From assembly GCF_024125425.1 (NCBI RefSeq), contig NZ_JAMXWN010000009.1, positions 1 to 64,000 on the forward strand: a stretch of 64,000 nucleotides of DNA, written 5' to 3'. Shown in pieces: positions 1-64,000 of this stretch. The translations under genes were made by a program, and so were the position numbers. How positions within the stretch are numbered: position 1 is the first letter of the stretch; each line of letters opens with the position of its first letter. Source of the DNA: Sporolactobacillus kofuensis. Lineage in GTDB: Bacteria; Bacillota; Bacilli; Bacillales; Sporolactobacillaceae. The notes beneath the pieces were generated by a model. That model ran no database searches, was not told the origin of the DNA, and was given only the letters and a program-made list of their open reading frames with translations.

Positions 1-6
1 CAGAAA

Positions 7-50
7 CAAGCGTTTCTCGAATAACATCGAGAGACGCTTGTTTTTTTTTA
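7..50 (+). terminator. Rho-independent terminator of a gene left of the window
   Basis: A 14-bp stem (7-20 with 27-40, one G-T pair) around a 6-nt loop is followed by nine T residues at 41-49. It must serve a plus-strand gene lying outside the window. Confidence 0.85.
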
Positions 51-230
51 TGCTTACGGATCTGAAAATCCAGAGAACAACTGATAAAACTGTGAAGTCA
101 CATATGCCTCATTTCGCATTTTGTGAATTTCTTAGTTGATCTCAGATAAAACGCTCAATTAATAAAGCTAGAGTAAAAACAGACTACTCAACGAGTTGAA
201 TTTAACCTGATGAATGATATTTTCAACAAT

Positions 231-267
231 ATAAAAACCGCTTATCTATTTATTAGAAGATGAGCGG
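231..267 (-). terminator. Terminator of aldA
   Basis: A 10-bp stem (238-247 with 258-267, one G-T pair) is followed on the minus strand by a short T run (complement of 233-237). It lies about 80 bases past the aldA stop. The remaining stretch from 51 to 345 shows nothing else recognisable. Confidence 0.7.
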
Positions 268-345
268 CTTAAAACAGAAGATTAGTATTTTTGAAAAAAT
301 AGCTAGCTTTTGTTATTTAAGATCACAGTACATGAATAAGTATTT

Positions 346-1785
346 TTATTTAGAAGTTTCAAGGTATACAACATGGGTCTGCAGGTATTCTTCGAGCCCG
401 TGTTTTCCATCAGCACCGCCAATTCCGGATTTCTTGGCCCCAGCATGAAATCCTTGCATTGCTTCGAAGTGTTCACGGTTAATATAAGTTTCACCGAATT
501 CCAAGCGACGAATCGCGTAGAAGGCGTTTTCAAGATTAGTTGTGAAAATAGATGAGGTTAACCCGAATTCAGAATCATTGGCGAGTGCAATTGCTTCGTC
601 TAAAGTTTCGAATTCAGCAATTGGGATTACGGGACCAAAGGTTTCTTCATGCATGATGTCACAATCATTCGTAACGTTCGTAAGAACTGTTGGCTCAAAG
701 AAGTAACCTTTGTCGTATGCTCTGTGACCGCCGTAGGCAAGGGTAGCACCTTGAGCAACTGCTTTTTCTACTTTTTTGGTAACACTGTTTAGGGCGCTTT
801 CTTCGATCAGCGGCCCCATGTCGAGCTCCTCTACTTCTCCTGTATTTCCATACTTTACGGCCTTCATCGTAGCGATAAGTTTGCTCGTAAATGCTTCTTT
901 GATTTCGCTCTGGACATAGACACGCTCGGCACAATTGCATACTTGGCCAGTATTAATAACCCGAGAATCAACAATGGCTTTAACAGCAAGATCGATGTCG
1001 GCATCATTCATTACAATGGCTGGTGCTTTACCGCCGAGTTCAAGTGAGACTTTTGTGATATTCTTAGCTGCTGTTTCCATAATCTTTTGACCAGCGGGCA
1101 CACTTCCCGTTAGACTGACAAGGCCAACTTTACTACTGGCGGCGAGTGCTTGACCGACTACTGAACCTCGACCTGTCACTACGTTAAAGACTCCTTTGGG
1201 TAGTCCGACTTCTTGAACGATTTGTGCGAAAACATAAGCATTTTCAGGTGTTTGTTGACTTGGCTTAATAACAATCGTATTGCCCGTAATCAATGCAGGA
1301 CCGGCTTTTCGCGCAATAAGGAAGAAAGGAAAATTCCAAGGTAGGATACCGGCTGTCACACCGATTGGTTTCTTAAAGAGAAGGATATTTTCATTCGGAC
1401 GATCACTCTGAATGATTTCGCCTTCGTAGCGCCGTGCCCATTCAGCTGTATAGTCAAGATAATCAGCGGTAAAAAGGACTTCTGTTTTGGCGAGTGCTCG
1501 TGTCTTGCCGCCTTCCTTAATAATGATATCGGTTAATTCTAATTCGCGTTCACGAATACCATCGGCAATCTTGTGCAGATAAACGCCACGTTCAACAGCG
1601 GGGGTTTGCTCCCAATTCTTTTGCGCAGCATAAGCTGCTTCAATCGCGCTTTCAGTGTCCGCTTCATTGCTATCCGGAATACGTGAGACCACTTCTTCTG
1701 TTGCCGGATTCACTACGTCAATCCATTTGTCGCTGCTGCTCGTTACAAAAGTACCGTTAATAAATAATGATAAGTCTTTAACCAT
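346..1785 (-). CDS. aldA: Aldehyde dehydrogenase, lactaldehyde dehydrogenase (AldA) type
   Basis: NAD-dependent aldehyde dehydrogenase of 479 aa, equal to the length I recall for E. coli AldA, which oxidises L-lactaldehyde or glycolaldehyde to the acid in the cytoplasm. Visible family signatures are PWNFPFF, the Rossmann segment around LTGSVPAG, the general-base motif LELGGKAP and the nucleophile in NTGQVCNC (Cys near residue 283), with EETFGPV towards the C-terminus. The ATG at 1785 is preferred because the protein then begins MVKDLSLFINGTF like its family; AGGAGG lies 13 nt upstream, which is rather far. A longer frame to 1821 exists. The gene is monocistronic. Substrate is inferred from similarity only. 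Confidence 0.88.
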   Translation of the reverse strand: MVKDLSLFINGTFVTSSSDKWIDVVNPATEEVVSRIPDSNEADTESAIEAAYAAQKNWEQTPAVERGVYLHKIADGIRERELELTDIIIKEGGKTRALAKTEVLFTADYLDYTAEWARRYEGEIIQSDRPNENILLFKKPIGVTAGILPWNFPFFLIARKAGPALITGNTIVIKPSQQTPENAYVFAQIVQEVGLPKGVFNVVTGRGSVVGQALAASSKVGLVSLTGSVPAGQKIMETAAKNITKVSLELGGKAPAIVMNDADIDLAVKAIVDSRVINTGQVCNCAERVYVQSEIKEAFTSKLIATMKAVKYGNTGEVEELDMGPLIEESALNSVTKKVEKAVAQGATLAYGGHRAYDKGYFFEPTVLTNVTNDCDIMHEETFGPVIPIAEFETLDEAIALANDSEFGLTSSIFTTNLENAFYAIRRLEFGETYINREHFEAMQGFHAGAKKSGIGGADGKHGLEEYLQTHVVYLETSK

Positions 1786-1950
1786 AGCTTCATCGAGACC
1801 TCCTTTTGCTTTAAAAAACATAAGAAATAATTGTAAGAGCTTACATTCTAAAAATTAACATAGGTACACGATATGTTCAAATTATATGATCAAGAATGAC
1901 AATAATTTTGGAGACAAAGAAATTTATCTAATACGAAATAATAATCTATA

Positions 1951-1993
1951 TAAAACCCCCTAAAGTTGAATTTTGTCGTCCAACTTTAGGGGG
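1951..1993 (-). terminator. Terminator of the SDR gene
   Basis: A perfect 13-bp stem (1956-1968 with 1981-1993) with a 12-nt loop is followed on the minus strand by TTTTATA. It lies 60 bases beyond the SDR stop codon. Confidence 0.8.
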
Positions 1994-2053
1994 TAGTTCA
2001 CCCATTACAGGTAGGTGCACCATTAATCATAAATCTAATCTTATTGTGATTCA

Positions 2054-2944
2054 TCATGCAATGGGAAGTCCACCGGTGATGCCATAAATTTGGCCGGTGA
2101 TGTAGCTGGACTCGTTTGAAGCGAGTAGAACATAAACACCAGCTAATTCAGCTGGTTGACCGGCACGCTTAAAAGGTACGGATTGCCCAAAATTTGGAAT
2201 TTGTCCCGGAAGCTGACCTCCACAAACTTGAAGAGGTGTCCAAATCGGTCCAGGAGCAACAGAATTGACGCGAATCCCTTGCGATATCAGTTGTTTGGCT
2301 AACCCTTTCGTAAATGCAACAATGGCGCTTTTAGTTGGGGAATACGCGAGTAGATCAGGACTCGGACTATAGGCTTGAACGGAACTGGTTGTGATGATTG
2401 AGGCACCTTTTGGCAAATAGGGTAACGCTGCTTTGACCGTCCAATAAAGTGAGAAGACGTTAACCGCGAAGATTTTGTGCAAGAAAGTAGTTGGAATATC
2501 TGTGATGCTCTTGTAGGCATGTTGCACACCGGCAACGAGTGCTAGAATGTCCAAACCGCCAAGTTCTTGATTTGCTTGGTCGACCATTTGTTCGCAAAAA
2601 GCCTCGTCACTTAAATCACCGGGGATGAGTAATGCTTTTCGTCCAGCATCTTCAATTAATTTCTTTACTTCCTCAGCATCGGATTGCTCATAGGGGAGGT
2701 AGTTGATTGCAACATCAGCACCTTCACGAGCATAAGCAATGGCGGCGGCACGGGCAATTCCCGAATCACCTCCGGTTATAAGTGCTTTTCTACCCAACAA
2801 CTTTCCAGAACCTTTGTATGTGTCCTCGCCGCAATTTGGAATGGGTGTCATGCGGGATTGTAAACCAGGGTACGGTTGCTCTTGATTAGGGTACGAACCG
2901 GATGTGTATTCCTTAGTTGGATCTTCAACAGTTGTCTGAATCAT
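2054..2944 (-). CDS. SDR-family oxidoreductase, YhdF/YdaD-like
   Basis: Short-chain dehydrogenase of 296 aa with the N-terminal extension of about 45 residues (rich in Pro, Gln and Tyr) seen in the general-stress SDRs of Bacillus such as YhdF and YdaD. The cofactor motif is TGGDSGIA, where the usual last Gly of TGxxxGIG is Ala; the active-site Ser is in TTSSVQAYS and the Tyr/Lys pair in AYSPTKSA. The C-terminal [10 protein letters not shown] is typical. The ATG at 2944 has AAAGGAG seven bases upstream, which rules out the longer frame to 3010. Substrate is unknown. B. subtilis homologues are sigma-B controlled, but I see no clear sigma-B promoter here. Confidence 0.85.
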
Positions 2945-3157
2945 GATTTTTCTCCTTTTAATTGTTGGTTTATTAATTTGAAGCAAATAAAGCAGTGGGA
3001 GCAGAGGCAAGCTTATGGTTCAGCTCTATTTAGAATGCGTCAACTGATGGATTTTATCACGGATACTTACCCTAACTTAAGTCCTAATAATAGTTATTTC
3101 TTATATTAGTTCCATAGTCACAATAGTAACTAAAGTGGCTGAATCAATATCAATCGG

Positions 3158-3166
3158 TGCTATAAT
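3158..3166 (+). promoter_or_regulatory. Extended -10 promoter of the PilZ glycosyltransferase gene
   Basis: TGCTATAAT is a perfect extended -10 element 38 bases before the start codon. No good -35 is visible, as is usual for extended -10 promoters. Confidence 0.5.
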
Positions 3167-3203
3167 GTTTTCTTAAGCAATGCTTTGAAGAAAGGTGAAC
3201 AGC

Positions 3204-5576
3204 ATGCAAATCATCTATGCAGAACTCATCATTAGCCTAATCATTATTGTCTTTACACTTAGTTATATCAAAGAAAATATTTTTACCAAACCGCTCATTA
3301 TTCTTTGCTGTATATCTAATGTTGTCTATATTATTTGGCGTATCTTTTTTACTTTTCCGGAACACGGTTGGGTCAATTGGATCGCCGGATTTATGCTCTT
3401 GCTCACCGAGTGTATCGGGTTTTTGCAAATGGTTATCTTTTATACACTAGTCTGGAACCCAGTGCGAGAGTCTAAAGTACCTTTGGAACAGCTTGATCAC
3501 ATTCCTACAGTGGATTTATTTATCGCAACTTATAATGAACCCGTGTCTATCTTGAAAAAGACACTGGCTGGGTGTAAAAATATTGATTATCCGAAAGATC
3601 GGACTCAGATTTATTTATGTGATGACGGAGATCGCGTTGAGGTCAAAAAACTCGCGGAACAATTTGGTGCGCTACATTGTACAAGAGAGGATCATATGCA
3701 TGCTAAGGCAGGTAACCTAAATCATGCTTTGAAGCATTCAACTGGTGAATTTATTGCTATTTTTGATGCAGATATGGTACCACTGAAGGCTTTTCTCACT
3801 CGGACAATTGGACTTTTCAAGGATCCAAAGGTCGCTTTTGTACAAACACCACAGGCTTTTTACAATGATGATCCTTATCAATACAATACATTTTCTGCGG
3901 AAGCGATACCGAATGAACAGGACTTTTTCATGAGAACACTGCAGGCGGGAAAGGCGAGATTCAATGCGGTGATGTTTGTCGGGAGTAATGCTATATTTAG
4001 AAGAACTGTTCTCGATGAAATTGGCGGATTCGCAACGGGTGTGATCACAGAGGATATGGCTACGGGAATGATCATCCAATCAAAGGGTTACAAGACGCTT
4101 TCTGTCAGTGATGTACTAGCAATGGGGCTTGCACCTGAATCTTGGGGGGACATGCTGAAACAAAGGGACCGCTGGTGCCGTGGAAACATTCAATGTGCTA
4201 AAAAGTGGAATCCTCTTACAATGCCTGGATTATCTATTATGCAGCGTATTTTGTATTTGGATGGTTTAATTTATTGGTTTTTTGGTTTGTTTAAAATGAT
4301 TTATATTCTCGCGCCGCTAGCCTTTGTTCTTCTCGGAATTTACTCGTTGAATACTGATCTCATCAGCATTCTTGAATTCTGGCTGCCGTCGTTTCTCGGA
4401 AGTTTTCTTTCCTTCAAAATCGTATCGAAAGGCAAACGTAGCTTAATTTGGAGTCATATATATGATACTTCGATGGCGCCACGTCTGACGATATCTGCGC
4501 TCACGGAGCTATTTGGCCTCAAACAATTAAATTTTAAAGTAACACCAAAAGGGGCTACTTCAGGTAAGCGAGAATTCCATCTAGCAAGTGTCCTGCCTCA
4601 CATCGTTCTCGTTGGTCTTACATTATTGGCTTTTATTGAAGTAGGTGTTGATAACTTTGTTTTTCATATCAATAATATGACACTCTTTGGCATGAATATA
4701 CTGTGGGCAATCTATAATCTACTTGGTTTGCTTATGGCATTGGTGGTTGCTTTTAATCAACCAAGACACCGGAGTACCGAACGCTTTCCAATCAATCGTG
4801 ACGAGCACATACAGTTTATTAATCAGGGTCGGGAGGTCACAGCACCGACTAAGATTGTTGATATGAGCGACAGGGGCGCTCGATTAAGGATTGATAAAAG
4901 CAGAATGGAGAGGAATATATCCTTTGAGCAGCTAACATTGCAAATTGAAAAGCTGGAACCGATTAAGGGTCACCGGGTATGGATTGCTGAGACAAAAGAG
5001 GAATTGACGATCGGATTGCAGTTTGATGACGTTTCACCGCAGCAGTATACAGAAATAATTGATTATCTTTTTAATGAGAATGAATCGAAACGAACAAGTT
5101 TTGAATCGAGACGCTCACACTACCTGGCAACCTCTACGCGGTTTATGAGGCATGGGTTTAAGAAAAGAGAGCCCTTACAGCGTCAAGATTCTCGGCATCA
5201 TATCGATGAACCGGCCTATCTCATGATACTTCCTGATGAACGTATCCATTTAGCAGCATTGGAAGCGGCAGCTGCATTATCAGAGAAAGAGGAAGACTAT
5301 GTTCGGAATAGCCAACCCTTTGAAAAACAGGTACATCTGGTCGATCTCAGCCTTACCGGATGCCAAATTATATGTTCATTTCCAATGAATCAGAAGGCGC
5401 GCGTGATCATACGTTCCAATCAAGCAAAAATGAATCGACGAGAAGCTGAAGTGGTCTGGTCAACACGAAAACGCGGAAACTATTTAACCGGACTTCGCTT
5501 CGTTAGCGAAAAGGATCAGGCAGAATTAAACCACAATCGAACCCAATACAGTGCTGGGAGAAATCTATTTTCTTAA
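3204..5576 (+). CDS. BcsA-like family 2 glycosyltransferase with two PilZ domains
   Basis: Membrane glycosyltransferase of 790 aa resembling the cellulose synthase catalytic subunit. About three N-terminal membrane segments (residues 1-90) precede a cytoplasmic GT2 domain carrying DDGD (about 139), DAD (about 187), TED (about 281) and QRDRW (about 318), the D,D,D,QxxRW set of processive synthases. Four or so further membrane segments follow. The first PilZ domain has RSTER (about 523) and DMSDRG (about 553), the RxxxR plus DxSxxG pair that binds cyclic di-GMP. A second PilZ-like stretch has DLSLTG (about 713) but no clear RxxxR. The ATG at 3204 has AAAGGTG six bases upstream. No bcsB, bcsZ or diguanylate cyclase is nearby, so the polymer made is unknown. 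Confidence 0.88.
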   Translation: MQIIYAELIISLIIIVFTLSYIKENIFTKPLIILCCISNVVYIIWRIFFTFPEHGWVNWIAGFMLLLTECIGFLQMVIFYTLVWNPVRESKVPLEQLDHIPTVDLFIATYNEPVSILKKTLAGCKNIDYPKDRTQIYLCDDGDRVEVKKLAEQFGALHCTREDHMHAKAGNLNHALKHSTGEFIAIFDADMVPLKAFLTRTIGLFKDPKVAFVQTPQAFYNDDPYQYNTFSAEAIPNEQDFFMRTLQAGKARFNAVMFVGSNAIFRRTVLDEIGGFATGVITEDMATGMIIQSKGYKTLSVSDVLAMGLAPESWGDMLKQRDRWCRGNIQCAKKWNPLTMPGLSIMQRILYLDGLIYWFFGLFKMIYILAPLAFVLLGIYSLNTDLISILEFWLPSFLGSFLSFKIVSKGKRSLIWSHIYDTSMAPRLTISALTELFGLKQLNFKVTPKGATSGKREFHLASVLPHIVLVGLTLLAFIEVGVDNFVFHINNMTLFGMNILWAIYNLLGLLMALVVAFNQPRHRSTERFPINRDEHIQFINQGREVTAPTKIVDMSDRGARLRIDKSRMERNISFEQLTLQIEKLEPIKGHRVWIAETKEELTIGLQFDDVSPQQYTEIIDYLFNENESKRTSFESRRSHYLATSTRFMRHGFKKREPLQRQDSRHHIDEPAYLMILPDERIHLAALEAAAALSEKEEDYVRNSQPFEKQVHLVDLSLTGCQIICSFPMNQKARVIIRSNQAKMNRREAEVVWSTRKRGNYLTGLRFVSEKDQAELNHNRTQYSAGRNLFS

Positions 5577-5705
5577 AATGGATCGAGAAAAAGCTGAATT
5601 ATTGAGCAGAAGTGAGCAGGTTCTCTACGCGATCTAAGTGGCTCTTAAGTGATGGGATCAAAGGGAAAGTTTCGGTTTTGATTCGGGTAAACTGGAGGAA
5701 ATCAA

Positions 5706-6293
5706 ATGCTTGTTTATGAAAATGAGGAAAAAAATAGTAAAGCTTACAGTCTAGATGAGGAGCATTGGCATGATTTCACCCAACTTTTTGGTGAAAGAGG
5801 TGCATGCGGGGGGTGTTGGTGTATGAGCTGGCGCTTAAGGAAAGCTGAGTTTGACGCGCAGAAAGGAGAAACGAACAAGGAAGCAATGCATGAACTTGTG
5901 AAAAGTGGAAAACCGATTGGTGTCTTGATGTATGTTGATGATGTACCGGCTGGTTGGTGTGCAGTCGCTCCACGAGACGAGTACCTTCGATTGGAGAAAT
6001 CTCGGGTATTCAGTCGAATTGATGATCAACCGGTCTGGTCAATCAGTTGTTTCTTCATCGCCAAACCGAACCGAAGACAAGGCATGTCCTCGGAGCTGAT
6101 TCAAGCAGCGATTTCTTTCTGTAAATATCACAAAGCGACGGTTATCGAAGCCTATCCGGAATTGCCGTACAATGCTGATGTTCCTGGTGCTTTTTTATGG
6201 AAAGGCATTCCATCGGTCTTCGAAAAAGCGGGCTTTGTGGAAACCGTGCGACGATCAAAATGGAAACGAATGATGAGGTATCAGATTCAATAA
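5706..6293 (+). CDS. GNAT-family acetyltransferase with N-terminal Cys cluster
   Basis: A 195-aa protein with a GNAT fold: the acetyl-CoA loop is NRRQGMSSELI (about residues 121-131, R/QxxGxS/A pattern), followed by the strand and helix pattern ending in FEKAGFVETVRRS. Near residues 33-40 it has ACGGCWCMSW, a tight group of three cysteines not usual for plain GNATs, perhaps metal-binding or redox-active. GGAGG lies seven bases before the ATG. It stands alone between the glycosyltransferase and a small membrane protein; the acceptor is unknown. Confidence 0.75.
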   Translation: MLVYENEEKNSKAYSLDEEHWHDFTQLFGERGACGGCWCMSWRLRKAEFDAQKGETNKEAMHELVKSGKPIGVLMYVDDVPAGWCAVAPRDEYLRLEKSRVFSRIDDQPVWSISCFFIAKPNRRQGMSSELIQAAISFCKYHKATVIEAYPELPYNADVPGAFLWKGIPSVFEKAGFVETVRRSKWKRMMRYQIQ

Positions 6294-6458
6294 GGCTCAT
6301 AAAATGAGAACAGGCACTTATTATCAAAGTCTAGAATTTTCATCGATCGGAAATAACCACATGATGAATTCATTTTTGATGCTCTTTGGAAAGGATTCTC
6401 TAGTTCTACTCATTGAAATATTATTTCCAAATAAACACCATTGAAAGAAGTGAGTCAT

Positions 6459-6752
6459 TTGCGTAAAGGATCGGTGCAACAGTATCAAATGATCGGATTT
6501 ATTGTGATCTTTGGCTTAATTCTTTCTTCATTGCTCACCTGGATCTATCATTTCATTCATCTATCTATTGGCGTTATTGGATTTGTATTGCTATTTATTG
6601 CCGTGCAGCTTGCAATATATATGGTTTACCGAAATAAATGGCAATTTCGCAGATTTTATTCTGGTTGGCAGCGGCAGAAACTTTCGCACCAAGTGACATG
6701 GTTGATCATTACTTTAATCATTGTATTGTTCATTATTGCGCCAATGTTTTGA
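6459..6752 (+). CDS. Small integral membrane protein, unknown function
   Basis: About 97 aa with three hydrophobic segments (roughly residues 12-30, 34-56 and 80-97) separated by a basic cytoplasmic-looking loop with RNKWQFRRF and WQRQK. The protein ends directly after the last membrane segment. The start is uncertain: TTG at 6459 has AAGTGAG just upstream, while TTG at 6441 and GTG at 6450 lack a ribosome binding site. A strong terminator follows. I do not recognise the family. Confidence 0.6.
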   Translation: MRKGSVQQYQMIGFIVIFGLILSSLLTWIYHFIHLSIGVIGFVLLFIAVQLAIYMVYRNKWQFRRFYSGWQRQKLSHQVTWLIITLIIVLFIIAPMF

Positions 6753-6782
6753 TAAAACACGAGTTCATTATTCCATAATAAA

Positions 6783-6816
6783 CACAAAAAGGTCATGAGG
6801 AGGTGACCTTTTTGTG
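6783..6816. terminator. Bidirectional-looking terminator
   Basis: A perfect 13-bp stem (6783-6795 with 6804-6816) containing A5 on the left and T5 on the right arm ends the 6459-6752 gene. Confidence 0.8.
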
Positions 6817-6843
6817 ATAGGTGAAAGAAGAAGGAATGCATAA

Positions 6844-6975
6844 AAATTTTCGATTTTCGAAAATACGATTAATGAGGCGCAACAATCGCTCGGATATGAT
6901 AAAGTGTTTCTCGTCGGATCTTTATACGTTATCGGTATTCTTTTCTTTTTATTTGCAAGTGACAGGCGTTTTTAA
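6844..6975 (+). pseudogene. Possible remnant of an MFS transporter C-terminus
   Basis: In the frame starting at 6844 (right after a TAA at 6841) 43 sense codons run to a TAA at 6973. The peptide contains NEAQQSLGYDKVFLVG followed by a hydrophobic segment and ends FASDRRF. This is the look of the last membrane helix and short tail of a 14-helix drug transporter (DHA2 type). No start codon or upstream body is present. An overlapping open frame (6821-7048, GTG start) has no ribosome binding site and no recognisable content. The rest of 6976-7266 holds nothing I can identify. Confidence 0.35.
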
Positions 6976-7266
6976 CGCGAGAGTCGATCTTAACTTGGAT
7001 CTTTACATGGATTTTTCCATTGAATTGAATGATCTCTACCGAGCGTAAGTATTACTAATCAGTGAACATAACAAGATTCACCTTTTCTCAAAGAACCTTG
7101 AACTGTATAATCAATCACAGGATGAGAGAACCATTATCTATACAGAATATAAATTATGTAAACACTATACAAAAATCTATGCTTACTCTATAGATAAGTT
7201 GATTCATTCCGTTACTAAATACATACAAAGGACTTCATTGTTACTTAATGATCAGGAGGAGAATTT

Positions 7267-8250
7267 GTGTTAACGTTAAAAACTAGATTTCCAGGTATTA
7301 TCCTCGCAGCAGTTTTAGCTTTTCCCGCATGGCTGATTGGTCTCTATTTTCCGATTATCGGTAGCCCGGTGTTGGGAATATTATTTGGCTTAATTCTTTC
7401 ATTTTGGTCTCGACCTGCCGTACTGAACGCTGGTATCGTCTTCACAGGAAAAAAGATTCTCCAGTATTCGATTATTTTAATGGGCTTTGGTCTGAATCTA
7501 TTTAACATCATTCGTGCAGGTAGCCAGACGTTGCTGTTAATGATTTTTACTTTAACCGCAACATTTGTGACAGCCTATCTCGTTGGGAAATGGCTCAAGA
7601 TACAGAACCGTACAACAACATTGATCGGCGTGGGCACTGCAATATGTGGCGGGTCAGCAATCGCAGCAACTGCGCCCATCATTAAAGCAAAGGATGAAGA
7701 GGTTGCGCACGCAATTTCAACCATTTTCCTATTTAATGTGATTGCCGCATTCTTATTTCCTTTTCTTGGCCATGTATTTGGCATGAGCGATCATCAATTT
7801 GGTTTGTGGGCCGGTACGGCAATTAATGATACATCATCCGTTGTTGCAGCGGGATACTCATTCAGCCATGACGCGGGGAACCTCGCAGTGATTGTCAAAT
7901 TGACAAGAACTTTGATGATTATTCCGGTCACACTTGCTCTTTCTTTTCTATTTTTGGGTAAAGGGAAAGAACAAGCAAATACGTATCACTTCTCTAAGAT
8001 ATTCCCTTGGTTTGTGATCTGGTTTGCCGTGGCTTCGGTCATTAGTACGTTTGTTCCTCTACCCCAGGTCCTCATCACATTTTTGGTGAATGTTGGGAAA
8101 TACATGATTGTAATGGCAATGGTCTGTATCGGATTGAACACAAATCTCATCAAACTCTTGAGAAACGGCATACGTCCAATCGTGCTCGGATTGATTTGCT
8201 GGTTTGTGCTGGCAGTTGTCTCGATTCTTGTCCAATATTGGGTACTTTAA
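7267..8250 (+). CDS. YeiH-family putative sulfate exporter (UPF0324)
   Basis: A 327-aa integral membrane protein with about ten hydrophobic segments and the conserved blocks of the UPF0324/YeiH family: GFGLNL (near residue 78), GTAICGGSAIAA (about 122-133), AGTAINDTSSVVAAG (about 183-197), VKLTRTLMIIP (about 210) and CIGLNTNL near the C-terminus. The family is annotated as putative sulfate exporter, but transport has been shown for few members. GTG start with AGGAGG seven bases upstream. It is monocistronic; no LysR regulator (the frequent partner of yeiH) is adjacent. Confidence 0.85.
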   Translation: MLTLKTRFPGIILAAVLAFPAWLIGLYFPIIGSPVLGILFGLILSFWSRPAVLNAGIVFTGKKILQYSIILMGFGLNLFNIIRAGSQTLLLMIFTLTATFVTAYLVGKWLKIQNRTTTLIGVGTAICGGSAIAATAPIIKAKDEEVAHAISTIFLFNVIAAFLFPFLGHVFGMSDHQFGLWAGTAINDTSSVVAAGYSFSHDAGNLAVIVKLTRTLMIIPVTLALSFLFLGKGKEQANTYHFSKIFPWFVIWFAVASVISTFVPLPQVLITFLVNVGKYMIVMAMVCIGLNTNLIKLLRNGIRPIVLGLICWFVLAVVSILVQYWVL

Positions 8251-8365
8251 TGAAATGGCGTCGATTAATTTTTTGATCGTGAAGTGACTTTGAGATAGGA
8301 ATTTCTCGGTGTGCTGTCTAACTTTATATGTAGCATATACTTATAAAGATTCGGAGTGTGAAACC

Positions 8366-8884
8366 ATGCGCGCAGACAATGAAACAATCGGTTATTTTAC
8401 TAAACTGGCTGCTGAGAAACTCAATGTTACAAAAAGTAGACTAAGACATTTAACCATGGCGCTTGAGAAAAATGGGTATCGTTTCACAAGAAATAAAAGC
8501 AATCAACGGATTTTCTTTCAAGAAGACATGGAGACGATCAGCCAATTACTCGACAAGGTAAAGAGTGGTTTTACCATTGATGAAGCCTCAAAAACAATTT
8601 GCAGGAAAACGGATCTTGATCACTTGCCGGCATCTACCGAATATGGCGTAGTCATTTCTGGAAATGAAGTGTCCATAGCAACTGAACAACTCCGATCTAT
8701 GGTCGAACAAGTTGCAGCTTCTGCTGCGCAGCAAGCTGCTGACCAAGTAGCGCAAAGATTCACTACAGAATTTGAACGGCGCATCGAATTGCGCGATAAG
8801 CAGTTGATGGTTCATTTAAGAGAAGTCACCGAAGCAAAAAAACGACGTAAAGGAATTGTCTTCAGATTATTCGGTGCTAAATGA
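8366..8884 (+). CDS. MerR-type helix-turn-helix protein with C-terminal coiled coil
   Basis: A 172-aa protein. Residues 1-75 form a MerR-like winged HTH (TIGYFTKLAAEKLNVTKSRL, then YRFTRNKSNQRIF), as in the chromosome-anchoring protein RacA and in DUF3967 proteins. A linker leads to a helical, coiled-coil-like region rich in Ala, Gln, Glu and Arg (about 105-160), and the tail KKRRKGIVFRLFGAK is basic and amphipathic, which might contact the membrane. The ATG at 8366 has GGAG nine bases upstream; a longer frame to 8309 has none. It could be a regulator or a chromosome-organising protein; the sequence does not decide. Confidence 0.7.
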   Translation: MRADNETIGYFTKLAAEKLNVTKSRLRHLTMALEKNGYRFTRNKSNQRIFFQEDMETISQLLDKVKSGFTIDEASKTICRKTDLDHLPASTEYGVVISGNEVSIATEQLRSMVEQVAASAAQQAADQVAQRFTTEFERRIELRDKQLMVHLREVTEAKKRRKGIVFRLFGAK

Positions 8885-8893
8885 GCAACAGTA

Positions 8894-8934
8894 GAAAAAC
8901 CAGACGTAGAATCATGATCTACATCTGGTTTTTC
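8894..8934. terminator. Bidirectional terminator between convergent genes
   Basis: A 17-bp stem (8894-8910 with 8918-8934, one G-T pair) has an A5 left and T5 right arm. It serves the HTH gene on plus and the GNAT gene on minus. Confidence 0.85.
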
Positions 8935-8937
8935 AAT

Positions 8938-9219
8938 TTATAAAGGTTTGTACTTATAATGCTGATACTCTTTTTTTCGCTCAAAAAGTACTTTAGCGTA
9001 GGAACATACTGGGAGAATTGATAAATTCTCTTTTTCAGCCAAATTAACCACTGCTTGAATTAATTGCTGGGCAATGTGCTTACCACGATAGTTTGGATCA
9101 ACGAACGTGTGGTCAATACTAATCACTGAGGGTCCTTGTTCTGAAAAAGTTACTTCGCCAATCTCTTTTTTTTGATCATCAAGAATATAGAAACGATTGT
9201 TTCCTTGTTTCAGTTCCAT
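8938..9219 (-). CDS. Small GNAT-like protein (YjdJ type)
   Basis: A 93-aa single-domain acetyltransferase-like protein of the short GCN5-related type. The strand pattern IGEVTFSE, then IDHTFVDPNYRGKHIAQQLI with the acetyl-CoA loop RGKHIA, then LSILPVCSYAKVLFER and a C-terminal YQHYKY match the family, whose members are far smaller than ordinary GNATs. The ATG at 9219 has GAAGGG five bases upstream; the frame extends to 9255 without a better site. Substrate is unknown. Confidence 0.82.
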   Translation of the reverse strand: MELKQGNNRFYILDDQKKEIGEVTFSEQGPSVISIDHTFVDPNYRGKHIAQQLIQAVVNLAEKENLSILPVCSYAKVLFERKKEYQHYKYKPL

Positions 9220-9388
9220 CAAAACCCTTCTTTCACTTTTTAAAGTTTGTTTCATCCTGTCTTTACTTCTCCATAATATCGGATATTCCTTTAAAAGTGG
9301 GGATTAACCTGTTAACAGGCTCTGATTGATTGAACGAATAAGTTTATAGTGCCTTGAAAAATATATGTTTGCACCAGATATTTTGTCC

Positions 9389-9418
9389 ATAACCAAAAGG
9401 CGGCATCCACATACCTTG
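9389..9418 (+). promoter_or_regulatory. Possible mother-cell (sigma-K/sigma-E type) promoter
   Basis: ATAACC at 9389-9394 and CATACCTTG at 9410-9418 with 16 bases after the AC resemble a sigma-K promoter (AC, then CATAnnnTA) with one mismatch; the -10 also resembles sigma-E. No sigma-A promoter is evident. The match is weak and by eye only. Confidence 0.3.
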
Positions 9419-9457
9419 TTAATGTAAGACCAATACAGAGAACAAGGAGGAGTTTAG

Positions 9458-9835
9458 ATGGGTTGGAATGACTTTGTTTATGGTCCGCAATCCGGAGGCT
9501 CTGGCTGTGGGTGTGGTTACAATAATACCGGTAATTATGGAAATGGTAACTACAATAATAACAATTACGGCAACCAGAGTGATTACGGAAATCGTTGCGA
9601 CGGTCGGGATTTGTTGAAAGGGATCTCAAAGAACGACTTTATTAAAGTATTTATTAAGAACTCAAGACCGGTGACCGGTTTCTTTGCCGGTGTTTCGAGA
9701 AATATACTGACGCTCTTCAATTGTGAGAAACATAGCGTTTCTACAATTGACATCTGTCTTGAAGATGTAGTAGCGATTAAATCGTTTGGTGAACGCTTCG
9801 ATGATGATAAGCGTCATGATGATTGCGACTGCTGA
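9458..9835 (+). CDS. Gly/Asn/Cys-rich protein with a small C-terminal domain, possible spore surface protein
   Basis: A 125-aa protein in two parts. Residues 10-46 are low complexity, dominated by Gly, Asn and Tyr with GCGCG. Residues 47-112 form a compact beta-rich domain beginning RDLLKGISKNDF, with RPVTGFFAGVSRNILTLF and DVVAIKSF, reminiscent of a small barrel. The tail is Asp/His/Cys-rich (HDDCDC). Such composition is common in spore coat and exosporium proteins, and a possible mother-cell promoter lies upstream, but I cannot name a family. AGGAGGAG precedes the ATG by six bases, and a strong terminator follows. Confidence 0.65.
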   Translation: MGWNDFVYGPQSGGSGCGCGYNNTGNYGNGNYNNNNYGNQSDYGNRCDGRDLLKGISKNDFIKVFIKNSRPVTGFFAGVSRNILTLFNCEKHSVSTIDICLEDVVAIKSFGERFDDDKRHDDCDC

Positions 9836-9876
9836 TGCATAATCGTTGATTTACTTTGAACACGATGACGAGATAT

Positions 9877-9909
9877 GAACTTAAGGACATTCCTTAAGTT
9901 CTTTTTTTT
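9877..9909 (+). terminator. Terminator of the Gly/Asn/Cys-rich gene
   Basis: A perfect 11-bp stem (9877-9887 with 9891-9901) with a 3-nt loop and eight T residues after it. Confidence 0.85.
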
Positions 9910-10045
9910 ATAGTATTCAAAGAGTGAAAGGTTGGTCCAATTTTTAAGAAAATTAGTTTATTTGTAAATGGTATAGATCCAATCCAGGCAGAAACAGTAT
10001 TTCATACATAAATGGTTCTATCTCATCAAAATAATTTCAGTACAT

Positions 10046-10137
10046 AAACATGCAATCGGGGTTCCAACCCTGTGTGGATTCACTAATTCGACAAGGATTG
10101 TGCAGGGAAGAGCAAAACCGTGACTATTTGCATGTTT
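10046..10137. other. Unexplained stem-closed element upstream of the amidase gene
   Basis: A perfect 10-bp inverted repeat (10046-10055 with 10128-10137) closes 72 internal bases that can themselves form a 6-bp hairpin (10057-10072) and a short GTG/CAC hairpin. On plus it is followed by only a few T residues. It lies 80 bases before the amidase start. It fits no riboswitch consensus I know; it could be an RNA leader, a small RNA or chance. Nothing else is seen in 9910-10216. Confidence 0.35.
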
Positions 10138-10216
10138 TTCATTGAAACGGTAAGATTAGATTAAATTTAAAGACACTATTTAATTCGTTCTGATCTTAAT
10201 CAATGGAGTGAACCCT

Positions 10217-11767
10217 ATGTCTAAAAAGAGAAAATTCGCGTTTGCGGCTGCTCTTACTGGAGCGGCTGCGGCTGCACTGACTGCAGGGATGTATATTCGT
10301 CAGGAAGCAGCGAAACGCAAGCCTTTTGAAATTGAAGAAATGACAATTAGTGGAATCCAGAAAGCTCTGAAACTTGGACAAATTACCTCGAAAGATCTTG
10401 TTCAGATGTACCTAGATCGGATCGAGCAATTTGATAAGAATGGACCTAAGTTGAATGCCGTGCTTGAATTGAATCCTGATGCACTTCATGAAGCTGAATC
10501 ATGTGATGTACGACGTTCAGTCACACCGGATGTTGGTCCATTATTCGGAATTCCTGTCATCGTCAAAGATAATATTAATACATCTGGAAACATGCATACA
10601 ACTGCTGGATCTATCGCGCTTGCGAATCACAAGTCAGTAGAAGATGCGTTTGTTGTCAAGAAGTTAAAACAAGCAGGTGCCATTATTATTGGAAAAGCTA
10701 ACCTCACGGAATTTGCCAACTTTATGACGGAAGGTATGCCAAATGGCTACAGCTCGCTCGGAGGTCAAGTTCTCAATCCGTATGGAGCAAGCTTTGATGT
10801 TGGAGGATCGAGCAGCGGTACAGCTGCAGCTGTTGCAGCCAACTTGGCAACTGTAGGCATTGGTACCGAAACTTCTGGTTCAATAATTTGTCCGGCTGCG
10901 TACAATTCAGTCGTTGGTATTAAGCCGACGGTCGGAGTTGCAAGCCGTAGTGGCATTGTTCCCATTGCGCATAGTCAGGACACTGCAGGGCCAATCGCAC
11001 GAACTGTACAAGATGCGGTGATTTTACTTAACGCAATGACCGGAATGGACGAGGATGATGAAGAGACGATCTGGAGCCAGGGGGATGTGGAGAAAGACTA
11101 TACCATTTACTTGAAACGTGGGGAACTAAAAAATGCGCGACTTGGGATCGATCGCCGTTATTTGGACTCAGTAAGTGATGAAAAAGCCACAATTATTAAT
11201 CAGGCGCTGGATCTAATGCGTGATAAAGGTGCTGTGATTGTTGATCCAGCAATCATACCATCTACGGATACACTTGAAGAACGTGAGTCATCTGTGATGA
11301 TCCAAGAGTTCTCGTACGATCTAAATCAATATCTTGAAAAATTGCCAAACGAAGTACCAGTTCACAGTATTTCTGAATTAATTGATTTTAATAAAGAACA
11401 TCCAGACAAAGCTTTAAAATATGGTCAAACACGACTTGAAAAAGCGGAAAAACTATCCGGTGATTTGGGAAACCGTCAATACTTGGCAGATCGTGCAGAA
11501 GATTTGAGATTATCACGTAAAGAAGGTATTGATGCCGTCATGAAATCGCGAAAACTTGATGCACTGATCTTCGCAGATTACCAAGGATCGGATATTGCTG
11601 CTAAAGCTGGATATCCATCAATTACGATTCCTGCAGGTTATACGCGTGATGGGGAACCAATCGGAATTACATTCGTCGGTTTAGCATTTAGTGAACCGCG
11701 TTTAATTGCACTCGCCTATTCCTTTGAACAAGCGACGCAACATCGCAAAAAGCCCGAATTATTATAA
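10217..11767 (+). CDS. Amidase signature family protein, membrane-anchored or secreted
   Basis: A 516-aa amidase-signature hydrolase. The Ser-cisSer-Lys triad is visible: Lys in [11 protein letters not shown] (about residue 115), the cis-Ser in [13 protein letters not shown] (about 196) and the nucleophile in GTETSGSI (about 220). The N-terminus [13 protein letters not shown] and the Ala-rich segment after it (to about residue 25) look like a signal peptide or anchor, so the enzyme may act outside the cytoplasm. It lacks GatB/GatC neighbours, so it is not the tRNA amidotransferase subunit; peptide amides or other amides are more likely substrates. The ATG at 10217 has GGAGTG six bases upstream. 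Confidence 0.85.
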
Positions 11768-11800
11768 GCAGTCTCTGTCAAAATAAGTACTCCAGCCTTT

Positions 11801-11834
11801 GTGCCTGATTCTAACAAATTGGGCACTTTTTTTT
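11801..11834 (+). terminator. Terminator of the amidase gene
   Basis: A 10-bp stem with two G-T pairs (11801-11810 with 11817-11826) followed by eight T residues. Confidence 0.8.
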
Positions 11835-11882
11835 ATTTCGAGAATACATATATAGGAGAAATGAACTAAGGAGGCTGATCGT

Positions 11883-12323
11883 ATGAGAGAAATGGACAAA
11901 GAACAGACTCCACAGATCACGAATGAGGTAATGTGTGATCGGCTTCGGTATGCGATTCTACTCGAACGCCAATCATTGTGCTGCATTGAGGTGTTAATGA
12001 GTCAGGCAAAAACAGAAAGGGAACGTCACAAGATTGCTGAAATCCGCGAAGATGAGGTGAGGCATGAACAACACTTTCTCGCCCTCTATCAGGAGTTATC
12101 TGGGAACAATGAACGTCCGCCTGACGTCAAGTTCGTTTGTCCGAGCAGCTATCTAGAAGGACTTCGTCGCGAGATTGAGCAGCAGCAAGGGGCGGGAGAT
12201 TTCTATTTGAAATCAGGAGACACAGCATCTGAAGAACGCGTCAAAACCTGTTTTTATCGAATAGCTCAAGATGAGCAGCAGCATTCTGTTTGGTTTCTCT
12301 ATTTTTACACCTTATACAAATAA
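11883..12323 (+). CDS. Ferritin-like (rubrerythrin-type) diiron protein
   Basis: A 146-aa all-helical protein with the paired carboxylate/histidine pattern of ferritin-like diiron domains: LLERQS in the first helix, EDEVRHEQHF in the second (EVRH as ExxH) and QDEQQHSVWF in the last (EQQH). No rubredoxin-type Cys pairs are present, so it is not a full rubrerythrin. Two Cys sit at SLCCIE. A role in oxidative stress or iron handling is inferred. AGGAGG lies eight bases before the ATG. The following 200 bases to rarD hold a GC-richer stretch (about 12330-12430) that I cannot assign. Confidence 0.75.
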   Translation: MREMDKEQTPQITNEVMCDRLRYAILLERQSLCCIEVLMSQAKTERERHKIAEIREDEVRHEQHFLALYQELSGNNERPPDVKFVCPSSYLEGLRREIEQQQGAGDFYLKSGDTASEERVKTCFYRIAQDEQQHSVWFLYFYTLYK

Positions 12324-12475
12324 CACTGATGTATTACGGCGGCGATCCGTAGCCTCCTCAAACAACCAGTGATCTGCGTGAGCCCACTTGTTTGACGGTT
12401 TCCGCAAGAGTCTCGCACTGCATATTCGGTAACATAACTTTGTTTCGTCAAAATTATATACTTTCTTCACTTGTA

Positions 12476-12510
12476 ATAAAAAGGCATGCATGGAAAACCA
12501 TGCATGCCTT
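12476..12510 (-). terminator. Terminator of rarD
   Basis: A perfect 13-bp stem (12481-12493 with 12498-12510) and a T-rich run on the minus strand (complement of 12475-12480). Confidence 0.85.
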
Positions 12511-12520
12511 CTCATTTACA

Positions 12521-13468
12521 TTAATGGTGTTTTGATTCAGCTGTCCGTAACAAGACTGGATGATCTCTATTAAACAGAGTTGCTGACAAAGTGAAGATAA
12601 CCAAAGCAACCCAAATGAACGAGAACGCAATCAGTTGTACGACATGGAATGGTTCTCGATAAATCGTAATACCAATGAGTAGCTGTAACGTCGGTGCGAC
12701 GTATTGAAAAAATCCGATCATTGTTAGTGATATACGCTGTGCACCTTCAGCGAAGAAGAGAAGCGGTACCGCTGTGACAACACCGGTACCAATAAGTAGT
12801 AAATTGATCAGCCAAGAACTGTGGCCAAATGCAGCAACCCCTGTTTGTTGTAAATAGAGTAAGTAAAAAAGTGCAGCAGGCACAATTAATAGGGTTTCTA
12901 ATGTTAATTCAAGCGAAGGCTCAATATGGATCAATTTCTTTGCCAAACCATAGAAGCCAAACGTCAGTGCAAGCATTAACGCAATCCAAGGGAAATGGCC
13001 GTAATTTACTGTTTCAATTAAGACACCCATGGCGGCAAGTAGAAAAGCAACGAATTGCCAAATCGTCAGTTTCTCCTTTAAAAAAATAATTCCGAGTAAA
13101 ATGCTGATCAGCGGATTAATATAATACCCCATGCTCGATTCAATCACATGTCCATTATTTACTGCCCATATGTAAATAAGCCAGTTCACGGTAATTAAGA
13201 CTGATGCGATGAAAACACAGAATAGGAGCTTGGGTTTGGCAATTAATTCTTTTAACTGTTTGAGAAATTTTCCAAACGTTCTCGTTACAGCAAGCAATCC
13301 AAGCATTAGAATTAACGACCAAAAAATTCGGTGGGCAAGAATCTCTAATGCAGAAATCTGATGAATGAGCATCCAATAAAGCGGAAATAATCCCCACATA
13401 AAATATGCGGATAGGGAATAGATCGCGCCAATCTTTGTTTCTCGATTGATCATTGTAGTGTTAAGCAT
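12521..13468 (-). CDS. rarD: RarD-type EamA/DMT permease
   Basis: A 315-aa membrane protein with ten hydrophobic segments of the drug/metabolite transporter superfamily. RarD hallmarks include AYFMWGLFPLYW near the N-terminus, AHRIFWS, SSMGYYINPL (about 112-121) and GFFQYVAPTLQLLIG (about 260-274). The family was named from E. coli chloramphenicol-sensitivity work; the true substrate is unknown. No clear ribosome binding site precedes the ATG at 13468 or the alternative ATG at 13453. The C-terminal tail after the last helix ends in HH. Confidence 0.85.
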   Translation of the reverse strand: MLNTTMINRETKIGAIYSLSAYFMWGLFPLYWMLIHQISALEILAHRIFWSLILMLGLLAVTRTFGKFLKQLKELIAKPKLLFCVFIASVLITVNWLIYIWAVNNGHVIESSMGYYINPLISILLGIIFLKEKLTIWQFVAFLLAAMGVLIETVNYGHFPWIALMLALTFGFYGLAKKLIHIEPSLELTLETLLIVPAALFYLLYLQQTGVAAFGHSSWLINLLLIGTGVVTAVPLLFFAEGAQRISLTMIGFFQYVAPTLQLLIGITIYREPFHVVQLIAFSFIWVALVIFTLSATLFNRDHPVLLRTAESKHH

Positions 13469-13554
13469 GAAGCCGAAGCTAATGCCGAACCTTCACTTCC
13501 TTTCCATGAACGGAATTTTTCATCATGTGAATAATCTTTTTGCATATCTGACCA

Positions 13555-14526
13555 TTATTGTAGAGGTTTTTTGGTTGAATGACTAGATAAATGTTTAGAG
13601 GGCAGGACCTCAGATGATTCTTTATGAATGTTCTTCTCCTGACTGATCTGTTTTGTTTTCCGATCAGTTGTCTCAATTTCATTTGCTGCAAAGCCTTCTC
13701 CAAATACTTCATGAACATCATTGACTGTAACAAAGGCATCCGGATCGACTTCATGAATTAAGCTTTTCAGGCGAAACACTTCGTTGCTGCTAACCACGCA
13801 ATACAGGACATTCATTTTTCTTCCTGTGTAGCCTCCATGACCATCCATAAGTGTCACACTTCGATCTAATAATTTGATCACTTGTTCGGCAATTTGATCA
13901 CTTTTTTTTGAAAAAACCATGATCGCTTTTGCAGAATAGGCGCCTTTTTGAATAATATCAATCATTTTCGCGCCAACAAACACGCCAACCAGCGTATACA
14001 TCATCTGACGGTAATCCAAGTAAATAATTGATAATACAATGACGGCTGCATCAATAATCAGCATGGTCTTGCTCATTGCCCAGCCATATTTTTTGTGCGT
14101 AATCCTGGCAACGATATCCGATCCACCGGTTGTTCCCCCGTATCGAAAGATAATGCCCAGTCCCCCGCCAATAAAAACTCCGGCAAACAAAGCAGCAAGA
14201 AACAAATCATGTTTCAGTGAAAAATCAAAAGTCATCCAATGTTGGAAAATATAAAGAAATATGGAAAGAGAGAAGGTGCCAATCAAAGTATAGATAAACT
14301 CATTGCGCCTGAAAAACCGCCATCCAGCAAAAAAGAGGGGAATATTAAGCACAATGTTGCTGATTGCGGGATCAATTGAGAATAAATTGTAAAGGATCAG
14401 TGTAATCCCCGTAACCCCACCCTCTGCAAGCATATTTTTCATATTAAAGTTGACAAGTCCAAAAGCATAAATAGCAGCTCCGAGTAAAATAAACAGTATG
14501 TTTTTTGTTTTTAAATTTAATTTCAT
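13555..14526 (-). CDS. YitT-family membrane protein (DUF161 plus DUF2179)
   Basis: A 323-aa protein. Five or six membrane segments (residues 1-165) carry the YitT repeat features, including EGGVTGITL and GGTTGGSDIVA; the soluble C-terminal domain (about 190-270, from SDQIAEQVIKLLDR to DPDAFVTVNDVHEVFG) is the DUF2179 nucleotide-binding-like fold. The last 50 residues are a polar, charged extension beyond the usual end. The ATG at 14526 fits the family start MKLNLKTKNILFI; AAAGG is about 13 bases upstream, which is far. A longer frame starts at 14553. Function in the family is not established. Confidence 0.85.
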   Translation of the reverse strand: MKLNLKTKNILFILLGAAIYAFGLVNFNMKNMLAEGGVTGITLILYNLFSIDPAISNIVLNIPLFFAGWRFFRRNEFIYTLIGTFSLSIFLYIFQHWMTFDFSLKHDLFLAALFAGVFIGGGLGIIFRYGGTTGGSDIVARITHKKYGWAMSKTMLIIDAAVIVLSIIYLDYRQMMYTLVGVFVGAKMIDIIQKGAYSAKAIMVFSKKSDQIAEQVIKLLDRSVTLMDGHGGYTGRKMNVLYCVVSSNEVFRLKSLIHEVDPDAFVTVNDVHEVFGEGFAANEIETTDRKTKQISQEKNIHKESSEVLPSKHLSSHSTKKPLQ

Positions 14527-14690
14527 TGGTGTACAACAACCTTTCCCATTCAAGTCGCAATCTATATCATACGGTTAACTGTCCAATCCTTCAATAAAAG
14601 ATCTCATAATTTCCCATTATTTCTTTTATCCCTTTTTTTCATAAGTTACAAATTGAGTAAAAAAAACAGGATCATTTTTCCCATTGCCCT

Positions 14691-14719
14691 TTGGCAAGCG
14701 GTCTTTTTTTCGCTAAAAT
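14691..14719 (+). promoter_or_regulatory. Sigma-A promoter of the mazG-dapB-mgsA-cca-birA cluster
   Basis: TTGGCA (-35, 14691-14696), a 17-bp spacer and TAAAAT (-10, 14714-14719) form a near-consensus promoter 27 bases before the first start codon. Confidence 0.7.
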
Positions 14720-14745
14720 AGGGAAGAGAAGCAGAGGTGATAGTT

Positions 14746-15090
14746 TTGGAACAAAGAACATTGGATCAATTTCAGAAAGATGTTGATGCATATATTGGGC
14801 AATTTAAGGAGGGCTACTTTTCTCCGCTTGCCCTAACCGCACGATTAACCGAGGAGCTTGGTGAACTTGCTCGAGAGATTAATCATTATTATGGTGAAAA
14901 GCAGAAAAAGCCTACCGAGGCCGAGAAAACAGTAGAAGAGGAACTTGGGGATCTCCTTTTCGTAGTCATCTGTATGGCGAACAGCTTACATATTGATTTG
15001 GGACAGGGACTAACAACTGTTCTGGACAAATTTCAAACCCGGGACAAGGACCGGTGGACAAGAAAGACAAGTGAAAGGGTTGAAGACTGA
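14746..15090 (+). CDS. ypjD: MazG-like nucleotide pyrophosphohydrolase (YpjD)
   Basis: A 114-aa protein of the MazG superfamily. The helical core has [19 protein letters not shown] (the ExxE half-site, about residues 28-46) and [16 protein letters not shown] with the second E and D metal ligands (about 65-80), followed by [12 protein letters not shown] as in B. subtilis YpjD. Members hydrolyse non-canonical or surplus nucleoside triphosphates. TTG at 14746 is chosen because AGAGGTGAT lies five bases upstream; a GTG at 14737 overlaps that site. Its stop shares one base with the dapB start (TGATG), so translation is probably coupled. The gene order matches B. subtilis. Confidence 0.88.
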
Positions 15091-15899
15091 TGACAGAAAA
15101 AGAACCAATTCGTGTTGTTGTTGCAGGACCAAGAGGGAGAATGGGATCGGAAACAATTCGTATGATTGCTCAATCATCGAATCTCACTTTGGTTGCTGCA
15201 GTTGATCACGGACATGATGGTGAACGCATTGAGGACTTGCTTGGCATTAACGGACTATCAGCGCGCATTTATGCGGATATAGATGCCTGCTTCTCGCAAG
15301 AACAACCGGATGTCTTAATTGATTTTACGCACCCAGAAGTAGGAAAAAGAAACCTCCAAAAAGCAATTGATTATGGTGTCCGCCCGGTGATCGGTACCTC
15401 AGGTTTCTCAAATGAGGAAGTGGAAAACTACCGCAATCAAATGGATGAAAAGAAACTCGGTGGGATTATCGCGCCCAACTTTGCGATTGGTGCTGTACTT
15501 GTTATGAAATTCAGCCAAATGGCAGCGAAGTATTTTCCCGATGCGGAAATTATTGAATTGCACCATGATAAAAAGAAAGATGCACCTTCAGGAACAGCCA
15601 TTAAAACGGCAGAATTGATGACGAAAACACGCCAATCGAAGAAGCAAGGTGCTCCTGATGAAAAAGAAACCTTAGCGGGTGCTCGTGGTGCAGATTTTGA
15701 CGGCATGCGCATTCACAGTGTTCGTCTACCTGGGTTGATCGCTCATCAAGAAGTTTTATTTGGCGGTAAAGGTGAACTTCTGACTCTTCGCCATGATTCA
15801 ATGGATCGCACGTCGTTTATGACAGGCGTTCATTATGCAACGAACACGGTTATGAATCTGGATACGCTCGTGTATGGATTAGAGAATATTCTCGACTAA
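15090..15899 (+). CDS. dapB: 4-hydroxy-tetrahydrodipicolinate reductase
   Basis: DapB, 269 aa, reduces the cyclised product of DapA with NAD(P)H in lysine, diaminopimelate and, in spore-formers, dipicolinate supply. The nucleotide motif is VAGPRGRMG (about residues 11-19), the active-site block is [15 protein letters not shown] (about 155-169, with the catalytic His pair and Lys), and the C-terminal [10 protein letters not shown] is typical. The start overlaps the ypjD stop by one base. Length is normal for the family. The next gene, mgsA, follows 28 bases later with its own strong ribosome binding site. Confidence 0.95.
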
Positions 15900-15927
15900 A
15901 CTACAGTCGTTCATAAGGAGTGATACG

Positions 15928-16344
15928 ATGAAGATTGCATTGATTGCTCATGATAAGAAGAAACCTGAGATGGTTGACTTCGCAATTGCTTATAAGAATG
16001 TTTTACAAAACCACAAGTTGTACGCGACAGGGACAACCGGAATGAACGTTATGGAAGCAACCGGTTTATCCGTACACCGTTTTCAATCTGGACCACTTGG
16101 CGGTGATCAGCAAATCGGTGCGATGATTGCATCCAATGAAATGGATATGGTCATTTTCCTTCGTGATCCTCTGACCGCACAGCCGCATGAACCGGATGTG
16201 AATGCCTTACTCCGTCTAAGCGATGTATACCGAATTCCACTTGCAACCAATCTCGCTTCAGCAGAACTTCTGATGCATGCTTTAAATCGCGGCGAGATGC
16301 ATTGGCGAGAATTAATTCATGCTCGCAAAAGTAAAGAATCATAA
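15928..16344 (+). CDS. mgsA: Methylglyoxal synthase
   Basis: MgsA, 138 aa, converts dihydroxyacetone phosphate to methylglyoxal and phosphate, a bypass used when phosphate is limiting. Family signatures are [10 protein letters not shown] at the N-terminus, LYATGTTG (about 31-38), [12 protein letters not shown] (phosphate-binding loop, about 53-64), and [16 protein letters not shown] with the catalytic Asp (about 75-90). AAGGAG lies seven bases before the ATG. In B. subtilis bshB1 and bshA follow mgsA; here cca follows directly after 45 bases. Confidence 0.95.
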
Positions 16345-16389
16345 TCAAGCGCTATTTAAAAGAAGTAATTGATAAATGGGGTGTACCCT

Positions 16390-17604
16390 GTGCCTTTTCC
16401 ATTTCAACAGGCAGCTTTTATTTTAGATAAACTGATGAACCATGGCTTTGATGCCTATATTGTTGGTGGTGCCATACGTGATCATCTACTTGGACGGCCG
16501 ATCCATGATATTGATGTCGCTACATCGGCTCATCCTGCTGATGTTATGTCCTTATTTAAACGAACGATACCGATTGGTATAGAGCATGGAACAGTAGCTG
16601 TCCTATCCGGCGGGCAAGCGTACGAGGTGACCACATACCGTGCAGAGTCGGGTTATGATGATTTTCGCCATCCGAATCAGGTTAGCTTTGATGTTTCATT
16701 AGATCAAGATCTGATGCGTCGAGATTTTACCATTAATGCGTTTGCAATGGATCGCTCAGGACAGGTGATCGATTTGTTTGGCGGTAAAGCAGATATTATG
16801 CAAAAAAAAATCCGAACGGTTGGTCTCGCGGAGGAGCGTATTTCGGAAGATCCGCTCCGTATCATGCGAGGGATTCGTTTTGCTTCTGAACTCTGTTTTA
16901 CTTTAGGGCAGAAAGAAGTGACCGCATTTCGGGCGAAATCCGACTTACTTAAACATATTTCGGTCGAGCGGATTAATCAGGAAATGAACCGTCTGCTGGC
17001 GGGTAAAGGAGTTCATCAAGCGATTCGAATTCTCGAGAATACGGGTTGCGTTCATGCGCTTCCTTTACTAGAAAATGTTGATCTCAAGAAATTGTATGAT
17101 GTGGATTTCTCCTTCCTCCAAACATCTGAAGAACGTTGGTCGGCCTTCTTGATTGCTGTTGGGTTACATGATGTGCACGTGTTTGCTCGGGCATGGAAAT
17201 GGTCAAGAGAATCTGAAAAGAAGGTCTATGAGCTTACAACGCTTTATAACGCACTAAAGAGAAACCCATGGACAGCAGAGTCCGTCTACTTTGCAGGTCT
17301 GTCAAACGCATTTGCTGCAAACCGTCTCCTTGCAGCATTTGGAATTTTAACTAATGAATTACTAATGCAATATGATCAGCAGGTTCATTTGCTTTGGCAA
17401 GCGAGTACGATCCATACGCGCTCAGACATTGCTGCCACAGGTCATCATTTCATCCAATGGTCCGAAACAAAACCAGGTCCTTGGCTAGCCAAAGTGATCA
17501 ATACGCTTGAGAAAGAGATCGTAAATGGTCGCGTCACTAATGATTTGGGGGAAATTGAGGCATGGTTCAGAAAATGGCAAATCAGTCAAAAAAAGCAATC
17601 TTAA
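16390..17604 (+). CDS. cca: CCA-adding tRNA nucleotidyltransferase
   Basis: Class II CCA-adding enzyme of about 404 aa, which builds or repairs the 3' CCA end of tRNA without a template. Visible are the catalytic head VGGAIRD and DIDVATSA (DxD carboxylates, about residues 24-41), RRDFTINAFA (about 114), and the nucleotide-selecting neck EDPLRIMRGIRFA (about 153-165). The helical body and tail follow. Start: GTG at 16390 with GGGGTG six bases upstream fits the family N-terminus; TTG at 16369 and GTG at 16381 are alternatives. It overlaps birA by 43 bases, which suggests translational coupling. Confidence 0.93.
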   Translation: MPFPFQQAAFILDKLMNHGFDAYIVGGAIRDHLLGRPIHDIDVATSAHPADVMSLFKRTIPIGIEHGTVAVLSGGQAYEVTTYRAESGYDDFRHPNQVSFDVSLDQDLMRRDFTINAFAMDRSGQVIDLFGGKADIMQKKIRTVGLAEERISEDPLRIMRGIRFASELCFTLGQKEVTAFRAKSDLLKHISVERINQEMNRLLAGKGVHQAIRILENTGCVHALPLLENVDLKKLYDVDFSFLQTSEERWSAFLIAVGLHDVHVFARAWKWSRESEKKVYELTTLYNALKRNPWTAESVYFAGLSNAFAANRLLAAFGILTNELLMQYDQQVHLLWQASTIHTRSDIAATGHHFIQWSETKPGPWLAKVINTLEKEIVNGRVTNDLGEIEAWFRKWQISQKKQS

Positions 17605-18560
17605 TGCTGCTCTACGAACATCAAGATCAATTTCTTTCAGGTCAACGTATTTCAGAATTACTTGGATGCTCGCGTACAGCAGTATGGAAACAAATCAAAG
17701 CGCTTATTGACGATGGGTTTCAAATCCAGTCCGTTCAGAAAAAAGGTTATAAATTGCTTTCTTCGCCTGAAGGGTTGAACGAAGCTGCTGTAAAAGCGGG
17801 ACTAAGAACAAAAAAATTAGGGCAAATGATTTATTTTTTCGATAAAATTGGTTCCACACAAAAAGAGGCGTTGCGGATTGCGGATGAAGGCGCACCGGAT
17901 GGAACTCTGGTCCTTACAAATGAACAGACACAGGGGCGTGGCCGACTTGGACATACTTGGCAATCACAGCGCGGTACGAATATTGCCATGAGTTTAATCC
18001 TAAGGCCGGATCTTCCGATTGATAAAACACCGCAGTTAACTTTACTTACTGCGGTTGCAGCCACAGAAACTATTGAGAAGGTCACCGGACTTAGTTGTGG
18101 CATTAAATGGCCAAATGATATTTTATATAAAGGGAAAAAACTAGTCGGAATCCTCACGGAACTTCAAGCAGAATCAACCTATGTTAAGGCTGTGGTCATC
18201 GGCATAGGTATCAACGTGAATACTGAACCTGAGGCTATTCAGGAAACAATTAATCAGGTAGCTTCATCCTTGCACGCGATCACAGGTGAGCACTATGCGC
18301 TAGCACCTTTCATACAATCATTTTTAGTTCTTTTTGAAAAACTCTATGAACAGTATCTAGAGCGAGGCTTTTCCGCGATCCGGCCGCTGTGGGAACGACG
18401 TGCGATCAATCTCGGAAAGCAAATTAAAGTGCGCCAGCCAGGAGGACGTATTCTTGAAGGCGTTGCACGAGGAATCAATGATGATGGGGTATTGTTGCTT
18501 GAAAAGGGCGATGGTTCGATAACTCGGGTGTATTCCGCAGATATTGAGTGGGAACCTTAA
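17562..18560 (+). CDS. birA: Bifunctional biotin ligase and biotin operon repressor
   Basis: BirA, 332 aa. The N-terminal winged helix (about residues 12-65, with LLGCSRTAVWKQIKAL) binds DNA, and the catalytic domain has GRGRLGHTW (about 125-133), KWPNDILYKGKKLVGILTE with the active Lys (about 184-202) and the C-terminal SH3-like domain from about 285. It activates biotin to biotinyl-AMP, biotinylates carboxylases and represses biotin genes. The ATG lies inside cca; a second ATG at 17574 is possible, and neither has a well-spaced ribosome binding site, consistent with coupling to cca. The B. subtilis panBCD and dinG genes do not follow. Confidence 0.93.
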   Translation: MVQKMANQSKKAILMLLYEHQDQFLSGQRISELLGCSRTAVWKQIKALIDDGFQIQSVQKKGYKLLSSPEGLNEAAVKAGLRTKKLGQMIYFFDKIGSTQKEALRIADEGAPDGTLVLTNEQTQGRGRLGHTWQSQRGTNIAMSLILRPDLPIDKTPQLTLLTAVAATETIEKVTGLSCGIKWPNDILYKGKKLVGILTELQAESTYVKAVVIGIGINVNTEPEAIQETINQVASSLHAITGEHYALAPFIQSFLVLFEKLYEQYLERGFSAIRPLWERRAINLGKQIKVRQPGGRILEGVARGINDDGVLLLEKGDGSITRVYSADIEWEP

Positions 18561-18782
18561 CAAGAAAGTAAAGGCAATACTAAAGAGTTTGCTCTAATAG
18601 TTATGCTCGATTGATCCATACTTACTTTAGGCTGTATTTCTTCAAAAGCTGTACTGAACAAAGATGATTAAGTATAACGTTAGGCATCTGCTTTGAGCAT
18701 GATTTTCCAAAATAAATCTACCCTTGATTTTATTCTTGCATTTCGCTCAGAGAATCGATACGATTAATTTGCTCGTACAACA

Positions 18783-18811
18783 CGAAAAAACCCGAAAAAT
18801 GGGTTTTTTCG
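18783..18811. terminator. Terminator of the mazG-birA cluster
   Basis: A perfect 11-bp stem (18783-18793 with 18801-18811) with A6 and T6 inside its arms. Apart from this hairpin, the 398-base gap 18561-18958 shows no gene or RNA that I can recognise. Confidence 0.7.
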
Positions 18812-18958
18812 ATAATTAGGTCGGGTCAGGAGCCTTTTTCCCTTTTGGGATACTCCTAGTTTTAGCAGAAGAGCGGAATCCATTCCCTCCAGTATTTGTT
18901 AGAGGAAACAGCACCGATACTGTTTCTGCAGCATACATAAATTGATTCAGGTGATGTT

Positions 18959-19450
18959 TTGAGAACAGTTAAAACGTGGTTTTTTACGGTGTTCATTACC
19001 GTCATAGTCCTTATTGTTATTGGTTCCTGGTCGTTGTACACAAACAACACCAATTTCCAGAATCAATCTGCCCAAAGCGCTATAAAAAAAGCAAAGAAGT
19101 GGTATTCCTTTAATCAAGTGTTATCAGTGACTGCATATCATGGTAGCGATGATTACCAGGTCATAAAAGCAAAGCAGGGTAGGAAGACCATGTATTTCTG
19201 GATTCCTGATCGTTTAAAAAAAGCGCCTTATTTTGAACGAGCTGCGAATAAAGGGCTAACTAAAGAACAAGCACTTCAAAAATTAAGTGGCAAAGGGCTG
19301 GACGTACAAAAAATTATCTCTGTACGTCTTGGTGCAATTCAGGGTAACCCGGTTTGGGAAATTACTTTTCTGAATTCAAAGCACAAGTATAATTATGTTT
19401 CGATCTCTTTTGATAATGGCAAAGAAGCACAACGCATCTTAAACGTGTAA
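18959..19450 (+). CDS. ypmB: YpmB-like extracytoplasmic PepSY/DUF5590 protein
   Basis: A 163-aa protein with one N-terminal membrane anchor (about residues 5-27) and an extracytoplasmic domain with two PepSY-like repeats; YFWIPDRLKKAP, GLTKEQALQKL and NPVWEITFLNS match the B. subtilis YpmB pattern. Its position just upstream of aspB-asnS is the same as in B. subtilis. The TTG start has AGGTGA four bases upstream. Function is not established; PepSY domains often inhibit or bind peptidases. Confidence 0.83.
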   Translation: MRTVKTWFFTVFITVIVLIVIGSWSLYTNNTNFQNQSAQSAIKKAKKWYSFNQVLSVTAYHGSDDYQVIKAKQGRKTMYFWIPDRLKKAPYFERAANKGLTKEQALQKLSGKGLDVQKIISVRLGAIQGNPVWEITFLNSKHKYNYVSISFDNGKEAQRILNV

Positions 19451-19498
19451 TTTAAAGCACTATTCTAAATGGAAAAAGCAGTTTGAGGAGGAACAATG

Positions 19499-20683
19499 AT
19501 GCAGCTTGCAAAGCGAGTGGAAACTATAACCCCATCAAGTACCTTGGCGATTACAGCCAAAGCTGGGGAACTGAAAGCTCAAGGCTATGACGTCATCGGA
19601 CTTGGCGCTGGTCAGCCTGATTTTAATACACCGGATTATATCATTGATGCCGCAATGGAAGCTGTGAAGGCGGGTCACACAAAATATACGCCGACTGCCG
19701 GACTTCCGGAACTAAAGGAAGCAATTATTGGGAAATTGAAACGTGACCAGGGCTTTACCTATGACAAATCACAAATTATTGTTGGAAATGGCGCCAAACA
19801 TGTTCTCTATCTCTTGTTTCAAGCACTGCTTAATCCTGGGGATGAAGTGATCATTCCTGCACCATTTTGGGTGAGTTATCCGGAACAAGTGAAACTAGCC
19901 GGCGGGGTTCCTGTCGAAATCACCACAACTGAATTGAATCATTTCAAAATTTCGGTGGAAGATCTTGAGGGCGCGACGACATCTAGGACGAAGGCATTAA
20001 TTTTGAATTCACCAAGCAACCCGACTGGAATGATTTATTCTAAAGAAGAGCTCGAACCGATTGCTGACTATTGCCTTAAACACGACATTCTCATTATTTC
20101 AGATGAAATTTATGAGAAATTGGTCTATAATGGCAATCAGTTTTATTCCATAGCTCAACTTTCTGAAAACGTTAAAGCTCAGACCGTTGTGATAAATGGT
20201 GTCTCAAAATCGCATTCGATGACCGGTTGGCGGATTGGATATGCAGCAGCGGATGCTCAGCTCGTGAAAGCAATGACAAATGTTGCTAGTCATAGCACAT
20301 CAAATCCCGCCTCTGTCTCTCAGTATGCAACGATTGCCGCTTACAATGGCCCTCAAGAGAGCATTGAGAAGATGCGGCAGGCATTCGAGAAACGGTTAAA
20401 CGAAGTCTACCCACGCCTCACAGCGCTACCTGGTGTCACTTGCGTGAAGCCTCAGGGTGCGTTCTACTTGTTTCCCAACATCCAGAAAACAAGTGATGCA
20501 TGCGGCTTTTCTCAAGTCACCGATTGGGTAGCAGCATTACTTGATGAAGAAAAAGTGGCTGTTGTTCCCGGCGCAGGATTTGGCATGCCAGAATACATTC
20601 GCTTATCCTATGCTACATCATTAGAAAACTTAAACCATGCGCTCGATCGCATTGAGCATTTTATTACCAACCATATGCAATAA
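19499..20683 (+). CDS. aspB: Aspartate aminotransferase, class I
   Basis: A 394-aa PLP-dependent aminotransferase interconverting aspartate and oxaloacetate with glutamate/2-oxoglutarate. The N-terminus [40 protein letters not shown] (about residues 174-181), SDEIYEKL and the PLP-lysine motif [17 protein letters not shown] (Lys near 238) are all intact. The second of two adjacent ATGs (19499) gives the family start and has AGGAGG seven bases upstream; the first at 19496 is possible. asnS follows after 38 bases, so aspartate made here could feed asparagine and asparaginyl-tRNA synthesis. Confidence 0.94.
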
Positions 20684-20721
20684 TTGAACAGGTTCATCAA
20701 TTCAGGGGGTCACGAATAAAA

Positions 20722-22014
20722 ATGAAAGCAACAATTTCCGAAGTCAAAAATCATGTCGGTTCCGAAGTTACCATCGGTGCCTGGCTGGCAAATAAACGAT
20801 CCAGCGGTAAAATTCAATTTCTTGAATTACGGGATGGTACCGGCTTTATTCAAGGTGTCGTATTAAAAAATGAAGTAAGCGAAGAAAGCTGGGAACAAGC
20901 AAAAGAATTAACTCAAGAAAGCTCACTCTATGTAAACGGTACGGTTCGCGAGGATAAACGTGCACCAAGCGGCTTTGAGTTAACCGTTACATCCCTAAAG
21001 ACAATTCAAATTGCTCACGATTATCCAATTACACCAAAAGAACATGGTGTTGAATTCTTGATGGATCACCGCCATTTATGGCTTCGTTCAAGCAGACAGC
21101 ATGCTATATTACGGATCCGCGATGAAGTCATTAAAGCTACCTATGACTTTTTCCACGATAATAACTTTATTAAAGTTGATCCGCCGATTTTGACAGGAAG
21201 CTCAGCAGAAGGAACAACCGATCTTTTCCATACCAAATATTTTGATCGCGATGCGTATCTGTCTCAGAGTGGCCAACTCTATATGGAAGCAGCAGCAATG
21301 GCTCTCGGAAAAGTATTCTCATTCGGGCCAGCATTTCGTGCAGAAAAGTCGAAAACGCGACGCCATTTGATTGAATTTTGGATGATTGAACCGGAAATGG
21401 CATTCTGCGATCATGAAGATAGCCTTAAGATTCAAGAAAATTATGTTTCTTATCTTGTTCAGGAAGTATTGAAAAATTGCAAAACTGAACTGGAAACAAT
21501 CGGACGTGATACGAGCAAACTTGAGAAGATTAAGGCTCCATTCCCACGTATGTCCTATGATGATGCGATCAAGTTCTTGAAGAGTGAAGGGTTTGACGAT
21601 ATTGAATGGGGCGATGATTTCGGATCGCCACATGAAACAGCGATTGCTGAACATTTTGATGTTCCGGTTTTTGTTACTGAGTATCCGACGAAAGTGAAGG
21701 CCTTCTATATGAAGCCAGTTCCAGGTCGCGAAGACGTAGTGCTTTGCGCTGACCTTTTAGCTCCCGAAGGTTATGGTGAAATTATTGGTGGTAGCCAGCG
21801 TATTGATGATCTTGAACTGATGAAAAAACGTTATGAACAATTCCATCTCACTGATCCGTCCTATAAATGGTACCTTGAACTTCGTCAGTATGGCAGTGTC
21901 CCTCATTCAGGATTCGGACTCGGATTAGAACGCGCGGTTGCCTGGATTTGCGGACTCGACCACATTCGTGAAACCATTCCATTCCCAAGATTATTGAACC
22001 GTATTTACCCGTAA
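20722..22014 (+). CDS. asnS: Asparaginyl-tRNA synthetase
   Basis: Class IIb aminoacyl-tRNA synthetase of 430 aa that charges tRNA-Asn. The N-terminal OB-fold anticodon domain (about 1-110) contains [15 protein letters not shown]; motif 1 spans the [12 protein letters not shown] region (about 153-164); motif 2 is [16 protein letters not shown] (about 202-217); motif 3 is [16 protein letters not shown] near the C-terminus. AGGGGGT lies about 11 bases upstream of the ATG. No T-box leader is seen in the 38-base gap after aspB, so expression probably depends on the aspB transcript. A terminator follows. Confidence 0.96.
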
Positions 22015-22039
22015 TGGCAGATTATGGAGAATAAAGTTC

Positions 22040-22077
22040 AGACAAGATCCAGAGAGAACTCTGGGTCTTGTCTTTTT
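22040..22077 (+). terminator. Terminator of the ypmB-aspB-asnS unit
   Basis: A 15-bp stem (22040-22054 with 22059-22073, one G-T pair) with a 4-nt loop and a T run at 22072-22077. Confidence 0.85.
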
Positions 22078-22126
22078 ATGAGTATTAATAGGATGAGCGA
22101 ACCTCTCATCAGGATGGAAGGATCCA

Positions 22127-22135
22127 TGCTATAAT
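22127..22135 (+). promoter_or_regulatory. Extended -10 promoter of dnaD
   Basis: TGCTATAAT lies 21 bases before the dnaD start codon. The -35 region is weak. Confidence 0.5.
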
Positions 22136-22156
22136 GGACGATGAGGTGTCAAAACT

Positions 22157-22849
22157 ATGGAAATGAAATTTTTAATCAATCTTATCGAAAGTGGTAGTAT
22201 TAGTGTTCCATCTATACTGCTTGATTACTATAATCAGCTTGGATTAAATGAACAGGAATGCATGATGCTGATCCACGTGCATGCTTTTCTCAGTAAAGGC
22301 GATGATTTTCCTACATTCGATAATCTAGCTGCGCGAATGACTTTGGATGAGACTGAATGTGCTGAGCTTTTGAGACGCCTGATTCAACGTGGTTATCTAT
22401 CGATCATACAAAAAAATGATAATAATATATACTCTGAAGCCTATTCGCTGCAACCGCTTTGGGAAAAGTTACTTAGAACCTCCTATAGTCAAGTTGTTGA
22501 ATCCTCGTCAAAATCGAATGACGAGGCGCTCTATACATTATTTGAGACTGAATTTGGACGGCCACTGTCGCCAATTGAGTGCGAGACACTCGCCATGTGG
22601 ATAGACCAAGATCGACATTCACCGAAATTGATTAAAGGTGCGCTGCGGGAAGCGGTGATTTCTGGAAAGCTGAATTTCCGTTATATCGATCGTATCTTGT
22701 TTGAATGGAAGAAGAATGGCATTAAAACACTTGATCAGGCGAAGCAGCATGGTGACAAAATTAGAAATCATCAACCACGTACAAGCACCAGTAGCCACAA
22801 GCAGCAGAATATTTCGGAAATGCCTTCATATAACTGGCTGGACAAATAA
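22157..22849 (+). CDS. dnaD: DNA replication initiation protein DnaD
   Basis: DnaD, 230 aa, a DNA-remodelling primosomal protein that acts with DnaA, DnaB and DnaI to load the replicative helicase. The N-terminal winged-helix oligomerisation domain (about 1-105) is followed by the DnaD/DnaB2 domain (about 120-195, with LSPIECETLAMWIDQD and LNFRYIDRILFEWKKNGI) containing the YxxxIxxxW core. The conserved C-terminal YNWLDK is present. GAGGTG lies nine bases upstream. The neighbour order dnaD-nth-ypoC is as in B. subtilis. Confidence 0.93.
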   Translation: MEMKFLINLIESGSISVPSILLDYYNQLGLNEQECMMLIHVHAFLSKGDDFPTFDNLAARMTLDETECAELLRRLIQRGYLSIIQKNDNNIYSEAYSLQPLWEKLLRTSYSQVVESSSKSNDEALYTLFETEFGRPLSPIECETLAMWIDQDRHSPKLIKGALREAVISGKLNFRYIDRILFEWKKNGIKTLDQAKQHGDKIRNHQPRTSTSSHKQQNISEMPSYNWLDK

Positions 22850-22867
22850 TAGAGGAGGAGAGTCGCA

Positions 22868-23545
22868 CTGAATCAGAAACAATTCGAATTCATTATGGAC
22901 AAGATTGCGGCAATGTTTCCTGACGCACATTGCGAATTGAATCACAGTAATCCTTTCGAGCTTTCGATCGCCGTTATGCTGTCTGCACAATGTACCGATG
23001 CTCTAGTCAATCGCGTGACGCCAGCACTTTTTGCTAAATATCATGTACCTGAAGACTATTTAGCAGTACCATTAGAAGAACTCCAACGGGACATTCGATC
23101 GATTGGTCTTTACCGTAATAAAGCAAAGCATATCCGCCAAATGTGTCAGATGTTGATTGACTGCTATGACGGCGTGTTACCGAAAAATCATGATGATCTG
23201 TTAAAACTCCCCGGAATTGGACGTAAAACAGCAAATGTGATTGTTTCTGTAGCTTTTGGGGAGCCAGCACTTGCTGTCGACACGCATGTAGAGCGTGTGA
23301 CAAAAAGACTCGGAATATGTCGCTGGAAAGACAGTGTTCTGGAAGTTGAGAAAACATTGACGAAACGCCTGCCACGCGAGAAATGGTCGGTTACTCATCA
23401 TCGATTGATTTTTTTTGGTCGCTATCATTGTAAAGCGCAACACCCAAATTGCCCGGAATGTCCAGTACTTGATGTCTGTCGTGAGGGGCAAAAACGCATG
23501 AGAAAGGGGGAAGTGTTGCTTGGAACAACCGTGCATAAGCATTGA
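22868..23545 (+). CDS. nth: Endonuclease III (CTG start proposed)
   Basis: Nth, 225 aa from the proposed CTG start, is a base-excision repair DNA glycosylase/AP lyase for oxidised pyrimidines. The helix-hairpin-helix LPGIGRKTAN carries the catalytic Lys (about residue 120), AVDTHVERV the Asp (about 138), and the C-terminal CKAQHPNCPECPVLDVC has the 4Fe-4S spacing C-x6-C-x2-C-x5-C. The first ATG in frame (22895) has no ribosome binding site and would remove the first nine residues of the first helix. CTG at 22868 has AGGAGG nine bases upstream, and the added peptide resembles the N-terminus of B. subtilis Nth. An in-frame TAG at 22850 excludes an earlier start. Confidence 0.92.
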   Translation: MNQKQFEFIMDKIAAMFPDAHCELNHSNPFELSIAVMLSAQCTDALVNRVTPALFAKYHVPEDYLAVPLEELQRDIRSIGLYRNKAKHIRQMCQMLIDCYDGVLPKNHDDLLKLPGIGRKTANVIVSVAFGEPALAVDTHVERVTKRLGICRWKDSVLEVEKTLTKRLPREKWSVTHHRLIFFGRYHCKAQHPNCPECPVLDVCREGQKRMRKGEVLLGTTVHKH

Positions 23546-24062
23546 GTTGACGGATTCTTTTCACGTTAAGCCTTTTTATCAAAATTGTCGATTGCTTGAT
23601 GTGAAAGCAATGCCATCCCATTTTTCGTTTGAGTATCCTTTTTTCTATGACATGCTCTATTGTCAGCAAAAAGATGCATATTCCCTTTGGCCATGGCAAA
23701 CTAGAGAGAATTATTTTCACATTTTCTGGGAACAGAAAAAAGAAGAGCTGCGTACCAGTTTTCATGATCGGAATCTTAAGGCTGTGCGGCAACCGATGTT
23801 GCAATCCATTGCCGCATTCATTGATCAAATGTATTGGTCGGCTGGGAAACCGGTACGCTCATTAGTTCATGACGTAATTCTGACAGATCTCAGCACTTTA
23901 CCATTTGCTCCATTAAATAGCAAAGAACGCGTAAACTATTTGCTAAAACAACCGGACCGTTATCTGTCTTTTATCCAATTGGATGAATTAGAACAAGAGT
24001 TGGTAAAGAAATTAGCGATATACCGTAGAAAACAAAAAATAGAAAATGAATCAGGAAGATAA
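23520..24062 (+). CDS. ypoC: YpoC-like protein
   Basis: A 180-aa protein of the YpoC family, identified mainly from position (between nth and ponA, as in B. subtilis) and the helical segment around PVRSLVHDVILTDLSTLPFAP plus a basic C-terminal tail. TTG start with GGGGG 11 bases upstream; it overlaps nth by 26 bases in another frame. The function of the family is not known to me. A strong terminator lies 15 bases after the stop. Confidence 0.75.
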   Translation: MEQPCISIELTDSFHVKPFYQNCRLLDVKAMPSHFSFEYPFFYDMLYCQQKDAYSLWPWQTRENYFHIFWEQKKEELRTSFHDRNLKAVRQPMLQSIAAFIDQMYWSAGKPVRSLVHDVILTDLSTLPFAPLNSKERVNYLLKQPDRYLSFIQLDELEQELVKKLAIYRRKQKIENESGR

Positions 24063-24076
24063 TCAAATGATATATT

Positions 24077-24115
24077 AAAAAGCGCTCATCGTTATGAAAC
24101 ACGATGAGCGCTTTT
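24077..24115. terminator. Bidirectional terminator between ypoC and ponA
   Basis: A perfect 15-bp stem (24078-24092 with 24100-24114 or one base shifted) with A4 and T4 at its ends separates the convergent genes. Confidence 0.85.
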
Positions 24116-24128
24116 AGTTTTGACTCAA

Positions 24129-26492
24129 TTATTGATTTGATCCTGAGTTCCCTTGACCATTATTCCCTTGGTTCCCCTGGCCATTATTTCCTTGTCCACT
24201 GCTTGCAGGTGGTGCTGCTGAAGACGATGCAGGCGGAGCAGTTGATGATGATGAAGCCGGCGGAGCAGAACTAGAACTGCTTGCTGGTGGCATGCTTGAA
24301 GAACTGCTACTGCTCTCCGGTTGTGAACTGCTGCTCTCTGAGCTACTAGAATCTGCACTGCTTGAATCACTTGGTTTCTTCGCTTGAAAATGGTTGGTAA
24401 TGCTTGAGTTTCTCACTGCAAGTTCACCATTACTGAGATCAGTTACTGAGTTCGGGCGAGTGAAGTCAGATGCACCAATCATGTACTGTGCCATAATATT
24501 TTTAAAGATTGCCAATGCGAAATGTTGTTCATTCGGGCCAAGATAAGAACCATAATTCTTATTTCCCGCTTGATTTTTATTAGCATTGTACCCTGTCCAC
24601 ACCGCAGTGGTCAATCGTGTATTATAACCCACAAACCAAGCATCCAGAGCGCCGTGATCCATCGCATATTTTGGAATATTGAATTGAGCGGCATAGTCAG
24701 GTGGAATATTTTGCGTTCCTGTTTTTCCTGCGAGATTAGCACCCGGAATATTACCTTGTACACCGGTTCCTTTCGTCATCACATCTTTCAACATATCAGA
24801 GATCATGTATGCCGTGTAATCATGCATGGCGACGCGACGGGTGTGATCAAGCTGAATGACTTCACCATCCGGTTTCACAATTTTTCGGACAGCATAAGGT
24901 TGGTTATAGATACCATTGTTGCCAAATGCTGCATAGGCACCTGCCATTTGTAGTGGATTTGATGTGAAACTGCCGATGGAGTAGGATTCATCGAAATTCT
25001 TCAGCATGGCTTGCGAAAATCCAAGCTTTTTCGCAAAATTGCGGATGTCATTTGAACCGCCAAGTGCTGATTTTACTTCCTGCATGGTCCGCAATGCGGG
25101 AATATTACGTGAAAGATACAAGGCCTTGCGCATGGTCATTTTACCAAGGTATTTGCCATCCCAGTCACCAATTTCAGGTCCACCATTACTGTAGGCGGCA
25201 CCCTTGGAATCATCGACTTGGTAATCGGTCGGCCACTTTAAATACTCAATTGCAGGACCGTAATCCATGATTGGTTTCGCTGTTGAACCAACTTGGCCCT
25301 TCGATGTATAGGCATAATTCAAATCCAAGTATTTATAGTTTCGTCCGCCACCAAGTGCTCGAACCGCTCCCGTTTGTGTATCAATGACAGAAACCGCCGC
25401 TTGAAAATTCTTTTGGACATTGGGATAGTTGTTTTTGTTATTCAGTACTTCTTGAGTTTGGCTCTGAATGGATGGATCAAGAGTTGTGTATATTTTTAAA
25501 CCACCGGAATTAAATTCTTGATCGGTAATCACTTTTTTGACGTCAACCAGTTCATGCTTCACATAATCCAAGAAAGCACCGTATTTTCGGTTGCTCACCG
25601 GAATATTGCGATGGCCTTTCGTCATTTGTTTCATGGATACCGCTTTAGCCTTTGCGGCATCATCAGCTGTAATGGCTCCATTTTTCACCATAAGGTCAAG
25701 AACAAGATCTCTGCGGGCCTTTGCTTCTGCAGGATGATGGATCGGATCATAGTACCCTGGATTTCGTGTCATCGCAGCGAGCATCGCCGCTTGTTCAAGA
25801 TTTACGTTCTTAATGTTCTTACCAAAGTAGCGTTCAGAAGCTGCCGCAACACCATAAGTTGGGCCTCCACCTAAATAGATCTGGTTTAAATACATTTCGA
25901 GAATCTGTTTTTTTGTGTACTTCTTATCAAGCTGAATCGCTAGATACATTTCCTGTATTTTACGTGTAAAAGTCTTGTTTTGCGTCAGCATTGCATTTCG
26001 GACAACCTGCTGATCAATGGTACTACCGCCTTCGGATTTATATCCTCTTGTAAACTGAGCAACTCCGGCACCTAAAATACGAATCGGGTCGATGCCAAAA
26101 TGTTTGTAGAAACGAACATCCTCAGTAGATATGAATGCGTCTTGAACACTTAAGGGGATGTCGTTAATAGTGGTGTACATTCGGTGTTGACCGGAATCGA
26201 CTGTTGTTGCTTTCTTGCTATTCTCATCATAGATGACCGATGAAACTTCGTTATGCAGGGCATTTGCATTTAATGGCGGTGCACTCCTAACAACAGCAAG
26301 TACAAAAATGGTTCCAGCTAAAAACAAGAACAACAGAATAAGCGTCAGAATAATCATTACGCGCTTAAACCAATGCTTTTTCTTACGCGTTGATGACCCC
26401 TTTTTCGGAGCATGATTATTTGCATTTTTTTGTTTTTGTTTTTCAAGTTCGGCTGCACGCCGTTTTTCCATTCGCGTATGGTATTCAACCAT
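24129..26492 (-). CDS. ponA: Penicillin-binding protein 1A/1B (class A PBP)
   Basis: A 787-aa bifunctional peptidoglycan synthase. A basic cytoplasmic tail (1-42) and one membrane anchor (about 43-68) precede the GT51 glycosyltransferase domain with EDVRFYKHFG (catalytic Glu near 122) and GGSTIDQQ, where family members usually have GGSTITQQ. The transpeptidase domain has STAK (Ser near 401), SRN (near 460) and KTGTQ (near 589). The last 80 or so residues are a tail of Ser runs broken by Pro/Ala and ending in Gly/Asn/Gln repeats, likely disordered and outside the membrane. AGGTAGGAT precedes the ATG. recU lies 220 bases upstream, the usual partner in Bacillales. Confidence 0.94.
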   Translation of the reverse strand: MVEYHTRMEKRRAAELEKQKQKNANNHAPKKGSSTRKKKHWFKRVMIILTLILLFLFLAGTIFVLAVVRSAPPLNANALHNEVSSVIYDENSKKATTVDSGQHRMYTTINDIPLSVQDAFISTEDVRFYKHFGIDPIRILGAGVAQFTRGYKSEGGSTIDQQVVRNAMLTQNKTFTRKIQEMYLAIQLDKKYTKKQILEMYLNQIYLGGGPTYGVAAASERYFGKNIKNVNLEQAAMLAAMTRNPGYYDPIHHPAEAKARRDLVLDLMVKNGAITADDAAKAKAVSMKQMTKGHRNIPVSNRKYGAFLDYVKHELVDVKKVITDQEFNSGGLKIYTTLDPSIQSQTQEVLNNKNNYPNVQKNFQAAVSVIDTQTGAVRALGGGRNYKYLDLNYAYTSKGQVGSTAKPIMDYGPAIEYLKWPTDYQVDDSKGAAYSNGGPEIGDWDGKYLGKMTMRKALYLSRNIPALRTMQEVKSALGGSNDIRNFAKKLGFSQAMLKNFDESYSIGSFTSNPLQMAGAYAAFGNNGIYNQPYAVRKIVKPDGEVIQLDHTRRVAMHDYTAYMISDMLKDVMTKGTGVQGNIPGANLAGKTGTQNIPPDYAAQFNIPKYAMDHGALDAWFVGYNTRLTTAVWTGYNANKNQAGNKNYGSYLGPNEQHFALAIFKNIMAQYMIGASDFTRPNSVTDLSNGELAVRNSSITNHFQAKKPSDSSSADSSSSESSSSQPESSSSSSSMPPASSSSSAPPASSSSTAPPASSSAAPPASSGQGNNGQGNQGNNGQGNSGSNQ

Positions 26493-26712
26493 GACTAATC
26501 CTACCTTTCTCGAGAAGACTCGCCGATAAGCAAGTCAATGAAACAAACAAAACGATCATACAATGCGATGTTGCGCCTAAGCGATGAACACTGTTCGTTT
26601 AAGCCTATTTTTGCTTCTGAAACATGTATACATAATATTTCTTTGAGTGCATAAATCTCATTCTACTAATACGTGTCATAGTATTCGATTGTTCCCAAAG
26701 ATTGTGTCCAGC

Positions 26713-27321
26713 TTAAAAGTATACCTTATTTACGACACGAAGGTAATCAATCCGAGGCAAATAATTCTGGGGAATGGCATGACCTTTTTCCAGAAACAAC
26801 TGTTTTGGTATTGATTTTCTGCCGCCGCGCTTGGCTTCACTCCAGTAGTATGCTAAATAATCGGCATCAAGCAAAAATGTTTCGCCCGTTTGTGAAAACT
26901 TAACAATAATGAAGCCGATCCCCCCATGATGCTTAATTTTCTTCATGTGCTCAACTTGATGGGCGTGGAAGTTCTTTAAGGGAATATACTGGGCATGAGT
27001 CGTTTCCTTTGCCTCGAAATCTATGTATTTTCCTCTATAGACACCGTTATAATCCGTCGTTGATGCTTTACGAAAGTAGGCTTCCGTTATTTTTGCCGCA
27101 CTACGTTTTGGATAATCGACTTTCACAATCTGAATCGGCGTCGGTTTTTTATAAATAACCGCTTGATCCACTTCTAAGTAATAGCGGTTCGTCACATTCA
27201 GATCTTCTTCTAATGTCATGCCTCGATGCCCGTAGACGACATCTGAGTCAGAATTATTATTCACGGATCTTGGTGTTGCTTTAAAGGGTTGACCATTTGG
27301 GTAGAAAACCGTCATTATCAA
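26713..27321 (-). CDS. recU: Holliday junction resolvase RecU
   Basis: RecU, 202 aa, cleaves Holliday junctions in recombination and chromosome segregation. The catalytic region shows RGMTLEEDLNVTNRYYL, the metal ligands in STTDYNGVYRGKYIDFEAKET (D, E and K of the nuclease core, about 88-108), the stalk segment HAHQVEHMKKI and C-terminal PRIDYLRVV. TTG at 27321 has AAAGGGG six bases upstream; an ATG two codons later is the alternative. The 220-base gap to ponA is larger than the overlap seen in B. subtilis and shows no clear terminator. Confidence 0.94.
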   Translation of the reverse strand: MIMTVFYPNGQPFKATPRSVNNNSDSDVVYGHRGMTLEEDLNVTNRYYLEVDQAVIYKKPTPIQIVKVDYPKRSAAKITEAYFRKASTTDYNGVYRGKYIDFEAKETTHAQYIPLKNFHAHQVEHMKKIKHHGGIGFIIVKFSQTGETFLLDADYLAYYWSEAKRGGRKSIPKQLFLEKGHAIPQNYLPRIDYLRVVNKVYF

Positions 27322-27381
27322 AAAACGCCCCTTTCTTGTATGCAGGAGATGTTTGCTCCCTAATTACAAGATTACTACCAC

Positions 27382-27390
27382 AGTATACCA
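27382..27390 (-). promoter_or_regulatory. Extended -10 promoter of recU
   Basis: On the minus strand TGGTATACT lies about 60 bases before the recU start. The -35 is not convincing. Confidence 0.45.
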
Positions 27391-27556
27391 AAATCAGCAT
27401 TAAAGAGGTTAGTCTACTTCACATTCTTTCATGGTTTAGGACCGATTTCACTGCAATATTTCGCTAGTTTTGGATGAACACCACTAGTTTTGTCGATCAT
27501 GTAGGAGATCTCAAATAAATCGAGAAACTCTTGAAAAAACGAGAGAAGGTCGTGAA

Positions 27557-27880
27557 ATGAAGATGTCAAAAAACGAAGCAATGTCCGCAATTGAACTCGA
27601 TTTTAACCTCGATTATCTTACTATGCGCTTGGAACAGATCGACAATAAAATAGTTAGAGCGAATGAAGATCAGATAAATGAGCAACTGCTCATTTGCCAG
27701 TCGAAACTTGCACGTGCAGAAGACCATCTTCAAGTCATTAACCATTTGATGAAAACTGCGGCACGGGGTACGGATGGGCTCTTTGCACATCAGCTAGAAC
27801 TTGCATTTTTTAAAGAATATAAAGAAGAGCAAGTCAAGGATCAATCCTGGGAATTACAACCCTCACGAAAATTGGGCTAA
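27557..27880 (+). CDS. Small helical protein of unknown function
   Basis: A 107-aa protein, predicted mostly alpha-helical from heptad-like spacing in residues 10-75 (DYLTMRLEQIDNKIVRA, then LLICQSKLARAEDHLQVI). It is acidic to neutral and has no signal peptide. GAAGG lies seven bases before the ATG. It occupies the slot after recU where B. subtilis has yppC/yppD, but I do not recognise it as either. The yppE-like gene follows 109 bases later on the same strand. Confidence 0.6.
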   Translation: MKMSKNEAMSAIELDFNLDYLTMRLEQIDNKIVRANEDQINEQLLICQSKLARAEDHLQVINHLMKTAARGTDGLFAHQLELAFFKEYKEEQVKDQSWELQPSRKLG

Positions 27881-27989
27881 TGAAAGCCGATCATCATCGA
27901 TAAAGTCTCGTGACCGAAAGGCATGTACTGCATCTTCGCCCCGAAATCGTGTTACACTAATAGCAAACAGGTTTGATGGAGTGAGGCAT

Positions 27990-28370
27990 GTGCGTACCGC
28001 ACAAGATAAAGAATTAAAAGAAGTAACGCTTGAATTAAGAAAATTAAATAAGATTGCACACGATCAATTCACCGATCGATCACAAGCTGCAGATTATCAA
28101 ACCGATTTCTATGGCGAAGTAAAGCCATTTGCAGATAATATGCAGCACTATCTTGATATTTGGCGGCCACTTGCTGACCAATGGGTAAGCGTTAGGAAAC
28201 CTAAATACGTATTTCCCATTCAAATTAAAGATACCTATGATAATTTAGCGATTGTTTGTGTCACTGCATTCCAAAAAGATACGAGAAGAAGACGATTTCT
28301 TGAGACAATAAAATCGATTGATTATGTGCTCGAAAACATATTAATACAGTGTGAGAAAGACAATAAATAA
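27990..28370 (+). CDS. yppE: YppE-like protein (DUF1798)
   Basis: A 126-aa all-helical protein of the DUF1798 family: VTLELRKLNKIAHDQF near the N-terminus, YGEVKPFADNMQHYLDIWRPLADQWV in the middle and LETIKSIDYVLENIL at the end. Its place near recU and ponA agrees with B. subtilis yppE. GTG at 27990 has GGAG eight bases upstream; the same frame is open further left to 27801 without any start that has a ribosome binding site. Function unknown. Confidence 0.72.
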   Translation: MRTAQDKELKEVTLELRKLNKIAHDQFTDRSQAADYQTDFYGEVKPFADNMQHYLDIWRPLADQWVSVRKPKYVFPIQIKDTYDNLAIVCVTAFQKDTRRRRFLETIKSIDYVLENILIQCEKDNK

Positions 28371-28372
28371 AT

Positions 28373-28579
28373 TCAACTTGTCATTCGAATAAATGAAAAG
28401 AGAATAAAGAGGAAATAGGGAATGCCTAGGAATAGAATTGCGCGATACATGATCTTTGTGATCCATTCGAAGCATTCTTCCGCAGTTAAGTGTTCAATTT
28501 TGTCACTCATTTGCCGCACTTTTTCTTCGAGACGTATTTGTTTTTTTGACGATAGAAATGTTGCGTTTCCTTTTTCCAT
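28373..28579 (-). CDS. Small tail-anchored membrane protein
   Basis: About 68 aa: a charged helical N-terminal part (KKQIRLEEKVRQMSDKIEHL) and one C-terminal membrane segment (about residues 42-62), giving a tail-anchored layout. The second ATG (28579) has GGGAGG eight bases upstream; the first (28585) is too close. The stop is two bases from the convergent yppE stop. Family not recognised. Confidence 0.6.
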   Translation of the reverse strand: MEKGNATFLSSKKQIRLEEKVRQMSDKIEHLTAEECFEWITKIMYRAILFLGIPYFLFILFSFIRMTS

Positions 28580-28671
28580 ATTCATTTCCTCCCGTTTGAT
28601 TACTTTCTATCAGACTATATGGCTTGTCTCATAGAAATATGATCATTTTGAGAGACCGGAGGAGATATTTT

Positions 28672-29256
28672 TCAATGTCTATGGAGCATTTGCATTATTT
28701 CATCGATACTTTTCCCGGAAAATGTTTGAAAACGTTCATCGAGCGCAATCGTTTTTCCTGATACTACCGGATAAACACTGCTAAAACCACCACTTAAACG
28801 AACATACTGCGTAGCATTGAGTCGTTTAAGAAATAATAGGTAATCCCCATCGGCAAGTGGCCCTGTATACAAATTATTAAGGGGATCCTTGGGATCGGGT
28901 AAAGGCTCAACGCCTGTCGTAAGCAAAACACTTGGTGAAGGCGGTTCGCCCACAATCACGCGGCGGATCTGGAGTATCTGAGAGGCATTGACGAGTTTCG
29001 CACCGGATGGAAGCTCCTGACCGATCTCCCATTTGTTAATATGCTCACCGATATGTGCAAAGACGATGAGATCGGAATTCTTAATTAATTGTGTGCGATC
29101 AACTGGGCGCTCAGACATAATGATCTTGTTTAGAATGATGGGCTGAGCATCAACGTGTATGTAAGGAAGAATCATATACAAAATAAGGAAAATTAAAAAA
29201 AACCAAATACCAAGAAATGTCTTGTGTATCATAAATTCGCCAACTTTTTTTGTCAT
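28672..29256 (-). CDS. Membrane-anchored extracytoplasmic protein, unknown
   Basis: From ATG 29256 the product is 194 aa with a basic start, one membrane segment (about residues 12-32) and an extracytoplasmic domain of about 155 residues that includes SDLIVFAHIGEH, QILQIRRVIVGEPP and DGDYLLFLKRL. This pattern resembles secreted Bacillus proteins whose function is unknown to me. No start has a good ribosome binding site; the frame is open to a TTG at 29337. It runs divergently from the TPP riboswitch and thiamine transporter. Confidence 0.6.
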   Translation of the reverse strand: MTKKVGEFMIHKTFLGIWFFLIFLILYMILPYIHVDAQPIILNKIIMSERPVDRTQLIKNSDLIVFAHIGEHINKWEIGQELPSGAKLVNASQILQIRRVIVGEPPSPSVLLTTGVEPLPDPKDPLNNLYTGPLADGDYLLFLKRLNATQYVRLSGGFSSVYPVVSGKTIALDERFQTFSGKSIDEIMQMLHRH

Positions 29257-29384
29257 AGGATAGCGCAATGTAAAAACTTTTATTCCTAATAAATAGGTTG
29301 TTTTAAGGTTAGATTCATGGTCATTTGACTTGCTCAATAATTATGAATGTAGTATCGTTTAATGTGTTAATTGAATAAGGAATG

Positions 29385-29465
29385 TCCACTAGGGGTGCGC
29401 AAGCTGAGAGGGAATAATCCCGACCCTTAGACCTGATCTGGATAATACCAGCGTAGGAAAGTGGT
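29385..29465 (+). ncRNA. TPP riboswitch (THI element)
   Basis: The conserved THI-box pieces are present in order: ACTAGGGGTGC (29388-29398), GCTGAGAG (29403-29410), AATCCCGACCCTT, ACCTGATCTGGATAATACC and AGCGTAGGAAAGTGG. The P1 stem pairs CCAC (29386-29389) with GTGG (29461-29464). A possible TTGACT -35 lies at 29325. The element binds thiamine pyrophosphate and should shut off the ykoEDC genes when TPP is high. Confidence 0.96.
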
Positions 29466-29481
29466 TAATGTAACGAGATTC

Positions 29482-29517
29482 ACCGCTTTCTTGCCAAAAC
29501 AAGAAAGCGGTTTTTTG
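29482..29517 (+). terminator. Riboswitch-controlled intrinsic terminator
   Basis: An 11-bp perfect stem (29483-29493 with 29500-29510) followed by six T residues lies 18 bases after the TPP aptamer and 73 bases before ykoE. It is the expression platform, acting at the level of transcription. Confidence 0.9.
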
Positions 29518-29589
29518 TTTAATTACACGACTGGCTATATCCGATCATTTTGGATAATTGTTCACAACAAAAGAATAGGGGGAATTGAA

Positions 29590-30183
29590 ATGAATGAACG
29601 CAAGAAAAGTTTGAAACTGAATCTGACCGATATTTTGGTCACGATTGTGATTGCACTCGTATTTGGTTTAGTTTTTCGTCTCATGGGACCGGTATACGAC
29701 TTGGTCCAACCGCTTGGTCTACATCTTGACGCATTACTCTATGGTATTTGGTTCATTGCGGCACCATTTGCGGCACTTTTGATCCAAAAACCTGGTGTGG
29801 CATTTCTGGCTGAAACAGCGGCAGCACTTGCGGAAATGCTCTTTGCAGGCAGCGGCGGCGTTATTAATCTTTATTATGGTGTTGCTCAAGGCTTATTATC
29901 CGAAGGGATATTCGCTGCATGGCGCTATAAACGATTTTCACTCGGTGTTGCTTCTTTATCTGCTTTTGCAGCAATGGTCGCTTCAATTGCGATTGACGCC
30001 GTATACAGCTATTTACCGTTACTTGCCGGCTGGAATTTAACACTCTATCTTGTCTTCCGGGTACTTGGTGCAATTCTTTTATCCGGTCTACTCCCATTCG
30101 TTCTGGTGAAGAGCCTGGAAAAAACAGGAGTGACCCAATCGTTACGGCCAGTAACTAAGGAAGACTACGATGTGCTTAAATAA
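29590..30183 (+). CDS. ykoE: ECF thiamine/HMP transporter substrate-binding S component
   Basis: A 197-aa membrane protein with about five to six hydrophobic segments matching the YkoE family, the S component of the thiamine or hydroxymethylpyrimidine transporter. GPVYDLVQPLG, LDALLYGIWFIAAP and LFAGSGGVINLYYGVAQGL are typical blocks. ATG at 29590 has AGGGGG seven bases upstream; upstream codons in the same frame belong to the riboswitch leader. It overlaps ykoD by 14 bases. The TPP riboswitch fixes the substrate class. B. subtilis ykoF (a thiamine-binding protein) is not present beside it. Confidence 0.92.
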   Translation: MNERKKSLKLNLTDILVTIVIALVFGLVFRLMGPVYDLVQPLGLHLDALLYGIWFIAAPFAALLIQKPGVAFLAETAAALAEMLFAGSGGVINLYYGVAQGLLSEGIFAAWRYKRFSLGVASLSAFAAMVASIAIDAVYSYLPLLAGWNLTLYLVFRVLGAILLSGLLPFVLVKSLEKTGVTQSLRPVTKEDYDVLK

Positions 30184-31639
30184 TCAGAAACAGTGGGGAG
30201 TCACGAATCTTCGACTTGCTTTTCCTAAGCAGGATAAGATGCTTTTTAAGGACCTAAATTTTCGCTATGAAAAAGGCGAAAAAATTCTAATGCTTGGCCC
30301 GTCCGGTTGTGGAAAATCAACACTTCTTCAAGTACTCTCAGGACTGATCCCAAGTAGTATTACCTACCCGATGCGTGCGGAGAATCAAAGTATTCCGAAG
30401 AGCTGTGGCTTTATTTTTCAGGACCCGGATACACAGTTTTGCATGCCCTATATCGATGAAGAAATTGCTTTTGTACTTGAGAACCGTAAGATTCAGCGTG
30501 ATGAAATGCCTCGATTGATCCAATATTATTTAGACCAAGTGGGACTTCAACTGCAGAATACTCACCAATTGATTCGTAAGCTGTCAGGAGGGATGAAGCA
30601 ACGTCTCGCTATTGCCAGCATTCTCGCATTGGAACCAGAAGTTCTGTTTCTTGATGAACCAACGGCATTACTCGATCCGGAAGGCACCGAAAAGCTTTGG
30701 CAAACTGTACGCCAAATTGGCAAAGAACGCACACTGGTCATTGTTGAACACAAGATTGATCATGTTCTTGATTTTATTGATCGGGTAGTCCTATTCAATG
30801 AGAAAGGTGAAATCTTTGCTGATGGACCAAAGAAAGAAACGCTCGAACGATTTCAAGACAAACTTGATGAATACGGGATCTGGCATCCTGGAATATGGGC
30901 AACTTATGAAAAACAGCAAACAAGCGTTCAACTGGTATCGGAAAAACCGATACTTATACTTGATCACTTTAAAGTCATGCGTCAAAAGAAAATTAAGTTT
31001 CAAACCGAGCGCATGACCATTTACCGTGGCGATTGGGTCGCTGTCATCGGTGAAAATGGAGCAGGGAAGAGTACACTGATTGAAGGCATCATGCAATTGT
31101 TGAAAACAAAAGGCAAAATAAACTGGTCCTTTACTCATTCGGAAGCGCACACTCAATTCGTTTTTCAAAATCCCGAATATCAATTTGTTACGGATTCCGT
31201 TCGAGATGAACTCGGGTTTAGTCTAAAATTGAATAAAATAAATGATGAAGAAATCAAAAGACGTGTGGATGAAGCATTAAGCCGCTTTGCATTGATCGAT
31301 CAGCAGCATCAACATCCCTTTCAATTATCGATCGGACAAAAAAGACGGCTCAGTGTCGCTTCTGCGTTGATCTCACATCCGGATGTTCTGATCCTTGATG
31401 AACCAACATTTGGACAGGATGCACGAAATACATTTGCTTTGCTTGACCTATTTCAGCAATTAAGACAGAACGGAACAACGCTTATTATGGTGACGCATGA
31501 AATGGAAATCGTACGGCGCTTTGCAACGCGAATCATTACTATTAAAGATGGGCGGGTCATCGAAAATGATGCTACAAGTGGAATGAGGGTGAAGAGCAGT
31601 GGAGACCACTTGGATCAGAACGAACAAATTATTTTTTAA
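30170..31639 (+). CDS. ykoD: ECF transporter double ATPase subunit
   Basis: A 489-aa protein with two fused ABC ATPase domains that energises thiamine uptake at the cytoplasmic membrane face. Domain 1 has Walker A GPSGCGKST (about residue 45), signature LSGGMKQRL (about 140) and Walker B VLFLDEPTALLD (about 160). Domain 2 has GENGAGKST (about 295), LSIGQKRRL (signature with Ile in place of Gly, about 387) and VLILDEPTFGQD (about 407). AAGGA lies eight bases before the ATG, which is inside ykoE; the 3' end overlaps ykoC by 41 bases. Confidence 0.94.
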   Translation: MCLNNQKQWGVTNLRLAFPKQDKMLFKDLNFRYEKGEKILMLGPSGCGKSTLLQVLSGLIPSSITYPMRAENQSIPKSCGFIFQDPDTQFCMPYIDEEIAFVLENRKIQRDEMPRLIQYYLDQVGLQLQNTHQLIRKLSGGMKQRLAIASILALEPEVLFLDEPTALLDPEGTEKLWQTVRQIGKERTLVIVEHKIDHVLDFIDRVVLFNEKGEIFADGPKKETLERFQDKLDEYGIWHPGIWATYEKQQTSVQLVSEKPILILDHFKVMRQKKIKFQTERMTIYRGDWVAVIGENGAGKSTLIEGIMQLLKTKGKINWSFTHSEAHTQFVFQNPEYQFVTDSVRDELGFSLKLNKINDEEIKRRVDEALSRFALIDQQHQHPFQLSIGQKRRLSVASALISHPDVLILDEPTFGQDARNTFALLDLFQQLRQNGTTLIMVTHEMEIVRRFATRIITIKDGRVIENDATSGMRVKSSGDHLDQNEQIIF

Positions 31640-32399
31640 AATAAATCCCAGTCTTAAATTTGTCATGATTTCTTCTTTATTTCTCGTTTATCTATTTGTC
31701 CATAATTTGAATACGATGATCTGGGCTTCGCTATTCTTTCTCATTCTTTATTCCAGTGTGACCGGGCTTTCAGGAAAATGGTCATTTGGATTTGTACTCT
31801 TTACATTAGTCGTTTCTTTATTCAGTGCTTCGGCAATGATCCTTTTTGGTAAAGGAAGTCATGTTCTTTATCATCAATACCTCATTATGATTACACAAGA
31901 AAGTCTGGCGAGAGGAATTTTGCTTGGCTTGCGCACGTTTACGTTTAGCTTAGTTGGTATGCTGTTTGCGACAACAACGTTGCCCGTGCCCTTTTTTTAT
32001 TCACTGATGCAGCAGTTAAAGGTTCCTGTTCGTTTTGCTTATGGGTGTCTGGCGGCATTCCGCATGATACCGATGATGGCTGAGGAACTCACGCATATTC
32101 GTCAGGCGATGATCGTTCGTGGTATGACGAAACAAAAGGGTATCAAAGCCTATTACGCGCGCCTGAACCATTATTTGCTCACAATGCTTGCCCAATCAAT
32201 TCGACGTGCTCAAAGAACGGCCATTGCCATGGAAGCAAAACGTTTCTCAATGAAAGAATCACGTACTTTTTATTACCAGATTGGGTGGAGTAGGAATGAT
32301 CTGGTTTTTGTACTCATCATCGTGTGCACTGTTGCCATGAGTTTCCTTTGCGCCAACTCATTTCCCTTAACTCCGTTTACAAATGTGCTTGATCATTGA
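31599..32399 (+). CDS. ykoC: ECF transporter transmembrane T component
   Basis: A 266-aa integral membrane protein (EcfT/CbiQ family) coupling the S component to the ATPases. Hydrophobic segments span about 20-130 and 225-250; the cytoplasmic coupling helices carry the two short family motifs MIVRGM (about 170) and AMEAKRF (about 212). The GTG start has AGGGTG seven bases upstream and lies inside ykoD. With ykoE and ykoD it forms a complete three-gene ECF importer under the TPP riboswitch. Confidence 0.92.
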   Translation: METTWIRTNKLFFKINPSLKFVMISSLFLVYLFVHNLNTMIWASLFFLILYSSVTGLSGKWSFGFVLFTLVVSLFSASAMILFGKGSHVLYHQYLIMITQESLARGILLGLRTFTFSLVGMLFATTTLPVPFFYSLMQQLKVPVRFAYGCLAAFRMIPMMAEELTHIRQAMIVRGMTKQKGIKAYYARLNHYLLTMLAQSIRRAQRTAIAMEAKRFSMKESRTFYYQIGWSRNDLVFVLIIVCTVAMSFLCANSFPLTPFTNVLDH

Positions 32400-32424
32400 C
32401 CAAGCATCGTAAGCAGTGTACTTT
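32396..32424 (+). promoter_or_regulatory. Possible promoter of the YqjQ-like SDR gene
   Basis: TTGACC (32396-32401), a 17-bp spacer and TACTTT (32419-32424) lie about 28 bases before the start codon. The -10 is weak. It would make this gene independent of the riboswitch. Confidence 0.4.
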
Positions 32425-32451
32425 AGAGAAAGATGAATGGAGGCGGGGACA

Positions 32452-33216
32452 ATGACGAAGAAGACTGCATTAATCACTGGAGCAACAAGCGGTATAGGGT
32501 ATCAACTGACCGAACTTCTTGCAGCAAATGGATATGATCTCATTTTGGTTGCGCGAAATGAGGAGAAAATGCTTGAGATTAAAGCAGCATTGCCAGATCA
32601 CTCCGTAATGGTAATAAAGAAAGATTTAAGTGAACAAAGTGCTGCAAAGGATGTTTTTCAATCGGTTGAATCAGCTGGTTTATCTATTGATGTCCTTATT
32701 AACAACGCCGGTTTTGGCTTGATTGGCACTTTTGACACTGTGCCCATAGAGCAGCAAACGCAGATGATTCAGCTAAATGTTCTTGCTTTGACGGAGCTAA
32801 CAGCCTATTTTATGCCACAGTTGAAGCGAAACAAAGGAAGAATACTCAATGTTGCTAGTACCGCTGCGTTCCAACCGGGTCCATTTATGGCTGTCTATTT
32901 TGCAACAAAAGCATTTGTTCTATCCTTATCAGAAGCGCTTGCTGAAGAATTAAAGGGGAGCGGTGTGACGGTGACCACACTATGTCCCGGACCGACATCG
33001 ACCAATTTTGGGGTAGTCGCGCATGCGGAAGATATTAAAATGTTCAGCAAGACGATGGACGCCAATCGTGTGGCAAAGATTGGTTATCAGGCAATGATGA
33101 AAGGGAAGAGCGTGGTGATTTCCGGTGCACTGAACCATGCCGGCGCAATTGCAGCCAAATTATTACCAAGAAGTTGGGGCGCAAAAGCGGTTCGATTCGT
33201 GACGAAGAAAAGTTGA
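32452..33216 (+). CDS. SDR-family oxidoreductase (DltE/YqjQ-like)
   Basis: A 254-aa classical short-chain dehydrogenase. The cofactor motif TGATSGIG (about 9-16), NNAGFG (about 84), catalytic Ser in VASTAA and the YFATK Tyr/Lys pair (about 148-152) are complete, followed by TLCPGPTST. This arrangement is typical of the YqjQ/DltE/DHRS7-like group, whose substrates are mostly unknown. GGAGG lies eight bases before the ATG; the in-frame ATG at 32437 is within that site. It ends at a strong terminator shared with the convergent acyl-CoA ligase gene. Confidence 0.88.
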   Translation: MTKKTALITGATSGIGYQLTELLAANGYDLILVARNEEKMLEIKAALPDHSVMVIKKDLSEQSAAKDVFQSVESAGLSIDVLINNAGFGLIGTFDTVPIEQQTQMIQLNVLALTELTAYFMPQLKRNKGRILNVASTAAFQPGPFMAVYFATKAFVLSLSEALAEELKGSGVTVTTLCPGPTSTNFGVVAHAEDIKMFSKTMDANRVAKIGYQAMMKGKSVVISGALNHAGAIAAKLLPRSWGAKAVRFVTKKS

Positions 33217-33230
33217 CAATTGATCAATAA

Positions 33231-33270
33231 ACAAGCCCGGAAATGATAAATCATTTCCGGGCTTGTTTTC
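33231..33270. terminator. Bidirectional terminator
   Basis: A perfect 16-bp stem (33231-33246 with 33251-33266) with a 4-nt loop, followed by TTTTCT on plus; it separates two convergent genes. Confidence 0.85.
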
Positions 33271-33277
33271 TATTTGC

Positions 33278-34870
33278 TTATGAATGACGTTCACTTGCGC
33301 GACGCTTCTCTAATTCACGTAACTTAGCACGCATAATTTTTCCTGAGACCGTCTTCGGAAGATCCGACACAAATTCAATCGCTCTTGGGTATTTGTACGG
33401 AGCTGTTTGATTCTTCACAAATTTTTGAAGCTCTGGAATTCGTGATTCATCCGGTGCATAACCGTCTTTTAAGATGACAAAGGCTTTAACAATATTGCCG
33501 CGAATCGGATCAGGGCTTGCAACAACAGCGCAATCCTTTACTGATTCATGCTTAAGTAGTGCATCTTCAACTTCTGCTGGTCCAATGGTATAACCCGAAC
33601 TGATGATGACATCATCCCGGCGACCTTGGAACCAGAAGTAGTTATCCTGATCATGTGATGCACGGTCGCCTGTCAAAAAATAGTTACCAATCACAGCTGC
33701 TTGATAACGATCCGGCTGCTCGTAATACGTCTTGAATAATGCAGGAAAGTCGCGGCGTACGGCGATATTTCCAACCACACCATCCGGGACTTCGTTTCCA
33801 TCTTCGTCAATAATCGTGATAAATTCATCAAGGATCGGTTGCCCCATTGAACCGATGCGAATAGCGTGACCCACCAATGTTCCAACTAGTAGTGTACTTT
33901 CTGTTTGTCCATAACCGTCTTTAAGCTGGATATCGAATGTTTGCTTAAAAATGTCAATAACACCTCGGTTTAGCGCTTCGCCCGCGGAACATGCATTACG
34001 AAGGTTGGAGAGATCAAATTTTTCCAGGTGATCCACCTTAGACATCAGTCGATATTCCGTTGGCGTACAGCACAACACATTGACTTTATAATCTTGAAGC
34101 AACTGCAATTGCTTCTCAGGGCGGAAGCGTCCGTCGTATGCCAAACCGGTCACGCCTTTTCCAAGCACAGAAAGGAATGGACTCCAAATCCATTTTTGCC
34201 ATCCAGGAGCAGCTGTAGCCCAAAAAATGTCTCCTTCTTGTATATCAAGCCAACGTTGAGGTGCGATACGAAGGTGCGCATAGGCCCAAGCATGCGTATG
34301 TACCACACCTTTAGGCGCTCCTGAAGTTCCTGATGTGTATGTCAAAAACGCCATATCATCTTTATCTGTGTCAACGGTGGTATAAGAATTGGAAGCTTCA
34401 CTCATGATCTGATCCATGGATAGCCAACCATCAGTTTCACCAGCAACGGAAATCTTGTGCTGCAGGGAGGGCATGTTTTCCTCAATGTGATCGACTTGTT
34501 CGGTATAGTCGTGGAAAGTAATGATCGCTTTCGCCTTTCCTTGATTAATTCGATAACTAATGTCACCCGGTCGCAGCATCTCAGAACCCGGGATTACAGC
34601 AATTCCTGCCCGAAGTGCGCCAAGATAGATAACGTAGGCATCAACGATTCTTGGCACGATCGTCATGACAACGTCACCTTTCTTAATCCCCAAATTGTTC
34701 AGGACATTAGCAAAACGTTTTCCTTTTTCAATCAGTTCATGGTAAGTGAAGCTTCGTTTATCACCATTTTCATTCTCCCAGAATAATGCAACTCGGTCGG
34801 AATCAAAACGATCAATTTCATTTGTTAGATTGTACTTCTGTGGTGCAATAAGCTCTGTAAGTTCCATAGG
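33278..34870 (-). CDS. Acyl-CoA ligase (AMP-forming), YtcI-like
   Basis: A 530-aa adenylate-forming enzyme of the acetyl/medium-chain acyl-CoA synthetase group. Motifs in order: YTSGTSGAPKG (ATP-binding P-loop-like, about 162-172), GYGQTES (about 324), YFLTGD (about 403), GRRDDVIISSGYTIGP (hinge, about 420) and PKTVSGKIMR with the catalytic Lys (about 512). It activates a carboxylic acid to its CoA thioester; chain length cannot be read from the sequence. ATG at 34870 fits the family start although GGGGAG is 13 bases upstream. The frame is open to a TTG at 34888. Confidence 0.9.
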   Translation of the reverse strand, partial: PMELTELIAPQKYNLTNEIDRFDSDRVALFWENENGDKRSFTYHELIEKGKRFANVLNNLGIKKGDVVMTIVPRIVDAYVIYLGALRAGIAVIPGSEMLRPGDISYRINQGKAKAIITFHDYTEQVDHIEENMPSLQHKISVAGETDGWLSMDQIMSEASNSYTTVDTDKDDMAFLTYTSGTSGAPKGVVHTHAWAYAHLRIAPQRWLDIQEGDIFWATAAPGWQKWIWSPFLSVLGKGVTGLAYDGRFRPEKQLQLLQDYKVNVLCCTPTEYRLMSKVDHLEKFDLSNLRNACSAGEALNRGVIDIFKQTFDIQLKDGYGQTESTLLVGTLVGHAIRIGSMGQPILDEFITIIDEDGNEVPDGVVGNIAVRRDFPALFKTYYEQPDRYQAAVIGNYFLTGDRASHDQDNYFWFQGRRDDVIISSGYTIGPAEVEDALLKHESVKDCAVVASPDPIRGNIVKAFVILKDGYAPDESRIPELQKFVKNQTAPYKYPRAIEFVSDLPKTVSGKIMRAKLRELEKRRASERHS

Positions 34871-34966
34871 TTGTGTTCCACTCCCCAAAAGATTATCAGT
34901 ATTTTTAAAGTAAGCAACAGTGACTATAAGTTAATATTAATACCTGGTGCTAAATATTACAACTAT

Positions 34967-36055
34967 TTATTTAGTTTGTTTGATGATTTGAGCAAGCGCT
35001 TCGCCAAATGCTTGAGAACTTCGCGTTATTTCAGCCAAAGTATTATCAACGCCTCCAATTTCAACGAGAATTGCGTTTTTTGAAATGTCTTGATTATATA
35101 TGCCATTTCCTTCAAGTTTTGTTTTACCAACAATGCCACGAACAAGGTCCGGATAGTTCTTATCGAGTTGATTTTTCACTTTTTTAGCGAAGAATAGGTT
35201 TGCGGAATAATTTGGATTCGCTTCCCCGATAATGATGCTAATCCGCGCATAGGACGACGTGCCAATCTCCATTGTCGTGTTGTTTCTTCCTGAAGAATCA
35301 CGGTGAATATCGATTAAATAACTGAGTGTTGGGTTTTTCTTCAACGCGTCCAGCACAACAAGCCTCGATTTCTGATAGGCTTCATTGTATCCCCAGCCTT
35401 GCTTAATTCGATGAACATAACCGACTCCATCTTTGTTAAGTGTTTGCCCGACAATCTCTCCGTCTTTAATGACCCCTTTTTGAAGATCAGTATAAGTAGA
35501 GTCCTTACCGTCATTCATAGGTTTATAGGCTTCCCATGGGTGCGTATGGTAGATTAACACACGTTTCTTCAATTTTTGCGAAGATTGGTCTTTCGTGTTC
35601 TCTTCAGGTGTCTGTTTTTTAGGCGTTTCAATATGAATTTCTGGGGATGGTGGATTGTCTTGTGGTAAATTTGTATAATTCAATCCCTTACCAGCGATGA
35701 AAATTTTTGTGTTATAGATTGTAAAGCCTGGTAATTCAGATCCAAATAGACTGCGAATATCATCAAAATGCAACTCAGTCATCGCTTCAAATATAAGATG
35801 GTTCATCGTCTTTGGTCGCTCTTGCTTCTTAATCGCATAATTGAAGAGCACATTTTCGTTTCCAAATGTTTCTATTAAGAGAGTTTTCGCCGGCCAATTT
35901 GCTTTTTGAAGCACATCCTGAATAGAACTGATCTTAACCTGACTTAATGAAATCAGAATAGCCAGTCCATAGATGAGAATCAGGACAATGAGATATTTTA
36001 AGATAAGGGGAGTCGTTGATTTGTGTGTGAATTTTGGTGGAGTGATTTTCCGCAA
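34967..36055 (-). CDS. spoIIP: Stage II sporulation protein P family
   Basis: A 362-aa SpoIIP-family protein. SpoIIP is a membrane-anchored amidase/endopeptidase that, with SpoIID and SpoIIM, degrades septal peptidoglycan during engulfment. One membrane segment (about residues 19-40) precedes a linker and the amidase-3-like catalytic domain with zinc-ligand motifs LIYHTHPWEAY (about 168), LIDIHRDSS (about 246) and VEIGGVDNT (about 336). TTG start with AGGAGG eight bases upstream. In B. subtilis spoIIP lies next to gpr; here the neighbour is an acyl-CoA ligase, so this may be a paralogue. It supports an endospore-forming host. Confidence 0.88.
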   Translation of the reverse strand: MRKITPPKFTHKSTTPLILKYLIVLILIYGLAILISLSQVKISSIQDVLQKANWPAKTLLIETFGNENVLFNYAIKKQERPKTMNHLIFEAMTELHFDDIRSLFGSELPGFTIYNTKIFIAGKGLNYTNLPQDNPPSPEIHIETPKKQTPEENTKDQSSQKLKKRVLIYHTHPWEAYKPMNDGKDSTYTDLQKGVIKDGEIVGQTLNKDGVGYVHRIKQGWGYNEAYQKSRLVVLDALKKNPTLSYLIDIHRDSSGRNNTTMEIGTSSYARISIIIGEANPNYSANLFFAKKVKNQLDKNYPDLVRGIVGKTKLEGNGIYNQDISKNAILVEIGGVDNTLAEITRSSQAFGEALAQIIKQTK

Positions 36056-36278
36056 GATTGTCCCTCCTCATTATGTTGCAATGCTGCTCTACTAATCTAT
36101 GAGAGAGAAGGGGAAAGATAGACTTATTTTTTCTATTTCTTCAGATTCTCAGAAACAAACCATTATGTAACTAAACTTTTACTAAAGTTTTACGTAAATT
36201 GTCTTTTTCTCTCATTCGGTTCCCTTAATACTTAAAAAGGCGGTGCATTTGGAAATTTATTTATTCGGAGGGTTGAGT

Positions 36279-36806
36279 ATGAGAAACTTAATTACAGAGA
36301 TAACAGGGTGGCGCCATTTGAAGATAAGCATGAAATTCGCAATCAGTTTATTAATCGTGTTGGGAATGATGCTTATTACTGCCATCATATCGACTTTTAT
36401 GCTTTACCAAACACTTGAGCGGGCAAAGGAGGCAAGTCGGGCAGGTGAACATGCAGCACAGATTACTGAAGTCGGTTCTCTATTTCGCGCAAAAGATGCA
36501 CGCGTCATCGATTATCTTTTAGATCCCGGTGATGCCTCAGTAAAACTCTATTCTCAGGATCAACAGCAGCTAACGCAAGCCGAGAAGCAACTTCAACCTG
36601 CAATGAAGACGGAAGCACAAAAGAAATGGTTTAATCAAATCATGACGGATGATGCTCGAACTTTTAATTTATTCCAAAGTGAATTCGTTCCGGCGGTTCT
36701 GATGAAGCGGGTTGGAACAACGATGAGTACGCTACTTAACGAAGCTCAAGTTCTGGACGATACATCGATTCGATTTGAACAGTTAATCAAACAATTTAAG
36801 CTCTAA
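36279..36806 (+). CDS. Truncated methyl-accepting chemotaxis protein (sensor part only)
   Basis: A 175-aa protein with the N-terminal layout of a chemoreceptor: short cytoplasmic start, one membrane segment (about residues 17-39) and a four-helix-bundle-like sensor region (GSLFRAKDARVIDYLLDPGD, then long amphipathic helices). A full receptor would continue with a second membrane segment, HAMP and the signalling hairpin to about 550-600 aa; none of this is present, and a strong terminator follows within 30 bases. GGAGG lies seven to eight bases before the ATG, so it may still be translated, perhaps as an inactive remnant. Confidence 0.7.
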   Translation: MRNLITEITGWRHLKISMKFAISLLIVLGMMLITAIISTFMLYQTLERAKEASRAGEHAAQITEVGSLFRAKDARVIDYLLDPGDASVKLYSQDQQQLTQAEKQLQPAMKTEAQKKWFNQIMTDDARTFNLFQSEFVPAVLMKRVGTTMSTLLNEAQVLDDTSIRFEQLIKQFKL

Positions 36807-36834
36807 GTACGATGTTAAAGATTATCTTAAAGAT

Positions 36835-36868
36835 AAAAAGACGTTCCTATTTCGGAACGTCTTTTTTT
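36835..36868. terminator. Bidirectional terminator
   Basis: A perfect 13-bp stem (36835-36847 with 36854-36866) with A5 and T7 tracts separates the truncated receptor gene from the convergent pepF. Confidence 0.85.
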
Positions 36869-36957
36869 CAAAGCATGAATTTGACAGTCAAACAATTGCA
36901 GATGTAAATATCTGGAACTTCTAATATTCCGCAGACTTTTTATGACACTCTCGTTAT

Positions 36958-38766
36958 TTAGTCATTTGTAATAGAGGGAGTCTTCATCTGATCGACAAGT
37001 GTTCCTACATAAGCAACTGCTTGACGGATGGTTTCAGGGTTAAGAATGTCTACATGAGCTTTTTCAATCAGTTTCTGCGGTGTTAGGCGACCGCCTTCTT
37101 TGAGCACAGACAGCCAGCGATCAATAGCGGGTTGTCCTTCGTGAACAATTTGTTCAGCAACAGCGGTTGCTACCGTAAGGCCCGCAGAGTAAGTGTAGGA
37201 ATACAATCCTGAATAATAATGCGGTTGCCGCATCCACGTTAATCCATCACTCGCTTCAAGTTGTATGGCATCACCCCAGAAACCTTTGAGGGTTTCATTG
37301 AAGAGATCGGTCAATCGAGAGGCGGTCAGCGCTTCTCCAGATTCGGCAATACGGAATACTTTACGCTGATAAACCCCTTCAAGTAAGTGTGTAACAAAAT
37401 TGTGATAATACGTACTCAATAATCGTTCAGTAACCGAACGTTTCATTGCATCATTCGTTGCATTTTTCTTCAAATAGTGTGCAAGAATGAGTTCATTCAT
37501 TGTTGATGGTGCCTCGACAAAGAATAGAGAAGGATCATAGTTCGCAAGTTTCTGTTTTTTTTGTGCGAGCATAAAATGACCCGCGTGGCCAAATTCATGA
37601 GCCAGGGTTAATATGTTTCAAATATCACCGGTCCATGTCATCAAGATGTACGAATGAACACCGTATGGAGACTCGCAAAATCCACCTGTTGATTTGCCCA
37701 CATTATCACTATAATCAACCCAGCGGTTAGTTAATCCTTCTTCAATAATTGCATGATATTCGGGTCCCATAATCTTCAGGGCATCGAGAAGGGCTTGCTT
37801 ACTTTCCTCAAATGTTGTTTGCGGACTCGTCGTATCTATCGGTGCGAGCAGATCCGCATAGGTAATCGTGTCAAGTCCAAGTGCCAGGCGCTTTAGTTCT
37901 GCAAACTTCTGCATATGCGGTGCAAGTTCTTGATAAATAATATCAAGTTGATTATCGTACATGGTTTCACTGACTTGCTGTTGTTGGAGCAGGTAGTCAG
38001 TCGCTGTCTTATAACCCCTCAACTTTGCAACAGCAACTGTTTTGTTCACTTCAGCAGCATAGACGGAAGCAAATGTATTTTTATACTGATCGAGCGTCTT
38101 TGTGAATGAATCATAGGCATTTCTTCTCAGTACAGTATCTCGAGTTGAAGCATAACTGTTCTCATAAAGTGTGAAAGACATTGGTACGGTGTTCCCATCG
38201 CTGTCTTTCACCGATTCGAACTGCATATCAGCAAGTTTGCTTCGAGAATAGATGGTATAGGGTGCTTCGAGAACTTCAGCAAGTGCTTTAATTGTTTTTT
38301 CCGCTTCCGGATGGAGTCTGAAAGGCTTTTTGTTGAATAATTTCCGAAAATAAGGTTGATATTCTTCGAGTTCAGGTACTTCTTGTATCAAAGCATGGAG
38401 GTGTGAATCATCGAGATCCATTAATTCATCTTCAAAGAAAGAGAGCGTCGCTTCCATTTGTGCATTTGCAGCATCTGCGCGTGCAGCGTCCGCCTGATTT
38501 TCAGGATCGCTGCTATCCGCTGCTTGTTTCAAACTCACGTATGCAGTTAGACGCCATAATCTGGCCGAGAAGTCAAAATAGTCTTCCAAATTACTCAGAA
38601 GAGAAGAGGCACTCACGAACAGTTTTCCCTGACGTAATGCTAATTCTTTGGCACTTTTGGTTAGCGCATTCAATTCTATAAGAAATGCTTCACGTGACGG
38701 GAAGATGTCTTCCAATTTCCAAGTCGTTTCAATTGGAACCTGATTTCTAGTTAAACGTTGATCCAT
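36958..38766 (-). pseudogene. pepF: Oligoendopeptidase F, interrupted by one in-frame TGA
   Basis: Reading on the minus strand from ATG 38766 (GAGGG six bases upstream) gives an M3 peptidase of normal length, 602 codons, except for a single TGA at 37620-37618. The text on both sides is in the same frame and fully conserved: ILMTWTGDI before the stop, then NILTLAHEFGHAGHFMLA, which is the zinc motif HEFGH. The later NELILAHYL and SYTYSAGL blocks are intact. So one point change separates the enzyme into a 382-aa fragment without the zinc site and a 3' part with no ribosome binding site. No other damage is seen, so the lesion is recent, a sequencing error, or read through. PepF trims oligopeptides in the cytoplasm. 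Confidence 0.88.
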
Positions 38767-38986
38767 GTTCATCCCTCGATTCATAATTACTTCCATTATT
38801 TTACCATAAGAAACTATTTTCAAACCAAAGTCCTGGATTAGTAAACCATTGCTTTTTATGATTACGGAGAAAAATAAGTGGACAGCAAAAACTAATCTAT
38901 ATATACTTACTTACATAAAGTAATTAATGATTTGTTTATCAACTATAAAAAATTAATTGACCATAAATGACTCTGGAGGGATTTTC

Positions 38987-39835
38987 ATGAACTTTCATCA
39001 AGCACCAAATACCTATGTGGATCAAGTATTCTTGTATGTAAATAATCTCGATCGATCGAAGGATTTTTATTCAGGGATGCTCGGTCTACACGTTCTAAAG
39101 GAAGAAGAACGTACGGTCACATTTTCAGCAAATGGAACGGATCCATTGATTACGGTGGAGCGTCCTGAAGATGTACTTCCACAGTTAAGGAGAAGTGCAG
39201 GCTTGTACCATTTTGCAATGCTGGTTCCGACTCGGAAGGACTTAGCAGCGGTAATTCAACACTTATTGAAGGAGGAATACCCACTTGTTGGTGCTTCGGA
39301 TCATGCTGTGAGTGAAGCACTTTACCTTGAAGACCCTGATGGCAATGGTATTGAAATTTATCGTGACCGTCCTTCGGATCAATGGAAATGGCAAAATGGG
39401 ACAGTATTTATGCCGACGGAAGCGATGGATGAACACATTTTAAGTGAATTAAATGGTGAACCGTGGACTGGACTTCCTTCTGGAACAAAAATGGGGCATT
39501 TACATTTGCAAGTAGCAAATTTGCAGGAAACTGAGAAATTTTATGTGGAAGCTCTTGGCTTTAATGTGGTTGCAAAATATGGTGATCTCGCAGATTTCGT
39601 TTCTACTGGGGGTTATCATCATCATTTCGGACTAAATGTCTGGAACAGTAGAGGAATTCCGGTGCAAGAAGGGAAGCATGTCGGCTTGAACTATTACAGA
39701 CTTCTCTTTCCTAGCGACAACGCAAGAAGCGAAGCGATTAAGCGTATCGAACAGTTCGGTTCGAGCGCTGAAAACAGAGGTACTCAATGGTTTACAAAGG
39801 ATCCGTCTGGAATTCAATTTGAACTTGCTCTTTAA
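38987..39835 (+). CDS. Catechol-2,3-dioxygenase-like VOC protein (CatE type)
   Basis: A 282-aa protein of two tandem vicinal-oxygen-chelate modules, the layout of B. subtilis CatE/YfiE. The first module (about 10-128) has VFLYVNNLDRSKDFYSGMLGL and the metal-side LYLEDPDGNGIEIYRDRP. The second (about 165-282) has KMGHLHLQVANLQETEKFY (His ligand) and ends in WFTKDPSGIQFELAL (Glu ligand); YHHHFGLNVW supplies active-site His. It probably cleaves catechol-like diols or acts on another ring substrate using Fe or Mn. GGAGGG lies six bases before the ATG. Confidence 0.87.
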   Translation: MNFHQAPNTYVDQVFLYVNNLDRSKDFYSGMLGLHVLKEEERTVTFSANGTDPLITVERPEDVLPQLRRSAGLYHFAMLVPTRKDLAAVIQHLLKEEYPLVGASDHAVSEALYLEDPDGNGIEIYRDRPSDQWKWQNGTVFMPTEAMDEHILSELNGEPWTGLPSGTKMGHLHLQVANLQETEKFYVEALGFNVVAKYGDLADFVSTGGYHHHFGLNVWNSRGIPVQEGKHVGLNYYRLLFPSDNARSEAIKRIEQFGSSAENRGTQWFTKDPSGIQFELAL

Positions 39836-39860
39836 ATTATGTTTAGACTATTCAACATGT

Positions 39861-39899
39861 AAGAAATAAACCCGCCAGTTGATGGCGGGTTTATTTCTT
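39861..39899. terminator. Bidirectional terminator
   Basis: A perfect 17-bp stem (39861-39877 with 39883-39899) with a 5-nt loop, shared by the VOC gene and the convergent DUF975 gene, whose stop codon it touches. Confidence 0.88.
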
Positions 39900-40660
39900 T
39901 ATTCAGCATCGTTGATTCCTGTTTGATTGTTCCTGATCAGCCATTCATAGAATGTTGCCATTGACGTGCTGATATAGGGAATCAGCCATAAATACATCCA
40001 AATGCTCCCCACACTACCTACAGCAAGAAAAAGAAAAGCTAGGATTTTAATTCCGATCGCATAAAAAATGGCAAACACGATGATTCCGGCAATTACCGGA
40101 ACACTTGTTAACAAACACCAACCAATAAAACTTAACCCAAGCAGAAACAGTTTCCACTTATGGCCGTTCATCAATTTTTTACTTTCCTTAATCGCTTTAC
40201 TTGCGGAATACTCTGGATGGTCGTAAAGAATATAGAAAACTTGTGAATAAGAAAACGCCTTGATGATTCCAGGAATGATCAAGAGAAGGAACCACAAAAA
40301 AAGTAAAATAGCCATAAAAATATTAACCCAGATCAGCTTAAGTACCCGTTTTCCATTATTGTAGATCGTAAATAAAATGGAAATTTTCGGATCTTGTTCA
40401 CGAATCAGTTCCAGAAAGAACCACATTGAGGCTATATTCATTGGAAATAAGAGCATTGCATAGATCATTTGAAAGAAGTACGAGAGCGGTGATGAGTCCG
40501 TTTGATTTGCCCAATTCTGAAAGCCACCGGATAATGCTACATCGACCAAATAGGGGGGAAGTGTGGAAATGAGGAATAACACAAGGACCAGCACGCCACT
40601 TTTCCTTGAATACCCTTGTAGTAATGTTCGTGCATTCTGTTTTATTTCTGAAATTCGCAT
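39899..40660 (-). CDS. DUF975 family membrane protein
   Basis: A 253-aa integral membrane protein. The N-terminal MRISEIKQNARTLLQG, the LLLIIPGIIKAFSYSQVFYIL segment region (about residues 125-148) followed by SASKAIKESKKLMNGHKWKLFLL are the hallmarks of DUF975. About six membrane segments are visible. The ATG at 40660 has GGAGG about 12 bases upstream; the frame remains open to 40777. No function is known for this family. Confidence 0.83.
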   Translation of the reverse strand: MRISEIKQNARTLLQGYSRKSGVLVLVLFLISTLPPYLVDVALSGGFQNWANQTDSSPLSYFFQMIYAMLLFPMNIASMWFFLELIREQDPKISILFTIYNNGKRVLKLIWVNIFMAILLFLWFLLLIIPGIIKAFSYSQVFYILYDHPEYSASKAIKESKKLMNGHKWKLFLLGLSFIGWCLLTSVPVIAGIIVFAIFYAIGIKILAFLFLAVGSVGSIWMYLWLIPYISTSMATFYEWLIRNNQTGINDAE

Positions 40661-40803
40661 AGAATTGCGATCCCTCCTTAAAATATCTACTGCACATTGT
40701 ACCATAGTCATCCAATTCAACAGTTCGTCGAAAGAGAACAATGAAAGGTACCTGAAGAAACAGATCAAACTATTCAAAAATGAGAGAGTTCGTTATAATC
40801 TTT

Positions 40804-40902
40804 AGTAGCTTCTCTTCGATTCATTTATTATTTTTTGAGAACCCTTTATTTATGTCTATTCAAATCGTTTTATCGATAACCTTCCTTTGAAGAGAAGCAA
40901 CT
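40804..40902. repeat. Inverted repeat in the DUF975/MFS intergenic region
   Basis: Two 14-base arms (40804-40817 and 40889-40902) match as an inverted repeat at 13 of 14 positions, enclosing 71 AT-rich bases. Role unknown. No other feature is seen in the 339-base divergent gap 40661-40999. Confidence 0.4.
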
Positions 40903-40999
40903 GATTTGTAAAACGATATTGAGTAAAATGGATCCATTACGTGAATGGTAATTGCAGTAAAAGAGATGAACGATGACAACAAGATGGGAGAAGTTAATC

Positions 41000-42178
41000 A
41001 TGAAGAACAGTTATTCCCTCACCGCATTCAGTCTCTATTTAAATTATTTGATACATGGCGTCGGGCTCATTATTCTTGCGCAGAATATGGAGTTTCTGGC
41101 CAAGCAGTGGCATACCAATACGCTCGCTGTAGCCATGGTTGTCTCCTCTTTAGGGATCGGCAAGTTAATTGCAGTAACCGTATCCGGAAAAATGTCTGAT
41201 CTATGGGGGAGAAAGCAATCCATTAGTATCGGAATGGTACTTTATTTATGCTTTTTCATAGGTATTTTACTTAGTCCTAATGCGCAAATTGCCTATGTAT
41301 TAGGCTTTCTTGGTGGAGCAGCAAATTCTTATTTAGATACCGGCACTTATCCTGCCTTAATGGAGGCTTTTCCAAAATCAGCTGCTTCTGCGAATATTCT
41401 TGTAAAAGCATTTATGCAAATTGGCCAGTTCATCTTGCCGTTTTTCATCGGTTTTCTGATCGCACATCAATTTTGGTTCGGTTATAGCTTCGTAGCTGTT
41501 GCCATCTTGTTGGTGCTTAACTTGATTTTGATTTTAGCGTGTCCATTTCCACCGATACAGGTCAATCAACCAATCACAAACAACAGTAAATCGAGTCCAC
41601 GATTCTCATTCACATCAGATGAAGTTTGGTTGATCTTGTTTGGTGCTATAGCGCAAATTCTTCTCTATAATCTGAATAACTGGCTCGCTGTGTACGGAAC
41701 TGAAGTGATTCATTTCAGCAGTGATCTAGGTCGCAAACTGGTCAGTTACGCTAGTATTGGTGCCATTATTTGTGTGCTGTTTACTTTTTACTTAAGCAAA
41801 AGAAGGGTAAGTACGAGTAAGATTGTGATCACTTACACATTTGCAACCACTGTGCTCTCTTTAATTCTCTGGCTTTTTCATTCGCCAACAGTAACGATCA
41901 TCGGTTCCATCTTGCTTGGCTACTTCTCATGTGGCGGTCTTCTCCAATTAGGCTTAATTTTGCTCGCTTCAGTGTCTAGAAAAGGGAAGGGGACGTTAAC
42001 CAGTCTGTATAACATATCAGAAGCCATTGCCTATTTTCTCATTCCGTTCCTTGTAAGTTTTGCCGCGGAAAAAGGCGTACAAAATGCATTTTTAATCAAT
42101 GCTTTGTTTGCGTTCATTGGATGTCTCCTAGTTCTGATCGTCTTTAGACGCCATAAAGAAACGAGTGCAGGACTATAA
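41000..42178 (+). CDS. Major facilitator superfamily transporter
   Basis: A 392-aa MFS permease with twelve hydrophobic segments. The loop between helices 2 and 3 reads GKMSDLWGRKQS, the conserved MFS motif A (GxxxDxxGRK). A central loop of charged and polar residues near 195-210 separates the halves. Substrate not predictable; small-size uptake or efflux systems of this type include organic acid and drug transporters. ATG at 41000 has GGAGA eight bases upstream; the frame continues upstream to 40973. Transcribed alone. Confidence 0.85.
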   Translation: MKNSYSLTAFSLYLNYLIHGVGLIILAQNMEFLAKQWHTNTLAVAMVVSSLGIGKLIAVTVSGKMSDLWGRKQSISIGMVLYLCFFIGILLSPNAQIAYVLGFLGGAANSYLDTGTYPALMEAFPKSAASANILVKAFMQIGQFILPFFIGFLIAHQFWFGYSFVAVAILLVLNLILILACPFPPIQVNQPITNNSKSSPRFSFTSDEVWLILFGAIAQILLYNLNNWLAVYGTEVIHFSSDLGRKLVSYASIGAIICVLFTFYLSKRRVSTSKIVITYTFATTVLSLILWLFHSPTVTIIGSILLGYFSCGGLLQLGLILLASVSRKGKGTLTSLYNISEAIAYFLIPFLVSFAAEKGVQNAFLINALFAFIGCLLVLIVFRRHKETSAGL

Positions 42179-42340
42179 GGGGCGATTATAATAAGTTGGG
42201 ATGTAATGAATCATAGCATTTTTAGTATGGAGTTCTAGAAAAGTTCGATCTAATTCATTGCATTAATAATTGTTATCATTTAGCCAAATATTTTTTACAT
42301 GATATACGATAGACATGTGTATGAACAGGGAGGGGTATTC

Positions 42341-43201
42341 ATGAAACTTGTTGCGATTGATGTGGATGGAACTTTATTGAACAGCAATGGAGAAATCAGT
42401 TCGGAAAATATCACAGCGATGAAAAAGGTGGTGGCGAATCATCATATTGTCTCGATTGCAACGGGGAGAACGTGCTTTGATGTCCGTCATTTATTAAAGG
42501 GCAGGATCTCAATCCCAATCATCTCGACTAACGGGGCAGCAATTTATGATGAATCGGATCGATTATTAAGTGCAGCACCTATTGATTTCGATACTGTACG
42601 TGAAATAATCGAGTGTTTGTTGGAAGCGCATATGTACATCGAAATCGCTACAACAAATCAGATCCTCGCCACTAGAAATGGCAGAAACCTATTCGATTTA
42701 GAATTAAAGAGACTCAAGGAAGACGTACCGTCGTGTGACGAACGAAAACTTTGGAAAATGTCGCAATCTCAATTTTCCCAATTTGGCTGGGCGCCGGTTG
42801 ATGACTTTCATAAGGTATTAACTGCAGATTTACCCGTGTATAAAATTTCTACATTTTCGTTTAATAAAGAGAAATTAAAGCAATTCAGAGTTCATTTTGC
42901 AGATCATCCAAAGGTAGATTATACCGCTTCATCATCTAATATGATTGAATTTATTCACAAAAATACGAATAAAGGGACCGGAGTGCTACAACTCGCTGAA
43001 AAATACCAGATTAAACCTGAGGATATTGTAACCATTGGTGACAGCTATAACGATTTTTCCATGTTTCATAGAGCGGGAACAAAAATAGCCATGGGAAACG
43101 CTGTGTCTGAACTTAAAGAAATAAGTTCATTGATCACGGAAACCAATGATAACAATGGTGTTGCCTATGCATTAAATTATCAGTTGAATCTAGTTGAGTG
43201 A
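42341..43201 (+). CDS. Cof-type HAD-family phosphatase
   Basis: A 286-aa HAD phosphatase of the Cof/YidA subfamily (C2B cap). Motif I is AIDVDGTLLN (residues 5-14, nucleophile Asp), motif II SIATGR (about 46-51), motif III Lys in NTNKGTG (about 213) and motif IV TIGDSYNDFSMF (about 232-243). Members dephosphorylate sugar phosphates, phosphorylated cofactors or flavin nucleotides. GGGAGGGG precedes the ATG by six bases. The 613-base gap after it (43202-43814) is AT-rich; I see only a small hairpin at 43643-43669 and one copy of a 16-base repeat. Confidence 0.88.
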   Translation: MKLVAIDVDGTLLNSNGEISSENITAMKKVVANHHIVSIATGRTCFDVRHLLKGRISIPIISTNGAAIYDESDRLLSAAPIDFDTVREIIECLLEAHMYIEIATTNQILATRNGRNLFDLELKRLKEDVPSCDERKLWKMSQSQFSQFGWAPVDDFHKVLTADLPVYKISTFSFNKEKLKQFRVHFADHPKVDYTASSSNMIEFIHKNTNKGTGVLQLAEKYQIKPEDIVTIGDSYNDFSMFHRAGTKIAMGNAVSELKEISSLITETNDNNGVAYALNYQLNLVE

Positions 43202-43734
43202 TTATTTTGGATAGCAAAATAGTGCGGATCGGAAATAAGAGGCCAAAATGATTAATGCAATGGATTGTGTAAAGTGTAAATGCCAGTAAATTATTAAAAA
43301 TATTTTAGGGAAAGTGGTAAATTCACATTTATTAATTACTACGTAAAATATAATTTTGACGAAGTAATGTCAAAGTTTTGCAGGAACGGTCTCTTATTAG
43401 CTGTTTTTTTACCTGTTTAGTTAAATTCATGAATCAGCAATTTTTGTAAAATAAATAAACCCTTTCATTCAATAGTCAATTCCGATCCACATCATTTCAT
43501 TCCGATTTATCCGTGCAACATTTGCTGCTGTTGATTATGCGTGCTATTAGGTTTAGTCAAAGTTACTTAAATCATGATTATGTAATCATCAACAACTGAT
43601 GGTTTAGACACATTCAAATCTTTTCTATGAGCAAAAATTTAATCGAGCAACCGTAATTTCGCTGCTCGAAATAGTTATGTGATACGCCAATAGGTACTTT
43701 AACGAATCTATGCACTGTCATCATATTGTGAAAG

Positions 43735-43750
43735 GATTACTGCGTAAAAC
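43735..43750 (+). repeat. 16-bp direct repeat, copy 1
   Basis: GATTACTGCGTAAAAC occurs here and exactly again at 45064-45079, 1329 bases away in the same orientation; ACTGCAC also follows at a short distance in both places. The copies bracket the SRPBCC and peroxiredoxin genes, and copy 2 lies 78 bases before the recombinase gene. Confidence 0.5.
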
Positions 43751-43814
43751 TAATGCCTTTACTGCACTAAATAAAACAATTTCATTATATTGCCTGATTC
43801 ATCACATCTTGACA

Positions 43815-44246
43815 TCAACGTTCAAGATACTTTTTGATATTCAAGAGCAGAGCTGTTTCCTTTTGCATCTGTTTGTTGATCATAGGCTCCATAATTTTGC
43901 CCAGTCCATGTGGTGTATACGATAAACTGAAGGTAACTTTTGTCTCCCCTCCTTTGTCTTCAAAAACGTAATCTCCTATCGGCCGTGCAGGACCGGAAAT
44001 CACTTTAAATGAAAGCTTGCGATCCAAGTCATAATGGGTGATCTCATAATCACCACTTATGTTCTTTCCAAAAGGTCCTTTCATTGTTTGAGAATACTTT
44101 GTTCCAACACCTATCTCCCCTTTCGTTTCTTTGTTTACTTTAATGACTGATGGCCGCCAAAGTTTATTATTATCACCATTTCGTATAAAATCAAAAATCT
44201 CATGAACCGGTTTCTTTATTGATATGGAATATTCTGCAGATGCCAT
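43815..44246 (-). CDS. SRPBCC family (START/polyketide-cyclase-like) protein
   Basis: A 143-aa single-domain SRPBCC protein with the helix-grip pattern: SISIKKPVHEIFDFIRNGDNNKLWRP at the N-terminus, VGTKYSQTM, ITHYDLDRKLSFKV, GDYVFEDKGGETKVTFSL and a long C-terminal helix. Such domains bind hydrophobic ligands; no catalytic role can be read. GGGGG precedes the ATG at 44246. It runs divergently from the peroxiredoxin gene 131 bases away. Confidence 0.8.
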   Translation of the reverse strand: MASAEYSISIKKPVHEIFDFIRNGDNNKLWRPSVIKVNKETKGEIGVGTKYSQTMKGPFGKNISGDYEITHYDLDRKLSFKVISGPARPIGDYVFEDKGGETKVTFSLSYTPHGLGKIMEPMINKQMQKETALLLNIKKYLER

Positions 44247-44377
44247 AATCGAACCCCCATGCACGATACGTTTAGTATGTAATTATTATCCAGCTTTTTG
44301 TTTCTAAGTCAATAATTAGAAAAACATGACTCGCAATAGTATTATAGAGACAATACCTATTTGGAGGTTCGACGATC

Positions 44378-45028
44378 ATGACTTCGCTACATGAAGAAAT
44401 CAATGCGACTATAGCTTCTTTTAAGAAAAAAGCATCACAAGAGAAACAGCGTCTATACGCGCAAGCGATTAAAGAACTTGAGGAATCTGGAGTCGCTCAA
44501 GGGCTTAAGATTGGCGATAAAGCGCCTAATTTTAGCCTCCCTAATCCATCTGGAAAGATCGTAAACCTTTCAGACGAACTAACCAAGGGACCTGTCATTC
44601 TCAATTTCTATCGTGGCGGATGGTGTCCTTATTGCAACCTGGAACTCAGAGCTTATCAACGCGCCCTTCCGGAAATACATGAGCTCGGCGCACAGATTAT
44701 TGCGATTAGTCCACAGACTCCTGATGCATCCCTAACTACGCAAGAAAAAGACGCGCTTGAATTTCCTGTACTCAGTGATAAAGATGGAGAAGTAGCAAAT
44801 CACTATCAATTGATTTTCAAACTGCAAGACTATCTTATTGATCTTTACAGACAGGCAGGATTCGATCTCGAAAAAAGTAACGGTAATCAAAAATGGGAAT
44901 TGCCAAAACCAGCGACCTTTGTGCTCGATCAAAAAGGAACCATTATTTTCGCCCATGTCAGTTCAGATTATAAAGAACGCACCGACCCAACCAAGGTTCT
45001 CACTATTATTAGAAATATGAACAAATAA
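44378..45028 (+). CDS. Peroxiredoxin-like (AhpC/TSA family) protein
   Basis: A 216-aa thioredoxin-fold peroxidase. After a helical N-terminal extension (1-45), the domain starts KIGDKAPNFSLPNPSG and has the active site RGGWCPYCNLEL with Cys at about 82 and 85 (CxxC, where AhpC1-type enzymes have only the first). The C-terminus ends PATFVLDQKGTIIFAHVSSDYKERTDP. It likely reduces peroxides with thiols in the cytoplasm. GGAGG lies nine bases before the ATG. The 128-base gap to xerS contains copy 2 of the 16-bp repeat. Confidence 0.87.
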   Translation: MTSLHEEINATIASFKKKASQEKQRLYAQAIKELEESGVAQGLKIGDKAPNFSLPNPSGKIVNLSDELTKGPVILNFYRGGWCPYCNLELRAYQRALPEIHELGAQIIAISPQTPDASLTTQEKDALEFPVLSDKDGEVANHYQLIFKLQDYLIDLYRQAGFDLEKSNGNQKWELPKPATFVLDQKGTIIFAHVSSDYKERTDPTKVLTIIRNMNK

Positions 45029-45063
45029 AGCTGACCTCTATTGGAACGCTTAACTTCAACCTA

Positions 45064-45079
45064 GATTACTGCGTAAAAC
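45064..45079 (+). repeat. 16-bp direct repeat, copy 2
   Basis: Exact copy of the sequence at 43735-43750, located between the peroxiredoxin stop and the xerS-like gene. It has no evident dif-like inverted arms. Confidence 0.5.
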
Positions 45080-45156
45080 ATTGACTGCACCCCCTCTATG
45101 TATTAAAATTTAATAGGAATACCATAAATTTACATTAATTAGCAGGAGGTCATTTT

Positions 45157-46269
45157 ATGGCTGATGAACGTACCCCCCATCTCTATGATCGCATTGATGA
45201 GAAAACGGCCCAGCTCCCTTGGTATGTTACGGAATATGTGAATAAGAAAATGCGTGTGATGTCGCCAAGATCGCTACTTAATTATTGCCATGATTACCTT
45301 ATTTTCTTTGATTGGCTACTCGCTGAAGGCTATTATCAAGGCAAACGAACCGACGTACCGCTTGGTTGCTTGGAAAAACTGACACCACAGACAGTTGAAA
45401 ATTTTCTCTCATATCTCCAATTCCGGCTGCAAAATGACAAATTTACGATCAATCGTAAGTTGTCCTCCTTAAAATCTCTGTTCAATTATTTGCAGAATGT
45501 TGCTGAGACCGAAGATTTGAAACCTTATATCGTACGCAACGTAATGGCGAAGATTGCTTTTAATAAAATAAAAGAAGATCAGGAAACCGTTGCTCAGAAA
45601 ATGGCAGGTAAAATCCTATGGGATGATGAGTATGAAGCTTTTCGACAATTTGTTGCTGAAGGTTATCGAGAAAGTGTTAAAGAGAACCAAAAGCTGCTCA
45701 ATTTCCACACGCAAAACACGGAGCGTGACACCGCAATTATTTCATTAATTCTTGGATCCGGTTTGCGTCTCTCTGAAGTTGTCGGATTGGATATCAAAGA
45801 TGTTGATTTTCAGAAACGGATGGTTCGGGTTATTCGTAAAGGAAACAAAGAACAATATGTATTCTTCAGTGAGCAAGCAGGTCTTGATCTTGAAGATTAC
45901 CTCTCAGTTCGTAACAAAAAATACAAGCTTCCTGCTACAAATCAGGCGCTTTTTGTATCGGCACCGATGGGACCAAAAGGTACTACACGCCGGCTCAGCC
46001 CACGTGCGATCGAAAACCTGGTGAAAAAATATGCGAAAGCATTTGGGAAACCTGCCCTCTCGGTTCATAAATTGCGGCACTCCTTCGCTACCCGTTATCA
46101 GGCAGAAAATAATGATATTCCCAAACTGCGACGCCAACTCGGCCATTCAGCAATTCAGACAACAATGATCTACACTCATCTTTCCAATGATGAACTAAAG
46201 GTAGCTGTCGATCATATGGATGACCATTTTGAAAAAGGAGATGAAAAGGAACAAGATGAGTTTACATAA
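45157..46269 (+). CDS. xerS: Tyrosine recombinase, XerS-like
   Basis: A 370-aa tyrosine recombinase, longer than XerC/XerD (about 300 aa) and close to XerS (about 356 aa) of streptococci, the single-protein chromosome dimer resolvase. The N-terminal core-binding domain has LPWYVTEYVNKK and YIVRNVMAKI as in XerS. The catalytic set is Arg in SGLRLSEV (about 203), HKLRH (His 304, Arg 307), LGHS (about 330) and Tyr in MIYTHLS (about 339). AGGAGG lies seven bases before the ATG. No difSL-like site is evident just upstream, where streptococci have it. It could also belong to an integrated element, but nothing else here looks mobile. Confidence 0.88.
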   Translation: MADERTPHLYDRIDEKTAQLPWYVTEYVNKKMRVMSPRSLLNYCHDYLIFFDWLLAEGYYQGKRTDVPLGCLEKLTPQTVENFLSYLQFRLQNDKFTINRKLSSLKSLFNYLQNVAETEDLKPYIVRNVMAKIAFNKIKEDQETVAQKMAGKILWDDEYEAFRQFVAEGYRESVKENQKLLNFHTQNTERDTAIISLILGSGLRLSEVVGLDIKDVDFQKRMVRVIRKGNKEQYVFFSEQAGLDLEDYLSVRNKKYKLPATNQALFVSAPMGPKGTTRRLSPRAIENLVKKYAKAFGKPALSVHKLRHSFATRYQAENNDIPKLRRQLGHSAIQTTMIYTHLSNDELKVAVDHMDDHFEKGDEKEQDEFT

Positions 46270-46287
46270 ATAATTTAGTGTTCATAA

Positions 46288-46331
46288 ATAAGCCCTCGAA
46301 ACTTGCTCAAGGCAAGTTTCGAGGGCTTTAT
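46288..46331. terminator. Hairpin between convergent xerS and yjjG
   Basis: A 17-bp stem (about 46290-46306 with 46311-46327) with only short T runs on either side; probably a bidirectional terminator. Confidence 0.65.
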
Positions 46332-46373
46332 AAAAGTAGGAATCGGTATCTGACAAACCTTATCCAAGGTTGT

Positions 46374-47075
46374 TTATTTAGGAATGGGAACATTTAGAAT
46401 TGAATAGAGCTCATTCAGTTGATGGATTTCATAAGTCGGTTGCTCACCGAGGTCATTGGTCTGGTTCTTGGCATTGAACCAGCATGTGTCAAGCCCTGCT
46501 TGGTTTCCTCCATGAATGTCTGAAATTAATGAATCACCAATGATCAGTCCTTCTTTTTCATCAAGATGAGGAACTCGTTCAAAGACATAGTCAAAGAACT
46601 GTCGATCCGGTTTATGGTAGCCGGTATCCTCAGATACGAAGATTTTTTTGAAAAAAGGAGCTAGACCGGAAGCAGAGAGTCTTTTCTTCTGTGTATCAGC
46701 AACGCCATTGGTCACAATATACAGATCAAAATGATCGGACAATGTTTCAATCAGCGGGTAAGCATTTTCTACAAGTTGATGCCCTTCGGAAAGAAAATTG
46801 CGGTAACTTTTTTCCAGTGCAACGCCATCAACGGTTTTGCCGAAGGCTGTAAATAACTTTGAAAAACGTGTGTTCACAAGTTCGTCACGCGTTAGTTTTC
46901 CAACTTCAAAGTCTTTCCACATCCCTTTATTCATCTTTTTATAATAGCTTATGATATCAGGCGTCATGGTTAGTCCTTGATTTTGAAAGAGAAGACGAAG
47001 TGCCAAATCCTCAGTTGCTCCAAAATCAAGTAACGTATCATCAACATCAAAAAACAACGATTTATAGTGATTCAT
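46374..47075 (-). CDS. yjjG: YjjG-family noncanonical pyrimidine nucleotidase (HAD)
   Basis: A 233-aa HAD hydrolase of the YjjG/YfnB group. Motif I FFDVDDTLLDFG (about 8-19), motif II VTNG (about 121), Lys in TGYHKPDRQFFDYV (about 152) and motif IV IIGDSLISDIHGG (about 177-189) are intact. The family removes phosphate from noncanonical pyrimidine nucleotides, a house-cleaning role. GGGAGGGG lies before the ATG. It follows xpt by 26 bases on the same strand, so the two may be cotranscribed. Confidence 0.88.
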   Translation of the reverse strand: MNHYKSLFFDVDDTLLDFGATEDLALRLLFQNQGLTMTPDIISYYKKMNKGMWKDFEVGKLTRDELVNTRFSKLFTAFGKTVDGVALEKSYRNFLSEGHQLVENAYPLIETLSDHFDLYIVTNGVADTQKKRLSASGLAPFFKKIFVSEDTGYHKPDRQFFDYVFERVPHLDEKEGLIIGDSLISDIHGGNQAGLDTCWFNAKNQTNDLGEQPTYEIHQLNELYSILNVPIPK

Positions 47076-47101
47076 CTGTGCACCCCTCCCTAGTCCAGTA
47101 G

Positions 47102-47677
47102 TTATTCATCAAGAAAATGCACCTTATTGTCTGTTAAAGATGAAATACGTGCAAGTGCGAAAACTGAATAGCCTGCCCGATCCAACTTTGCACGTCCTTC
47201 TTGAAAGGATTTCTCGATCACAATACCTATTCCTGAAACAGTCGCACGTGACTGCTCGATAAGTCGTGTTAAACCAAGCGCTGCTTCACCATTTGCTAGA
47301 AAATCATCAATGATTAAGCACTTGTCCTGTTCTTGGATTATGTCTTTTTCCAAGTACACGGTATTATGTACGTTCTTGGTATAAGAATAAATCTCTGTCG
47401 TTAACAAACTTGTATTAAGCGTAATGGGTTTCTTTTTCCTCACAAAAATAACCGGTACCTCTAACGCGAGACCAGTCAGTACAGCTGGGGCAATACCGGA
47501 AGATTCAAGTGTCAACACTTTAGTTATACCTTCATTAGCAAATGCCTTCGCAAATGCCTCGCCAATTTGGTGCATTAACATGGGATCAATTTGATGATTT
47601 AAGAATCGATCAACCTTTAGAATAGTAGAGTTGAGCACAACCCCATCCTCAAGAATTCGCTTTTTTAATTCCTTCAT
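47102..47677 (-). CDS. xpt: Xanthine phosphoribosyltransferase
   Basis: Xpt, 191 aa, salvages xanthine to XMP with PRPP. The N-terminal MKELKKRILEDG, LTLESSGIAPA, FVRKKKPITL and the PRPP-binding loop CLIIDDFLANGEAALGL (about 122-138) match B. subtilis Xpt closely. The ribosome binding site AAAGGA is about 14 bases from the ATG, unusually far. In B. subtilis xpt is controlled by a guanine riboswitch and paired with pbuX; neither a purine aptamer nor pbuX is present here. Confidence 0.93.
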   Translation of the reverse strand: MKELKKRILEDGVVLNSTILKVDRFLNHQIDPMLMHQIGEAFAKAFANEGITKVLTLESSGIAPAVLTGLALEVPVIFVRKKKPITLNTSLLTTEIYSYTKNVHNTVYLEKDIIQEQDKCLIIDDFLANGEAALGLTRLIEQSRATVSGIGIVIEKSFQEGRAKLDRAGYSVFALARISSLTDNKVHFLDE

Positions 47678-47776
47678 GACGCTTTGAATCTTCCTTTCTT
47701 TTTCACGAATATGAACCTTTCACTAAAAAGTATACAATGCATTGGCGTTCTATACGAATAAAAATTGATCTCATAG

Positions 47777-48733
47777 TCACTTATCAAACCAACCTTTTTT
47801 GCGGAACCAGTAGTACATAATTAATGCGATGAACAGCATGACAACAAGACAGATAAAATAACCATAATGCCATTGGAGCTCGGGCATAAAGGTGAAATTC
47901 ATACCATAAATGCCAACAATAAAAGTTAAGGGCATAAAAATGGTCGTAATGACCGTCAACACCTGCATAATTCTATTTGTTCGGTATGTAGTCAGCGACA
48001 GGTAGCTGTCGCGGATGTCTGAAGTAATTTCGAGATTTGATTCAATCATATGTGTGAGACGTGTGAGATTTTCATTGAGGTTACGCAAAAAAAGTTCATG
48101 TTCTTGACTGGTTTCAATTGAGGACGAACTAATCATTCTGTTAATGATATCCATCATTGGTGTGATGACACGTCGAAAGCTCAGCAATTCACTACGTAAA
48201 TGGAATACACGTCGATTGAGGGTATGAATCGGTTCACTTTTTGCATTTAAATCCAAGTCATCGATTTTATCCTCGAGGTCATTAGCAGCCATTATATATT
48301 GATCGATCATGCGGCTCATTAGCCTGCGCAAGATTTCATCAGGAATGTCTTTGACAGAGAAAGCATCGTCGGAACGGCATTCATGCCAAATATCATTCAC
48401 AGCCTTCAAATTGTCCGCGTGATAAGTGATCAGTGATGTTTTTCCTACATATAATTGCATTTCATGGGGCTTTAATGTATTCGGACTAATCACGTGCAAC
48501 GAGACATAATAAAAGTCTTTGAACAATTTAAGTTGCGGCCGATGAGCATGTTGTCCACTTTCCTTTGGCTGACGATGAAACGACGGGAAAAAATGCTTAA
48601 GCTGGTTCAATTCCTGCGCATCAGGTTCGCTTAAATCAATCCAGTAACTTTTTGAGCCAAGCTGTTCCAAAGCTTGAATGTCTGATTTGGTCACTAATTC
48701 TTTTTCATTTTGATTCGCAATAATACGTATCAT
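47777..48733 (-). CDS. corA: CorA-family divalent cation transporter
   Basis: A 318-aa CorA channel for magnesium or cobalt, acting as a pentamer in the membrane. A soluble N-terminal domain (1-200), a long stalk helix (about 205-260) and two C-terminal membrane helices are visible; the selectivity motif YGMNF lies at about 282, and the last residues KKGWF are basic as usual. AAAGGAG is about 12 bases before the ATG. It is followed by xpt on the same strand 100 bases on, with no terminator evident between. Confidence 0.92.
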   Translation of the reverse strand: MIRIIANQNEKELVTKSDIQALEQLGSKSYWIDLSEPDAQELNQLKHFFPSFHRQPKESGQHAHRPQLKLFKDFYYVSLHVISPNTLKPHEMQLYVGKTSLITYHADNLKAVNDIWHECRSDDAFSVKDIPDEILRRLMSRMIDQYIMAANDLEDKIDDLDLNAKSEPIHTLNRRVFHLRSELLSFRRVITPMMDIINRMISSSSIETSQEHELFLRNLNENLTRLTHMIESNLEITSDIRDSYLSLTTYRTNRIMQVLTVITTIFMPLTFIVGIYGMNFTFMPELQWHYGYFICLVVMLFIALIMYYWFRKKGWFDK

Positions 48734-48768
48734 GAGTTGAAAAACTCCTTTATTGATTGCTCAAATGA

Positions 48769-49311
48769 TTAAATATCTAGGAATTCCCCATCCTTAATTT
48801 CATGCAACGCACGAAACAAATCACTGGGGATGTGACCATTGAGTGCATCGATAGAATTATATACCTCAAGCTTTCGACGATCCGGGCGTATCTCGTCGGT
48901 ATCATTGGGATACGGAATTTGATTGTTTGCCTCTCCAACGATTTTTTCCATTATTCTTCGCTTAAGTTCATTTTCAATTGATTGTTCCAAAGGAATCCTC
49001 TTCTGTTCTCGAATAAGAACGGCATATCGTCCATGTGTCGTCTCATAGACCACAAACGTCGTATGCAGTGCACGATCTTCGTCGTGAACGCTTGCTGAAG
49101 CTAATTCTCGACCAATAAATCGTTTCCGCTTGTAAAAACCATCTTCACCTTCTGAAACCTCAATATGTTCAAAACCCTTACCTTCACCAATTTTAATAAA
49201 AAAGCGTAACGCCTGGACAATGGTTGCGGACAGATTTTTACCAGAAACGTCTTGAGCTTGATCGAAGACCTGCAAATCGGAATCAGGAACATAAATGGTT
49301 TTATTTGGCAT
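48769..49311 (-). CDS. EXLDI family protein with N-terminal ribbon-helix-helix-like segment
   Basis: A 180-aa protein ending in EFLDI, the C-terminal signature that names the EXLDI family. The N-terminus KTIYVPDSDLQVFDQA followed by LSATIVQALRFFI has the strand-helix-helix layout of CopG/Arc-type DNA-binding domains (about residues 3-40). The middle has VSEGEDGFYKRKRFIGREL and YETTHGRYAVLIREQKRI. The family's role is not known; a self-regulating DNA-binding protein would fit the palindrome-rich upstream region. AAGGAG lies seven bases before the ATG. corA follows 35 bases after its stop. Confidence 0.82.
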   Translation of the reverse strand: MPNKTIYVPDSDLQVFDQAQDVSGKNLSATIVQALRFFIKIGEGKGFEHIEVSEGEDGFYKRKRFIGRELASASVHDEDRALHTTFVVYETTHGRYAVLIREQKRIPLEQSIENELKRRIMEKIVGEANNQIPYPNDTDEIRPDRRKLEVYNSIDALNGHIPSDLFRALHEIKDGEFLDI

Positions 49312-49340
49312 GGTGATCTCCTTTTAAAAATGATCTCTAC

Positions 49341-49456
49341 GCATTTTATACATATAAATATACACTGTTTATACGTATATGAAAAGCAATATATACGTTT
49401 TCTATACATATATTTTGATGTACAGTCTATGTATAATTTACGTATAGTAAACGTGT
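49341..49456 (-). promoter_or_regulatory. Operator-like AT-rich repeat region upstream of the EXLDI gene
   Basis: Within 115 bases TATACATATA occurs at 49348-49357 and 49403-49412, TATACGTATA at 49370-49379, and related TATACGT, CTATGTATA and ACGTATAG words fill the rest. The pattern of alternating purine-pyrimidine near-palindromes looks like several operator half-sites overlapping the promoter. Precise boundaries are uncertain. Confidence 0.4.
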
Positions 49457-49620
49457 CATCCATTTTTGCGGATCAAACTGCTTTAAGAACGATTTCGTGC
49501 TAATATGTAACCACTTCTTTTCAACAGTCTGCTTATTAATCAATTGCAGCGGAATGCGCAACATGTCACTTGTCCCAAATAAATAAAATGCGAACAATGA
49601 TGATGGACGTAGTAAAAGAA

Positions 49621-49780
49621 ATCGGTTTACCCAGCACGAATTGAACCCTGATTTTAAAAATAATCAGTTTCCGTCACCGAGGCGTAGATGCCTACGGAGG
49701 AGACGAAAAGCCCCGGCGCAACCGGTCGTTCTTTAAAGTACTCGATGATTGAGGGTAAAAATTTAAGTTTGTCGCAAACG
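49621..49780. other. GC-rich structured intergenic island, possible unknown RNA
   Basis: In a 575-base AT-rich gap (49312-49886) the stretch 49671-49735 is much richer in GC and contains several hairpins: 49648-49667, 49683-49697 (CGTAG with CTACG), CCGG with CCGG at about 49713-49725, and GTTTG with CAAAC at 49768-49780. No tRNA, known riboswitch or open frame with a ribosome binding site fits. The rest of the gap shows nothing else. Confidence 0.35.
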
Positions 49781-49886
49781 GACTTCTGAGGAAGAATTTT
49801 CACCTTCTCCTTTAAGGAACAGATGAATTAAACAAACGTTTATTTAATCTCTCCGATCGATCGACCACATCTCCTATTCGTTTTTG

Positions 49887-50306
49887 TTAAGATTTATTTA
49901 GTTTGGTTAATAAGCGGATGAGCTGTTTCTGTTCTTTTATGGATAGTCCTTTGAATTGCTGCAAAAAGAATTGTCTTTGTTTCGGGAGTACTTGTTCAAA
50001 TATCGCTTCGCCCTTGTCGGTTAACTTAATGTATTTAGTCTTCCAGTTTTGCTCCCTACTTATATAGCCTTCTTTTTCCATCTTGATGATCAGTTGAGTA
50101 ATATTCCCTTTTGTAAAAAACATTTTCTCGGCAAGTTCTTTTTGGGAAATGTGCTCATTTTCACCAACTTTCACAATCAGTTCAAATTGAGATATCGTAA
50201 AATTCCATTCTTTTAGAAATTGATCATAGTATTTTAACTGTACATGATAGGATCGAGACAGCTGAAACCAGAGCTGGATTGCGGTTTCCGAAAGATTTTT
50301 CATCAT
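49887..50306 (-). CDS. MarR-family transcriptional regulator
   Basis: A 139-aa winged-helix regulator with the MarR layout: helical dimerisation N-terminus, FTISQFELIVKVGE, the recognition region ISQKELAEKMFFTKGNITQLIIKMEKEGYI (about residues 52-82 in total), wing REQNWKTKYIKLTDKG and C-terminal dimer helices. ATG at 50306 has AAGGA 11 bases upstream; the frame runs on to a TTG at 50330. It is transcribed divergently from the sugar transporter, whose promoter overlaps a palindrome, so it probably controls that gene and itself. Confidence 0.83.
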   Translation of the reverse strand: MMKNLSETAIQLWFQLSRSYHVQLKYYDQFLKEWNFTISQFELIVKVGENEHISQKELAEKMFFTKGNITQLIIKMEKEGYISREQNWKTKYIKLTDKGEAIFEQVLPKQRQFFLQQFKGLSIKEQKQLIRLLTKLNKS

Positions 50307-50345
50307 ATTATTTGTTGTCCTTATTTTCAATTTATTTCACCTTTT

Positions 50346-50374
50346 TTGACTTAATATCAGTTTAATGCTAAACT
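50346..50374 (+). promoter_or_regulatory. Sigma-A promoter with overlapping palindromic operator
   Basis: TTGACT (50346-50351), a 17-bp spacer and TAAACT (50369-50374) form a promoter for the sugar transporter. The inverted repeat AGTTTA (50359-50364) and TAAACT (50369-50374) with a 4-base spacer covers the -10, a position suited to repression by the divergent MarR protein. The leader would be about 190 nt. Confidence 0.5.
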
Positions 50375-50572
50375 TAAGATACATTCAAGAATACACCGAG
50401 CGAAACAGTTGGATTTACTTTCTTTGTTTGTCAAAGGCAAGGTACTTCTTTTTCAACTGTTTTTATTTTCGTTCAGCTTGTGGATTGATCCTATCATCCA
50501 TTGATCTGCATGCATAATTGTGCAATGCAGACTTTTTGTTTCATTATTGCAAGGAGGAGATTTGTTATTCCT

Positions 50573-52054
50573 ATGAATAAACCGTTAGAATCGTCCAACG
50601 ATACCCTGGAGTTAAAAGATTACCAACAGAGTATCCATTTAAGAAATCCAAAAAGGTATGTAAAAGTGATCGCCCTCATCGCTTCATTCGGTGGGCTGCT
50701 CTTCGGATACGATACCGGAGTGATCAATGGTGCGCTTCCCTACATGGCTAGACCGGATCAGTTAAATCTAAATGCATTCTCAGAAGGACTTGTTGCGAGT
50801 TCTTTGATTCTTGGTGCCGCGTTTGGTGCTGTTTTTACCGGTAAATTGGCGGACAGCAAAGGAAGAAAAAGGGTTATTATGTATCTTGCCCTTGTTTTTC
50901 TGGTTACGACTCTTGGTTGTTCAGTCGCTCAAAATGCGCTAATGATGGTCTTCTTTCGCTTCTTTCTCGGATTGGCAGTTGGCGGAGCATCAGTAGCCGT
51001 ACCCACTTTTCTTGCCGAAGTATCTCCAGTCGAGTTCCGCGGAAGAATGGTGACCCAAAACGAATTAATGATTGTCACTGGACAACTTCTTGCTTACACG
51101 TTCAATGCAGTGATCGCAAATTATTCAAGTGGCGCATCTCATGTATGGCGGTACATGCTTGTTCTGGCAACCTTGCCATCCATTACCCTTTGGATTGGAA
51201 TGTTCTTTGTTCCAGAAAGCCCCAGATGGTATGCCTCTAAGGGAAAATTTAAAAGTGCGTGGCGCGTTTTAAACAGAATTCGTCACCCGAAACGTGCGAG
51301 ACGAGAACTGAAGTCCATTAAAACTACTGTCCAAAACGAACAACAAAAAATGAACCAAGTTTCGATCAGAGACTTAACGATCCCTTGGGTCAGAAAAATT
51401 GTTTTTCTGGGAATCGGTTTAGCAATCATACAGCAAGTAACTGGTGTCAATTCAATTATGTACTACGGGACGCAAATTCTTCAAAATGCTGGATTAAGTA
51501 CAAATGTAGCGTTAATCGCAAATGTTGCGAATGGGATCATTTCTGTACTTGCCGTTTTTATAGGAATTTGGCTGCTTGATAAGGTGAATCATCGTCCTAT
51601 GCTTATGATTGGTTTTGCTGGAACCTCGTCCGCATTGCTTATGATCAGTATTTTTTCCATGACATTAAGTGGAACAGCACTATTACCCTATTTAGTACTT
51701 AGTATGACGGTCATGTTTCTAGCATTTCAACAATCTGCAATTGCCCCAGTCACTTGGTTAATGCTATCAGAAATTTTCCCACAGCGTGTTCGCGGACTGG
51801 GTATGGGCATATCTGTATTTTGTCTCTGGCTGACGAACTTCTTAATCAGTTTACTATTTCCAATCATCTTGGAATTTGTCGGTTTTTCAGTAACGTTCTT
51901 TCTTTTTTTTCTATGTGGTATTGCCGCATTTGCCTTCGTCAAGTTTGCTTTGCCCGAAACAAGAGGCAAATCTCTAGAAGAATTAGAACTGTATTTTCGA
52001 AATAAGGGCCACAAGACTGTCACAGAAAACCAAAATGTAACCGTAAATAAATAA
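50573..52054 (+). CDS. MFS sugar porter family transporter
   Basis: A 493-aa proton-coupled sugar or polyol importer of the CsbC/IolT/XylE type with twelve membrane segments. Diagnostic motifs are GYDTGVINGALPYM (helix 1), GKLADSKGRKR (about residue 90), RFFLGLAVGG, PESPRWY ending helix 6, QQVTGVNSIMYYG (helix 7, sugar-binding Gln pair) and PETRGKSLEELE after helix 12. Substrate not readable. ATG at 50573 fits the family, although AGGAGG lies about 15 bases away. Likely regulated by the divergent MarR protein. Confidence 0.9.
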   Translation: MNKPLESSNDTLELKDYQQSIHLRNPKRYVKVIALIASFGGLLFGYDTGVINGALPYMARPDQLNLNAFSEGLVASSLILGAAFGAVFTGKLADSKGRKRVIMYLALVFLVTTLGCSVAQNALMMVFFRFFLGLAVGGASVAVPTFLAEVSPVEFRGRMVTQNELMIVTGQLLAYTFNAVIANYSSGASHVWRYMLVLATLPSITLWIGMFFVPESPRWYASKGKFKSAWRVLNRIRHPKRARRELKSIKTTVQNEQQKMNQVSIRDLTIPWVRKIVFLGIGLAIIQQVTGVNSIMYYGTQILQNAGLSTNVALIANVANGIISVLAVFIGIWLLDKVNHRPMLMIGFAGTSSALLMISIFSMTLSGTALLPYLVLSMTVMFLAFQQSAIAPVTWLMLSEIFPQRVRGLGMGISVFCLWLTNFLISLLFPIILEFVGFSVTFFLFFLCGIAAFAFVKFALPETRGKSLEELELYFRNKGHKTVTENQNVTVNK

Positions 52055-52064
52055 ACAGTCTCTT

Positions 52065-52094
52065 AAAAGAGGGCAGCTTTTGCTGCTTTCTTTT
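52065..52094 (+). terminator. Terminator of the sugar transporter gene
   Basis: A 13-bp stem with two G-T pairs (52065-52077 with 52082-52094), a T4 loop and T-rich right arm. Confidence 0.75.
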
Positions 52095-52149
52095 GTTTTA
52101 AACTAAAATCTGCTTCTCCATTTCATTCACATAATTTTATGTAAAAAAG

Positions 52150-53370
52150 TTAGTTGGGTTTCGCACAGACGAGTGTAAATAACTTGGGCAGACCGATATC
52201 ATTAATCTTCATGTTCGGTTGTTCGTCTAATCGGCGCACAGTTAAACCTGATTGTGCAAATGTTGTTACAATCTCGCCAAGCGTCCATTCTCTCAGATAA
52301 ACTTTCCGTGATCCTTCTTCTGCAGATTGATGATGAGAATCAAGATGTTTTGCAAACGCAACGGATCGGGTATGAAGTGACTGATCAAAATAATTGCCAA
52401 AGACAATTTGTCGTTTCCCTTTCGTTGTCACAAGTTTTGTTGAGATCGGATGAAATTCTTGAATGACAAATTGACCCCCTGGTTTTAATAAATTGAAAAC
52501 AAGGTCAGCGATTGGTTCCAAGTCAATAAAATAATGTAGAATTCCAAGTTCCATGAAAACTTGATCATACTTTTCCTTATATTGATCGACTGGGAGTTGC
52601 AATACATCTGAAATAACATAATTAAGTGGCACATCAAGTGCGTTTGCAACATGTTTTGCATAAGCCGCATTCTCAGCTGAGATATCAACAACAGTCACCT
52701 CCGCACCCATTAGTGCAAGCGCAAGTGCTTTTCCTGCATGTGAACCAAGCAAATTCATAATTTTTTGCCCGCGCACATCTTTTAAATAATAAGATAGCGA
52801 ACCAAGTCTCCCGATTGGGTCTTGCTTGATTTTTTGAGCTGCTTGATCTGGTGTACCAAAACGATTGATCCATGCTTGATATGCATCATCATTCCATGCT
52901 TGGCCATTTTGATCGGCGTCAGTCACCTGCAAATTATAATAATAGCGTTTTATTGCTAATCGAATCGGATTCGATTTTTCTAAAGTACGAAGGTAATAAT
53001 TTAAAGACTTTACTGCGAGTTCCTCTGAAGCGACCGAGATAATTAATCGATCAGGATCTGTACGAACAACAGTACCTAGGTAGCCCACAATTTCAATGAA
53101 AAATCCATTCATCGTGAACGTGAACGAATGCGTTCGTTGAGTTGTATTCACTTCACTGATGGTATTTTCAATGAGCTTCGCTCGAAACGATTCAAGTGCG
53201 TCCCATTGAATCGAAAAACGGATCGAGGGGGTTCGATCCACTGAACACCCTTGTAACTGAACAGCGGATTCACCTTCCAGTGTTGCCGATATATGCTCTC
53301 TTTCCAGAAGATGCCATACATCGAAAATCGTTTTTTGCCAAGTTTCTTCATCGAAACATTCTTTATTCAT
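52150..53370 (-). CDS. SAM-dependent methyltransferase fused to a degenerate nucleotidyltransferase-like domain
   Basis: A 406-aa two-domain protein. The C-terminal part (about 175-406) is a class I methyltransferase: motif I IMNLLGSHAGKALALALMGAEVTVVD region (about 208-233), MELGILHYFIDLEP (about 272) and LLKPGGQFVIQEFHP (about 294). The N-terminal part (about 5-150) has the layout of nucleotidyltransferase domains, with GESAVQLQG in place of the usual GGSA..L.G and SIRFSI where the DxD metal pair should be, then FFIEIVG. So it likely binds rather than transfers. Its ATG overlaps the upstream GNAT stop by eight bases, showing translational coupling; AAGGAG precedes it by seven. Substrates unknown. 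Confidence 0.78.
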   Translation of the reverse strand: MNKECFDEETWQKTIFDVWHLLEREHISATLEGESAVQLQGCSVDRTPSIRFSIQWDALESFRAKLIENTISEVNTTQRTHSFTFTMNGFFIEIVGYLGTVVRTDPDRLIISVASEELAVKSLNYYLRTLEKSNPIRLAIKRYYYNLQVTDADQNGQAWNDDAYQAWINRFGTPDQAAQKIKQDPIGRLGSLSYYLKDVRGQKIMNLLGSHAGKALALALMGAEVTVVDISAENAAYAKHVANALDVPLNYVISDVLQLPVDQYKEKYDQVFMELGILHYFIDLEPIADLVFNLLKPGGQFVIQEFHPISTKLVTTKGKRQIVFGNYFDQSLHTRSVAFAKHLDSHHQSAEEGSRKVYLREWTLGEIVTTFAQSGLTVRRLDEQPNMKINDIGLPKLFTLVCAKPN

Positions 53371-54250
53371 TGATAAACTCCTTCAGATCTTTTACATGAA
53401 CGCGATCATAATTAATCGTTTCGTTCGGTGTAAAACCGAATTTTTGGTAGAGATGGAATGCTGCTTCATTTCGTGACTCCACTTCTAACTTAACAATTTT
53501 TGCGTGACTTGAAAGCAATTGTTCTAAGATCATGCCTAGGAATGAAAAACCAACACCTTTACCTTGCCAGTCCTTATGGATTCCTAACCCAAACAAAAAA
53601 GCTTCAATGCCATCGAAACGTACATTACAAACGCCGATAATCTCACCGTTCATGGTTGCCGAATATCCTTGCCTGTTTGACGAAAGCAAAGTCATCTCAA
53701 TGAGGTGTTGAGCCTCTTCTCTGCCATCTTCAAATGCCGATACATTGACATCAATCAGCTGTTGCAAATCGTCGATTCTTTGTTCTTTTATTTCCAAGCC
53801 TGATTTTGATTGATGTTGTTTTGTATCGTTTTTCAACTCTAGAGACATCACATACTCAGAAAAATCATGTATTGCCCCGTAATGACGAATTATCCTATTT
53901 TCCGGATACTTTGGTTGTGACACAAAGAGAAGATCAGGAATGTGATAGTCATTCAGTTCTTCAAGAGTTCTAAGAAGCAATGCACTAAAATAGCCATTTC
54001 GTCTATATTCTGGAAGTGTGAACGCTGAAAGCTCTGCCTCAGACGAAGTTGGTGCAAACAAATGCAAAAAAGCAATTAATCGATGCTTTTCATAGCAGAG
54101 AAACGTATGATTCATGGTTTTGTGTCTGTTTATCGAATCGTCCAAATCCGTGAGATATAGGCAACCATCTGCTTGAGCACACTCATTCTCAAGCGCTCGG
54201 ATCTCCTGTTTTACCTCTGCATTCAAAGAATGCACAGCTTTAATAATCAT
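53363..54250 (-). CDS. Tandem GNAT-domain acetyltransferase
   Basis: A 295-aa protein with two GNAT modules. The first (about 1-140) has AFTLPEYRRNGYFSALLL as acetyl-CoA loop, the second (about 150-295) has LGIHKDWQGKGVGFSFL with the full QGKGVG motif and the ending VESRNEAAFHLYQKFGF. In double-GNAT proteins often only one half is active; here the second has the better motif. GGAG lies nine bases before the ATG. It is the first gene of a two-gene unit with the methyltransferase downstream, so both may modify the same target. Confidence 0.82.
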   Translation of the reverse strand: MIIKAVHSLNAEVKQEIRALENECAQADGCLYLTDLDDSINRHKTMNHTFLCYEKHRLIAFLHLFAPTSSEAELSAFTLPEYRRNGYFSALLLRTLEELNDYHIPDLLFVSQPKYPENRIIRHYGAIHDFSEYVMSLELKNDTKQHQSKSGLEIKEQRIDDLQQLIDVNVSAFEDGREEAQHLIEMTLLSSNRQGYSATMNGEIIGVCNVRFDGIEAFLFGLGIHKDWQGKGVGFSFLGMILEQLLSSHAKIVKLEVESRNEAAFHLYQKFGFTPNETINYDRVHVKDLKEFINE

Positions 54251-54297
54251 GGCTTTGCTCCAATCACTTTCGATATTAATGCCCTATTGACGCACAA

Positions 54298-54322
54298 AGA
54301 AACCTGAGTAGATCAGGCTTCT
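54298..54322 (-). terminator. Weak terminator of the ferredoxin-NADP reductase gene
   Basis: A 5-bp core stem (54303-54307 with 54313-54317) extended by four pairs after one mismatch, with TTTCTTT on the minus strand, 17 bases after the stop codon. Confidence 0.5.
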
Positions 54323-54338
54323 CTATTAAAAAGGTCCA

Positions 54339-55346
54339 TTACTTAGTGAATAATTCTCCTGCACTAGAGCTATGTACCGGTTGTGCCCTGGAATTAGGAT
54401 CAATATAATGCTTAGCATTATTAACCGCAGTTGGTGCTTCTCCCAGTCCGGTAGCGATCAGTTTAACTTTGCCAGGATATGCGGCAATATCGCCTGCAGC
54501 ATATACTCCGGGAATGTTGGTTTCCATTTTGCTATTAACCAAGATTGAGTTTTTCTCCAATTCAAGTCCCCAATCTTTAATCGGACCAAGTGCCGAGACA
54601 AAACCATAGTTTACAATCAAATCATCGAGCAGCAATGTTTCTTCGGCATCGCCTTTCACTTGTTGAATGACGAGCTGGTCAACAGAATGATCTGTACCCG
54701 AAACTGATTTTGCAGTAAATGGTGTTTTTATACGTACCGATGCTTTTTTCATCTCTTCAACACTTGTCTCATGAGCACGGAATTGATCACGACGATGTAC
54801 AATAGTGACCTCCTTCGCAATCGGTGCGAGTGTGTTTGCCCAGTCAACAGCTGAGTCACCGCCACCAAGAATCACAACACGTTTATCTTTGAATACTGTA
54901 ATATCTTGGACATAGTAATGAATATTTTTGAAACCATCAACTGCTTGTTCAACTTTAAGCGGCCGTGGTGCAAAAGCACCGACTCCTGCAGTAATCACAA
55001 CTGTACGCGAGAAATGTGTAACGCCTGTGACCGAGGTCAGTTCAATCACTCCATCCTCACGACGGTTCATCGTTTCAATTTTTTCATCGAGAAAAATATT
55101 TGGATGAAATTGTTCCGCTTGTTCTTGTAAATTTCTAACCAAATCTTTTGCTTTAATTCTTGGGAATCCTGCCACATCATAAATTTCTTTTTCCGGATAG
55201 AGTGTACCCAGCTGACCACCTAATTGAGGAAGACTTTCAATAATCTTCACCTTCATTTGCCGCATCCCGGCATAAAAAGCAGTGAATAATCCTGTTGGAC
55301 CGCCACCGATTATCGTTATATCAAAAATTTCCTGATCCTTCGACAA
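54339..55346 (-). CDS. Ferredoxin/flavodoxin-NADP reductase, thioredoxin reductase-like (YumC type)
   Basis: A 335-aa FAD enzyme of the YumC/YcgT group, which passes electrons from NADPH to ferredoxin or flavodoxin. The FAD motif is [10 protein letters not shown] (about 11-20), the NADPH motif [13 protein letters not shown] (about 158-170) and the second FAD block [25 protein letters not shown] (about 280-304 in total). The CxxC of true thioredoxin reductases is absent, as expected. TTG at 55346 with GGAGG seven bases upstream is better than the ATG at 55373. Monocistronic. Confidence 0.9.
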
Positions 55347-55603
55347 AACAATCCCTCCAATAACCCTGATCAAGCTACTTCACATTTTATATTCTAAATG
55401 TTTTCCATTCTCAAAGCTATTCGTTTGATTCTATCTGTTACAAAAATGATATTCATAAAATGTTCGAAGATCTTGAATGATTTATTAGTGATTCGCTCAT
55501 GATAATCATTGAGTCAAAAAGAATGGTAAAAACGTTCGCTAAAACAGACATCGGACTTATGACTCCTAGATTCAATTGCTGTAATTCATGAGGAGGTTAA
55601 TGA

Positions 55604-56068
55604 ATGTTTTTCGCCGTAACACTCTGTTTCGCTTGGATTTCAGTAAACCTTCTGATTATCATTCCTAAGTCATTAACAAAAGATGAGCACTTGTTTCTTT
55701 TCCTAGTCAGTTCCCTGACCATTATACTGTCTCTCATTTTACCTGCGAAACACTTGTATATCGGTGACCCAGATTTCAAGGACACGATTCAGACCACACT
55801 TGCATTTCTAACCAATCGAACAATTGTATTTCCGGTGCTCACATTGGTATCAGTAAACTTGATCCTTCTTCGAAAATTTTGGATACAAGTACTTACAGGA
55901 AGTACGTCATTATTTATCTTTCTGATCTATTGCCTACTTGAGCCAAAATATACCACGATATCTTCAATCGGGGCCGGACAGTTACTCCTTTATTTTGTCG
56001 GTTATTATGTGTTCATAATCCTTTTGTTAAGAGGGTTCCGCCTGTTACACCCTTTAGAGGACCCATGA
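55604..56068 (+). CDS. Small integral membrane protein, unknown
   Basis: A 154-aa protein with five hydrophobic segments and short loops; no catalytic motif is visible. ATG at 55604 with AGGAGG seven bases upstream; another ATG four bases earlier is out of frame. The next membrane protein gene starts 17 bases after its stop on the same strand, so the two probably form an operon. Family not recognised. The gap to the FNR gene (55347-55603) holds no visible feature. Confidence 0.65.
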   Translation: MFFAVTLCFAWISVNLLIIIPKSLTKDEHLFLFLVSSLTIILSLILPAKHLYIGDPDFKDTIQTTLAFLTNRTIVFPVLTLVSVNLILLRKFWIQVLTGSTSLFIFLIYCLLEPKYTTISSIGAGQLLLYFVGYYVFIILLLRGFRLLHPLEDP

Positions 56069-56084
56069 ATTGGAGGCGATGACT

Positions 56085-56576
56085 ATGATAGACAACGATC
56101 TATTGTTCCACTCAAATGAAGTGTTTATTATCATCACCGGAGCACTTGCATATATAGTGATGTTACGGTTACCCAAGCAATTTACAAGACAACAAACAAT
56201 CATCATGCTTCTTATTAGCATCTACTTAAGTGCTCTTTTTGATAATACTCTGTGCGTCCATCCGTTCAATTTTTATTATGTGAATAATACATCAATCCCC
56301 GGCTTTTGGGACCTAATGTCCTACCTCATGTTCGGACCCTTTGCTTACTTGTTTGTCTACATTTACTCGATATTAAAGAAAAATCGAGCAACGTATTTTA
56401 TTTATATAGTGGTCTGGGCGATTGTTGCGCTATTCGCTGAGGCATTGGCATGGCATGCCGGTGTTTACCGCTATCAGAATGGATACCAAATGTTCTTCTC
56501 ATTACCAATCTATCTTCTCGTACTTACGGTAACGATGATCTATTATTATAGCTACATCCATAACCAAGAGGAATAG
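56085..56576 (+). CDS. Small integral membrane protein, CBO0543-like
   Basis: A 163-aa protein with about five membrane segments. LSALFDNTL, a central WDLMSYLMFGPFAYLFVYIY region and EALAWHAGVYRYQNGYQMFFSLPIYL recall the CBO0543-type membrane proteins of Bacilli, of unknown function. ATG at 56085 has GGAGG eight bases upstream; ATG at 56079 is too near. Its stop codon is one base from the parC stop on the other strand, and no terminator separates them, so the convergent transcripts must overlap. Confidence 0.6.
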   Translation: MIDNDLLFHSNEVFIIITGALAYIVMLRLPKQFTRQQTIIMLLISIYLSALFDNTLCVHPFNFYYVNNTSIPGFWDLMSYLMFGPFAYLFVYIYSILKKNRATYFIYIVVWAIVALFAEALAWHAGVYRYQNGYQMFFSLPIYLLVLTVTMIYYYSYIHNQEE

Positions 56577-56577
56577 G

Positions 56578-59025
56578 TTATCCGTCCTGACGTTCCTCTT
56601 GGTTAATTGCCAACCAAATTTCTGTTACCGAACCATCTTCGTCCTGATCAAGAATAAAAGATCCGTTATTGTAACGATCCGATTTTCGAATGTCTGAAGA
56701 AGAGACCGTGAAAACTTTTCCTTTGTCTGTACTGATTAGTATTTGATCCTGTTGATCGACAAGGGAAAAACCAGCGATATGATGCGGACGCGTTTTCAGT
56801 TCACGTAAGATTTGTACACCTCGTCTCGGACGACCGGTCTGTTCAATTTGTCCTTCAATAGCCATTTTCTTTACAGAACCCCGATCTGTGGCAATAAACA
56901 AATCACGATCTGATCCCTTAGTGAACGCTACTGCGCCGGCTAGGTAGTCTCCTTCTTTTAATTGAACGGCCTTAACTCCCGCAGCTCGTACACCAACTTC
57001 GCCAGCTTCTTCTTCTGCAAATCGCAAGCCATAGCCATTGTATGTGCCAAGAATGAGATCACTGAATCCATCAGTTAGAAAAGCCGCAATACATTCATCG
57101 CCATTTTTTAGCTTCAATGCGGTTAAAGGTTTTGAACGGCGTTGAGCTTGGTATTCGCTTAACTTGGTTCGCTTAACCATCCCGAGTTTAGTCAAGAAAG
57201 TCATGTATTGATGATTCGCTTCAAAGTCTGTTACAGGGATTGCTGCAATGACTTCCTCATCAGGTTCAATGGGAACGAGACTTGCGACGTGTTGCCCCAG
57301 CTCCTTCCAGCGCCGATCTTGTATTTCATGTACAGGGAGATAGAGGTATCGTCCCATGTTCGTAAATACAAGCAACGTATCAGTTGTATTCATCTGCTTT
57401 TGGAATAGTGAATGATCGGTTTCCTTCATTGCTACTGAATCATTACTGCTTGCAGCATACGAGCGTAAGCTTGATCGTTTTACATAACCGTGTTTTGTTA
57501 AGGAAACCATGACTTCTTCCGAAGCAACCATAACTTCTAGATCAATTTTGATCTCCTGAATTTCTGCTTCAATAGTTGTCCGTCTTGCATCTGCGTATTT
57601 CTTTCTAACTTCATTTAATTCCTTTTTGATGACTGAAATCAGTTTCTTTTCTGAATTAAGGATACCCTGTAGCATTGCAATCGTATGGTCAAGCTGATGT
57701 TCTTCTTCTTGTAGGGTCACAATATCTGTGTTGGTTAAGCGATACAATTGCAAATTAACAATGGCTTCAGCTTGTGCTTCGGTGAAACCAAATGAATCCG
57801 ATAGATTCTGTTTTGCATTCTTCTTATCTTTTGAACTCCGGATGACACGAATTACTTCATCAAGTATTGAAATCGCCTTAATTAATCCACGAACGATGTG
57901 CTGGCGATCAATACTCTTCTGGAGTTCAAAGCGTGATCTGCGTGTAACAACGTCCTTTTGATGCTCAATGTACGCTTCGAGTATTTCTTTAAGTCCAAGT
58001 TGACGCGGTGCCTTATGATCAATAGCGACCATATTGAAGTTATAGGAAATCTGCAAATCGGTATTCTTGAAGTAATAATTTAGAATTCCTTTAGGATCGG
58101 CATCTTTCTTTAATTCGATAATGACACGCATCCCGCTACGGTCCGTTTCATCGCGTACCTCTGCCACGCCCTCAACTTTATGATCAAGACGCAGCTCATC
58201 CATTTTCTTAACGAGCAATGCCTTATTCACTTCGTAAGGAAGCTCATTAATAATAATTTGCTGACGCCCTGTTCGTAGCGTTTCAATCTCAGTACGTGCA
58301 CGAAGTACAATTTTCCCTTTTCCGGTTTTATACGCTTTTTTGATTCCATCCAATCCTTGCACAATACCACCAGTAGGAAAATCCGGTCCCTTAACATAAG
58401 TCATTAAATCGTCAACCGTAGCATCAGGATGTTCCATTAATAAAATGGTTGCATCAACTATTTCCGACAGACAATGCGGGGGAATTTCAGTTGCGTATCC
58501 GGCAGAAATTCCTGTTGAACCGTTAACCAGTAAGTTTGGAAATTTGGAGGGAAATACCGTAGGTTCTTCAGTCGTGTCATCAAAGTTCAACACAAAGTCT
58601 ACTGTTTTCGCATCAATATCACGAAGCAGCTCAGCAGATATTTTGGATAATCTCGCTTCTGTATAACGCATAGCAGCAGGCGGATCGCCATCAAGACTAC
58701 CATTATTTCCGTGCATTTCAATGAGTGGCATCCGAACTTTCCAGTCCTGACTCATACGCACCATAGCTTCATAGACAGAGGAATCCCCATGCGGGTGATA
58801 GTTACCAATCACGTTTCCGACGGTCTTTGCCGATTTTCGAAACGGTTTGTCATTGGTATTGCCGTCTCGAAGCATCGCATAGAGAATACGGCGCTGCACC
58901 GGCTTTAAACCATCGCGGACATCGGGAAGCGCACGTTCTTGAATTATATATTTACTATAAATACCAAATCGGTCACCCATCACTTCTTCAAGGGTCCGAT
59001 TCAGTAATTTCTCACGTTCTGCCAA
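56578..59025 (-). CDS. parC: Topoisomerase IV subunit A
   Basis: ParC/GrlA, 815 aa, the DNA-cutting subunit that decatenates daughter chromosomes with ParE. The N-terminal [40 protein letters not shown] and the active Tyr in [10 protein letters not shown] (about residue 121) are intact. The C-terminal half holds the six-bladed beta-pinwheel repeats. It is the quinolone target: the determining region reads [11 protein letters not shown] (Ser and Glu present, wild-type type). TTG start two bases after the parE stop, with AAAGGTG about ten bases upstream inside parE. Confidence 0.96.
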
Positions 59026-59027
59026 AA

Positions 59028-60986
59028 TTATTCAGCACCTTTCACAGCGGTAAATCCTTCGCTTGCATCTTCTTCAAGACCGAAAGCGACATGCGATTCA
59101 ATCCACTTACGTCTTGGTTCCACTTTATCACCCATTAATGTAGTGACTCGGCGCTCAGCATATGCTTGGTCCTCAATATGCACTTGAATTAAGGTTCGTG
59201 TTTCAGGATTCATCGTTGTTTCCCAGAGTTGATCGGCGTTCATTTCACCAAGACCTTTATACCGTTGAATCGTATAGCCCTTGCCGATTTTTTTAATTGC
59301 TTCTTTTAAGCCGTTATCATCCCAGGCATACTCAACGGTTTCCTTCTTTCCGATACCCCTACTCACTTTATAAAGTGGCGGGAGCGCTATGTATACCTTT
59401 CCGGCATCAATCAATGGGCGCATATACCGATAGAAGAAGGTGAGCAACAACACTTGAATGTGCGCACCGTCATTATCGGCATCGGTCATGATGATAATTT
59501 TATCGTAATTGCTGTCTTTGATTGAAAAATCTGCACCGACACCGGCACCAATCGCATAGATAATCGTATTAATTTCTTCGTTCTTCATGATTTCTTCGAG
59601 GCGAGCTTTTTGTGTATTGATAACTTTACCCCGTAGCGGTAGTACTGCTTGAAACTTACGGTCACGTCCCTGTTTTGCAGAACCACCCGCAGAGTCACCC
59701 TCGACTAAGTAAAGCTCATTTCGATCCGCATTTTTCGAAGAAGCGGGGGTTAATTTCCCGCTTAAAACAGATTCTTTGCGTTTTGATTTCTTCCCATTTC
59801 GTGCTTCTTCTCTTGCTTTACGTGCGGCAAGCCGCGCTTGACGAGCACGCATCGCCTTGCGTATCAGTAATTCACTTGTCTGTGGATTCTCCTCAAGATA
59901 ATAGGCGAGTTGTTCCGACACGACGGTATCAACTGCAGAACGCGCTTCATTTGTGCCTAATTTCTCTTTCGTTTGACCTTCGAACTGTAGTAAGTGTTCC
60001 GGAACACGTATGGATACGATGCCCATGAACCCTTCACGAATATCATTGCCATCCAGATTTTTTTCTTTTTCCTTAAGAATACCTGCTTTTCGTGCGTAGT
60101 CATTAAAAATGCGAGTCAAAGCGGTACGGAACCCGGATTCATGTGTACCACCGTCTTTTGTACGTACATTGTTAACAAAGGAAATCAAACTTTCTGAGTA
60201 CCCATCATTAAACTGAAAAGCAACTTCTACTTCCATCTCATTTGCAGTGCCTTCAAATGAAACAACCGGATGGAGTACATCCTTATCCTCATTTAAGTAA
60301 GCGACAAACTCTTTGATCCCTTCCTCATAGTGGAAGACTTCTTCTCGACCACTCCGCTCGTCAGTCAGGATAATTTTCATCCCTTTTTGGAGAAAAGCTG
60401 ATTCACGTAACCGTTCACTAAGCACATCGAATTGATAAGTGGTTGTGCTGAAGATGGTTGCATCTGGTTTGAAGTGAATCAAGGAACCCGTCTCACGCGT
60501 TGTTCCGATCTGTTCAAGAGTTGTAACCGGATTGCCACCATGTTCAAAACGTTGTTTAAAAATAGCGCCGTCACGCCAAATCGTTACTTCTAGCCACTCA
60601 GAAAGTGCATTTACGACGGACGAACCGACGCCATGCAACCCACCGCTGGTTTTATAGCCGCCGCTCTGTCCAAATTTTCCGCCTGCATGAAGAACAGTAA
60701 AAATGACTTCGACCGTCGGTTTTCCGGTTCGATGCATCCCAGTAGGCATGCCGCGTCCAAAGTCTCGGACACTGATACTCCCGTCTTTATGAATACGCAC
60801 CAATATCTCATTGCCGTAGCCAGCTAAAGCCTCATCCACAGCATTGTCTACAATTTCATAGACAAGGTGATGTAATCCTCGTGTATCAGTAGAGCCAATA
60901 TACATACCCGGACGTTTGCGAACTGCTTCCAAACCTTCCAGTATCTGAATTGTGTCATCATCATATGACGATACTTGTCTCGCCAA
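59028..60986 (-). CDS. parE: Topoisomerase IV subunit B
   Basis: ParE/GrlB, 652 aa, the ATPase subunit. GHKL ATPase motifs are [15 protein letters not shown] (about 40-54), [11 protein letters not shown] and [15 protein letters not shown] (about 115-129); the TOPRIM domain has [18 protein letters not shown] and DADNDGAHI (about 500). Topoisomerase IV rather than gyrase is indicated by the paired parE-parC order and the [10 protein letters not shown] block. TTG at 60986 has GGGG eight bases upstream and gives the usual length; the frame is open to 61064. parC follows immediately. Confidence 0.96.
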
Positions 60987-61090
60987 AGAAAAAACCCCTT
61001 TCTTCATCCTGTTCATCTTAGCAACAGGATACACCCAGTTCGGAATCTCCAATTGGATGGCCACTCGGTTTGTTTGCCGAATTTACTTAT

Positions 61091-62602
61091 TTATAATCTA
61101 TAAATGTCACTATATTTATCAGCCAAATAATCCAGTAGATATTGGGGATTTGGTCCTTCTCCCGTTGTATCATGAAGTATTTCAAGCGGTTTCTTCAGAC
61201 TTCCGAACTGATGTATATGTTTGCTGAGCCATTCAGTCACCACTTGAAGATTACCTGTTCGTACATGGTCATCAAAGTCCGGAATATCCTGACTCATCGT
61301 GTACCTAAATTGTGCTGCATAAACGTAGCCAAGCGCATAAGACGGGAAATAACCGAAGTCCCCGCTTGGCCAGTGAATATCTTGTAGCACGCCTTCACGA
61401 TCATTAGTCGGTGTAATGCCCAGATATTCATTCATTTTTTTATTCCACACACCAGGAAGATCTTTAACCTGCAGATCATCATTGAATAATGCTTTCTCAA
61501 TATCATACCGTACCATAATATGGAGCGGATAAGTTAATTCGTCTGCTAAAATACGAATAAACGATGGGTGTGCGCTATTGATTGCCCTATAGAAGTCATC
61601 GAGTGATACACGATCAAACTGACCATGACCATACCGCTTCAGTTCGTCAAAATGGCAGTCCCAAAATGCTTTGCTTCGACCAATGAAGTTTTCGAAGAAG
61701 AGCGATTGTGATTCGTGGATACCCATCGACGTTCCTTCACAAAGCGGCGTCCCGACAAGTTCACGAGAAATGTGCTGTTCATAGAGTGCGTGTCCACCTT
61801 CATGGACTGTCCCAAGTACTGTAGAAATAAAATCATTCTCTTGATAATTTGTTGTGACACGTACATCCCCCGGATTGAGCGTCGTTTCAAAAGGGTGCTC
61901 CGTCTCATCGAGTCTACCTGCTTCGAAATCATATCCGATTTCTTTTAATAAATGGAGACAAAATTCTTTTTGTTTATCGACAGGAAAAGGTTCAGTAAGA
62001 AAGGTCTTCTCAGGTTGTGCTTTTGACGTGGAAACTGCTTCGACAAGGGGAATTAATCCCTTACGCAATTTACCAAAAACCTTGTCAATCATTTCAGTAG
62101 TTAAGCCTGGTTCATATAGGTCAAGTAAGGCATCATACTTATTTTCCTTAACACCCCAATACCCGATAAATCTTCGTTTGAAATCGACCATCTTTTCGAG
62201 ATAGGGTCTGAGCAATGCAAAGTCACTCTTAACTTTTGCTTCTTGCCATACACTTTGGGCTTCCGATTGTAAAATAACATAGGCTTTGTTCTCTTCCGCC
62301 GGGATATTGACGAAGCGATCATAGGTCTTCTTTGATTTTTCAATCATTTTCTTCGTAACGATACTCAATTGATCCTGGACGGATGGATCGCTCAGTGCAT
62401 CTATGTATGCTTTCATTTCATCAGAAGTTGAACGTTGAAACACTTCGTCAGACAAAGTCCCAACGACCTCAGAACGTTGACTTATCCCTTTTTTGGGTGC
62501 CCCAGTTCTCATATCCCATTCAGCAAGTGCGATGGCTTCATTAAAGTCCATGATCTTCTTGACGTAGTGATTGTATGATTCCACAATTTCTGCAATAGCC
62601 AA
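61091..62602 (-). CDS. ypwA: Carboxypeptidase M32 (YpwA-like)
   Basis: A 503-aa thermostable-type metallocarboxypeptidase of family M32. The zinc motif is VHEGGHALYEQ (HExxH, about residue 262), followed by GIHESQSLFFENFIG (the third ligand, about 294-308), and GDFGYFPSYALGYVYAAQ near the C-terminus. It releases C-terminal amino acids from peptides in the cytoplasm. TTG start with GGGG eight bases upstream. The stop lies about 100 bases before the parE start on the same strand with no terminator, so cotranscription into parE-parC is possible. Confidence 0.92.
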   Translation of the reverse strand: MAIAEIVESYNHYVKKIMDFNEAIALAEWDMRTGAPKKGISQRSEVVGTLSDEVFQRSTSDEMKAYIDALSDPSVQDQLSIVTKKMIEKSKKTYDRFVNIPAEENKAYVILQSEAQSVWQEAKVKSDFALLRPYLEKMVDFKRRFIGYWGVKENKYDALLDLYEPGLTTEMIDKVFGKLRKGLIPLVEAVSTSKAQPEKTFLTEPFPVDKQKEFCLHLLKEIGYDFEAGRLDETEHPFETTLNPGDVRVTTNYQENDFISTVLGTVHEGGHALYEQHISRELVGTPLCEGTSMGIHESQSLFFENFIGRSKAFWDCHFDELKRYGHGQFDRVSLDDFYRAINSAHPSFIRILADELTYPLHIMVRYDIEKALFNDDLQVKDLPGVWNKKMNEYLGITPTNDREGVLQDIHWPSGDFGYFPSYALGYVYAAQFRYTMSQDIPDFDDHVRTGNLQVVTEWLSKHIHQFGSLKKPLEILHDTTGEGPNPQYLLDYLADKYSDIYRL

Positions 62603-62763
62603 TGGAAACGCCCCTTTGTTATATTGACCAACGTCGATATCCTTTTAACATTCTACTTTCTCTTAACCGCTTGTAAAGTCCTGCTTTCATTTTTGAAAAC
62701 AAATTATGCTCATGGAATCAAGTTCACGAACATGTAACAATTTACTTTCTTTATACGGAACCA

Positions 62764-63900
62764 TTACTCGACATGCTTTTTCCCAAAGTACTGAAAATAA
62801 TCGGTACGGATTCGACCATTGTACAGTTTTCTTTTCTTACTTGCCGGTCGACCAAAACTTGCTTCAAATTGCTCAAAAGACGTAATGAAATAAAAAGACC
62901 ATGACTTGTATTTCTTATACAATTCACCCAGATCTTGGCAAATCTTTATAATTTGCTCTTTCTCACCCATTCGTTCACCATATGGGGGATTGCCAATCAT
63001 ACATCCGTTCGTTTCCTTTGTTGTGAAATCCGCCACTTGCATCTGTTTAAACGTGATCAAACCGCTGAATCCAGCTTCACGCGCGTTATGCTCGGATAAT
63101 TCAATCATATTATGGTCAATGTCACTGCCCATGATTGAGAGCGGTTGCTCATAATTTGCCATGTTTTCTGCCTCATCCCGGGCGCGTTCCCAATTGGCCT
63201 GCCCTATTATTGGCCAGGACTCAGAAACAAATGATCGATTAAATCCAGGAGCGATGTTCTGACCAATCATTGCTGCTTCAATTGGTAACGTTCCCGATCC
63301 ACAAAATGGATCAACAAAAGGTCGATCAGGCGTCCAACGGCTAAGCAAGATCATCGCACTTGCTAAGGTTTCTTTTAATGGGGCTATATTATGTAATTGT
63401 CGATAGCCTCTTTTATGTAATCCATCACCTGACGTATCGATCGAAATGGTTGCGCAATCCTTCTCAAGCGCCACTTGTATTTTGAACATCGGGCCATCTT
63501 CTTGAAACCATTCCTTGTGATAATTCGCTTTCATGGATTCAACGATAGCCTTTTTCACAATAGCCTGACAGTCCGGTACACTATGCAACATTGATTTATG
63601 TGATTTTCCCGTTACAGGAAAAGTTGCATTTTCGGGTAAAAATTCTGCCCATGGCAATGCTTTTGTTTGTTCGAAAAGGCTGTCAAAAGTCGTAGCTTTA
63701 AAAGTACCAACTCGAAGTCTCAAACGATCTACAGTCCTGAGCCAAAGGTTGCAACGGCAAATATCAAGTGGCCCACCTTGAAAGAGTATTCTGCCGTTTT
63801 CAACGTGTAAGTCCTCGTATCCTAAATTTTTCAATTCGCGTGCTGCAACAGCCTCGAGACCCATTGCTGTTGTTGCAATTAGCGACCAGCTTTCACTCAT
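62764..63900 (-). CDS. ypsC: THUMP-domain 23S rRNA methyltransferase, RlmL/YpsC-like
   Basis: A 378-aa enzyme with an N-terminal ferredoxin-like/THUMP RNA-binding region (about 1-155) and a Rossmann methyltransferase domain with DPFCGSGTLPIEAA (SAM motif, about 190-203), GSDIDHNMIELS and the catalytic NPPYGER (about 305). By homology it methylates an N2-guanine of 23S rRNA. GAAGGG lies about 11 bases before the ATG. Its place next to rnpB agrees with B. subtilis. It ends 160 bases before the M32 gene. Confidence 0.92.
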   Translation of the reverse strand: MSESWSLIATTAMGLEAVAARELKNLGYEDLHVENGRILFQGGPLDICRCNLWLRTVDRLRLRVGTFKATTFDSLFEQTKALPWAEFLPENATFPVTGKSHKSMLHSVPDCQAIVKKAIVESMKANYHKEWFQEDGPMFKIQVALEKDCATISIDTSGDGLHKRGYRQLHNIAPLKETLASAMILLSRWTPDRPFVDPFCGSGTLPIEAAMIGQNIAPGFNRSFVSESWPIIGQANWERARDEAENMANYEQPLSIMGSDIDHNMIELSEHNAREAGFSGLITFKQMQVADFTTKETNGCMIGNPPYGERMGEKEQIIKICQDLGELYKKYKSWSFYFITSFEQFEASFGRPASKKRKLYNGRIRTDYFQYFGKKHVE

Positions 63901-63932
63901 CTATGTTGTTCCCTTCTCAGGAATTTCTGTTC

Positions 63933-63941
63933 ATTATAGCA
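63933..63941 (-). promoter_or_regulatory. Extended -10 promoter of ypsC
   Basis: On the minus strand TGCTATAAT lies 32 bases before the ypsC start, directly after the T run of the upstream terminator. Confidence 0.55.
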
Positions 63942-63965
63942 AAAAAAGCCCATTAAGGGCTTTTT
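63941..63965 (-). terminator. Terminator of the minus-strand gene entering from the right (probably rnpB)
   Basis: A 9-bp stem (63943-63951 with 63957-63965) with a 5-nt loop continues on the minus strand into seven T residues. Confidence 0.75.
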
Positions 63966-64000
63966 CATCTTTAAATTAAAATGCATTATCCATGTTCTGT
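63966..64000 (-). ncRNA. rnpB: Probable 3' end of RNase P RNA, cut by the window edge
   Basis: On the minus strand the window opens with ACAGAACATGG, which resembles the conserved 3' segment of B-type RNase P RNA (ACARAACATGG in Bacillus, from memory), and a terminator follows within 35 bases. B. subtilis has rnpB just upstream of ypsC. The part seen is short and the bases after GG diverge, so this rests largely on synteny. Confidence 0.4.

Follow-up and report, generated by a model that had tools for sequence, protein, structure and literature searches.

Oligoendopeptidase F, encoded by pepF, is a known peptidase of family M3B (TIGR00181; PF08439 and PF01432). In-frame stops in bacterial genes have been described, in the parts of Belinky et al. 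2021 (PMC7918605) considered here, as widespread, as accompanied by dN/dS below 1, and as tending to persist only briefly. As far as those parts go, the focus of the study is on stops common to two or more species, and readthrough was suggested for them. A further described system concerns tRNA-Trp-CCA variants that read UGA (PMC13092985); the sections of that work used here name G24A among the tRNA-Trp changes helping UGA readthrough and give the UGA-reading variants 4-bp anticodon stems.

The Sporolactobacillus pepF copy described below resembles the known family in that its two pieces are colinear and HEFGH stands in frame, and differs from it in carrying one TGA, with the catalytic helix lying beyond the stop. 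Compared with the stops of Belinky et al. 2021 (PMC7918605), as characterised in the parts cited above, it is likewise a conserved gene that carries one in-frame stop and has an omega below 1, the stop being apparently short-lived, whereas this stop was seen in one genome only; the short persistence and dN/dS below 1 given there fit the present case. With the tRNA-Trp-CCA variants, again as covered in those sections of PMC13092985, it shares a UGA codon and, as we read the cloverleaf, an A24 in the tRNA-Trp of its genome, but this tRNA has a 5-bp anticodon stem and is normal for the genus, and the gene is known here from its sequence. The most likely interpretation is that the lesion is real but represents ordinary and very recent gene loss.

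The pepF reading frame and its relatives

The window, by which we mean the whole 64,000-nucleotide stretch analysed, comprises bases 1-64000 of a 146,703-base contig in a 2.96 Mb draft assembly of 43 contigs, listed as 99.75% complete. The pepF features within it are as follows.

36958..38766, minus strand: pepF (oligoendopeptidase F, M3B) frame with one internal TGA, most likely a recent pseudogene
37618..37620 (read 37620-37618), minus strand: in-frame TGA, codon 383, read directly under code 11
37621..38766, minus strand: pepF 5' fragment of 382 codons, covering the M3_N domain and the N-terminal part of the catalytic domain but not the zinc motif
36958..37617, minus strand: pepF 3' fragment, with HEFGH and the remainder of Peptidase_M3

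Read directly, the frame runs from an ATG at 38766, with GAGGG 5' of it at 38777-38773, to a TAA at 36960-36958, and its 602 codons contain a single TGA. This codon is followed by N-I-L-T-L and then, in frame, by AHEFGH, placing the first zinc His seven residues past the TGA. The HExxH zinc motif is therefore retained beyond the stop, and under code 11 the frame through the zinc helix is not continuous. Both pieces fall in colinear order on one family: against the TIGR00181 profile the 5' piece scores 316.3 bits over positions 1-374 and the 3' piece 238.8 bits over positions 378-589 of 591, neither piece reaching by itself the 490.55 required of the whole protein. In Pfam, the matches are to Peptidase_M3_N and Peptidase_M3. 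The top solved-structure match for the 5' piece is 2qr4, a peptidase M3B oligoendopeptidase F. The initial annotation had described a single TGA splitting an otherwise open pepF frame six codons ahead of AHEFGH, and the direct reading and the colinear profile matches bear this out, with five codons intervening. Its further statement that no frameshift, deletion or second lesion is visible holds inside pepF, where alignment with six orthologues from the genus revealed 0 frameshifts and 0 internal deletions, but fails for the locus, since a neighbouring chemoreceptor (MCP) gene has lost 398 codons by comparison with G002.

A pepF orthologue was identified in 6 of the 14 other genus genomes, with 82-86% identity across the 3' part; the other 8 have distant M3 matches at no more than 33% identity. 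All six orthologues have an open frame with 0 internal stops and encode Arg at the TGA site. The wider relatives are the best 80 of 582 loci, a sample chosen for similarity, among which the closest named protein relatives are Sporolactobacillus shoreicorticis (76%) and S. terrae (72%). In these 80 loci, two of them Sporolactobacillus, the site is Arg in 79 and Pro in 1; outside the genus it is Arg in 77 of 78 sampled relatives and Pro in one (L081). Pooling the six genus orthologues with these 78 gives Arg in 83 of 84 and Trp in none, and a stop at the codon 383 site was found in 0/6 and 0/78, respectively. A literature search on Sporolactobacillus and oligoendopeptidase found no paper.

Stops within the aligned range were seen in two of the 80 wider loci, L111 and L042. 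The stop in L111, at query position 599, is read as the natural end of the gene. In L042, from Virgibacillus oceani, a TAA interrupts the gene at query position 293 (locus position 6871), with the frame carrying on at both sides, and thus premature pepF stops arise elsewhere too, though not at the codon 383 site. Among the genomes compared, the TGA is confined to the window genome while the relatives are intact, and hence it is not a conserved recoding site. The comparison with close relatives that had been called for initially yielded whole orthologues in all six cases and no natural split.

Selection on pepF and the state of its neighbourhood

Omega values were obtained from the seven aligned genus genes with a purpose-written codon-likelihood script rather than a standard package. 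The nucleotide and protein trees of pepF disagree on the placement of the window copy, with weak protein-tree support at that point (0.212, 0.497). The whole gene was analysed under each topology; for the split gene, the omega limit and the MCP gene the nucleotide topology alone was used. Synonymous distances are poorly known because the branches of the tree are long. The window branch has an omega of 0.053 versus a background of 0.073 (2dlnL 1.79), and a value of 1 can be rejected (2dlnL 109.7). Under the second topology omega is 0.051 and omega = 1 is again rejected, at 2dlnL 107.3. The two parts of the gene are alike on this branch (0.045 for the 5' part, 0.060 for the 3' part), and the upper limit of omega lies between 0.08 (2dlnL 3.65) and 0.09 (2dlnL 6.17). 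Assuming a pre-lesion omega of 0.03-0.07, the neutral share of the window branch would be at most roughly 1-5%. Four other terminal branches were tested (G001 and G013 were left out of the six), giving omega values of 0.031-0.134; two of these branches, both of intact genes, differ significantly, G002 being lower (0.031, 2dlnL 15.3) and G008 higher (0.134, 2dlnL 7.5), and omega alone is consequently not diagnostic.

Counting departures private to one copy, at columns that do not vary among the remaining six, the window copy has 27 (26 residues and the stop) and the others have 3-13. These private residues could mean relaxation; as omega is not raised, we read them as the product of a long branch. 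At 165 columns conserved in at least 95% of the 78 relatives, the window copy differs in 21, one of them being the stop, as against 17-25 in the six intact copies. We reject long-standing decay of pepF on the branch omega, its upper limit and this conserved-column count. The ordinary purifying selection on the window branch implies that the lesion is either very young or a base-call error; by itself, such selection is just as compatible with an error in the base call or with continued expression by readthrough, and does not demonstrate loss.

The second broken gene at the locus lies 151 bp from the pepF frame.

36243..36806, plus strand: chemoreceptor (MCP) gene with an in-frame deletion, 187 codons left, recognised by comparison with relatives

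This remnant preserves both ends of a chemoreceptor gene that stands at full length (558-623 codons) at the same place in 11 of 12 relatives' loci, six with pepF (L172-L177) and five without (L194-L198); the one locus that differs is that of G014 (L199). The L196 copy has HAMP and MCP signalling domains; the window remnant matched no Pfam family. Measured against G002, the loss amounts to 398 codons (573, of which 175 have a counterpart). The G002 stretch holds four direct-repeat families, one of which, of 14 nt with one mismatch, is spaced by 1194 bases, or exactly 398 codons, and this spacing suggests that the deletion was mediated by the repeat. The remnant displays no significant relaxation (omega 0.093, 2dlnL 0.6, 171 codons), and the window genome has seven other MCP-signal matches. 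In a block spanning 28.7-42.2 and 45.2-49.3 kb, where the comparison took in frames of at least 120 codons with at least 50% identity, 15 of 17 distinct genes are uninterrupted, and the two broken ones, pepF and the MCP gene, are adjacent. One antisense frame (L177_5740_6147) was excluded from this count, and three stop-bearing rows (L173_4263, L174_16286 and L176_15758), which begin upstream of the window frames, are read as over-long starts.

Competing explanations and the reading of UGA

The main rival to recent loss is an error of base calling or consensus in the draft, in which case the real pepF would be intact. A single substitution in a gene with otherwise normal selection and no decay is what such an error would look like, and the draft state of the assembly, in 43 contigs, also speaks for it. 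However, short-read assemblies, if this is one, seldom carry wrong substitutions in their consensus, and the genome is listed as 99.75% complete. Moreover, the stretch does not look error-ridden, because 15 of the 17 block genes are uninterrupted and the only other break is a deletion, not a stop. On balance, we regard an error at this base as unlikely.

Some of the remaining alternatives turn on how UGA is read in this genome. ARAGORN named 60 tRNAs in 14 stretches, the matches coming from 150 of 176 first-look candidates scored; a single tRNA-Trp, with anticodon CCA, is among them, and 0 of the 60 have a UCA anticodon, by which a suppressor tRNA is rejected. The gene for release factor RF2 retains its frameshift site.

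L171 333-407: prfB (RF2) frameshift site, AGG-GGG-TCT-CTT-TGA, with the TGA at codon 25, read by eye

The RF2 family match sits in the +1 frame behind this TGA. Autoregulation of RF2 by frameshifting requires UGA to act as a stop, and reassignment of UGA is rejected on the basis of the CTT-TGA site that prfB keeps. Together, the lack of a UCA anticodon among the 60 tRNAs and the retained prfB site indicate that TGA acts as a stop in the window genome.

A leaky UGA is a further rival: a fraction of the ribosomes would place an amino acid there, most likely Trp by near-cognate tRNA-Trp, and a little full-length PepF would still be made. The absence of relaxation in the 3' part of pepF is consistent with such leakage, as is the A at position 24 (by our numbering of the cloverleaf) of the one tRNA-Trp found (L161 4732-4803), G24A being a change that helps UGA readthrough in the sections of PMC13092985 cited above. 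Against this, the anticodon stem of that tRNA has 5 pairs, and the A24 form is common to the genus: 14 of 15 genomes, its own included, match the tRNA at 96-100% (G001 gave no match), and A24 occurs in 7/7 copies inspected. A genus-wide A24 leaves room for weak leakiness, but not for a device special to the window genome. The TGA is, furthermore, not conserved among orthologues, none of the 84 relatives has Trp at the site, and the RNA fold from the TGA onward is not unusual (z -1.44; 20 of 200 shuffles as good), leading us to reject a stimulatory downstream fold. We judge readthrough to be improbable as the explanation of the locus; as a reduced-expression allele it is possible, its positive support consisting of the continued selection and the A24 reading. 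Still less probable, though worth stating, is a lineage-wide form of the idea, in which A24 of tRNA-Trp would make UGA leaky, leaving pepF a low-expression allele rather than a null and allowing UGA alleles to be tolerated for longer than UAA or UAG alleles in the genus.

A natural split of the gene into two working half-proteins finds some appeal in both halves staying open frames. Nevertheless, the first in-frame ATG of the 3' fragment after the TGA, at 37572, is located past HEFGH, so that a product restarted there would lack the zinc motif, and no clear Shine-Dalgarno was seen by eye at this ATG. The initial annotation had already argued from the missing ribosome binding site against two half-proteins, and the position of the ATG adds to its argument. 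With this restart, and with 0/6 genus orthologues split and 0/78 sampled relatives stopped at the site, we reject two half-proteins as well as a natural split in relatives, and consider the explanation barely credible. Selenocysteine or another dedicated recoding, which the proximity of the TGA to the active-site motif might bring to mind, has a next to negligible chance, the site being Arg, not Cys, in 83 of 84 relatives and selenocysteine being rejected with the best matches to SelB (195.6 bits, cut-off 242.25) and tRNA-Sec (40.7, cut-off 47; 150 of 209 candidates scored) both under threshold.

Dispensability and recent loss of pepF

Loss of pepF appears tolerable given that the window genome has two further open M3-like frames (617 and 660 codons; contigs C1 and C34), both with HELGH, and that a part of the genus lacks pepF. 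In the eight genus-mates without pepF, the flanking SpoIIP gene is matched in 8/8 and the flanking glyoxalase gene in 6/8. No recognisable pepF remnant was found in six loci of these genomes (best E 0.19), and decayed remnants in genus-mates without the gene were rejected on this result.

We consider it likely that pepF in the window genome is a fresh nonsense pseudogene, or a strain polymorphism, met with in none of the other genomes compared and too recent to bear other marks. A change of one base, in this strain or in an ancestor not far back, would have converted the conserved Arg codon to TGA. Translation would then halt after 382 residues, short of the HExxH zinc helix, and with the stop in that position the gene presumably yields no active peptidase. 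That the remainder of pepF still looks intact would reflect how short a time it has had to decay further. We infer that the gene has lost its function and that the loss is fixed in the strain. Recent nonsense loss is the best supported explanation given the stop in a lone genome, the lack of relaxation, the other M3 peptidases, the absence of the gene from 8 of 14 genus genomes and the broken MCP neighbour. Among the readings offered in the initial annotation, recent loss is accordingly the one that ranks best, the stop being seen in the window genome only and selection not being relaxed.

For annotation, the locus serves as a warning that neither two peptidase genes nor a selenoprotein should be listed here. 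As a case of gene loss, pepF offers a clean example of the process at its start, with one nonsense codon in a gene under selection and a truncated neighbour. If the pepF TGA were shown to be read through, the locus would be relevant to the extent to which leaky UGA codons shape Bacillota genomes.
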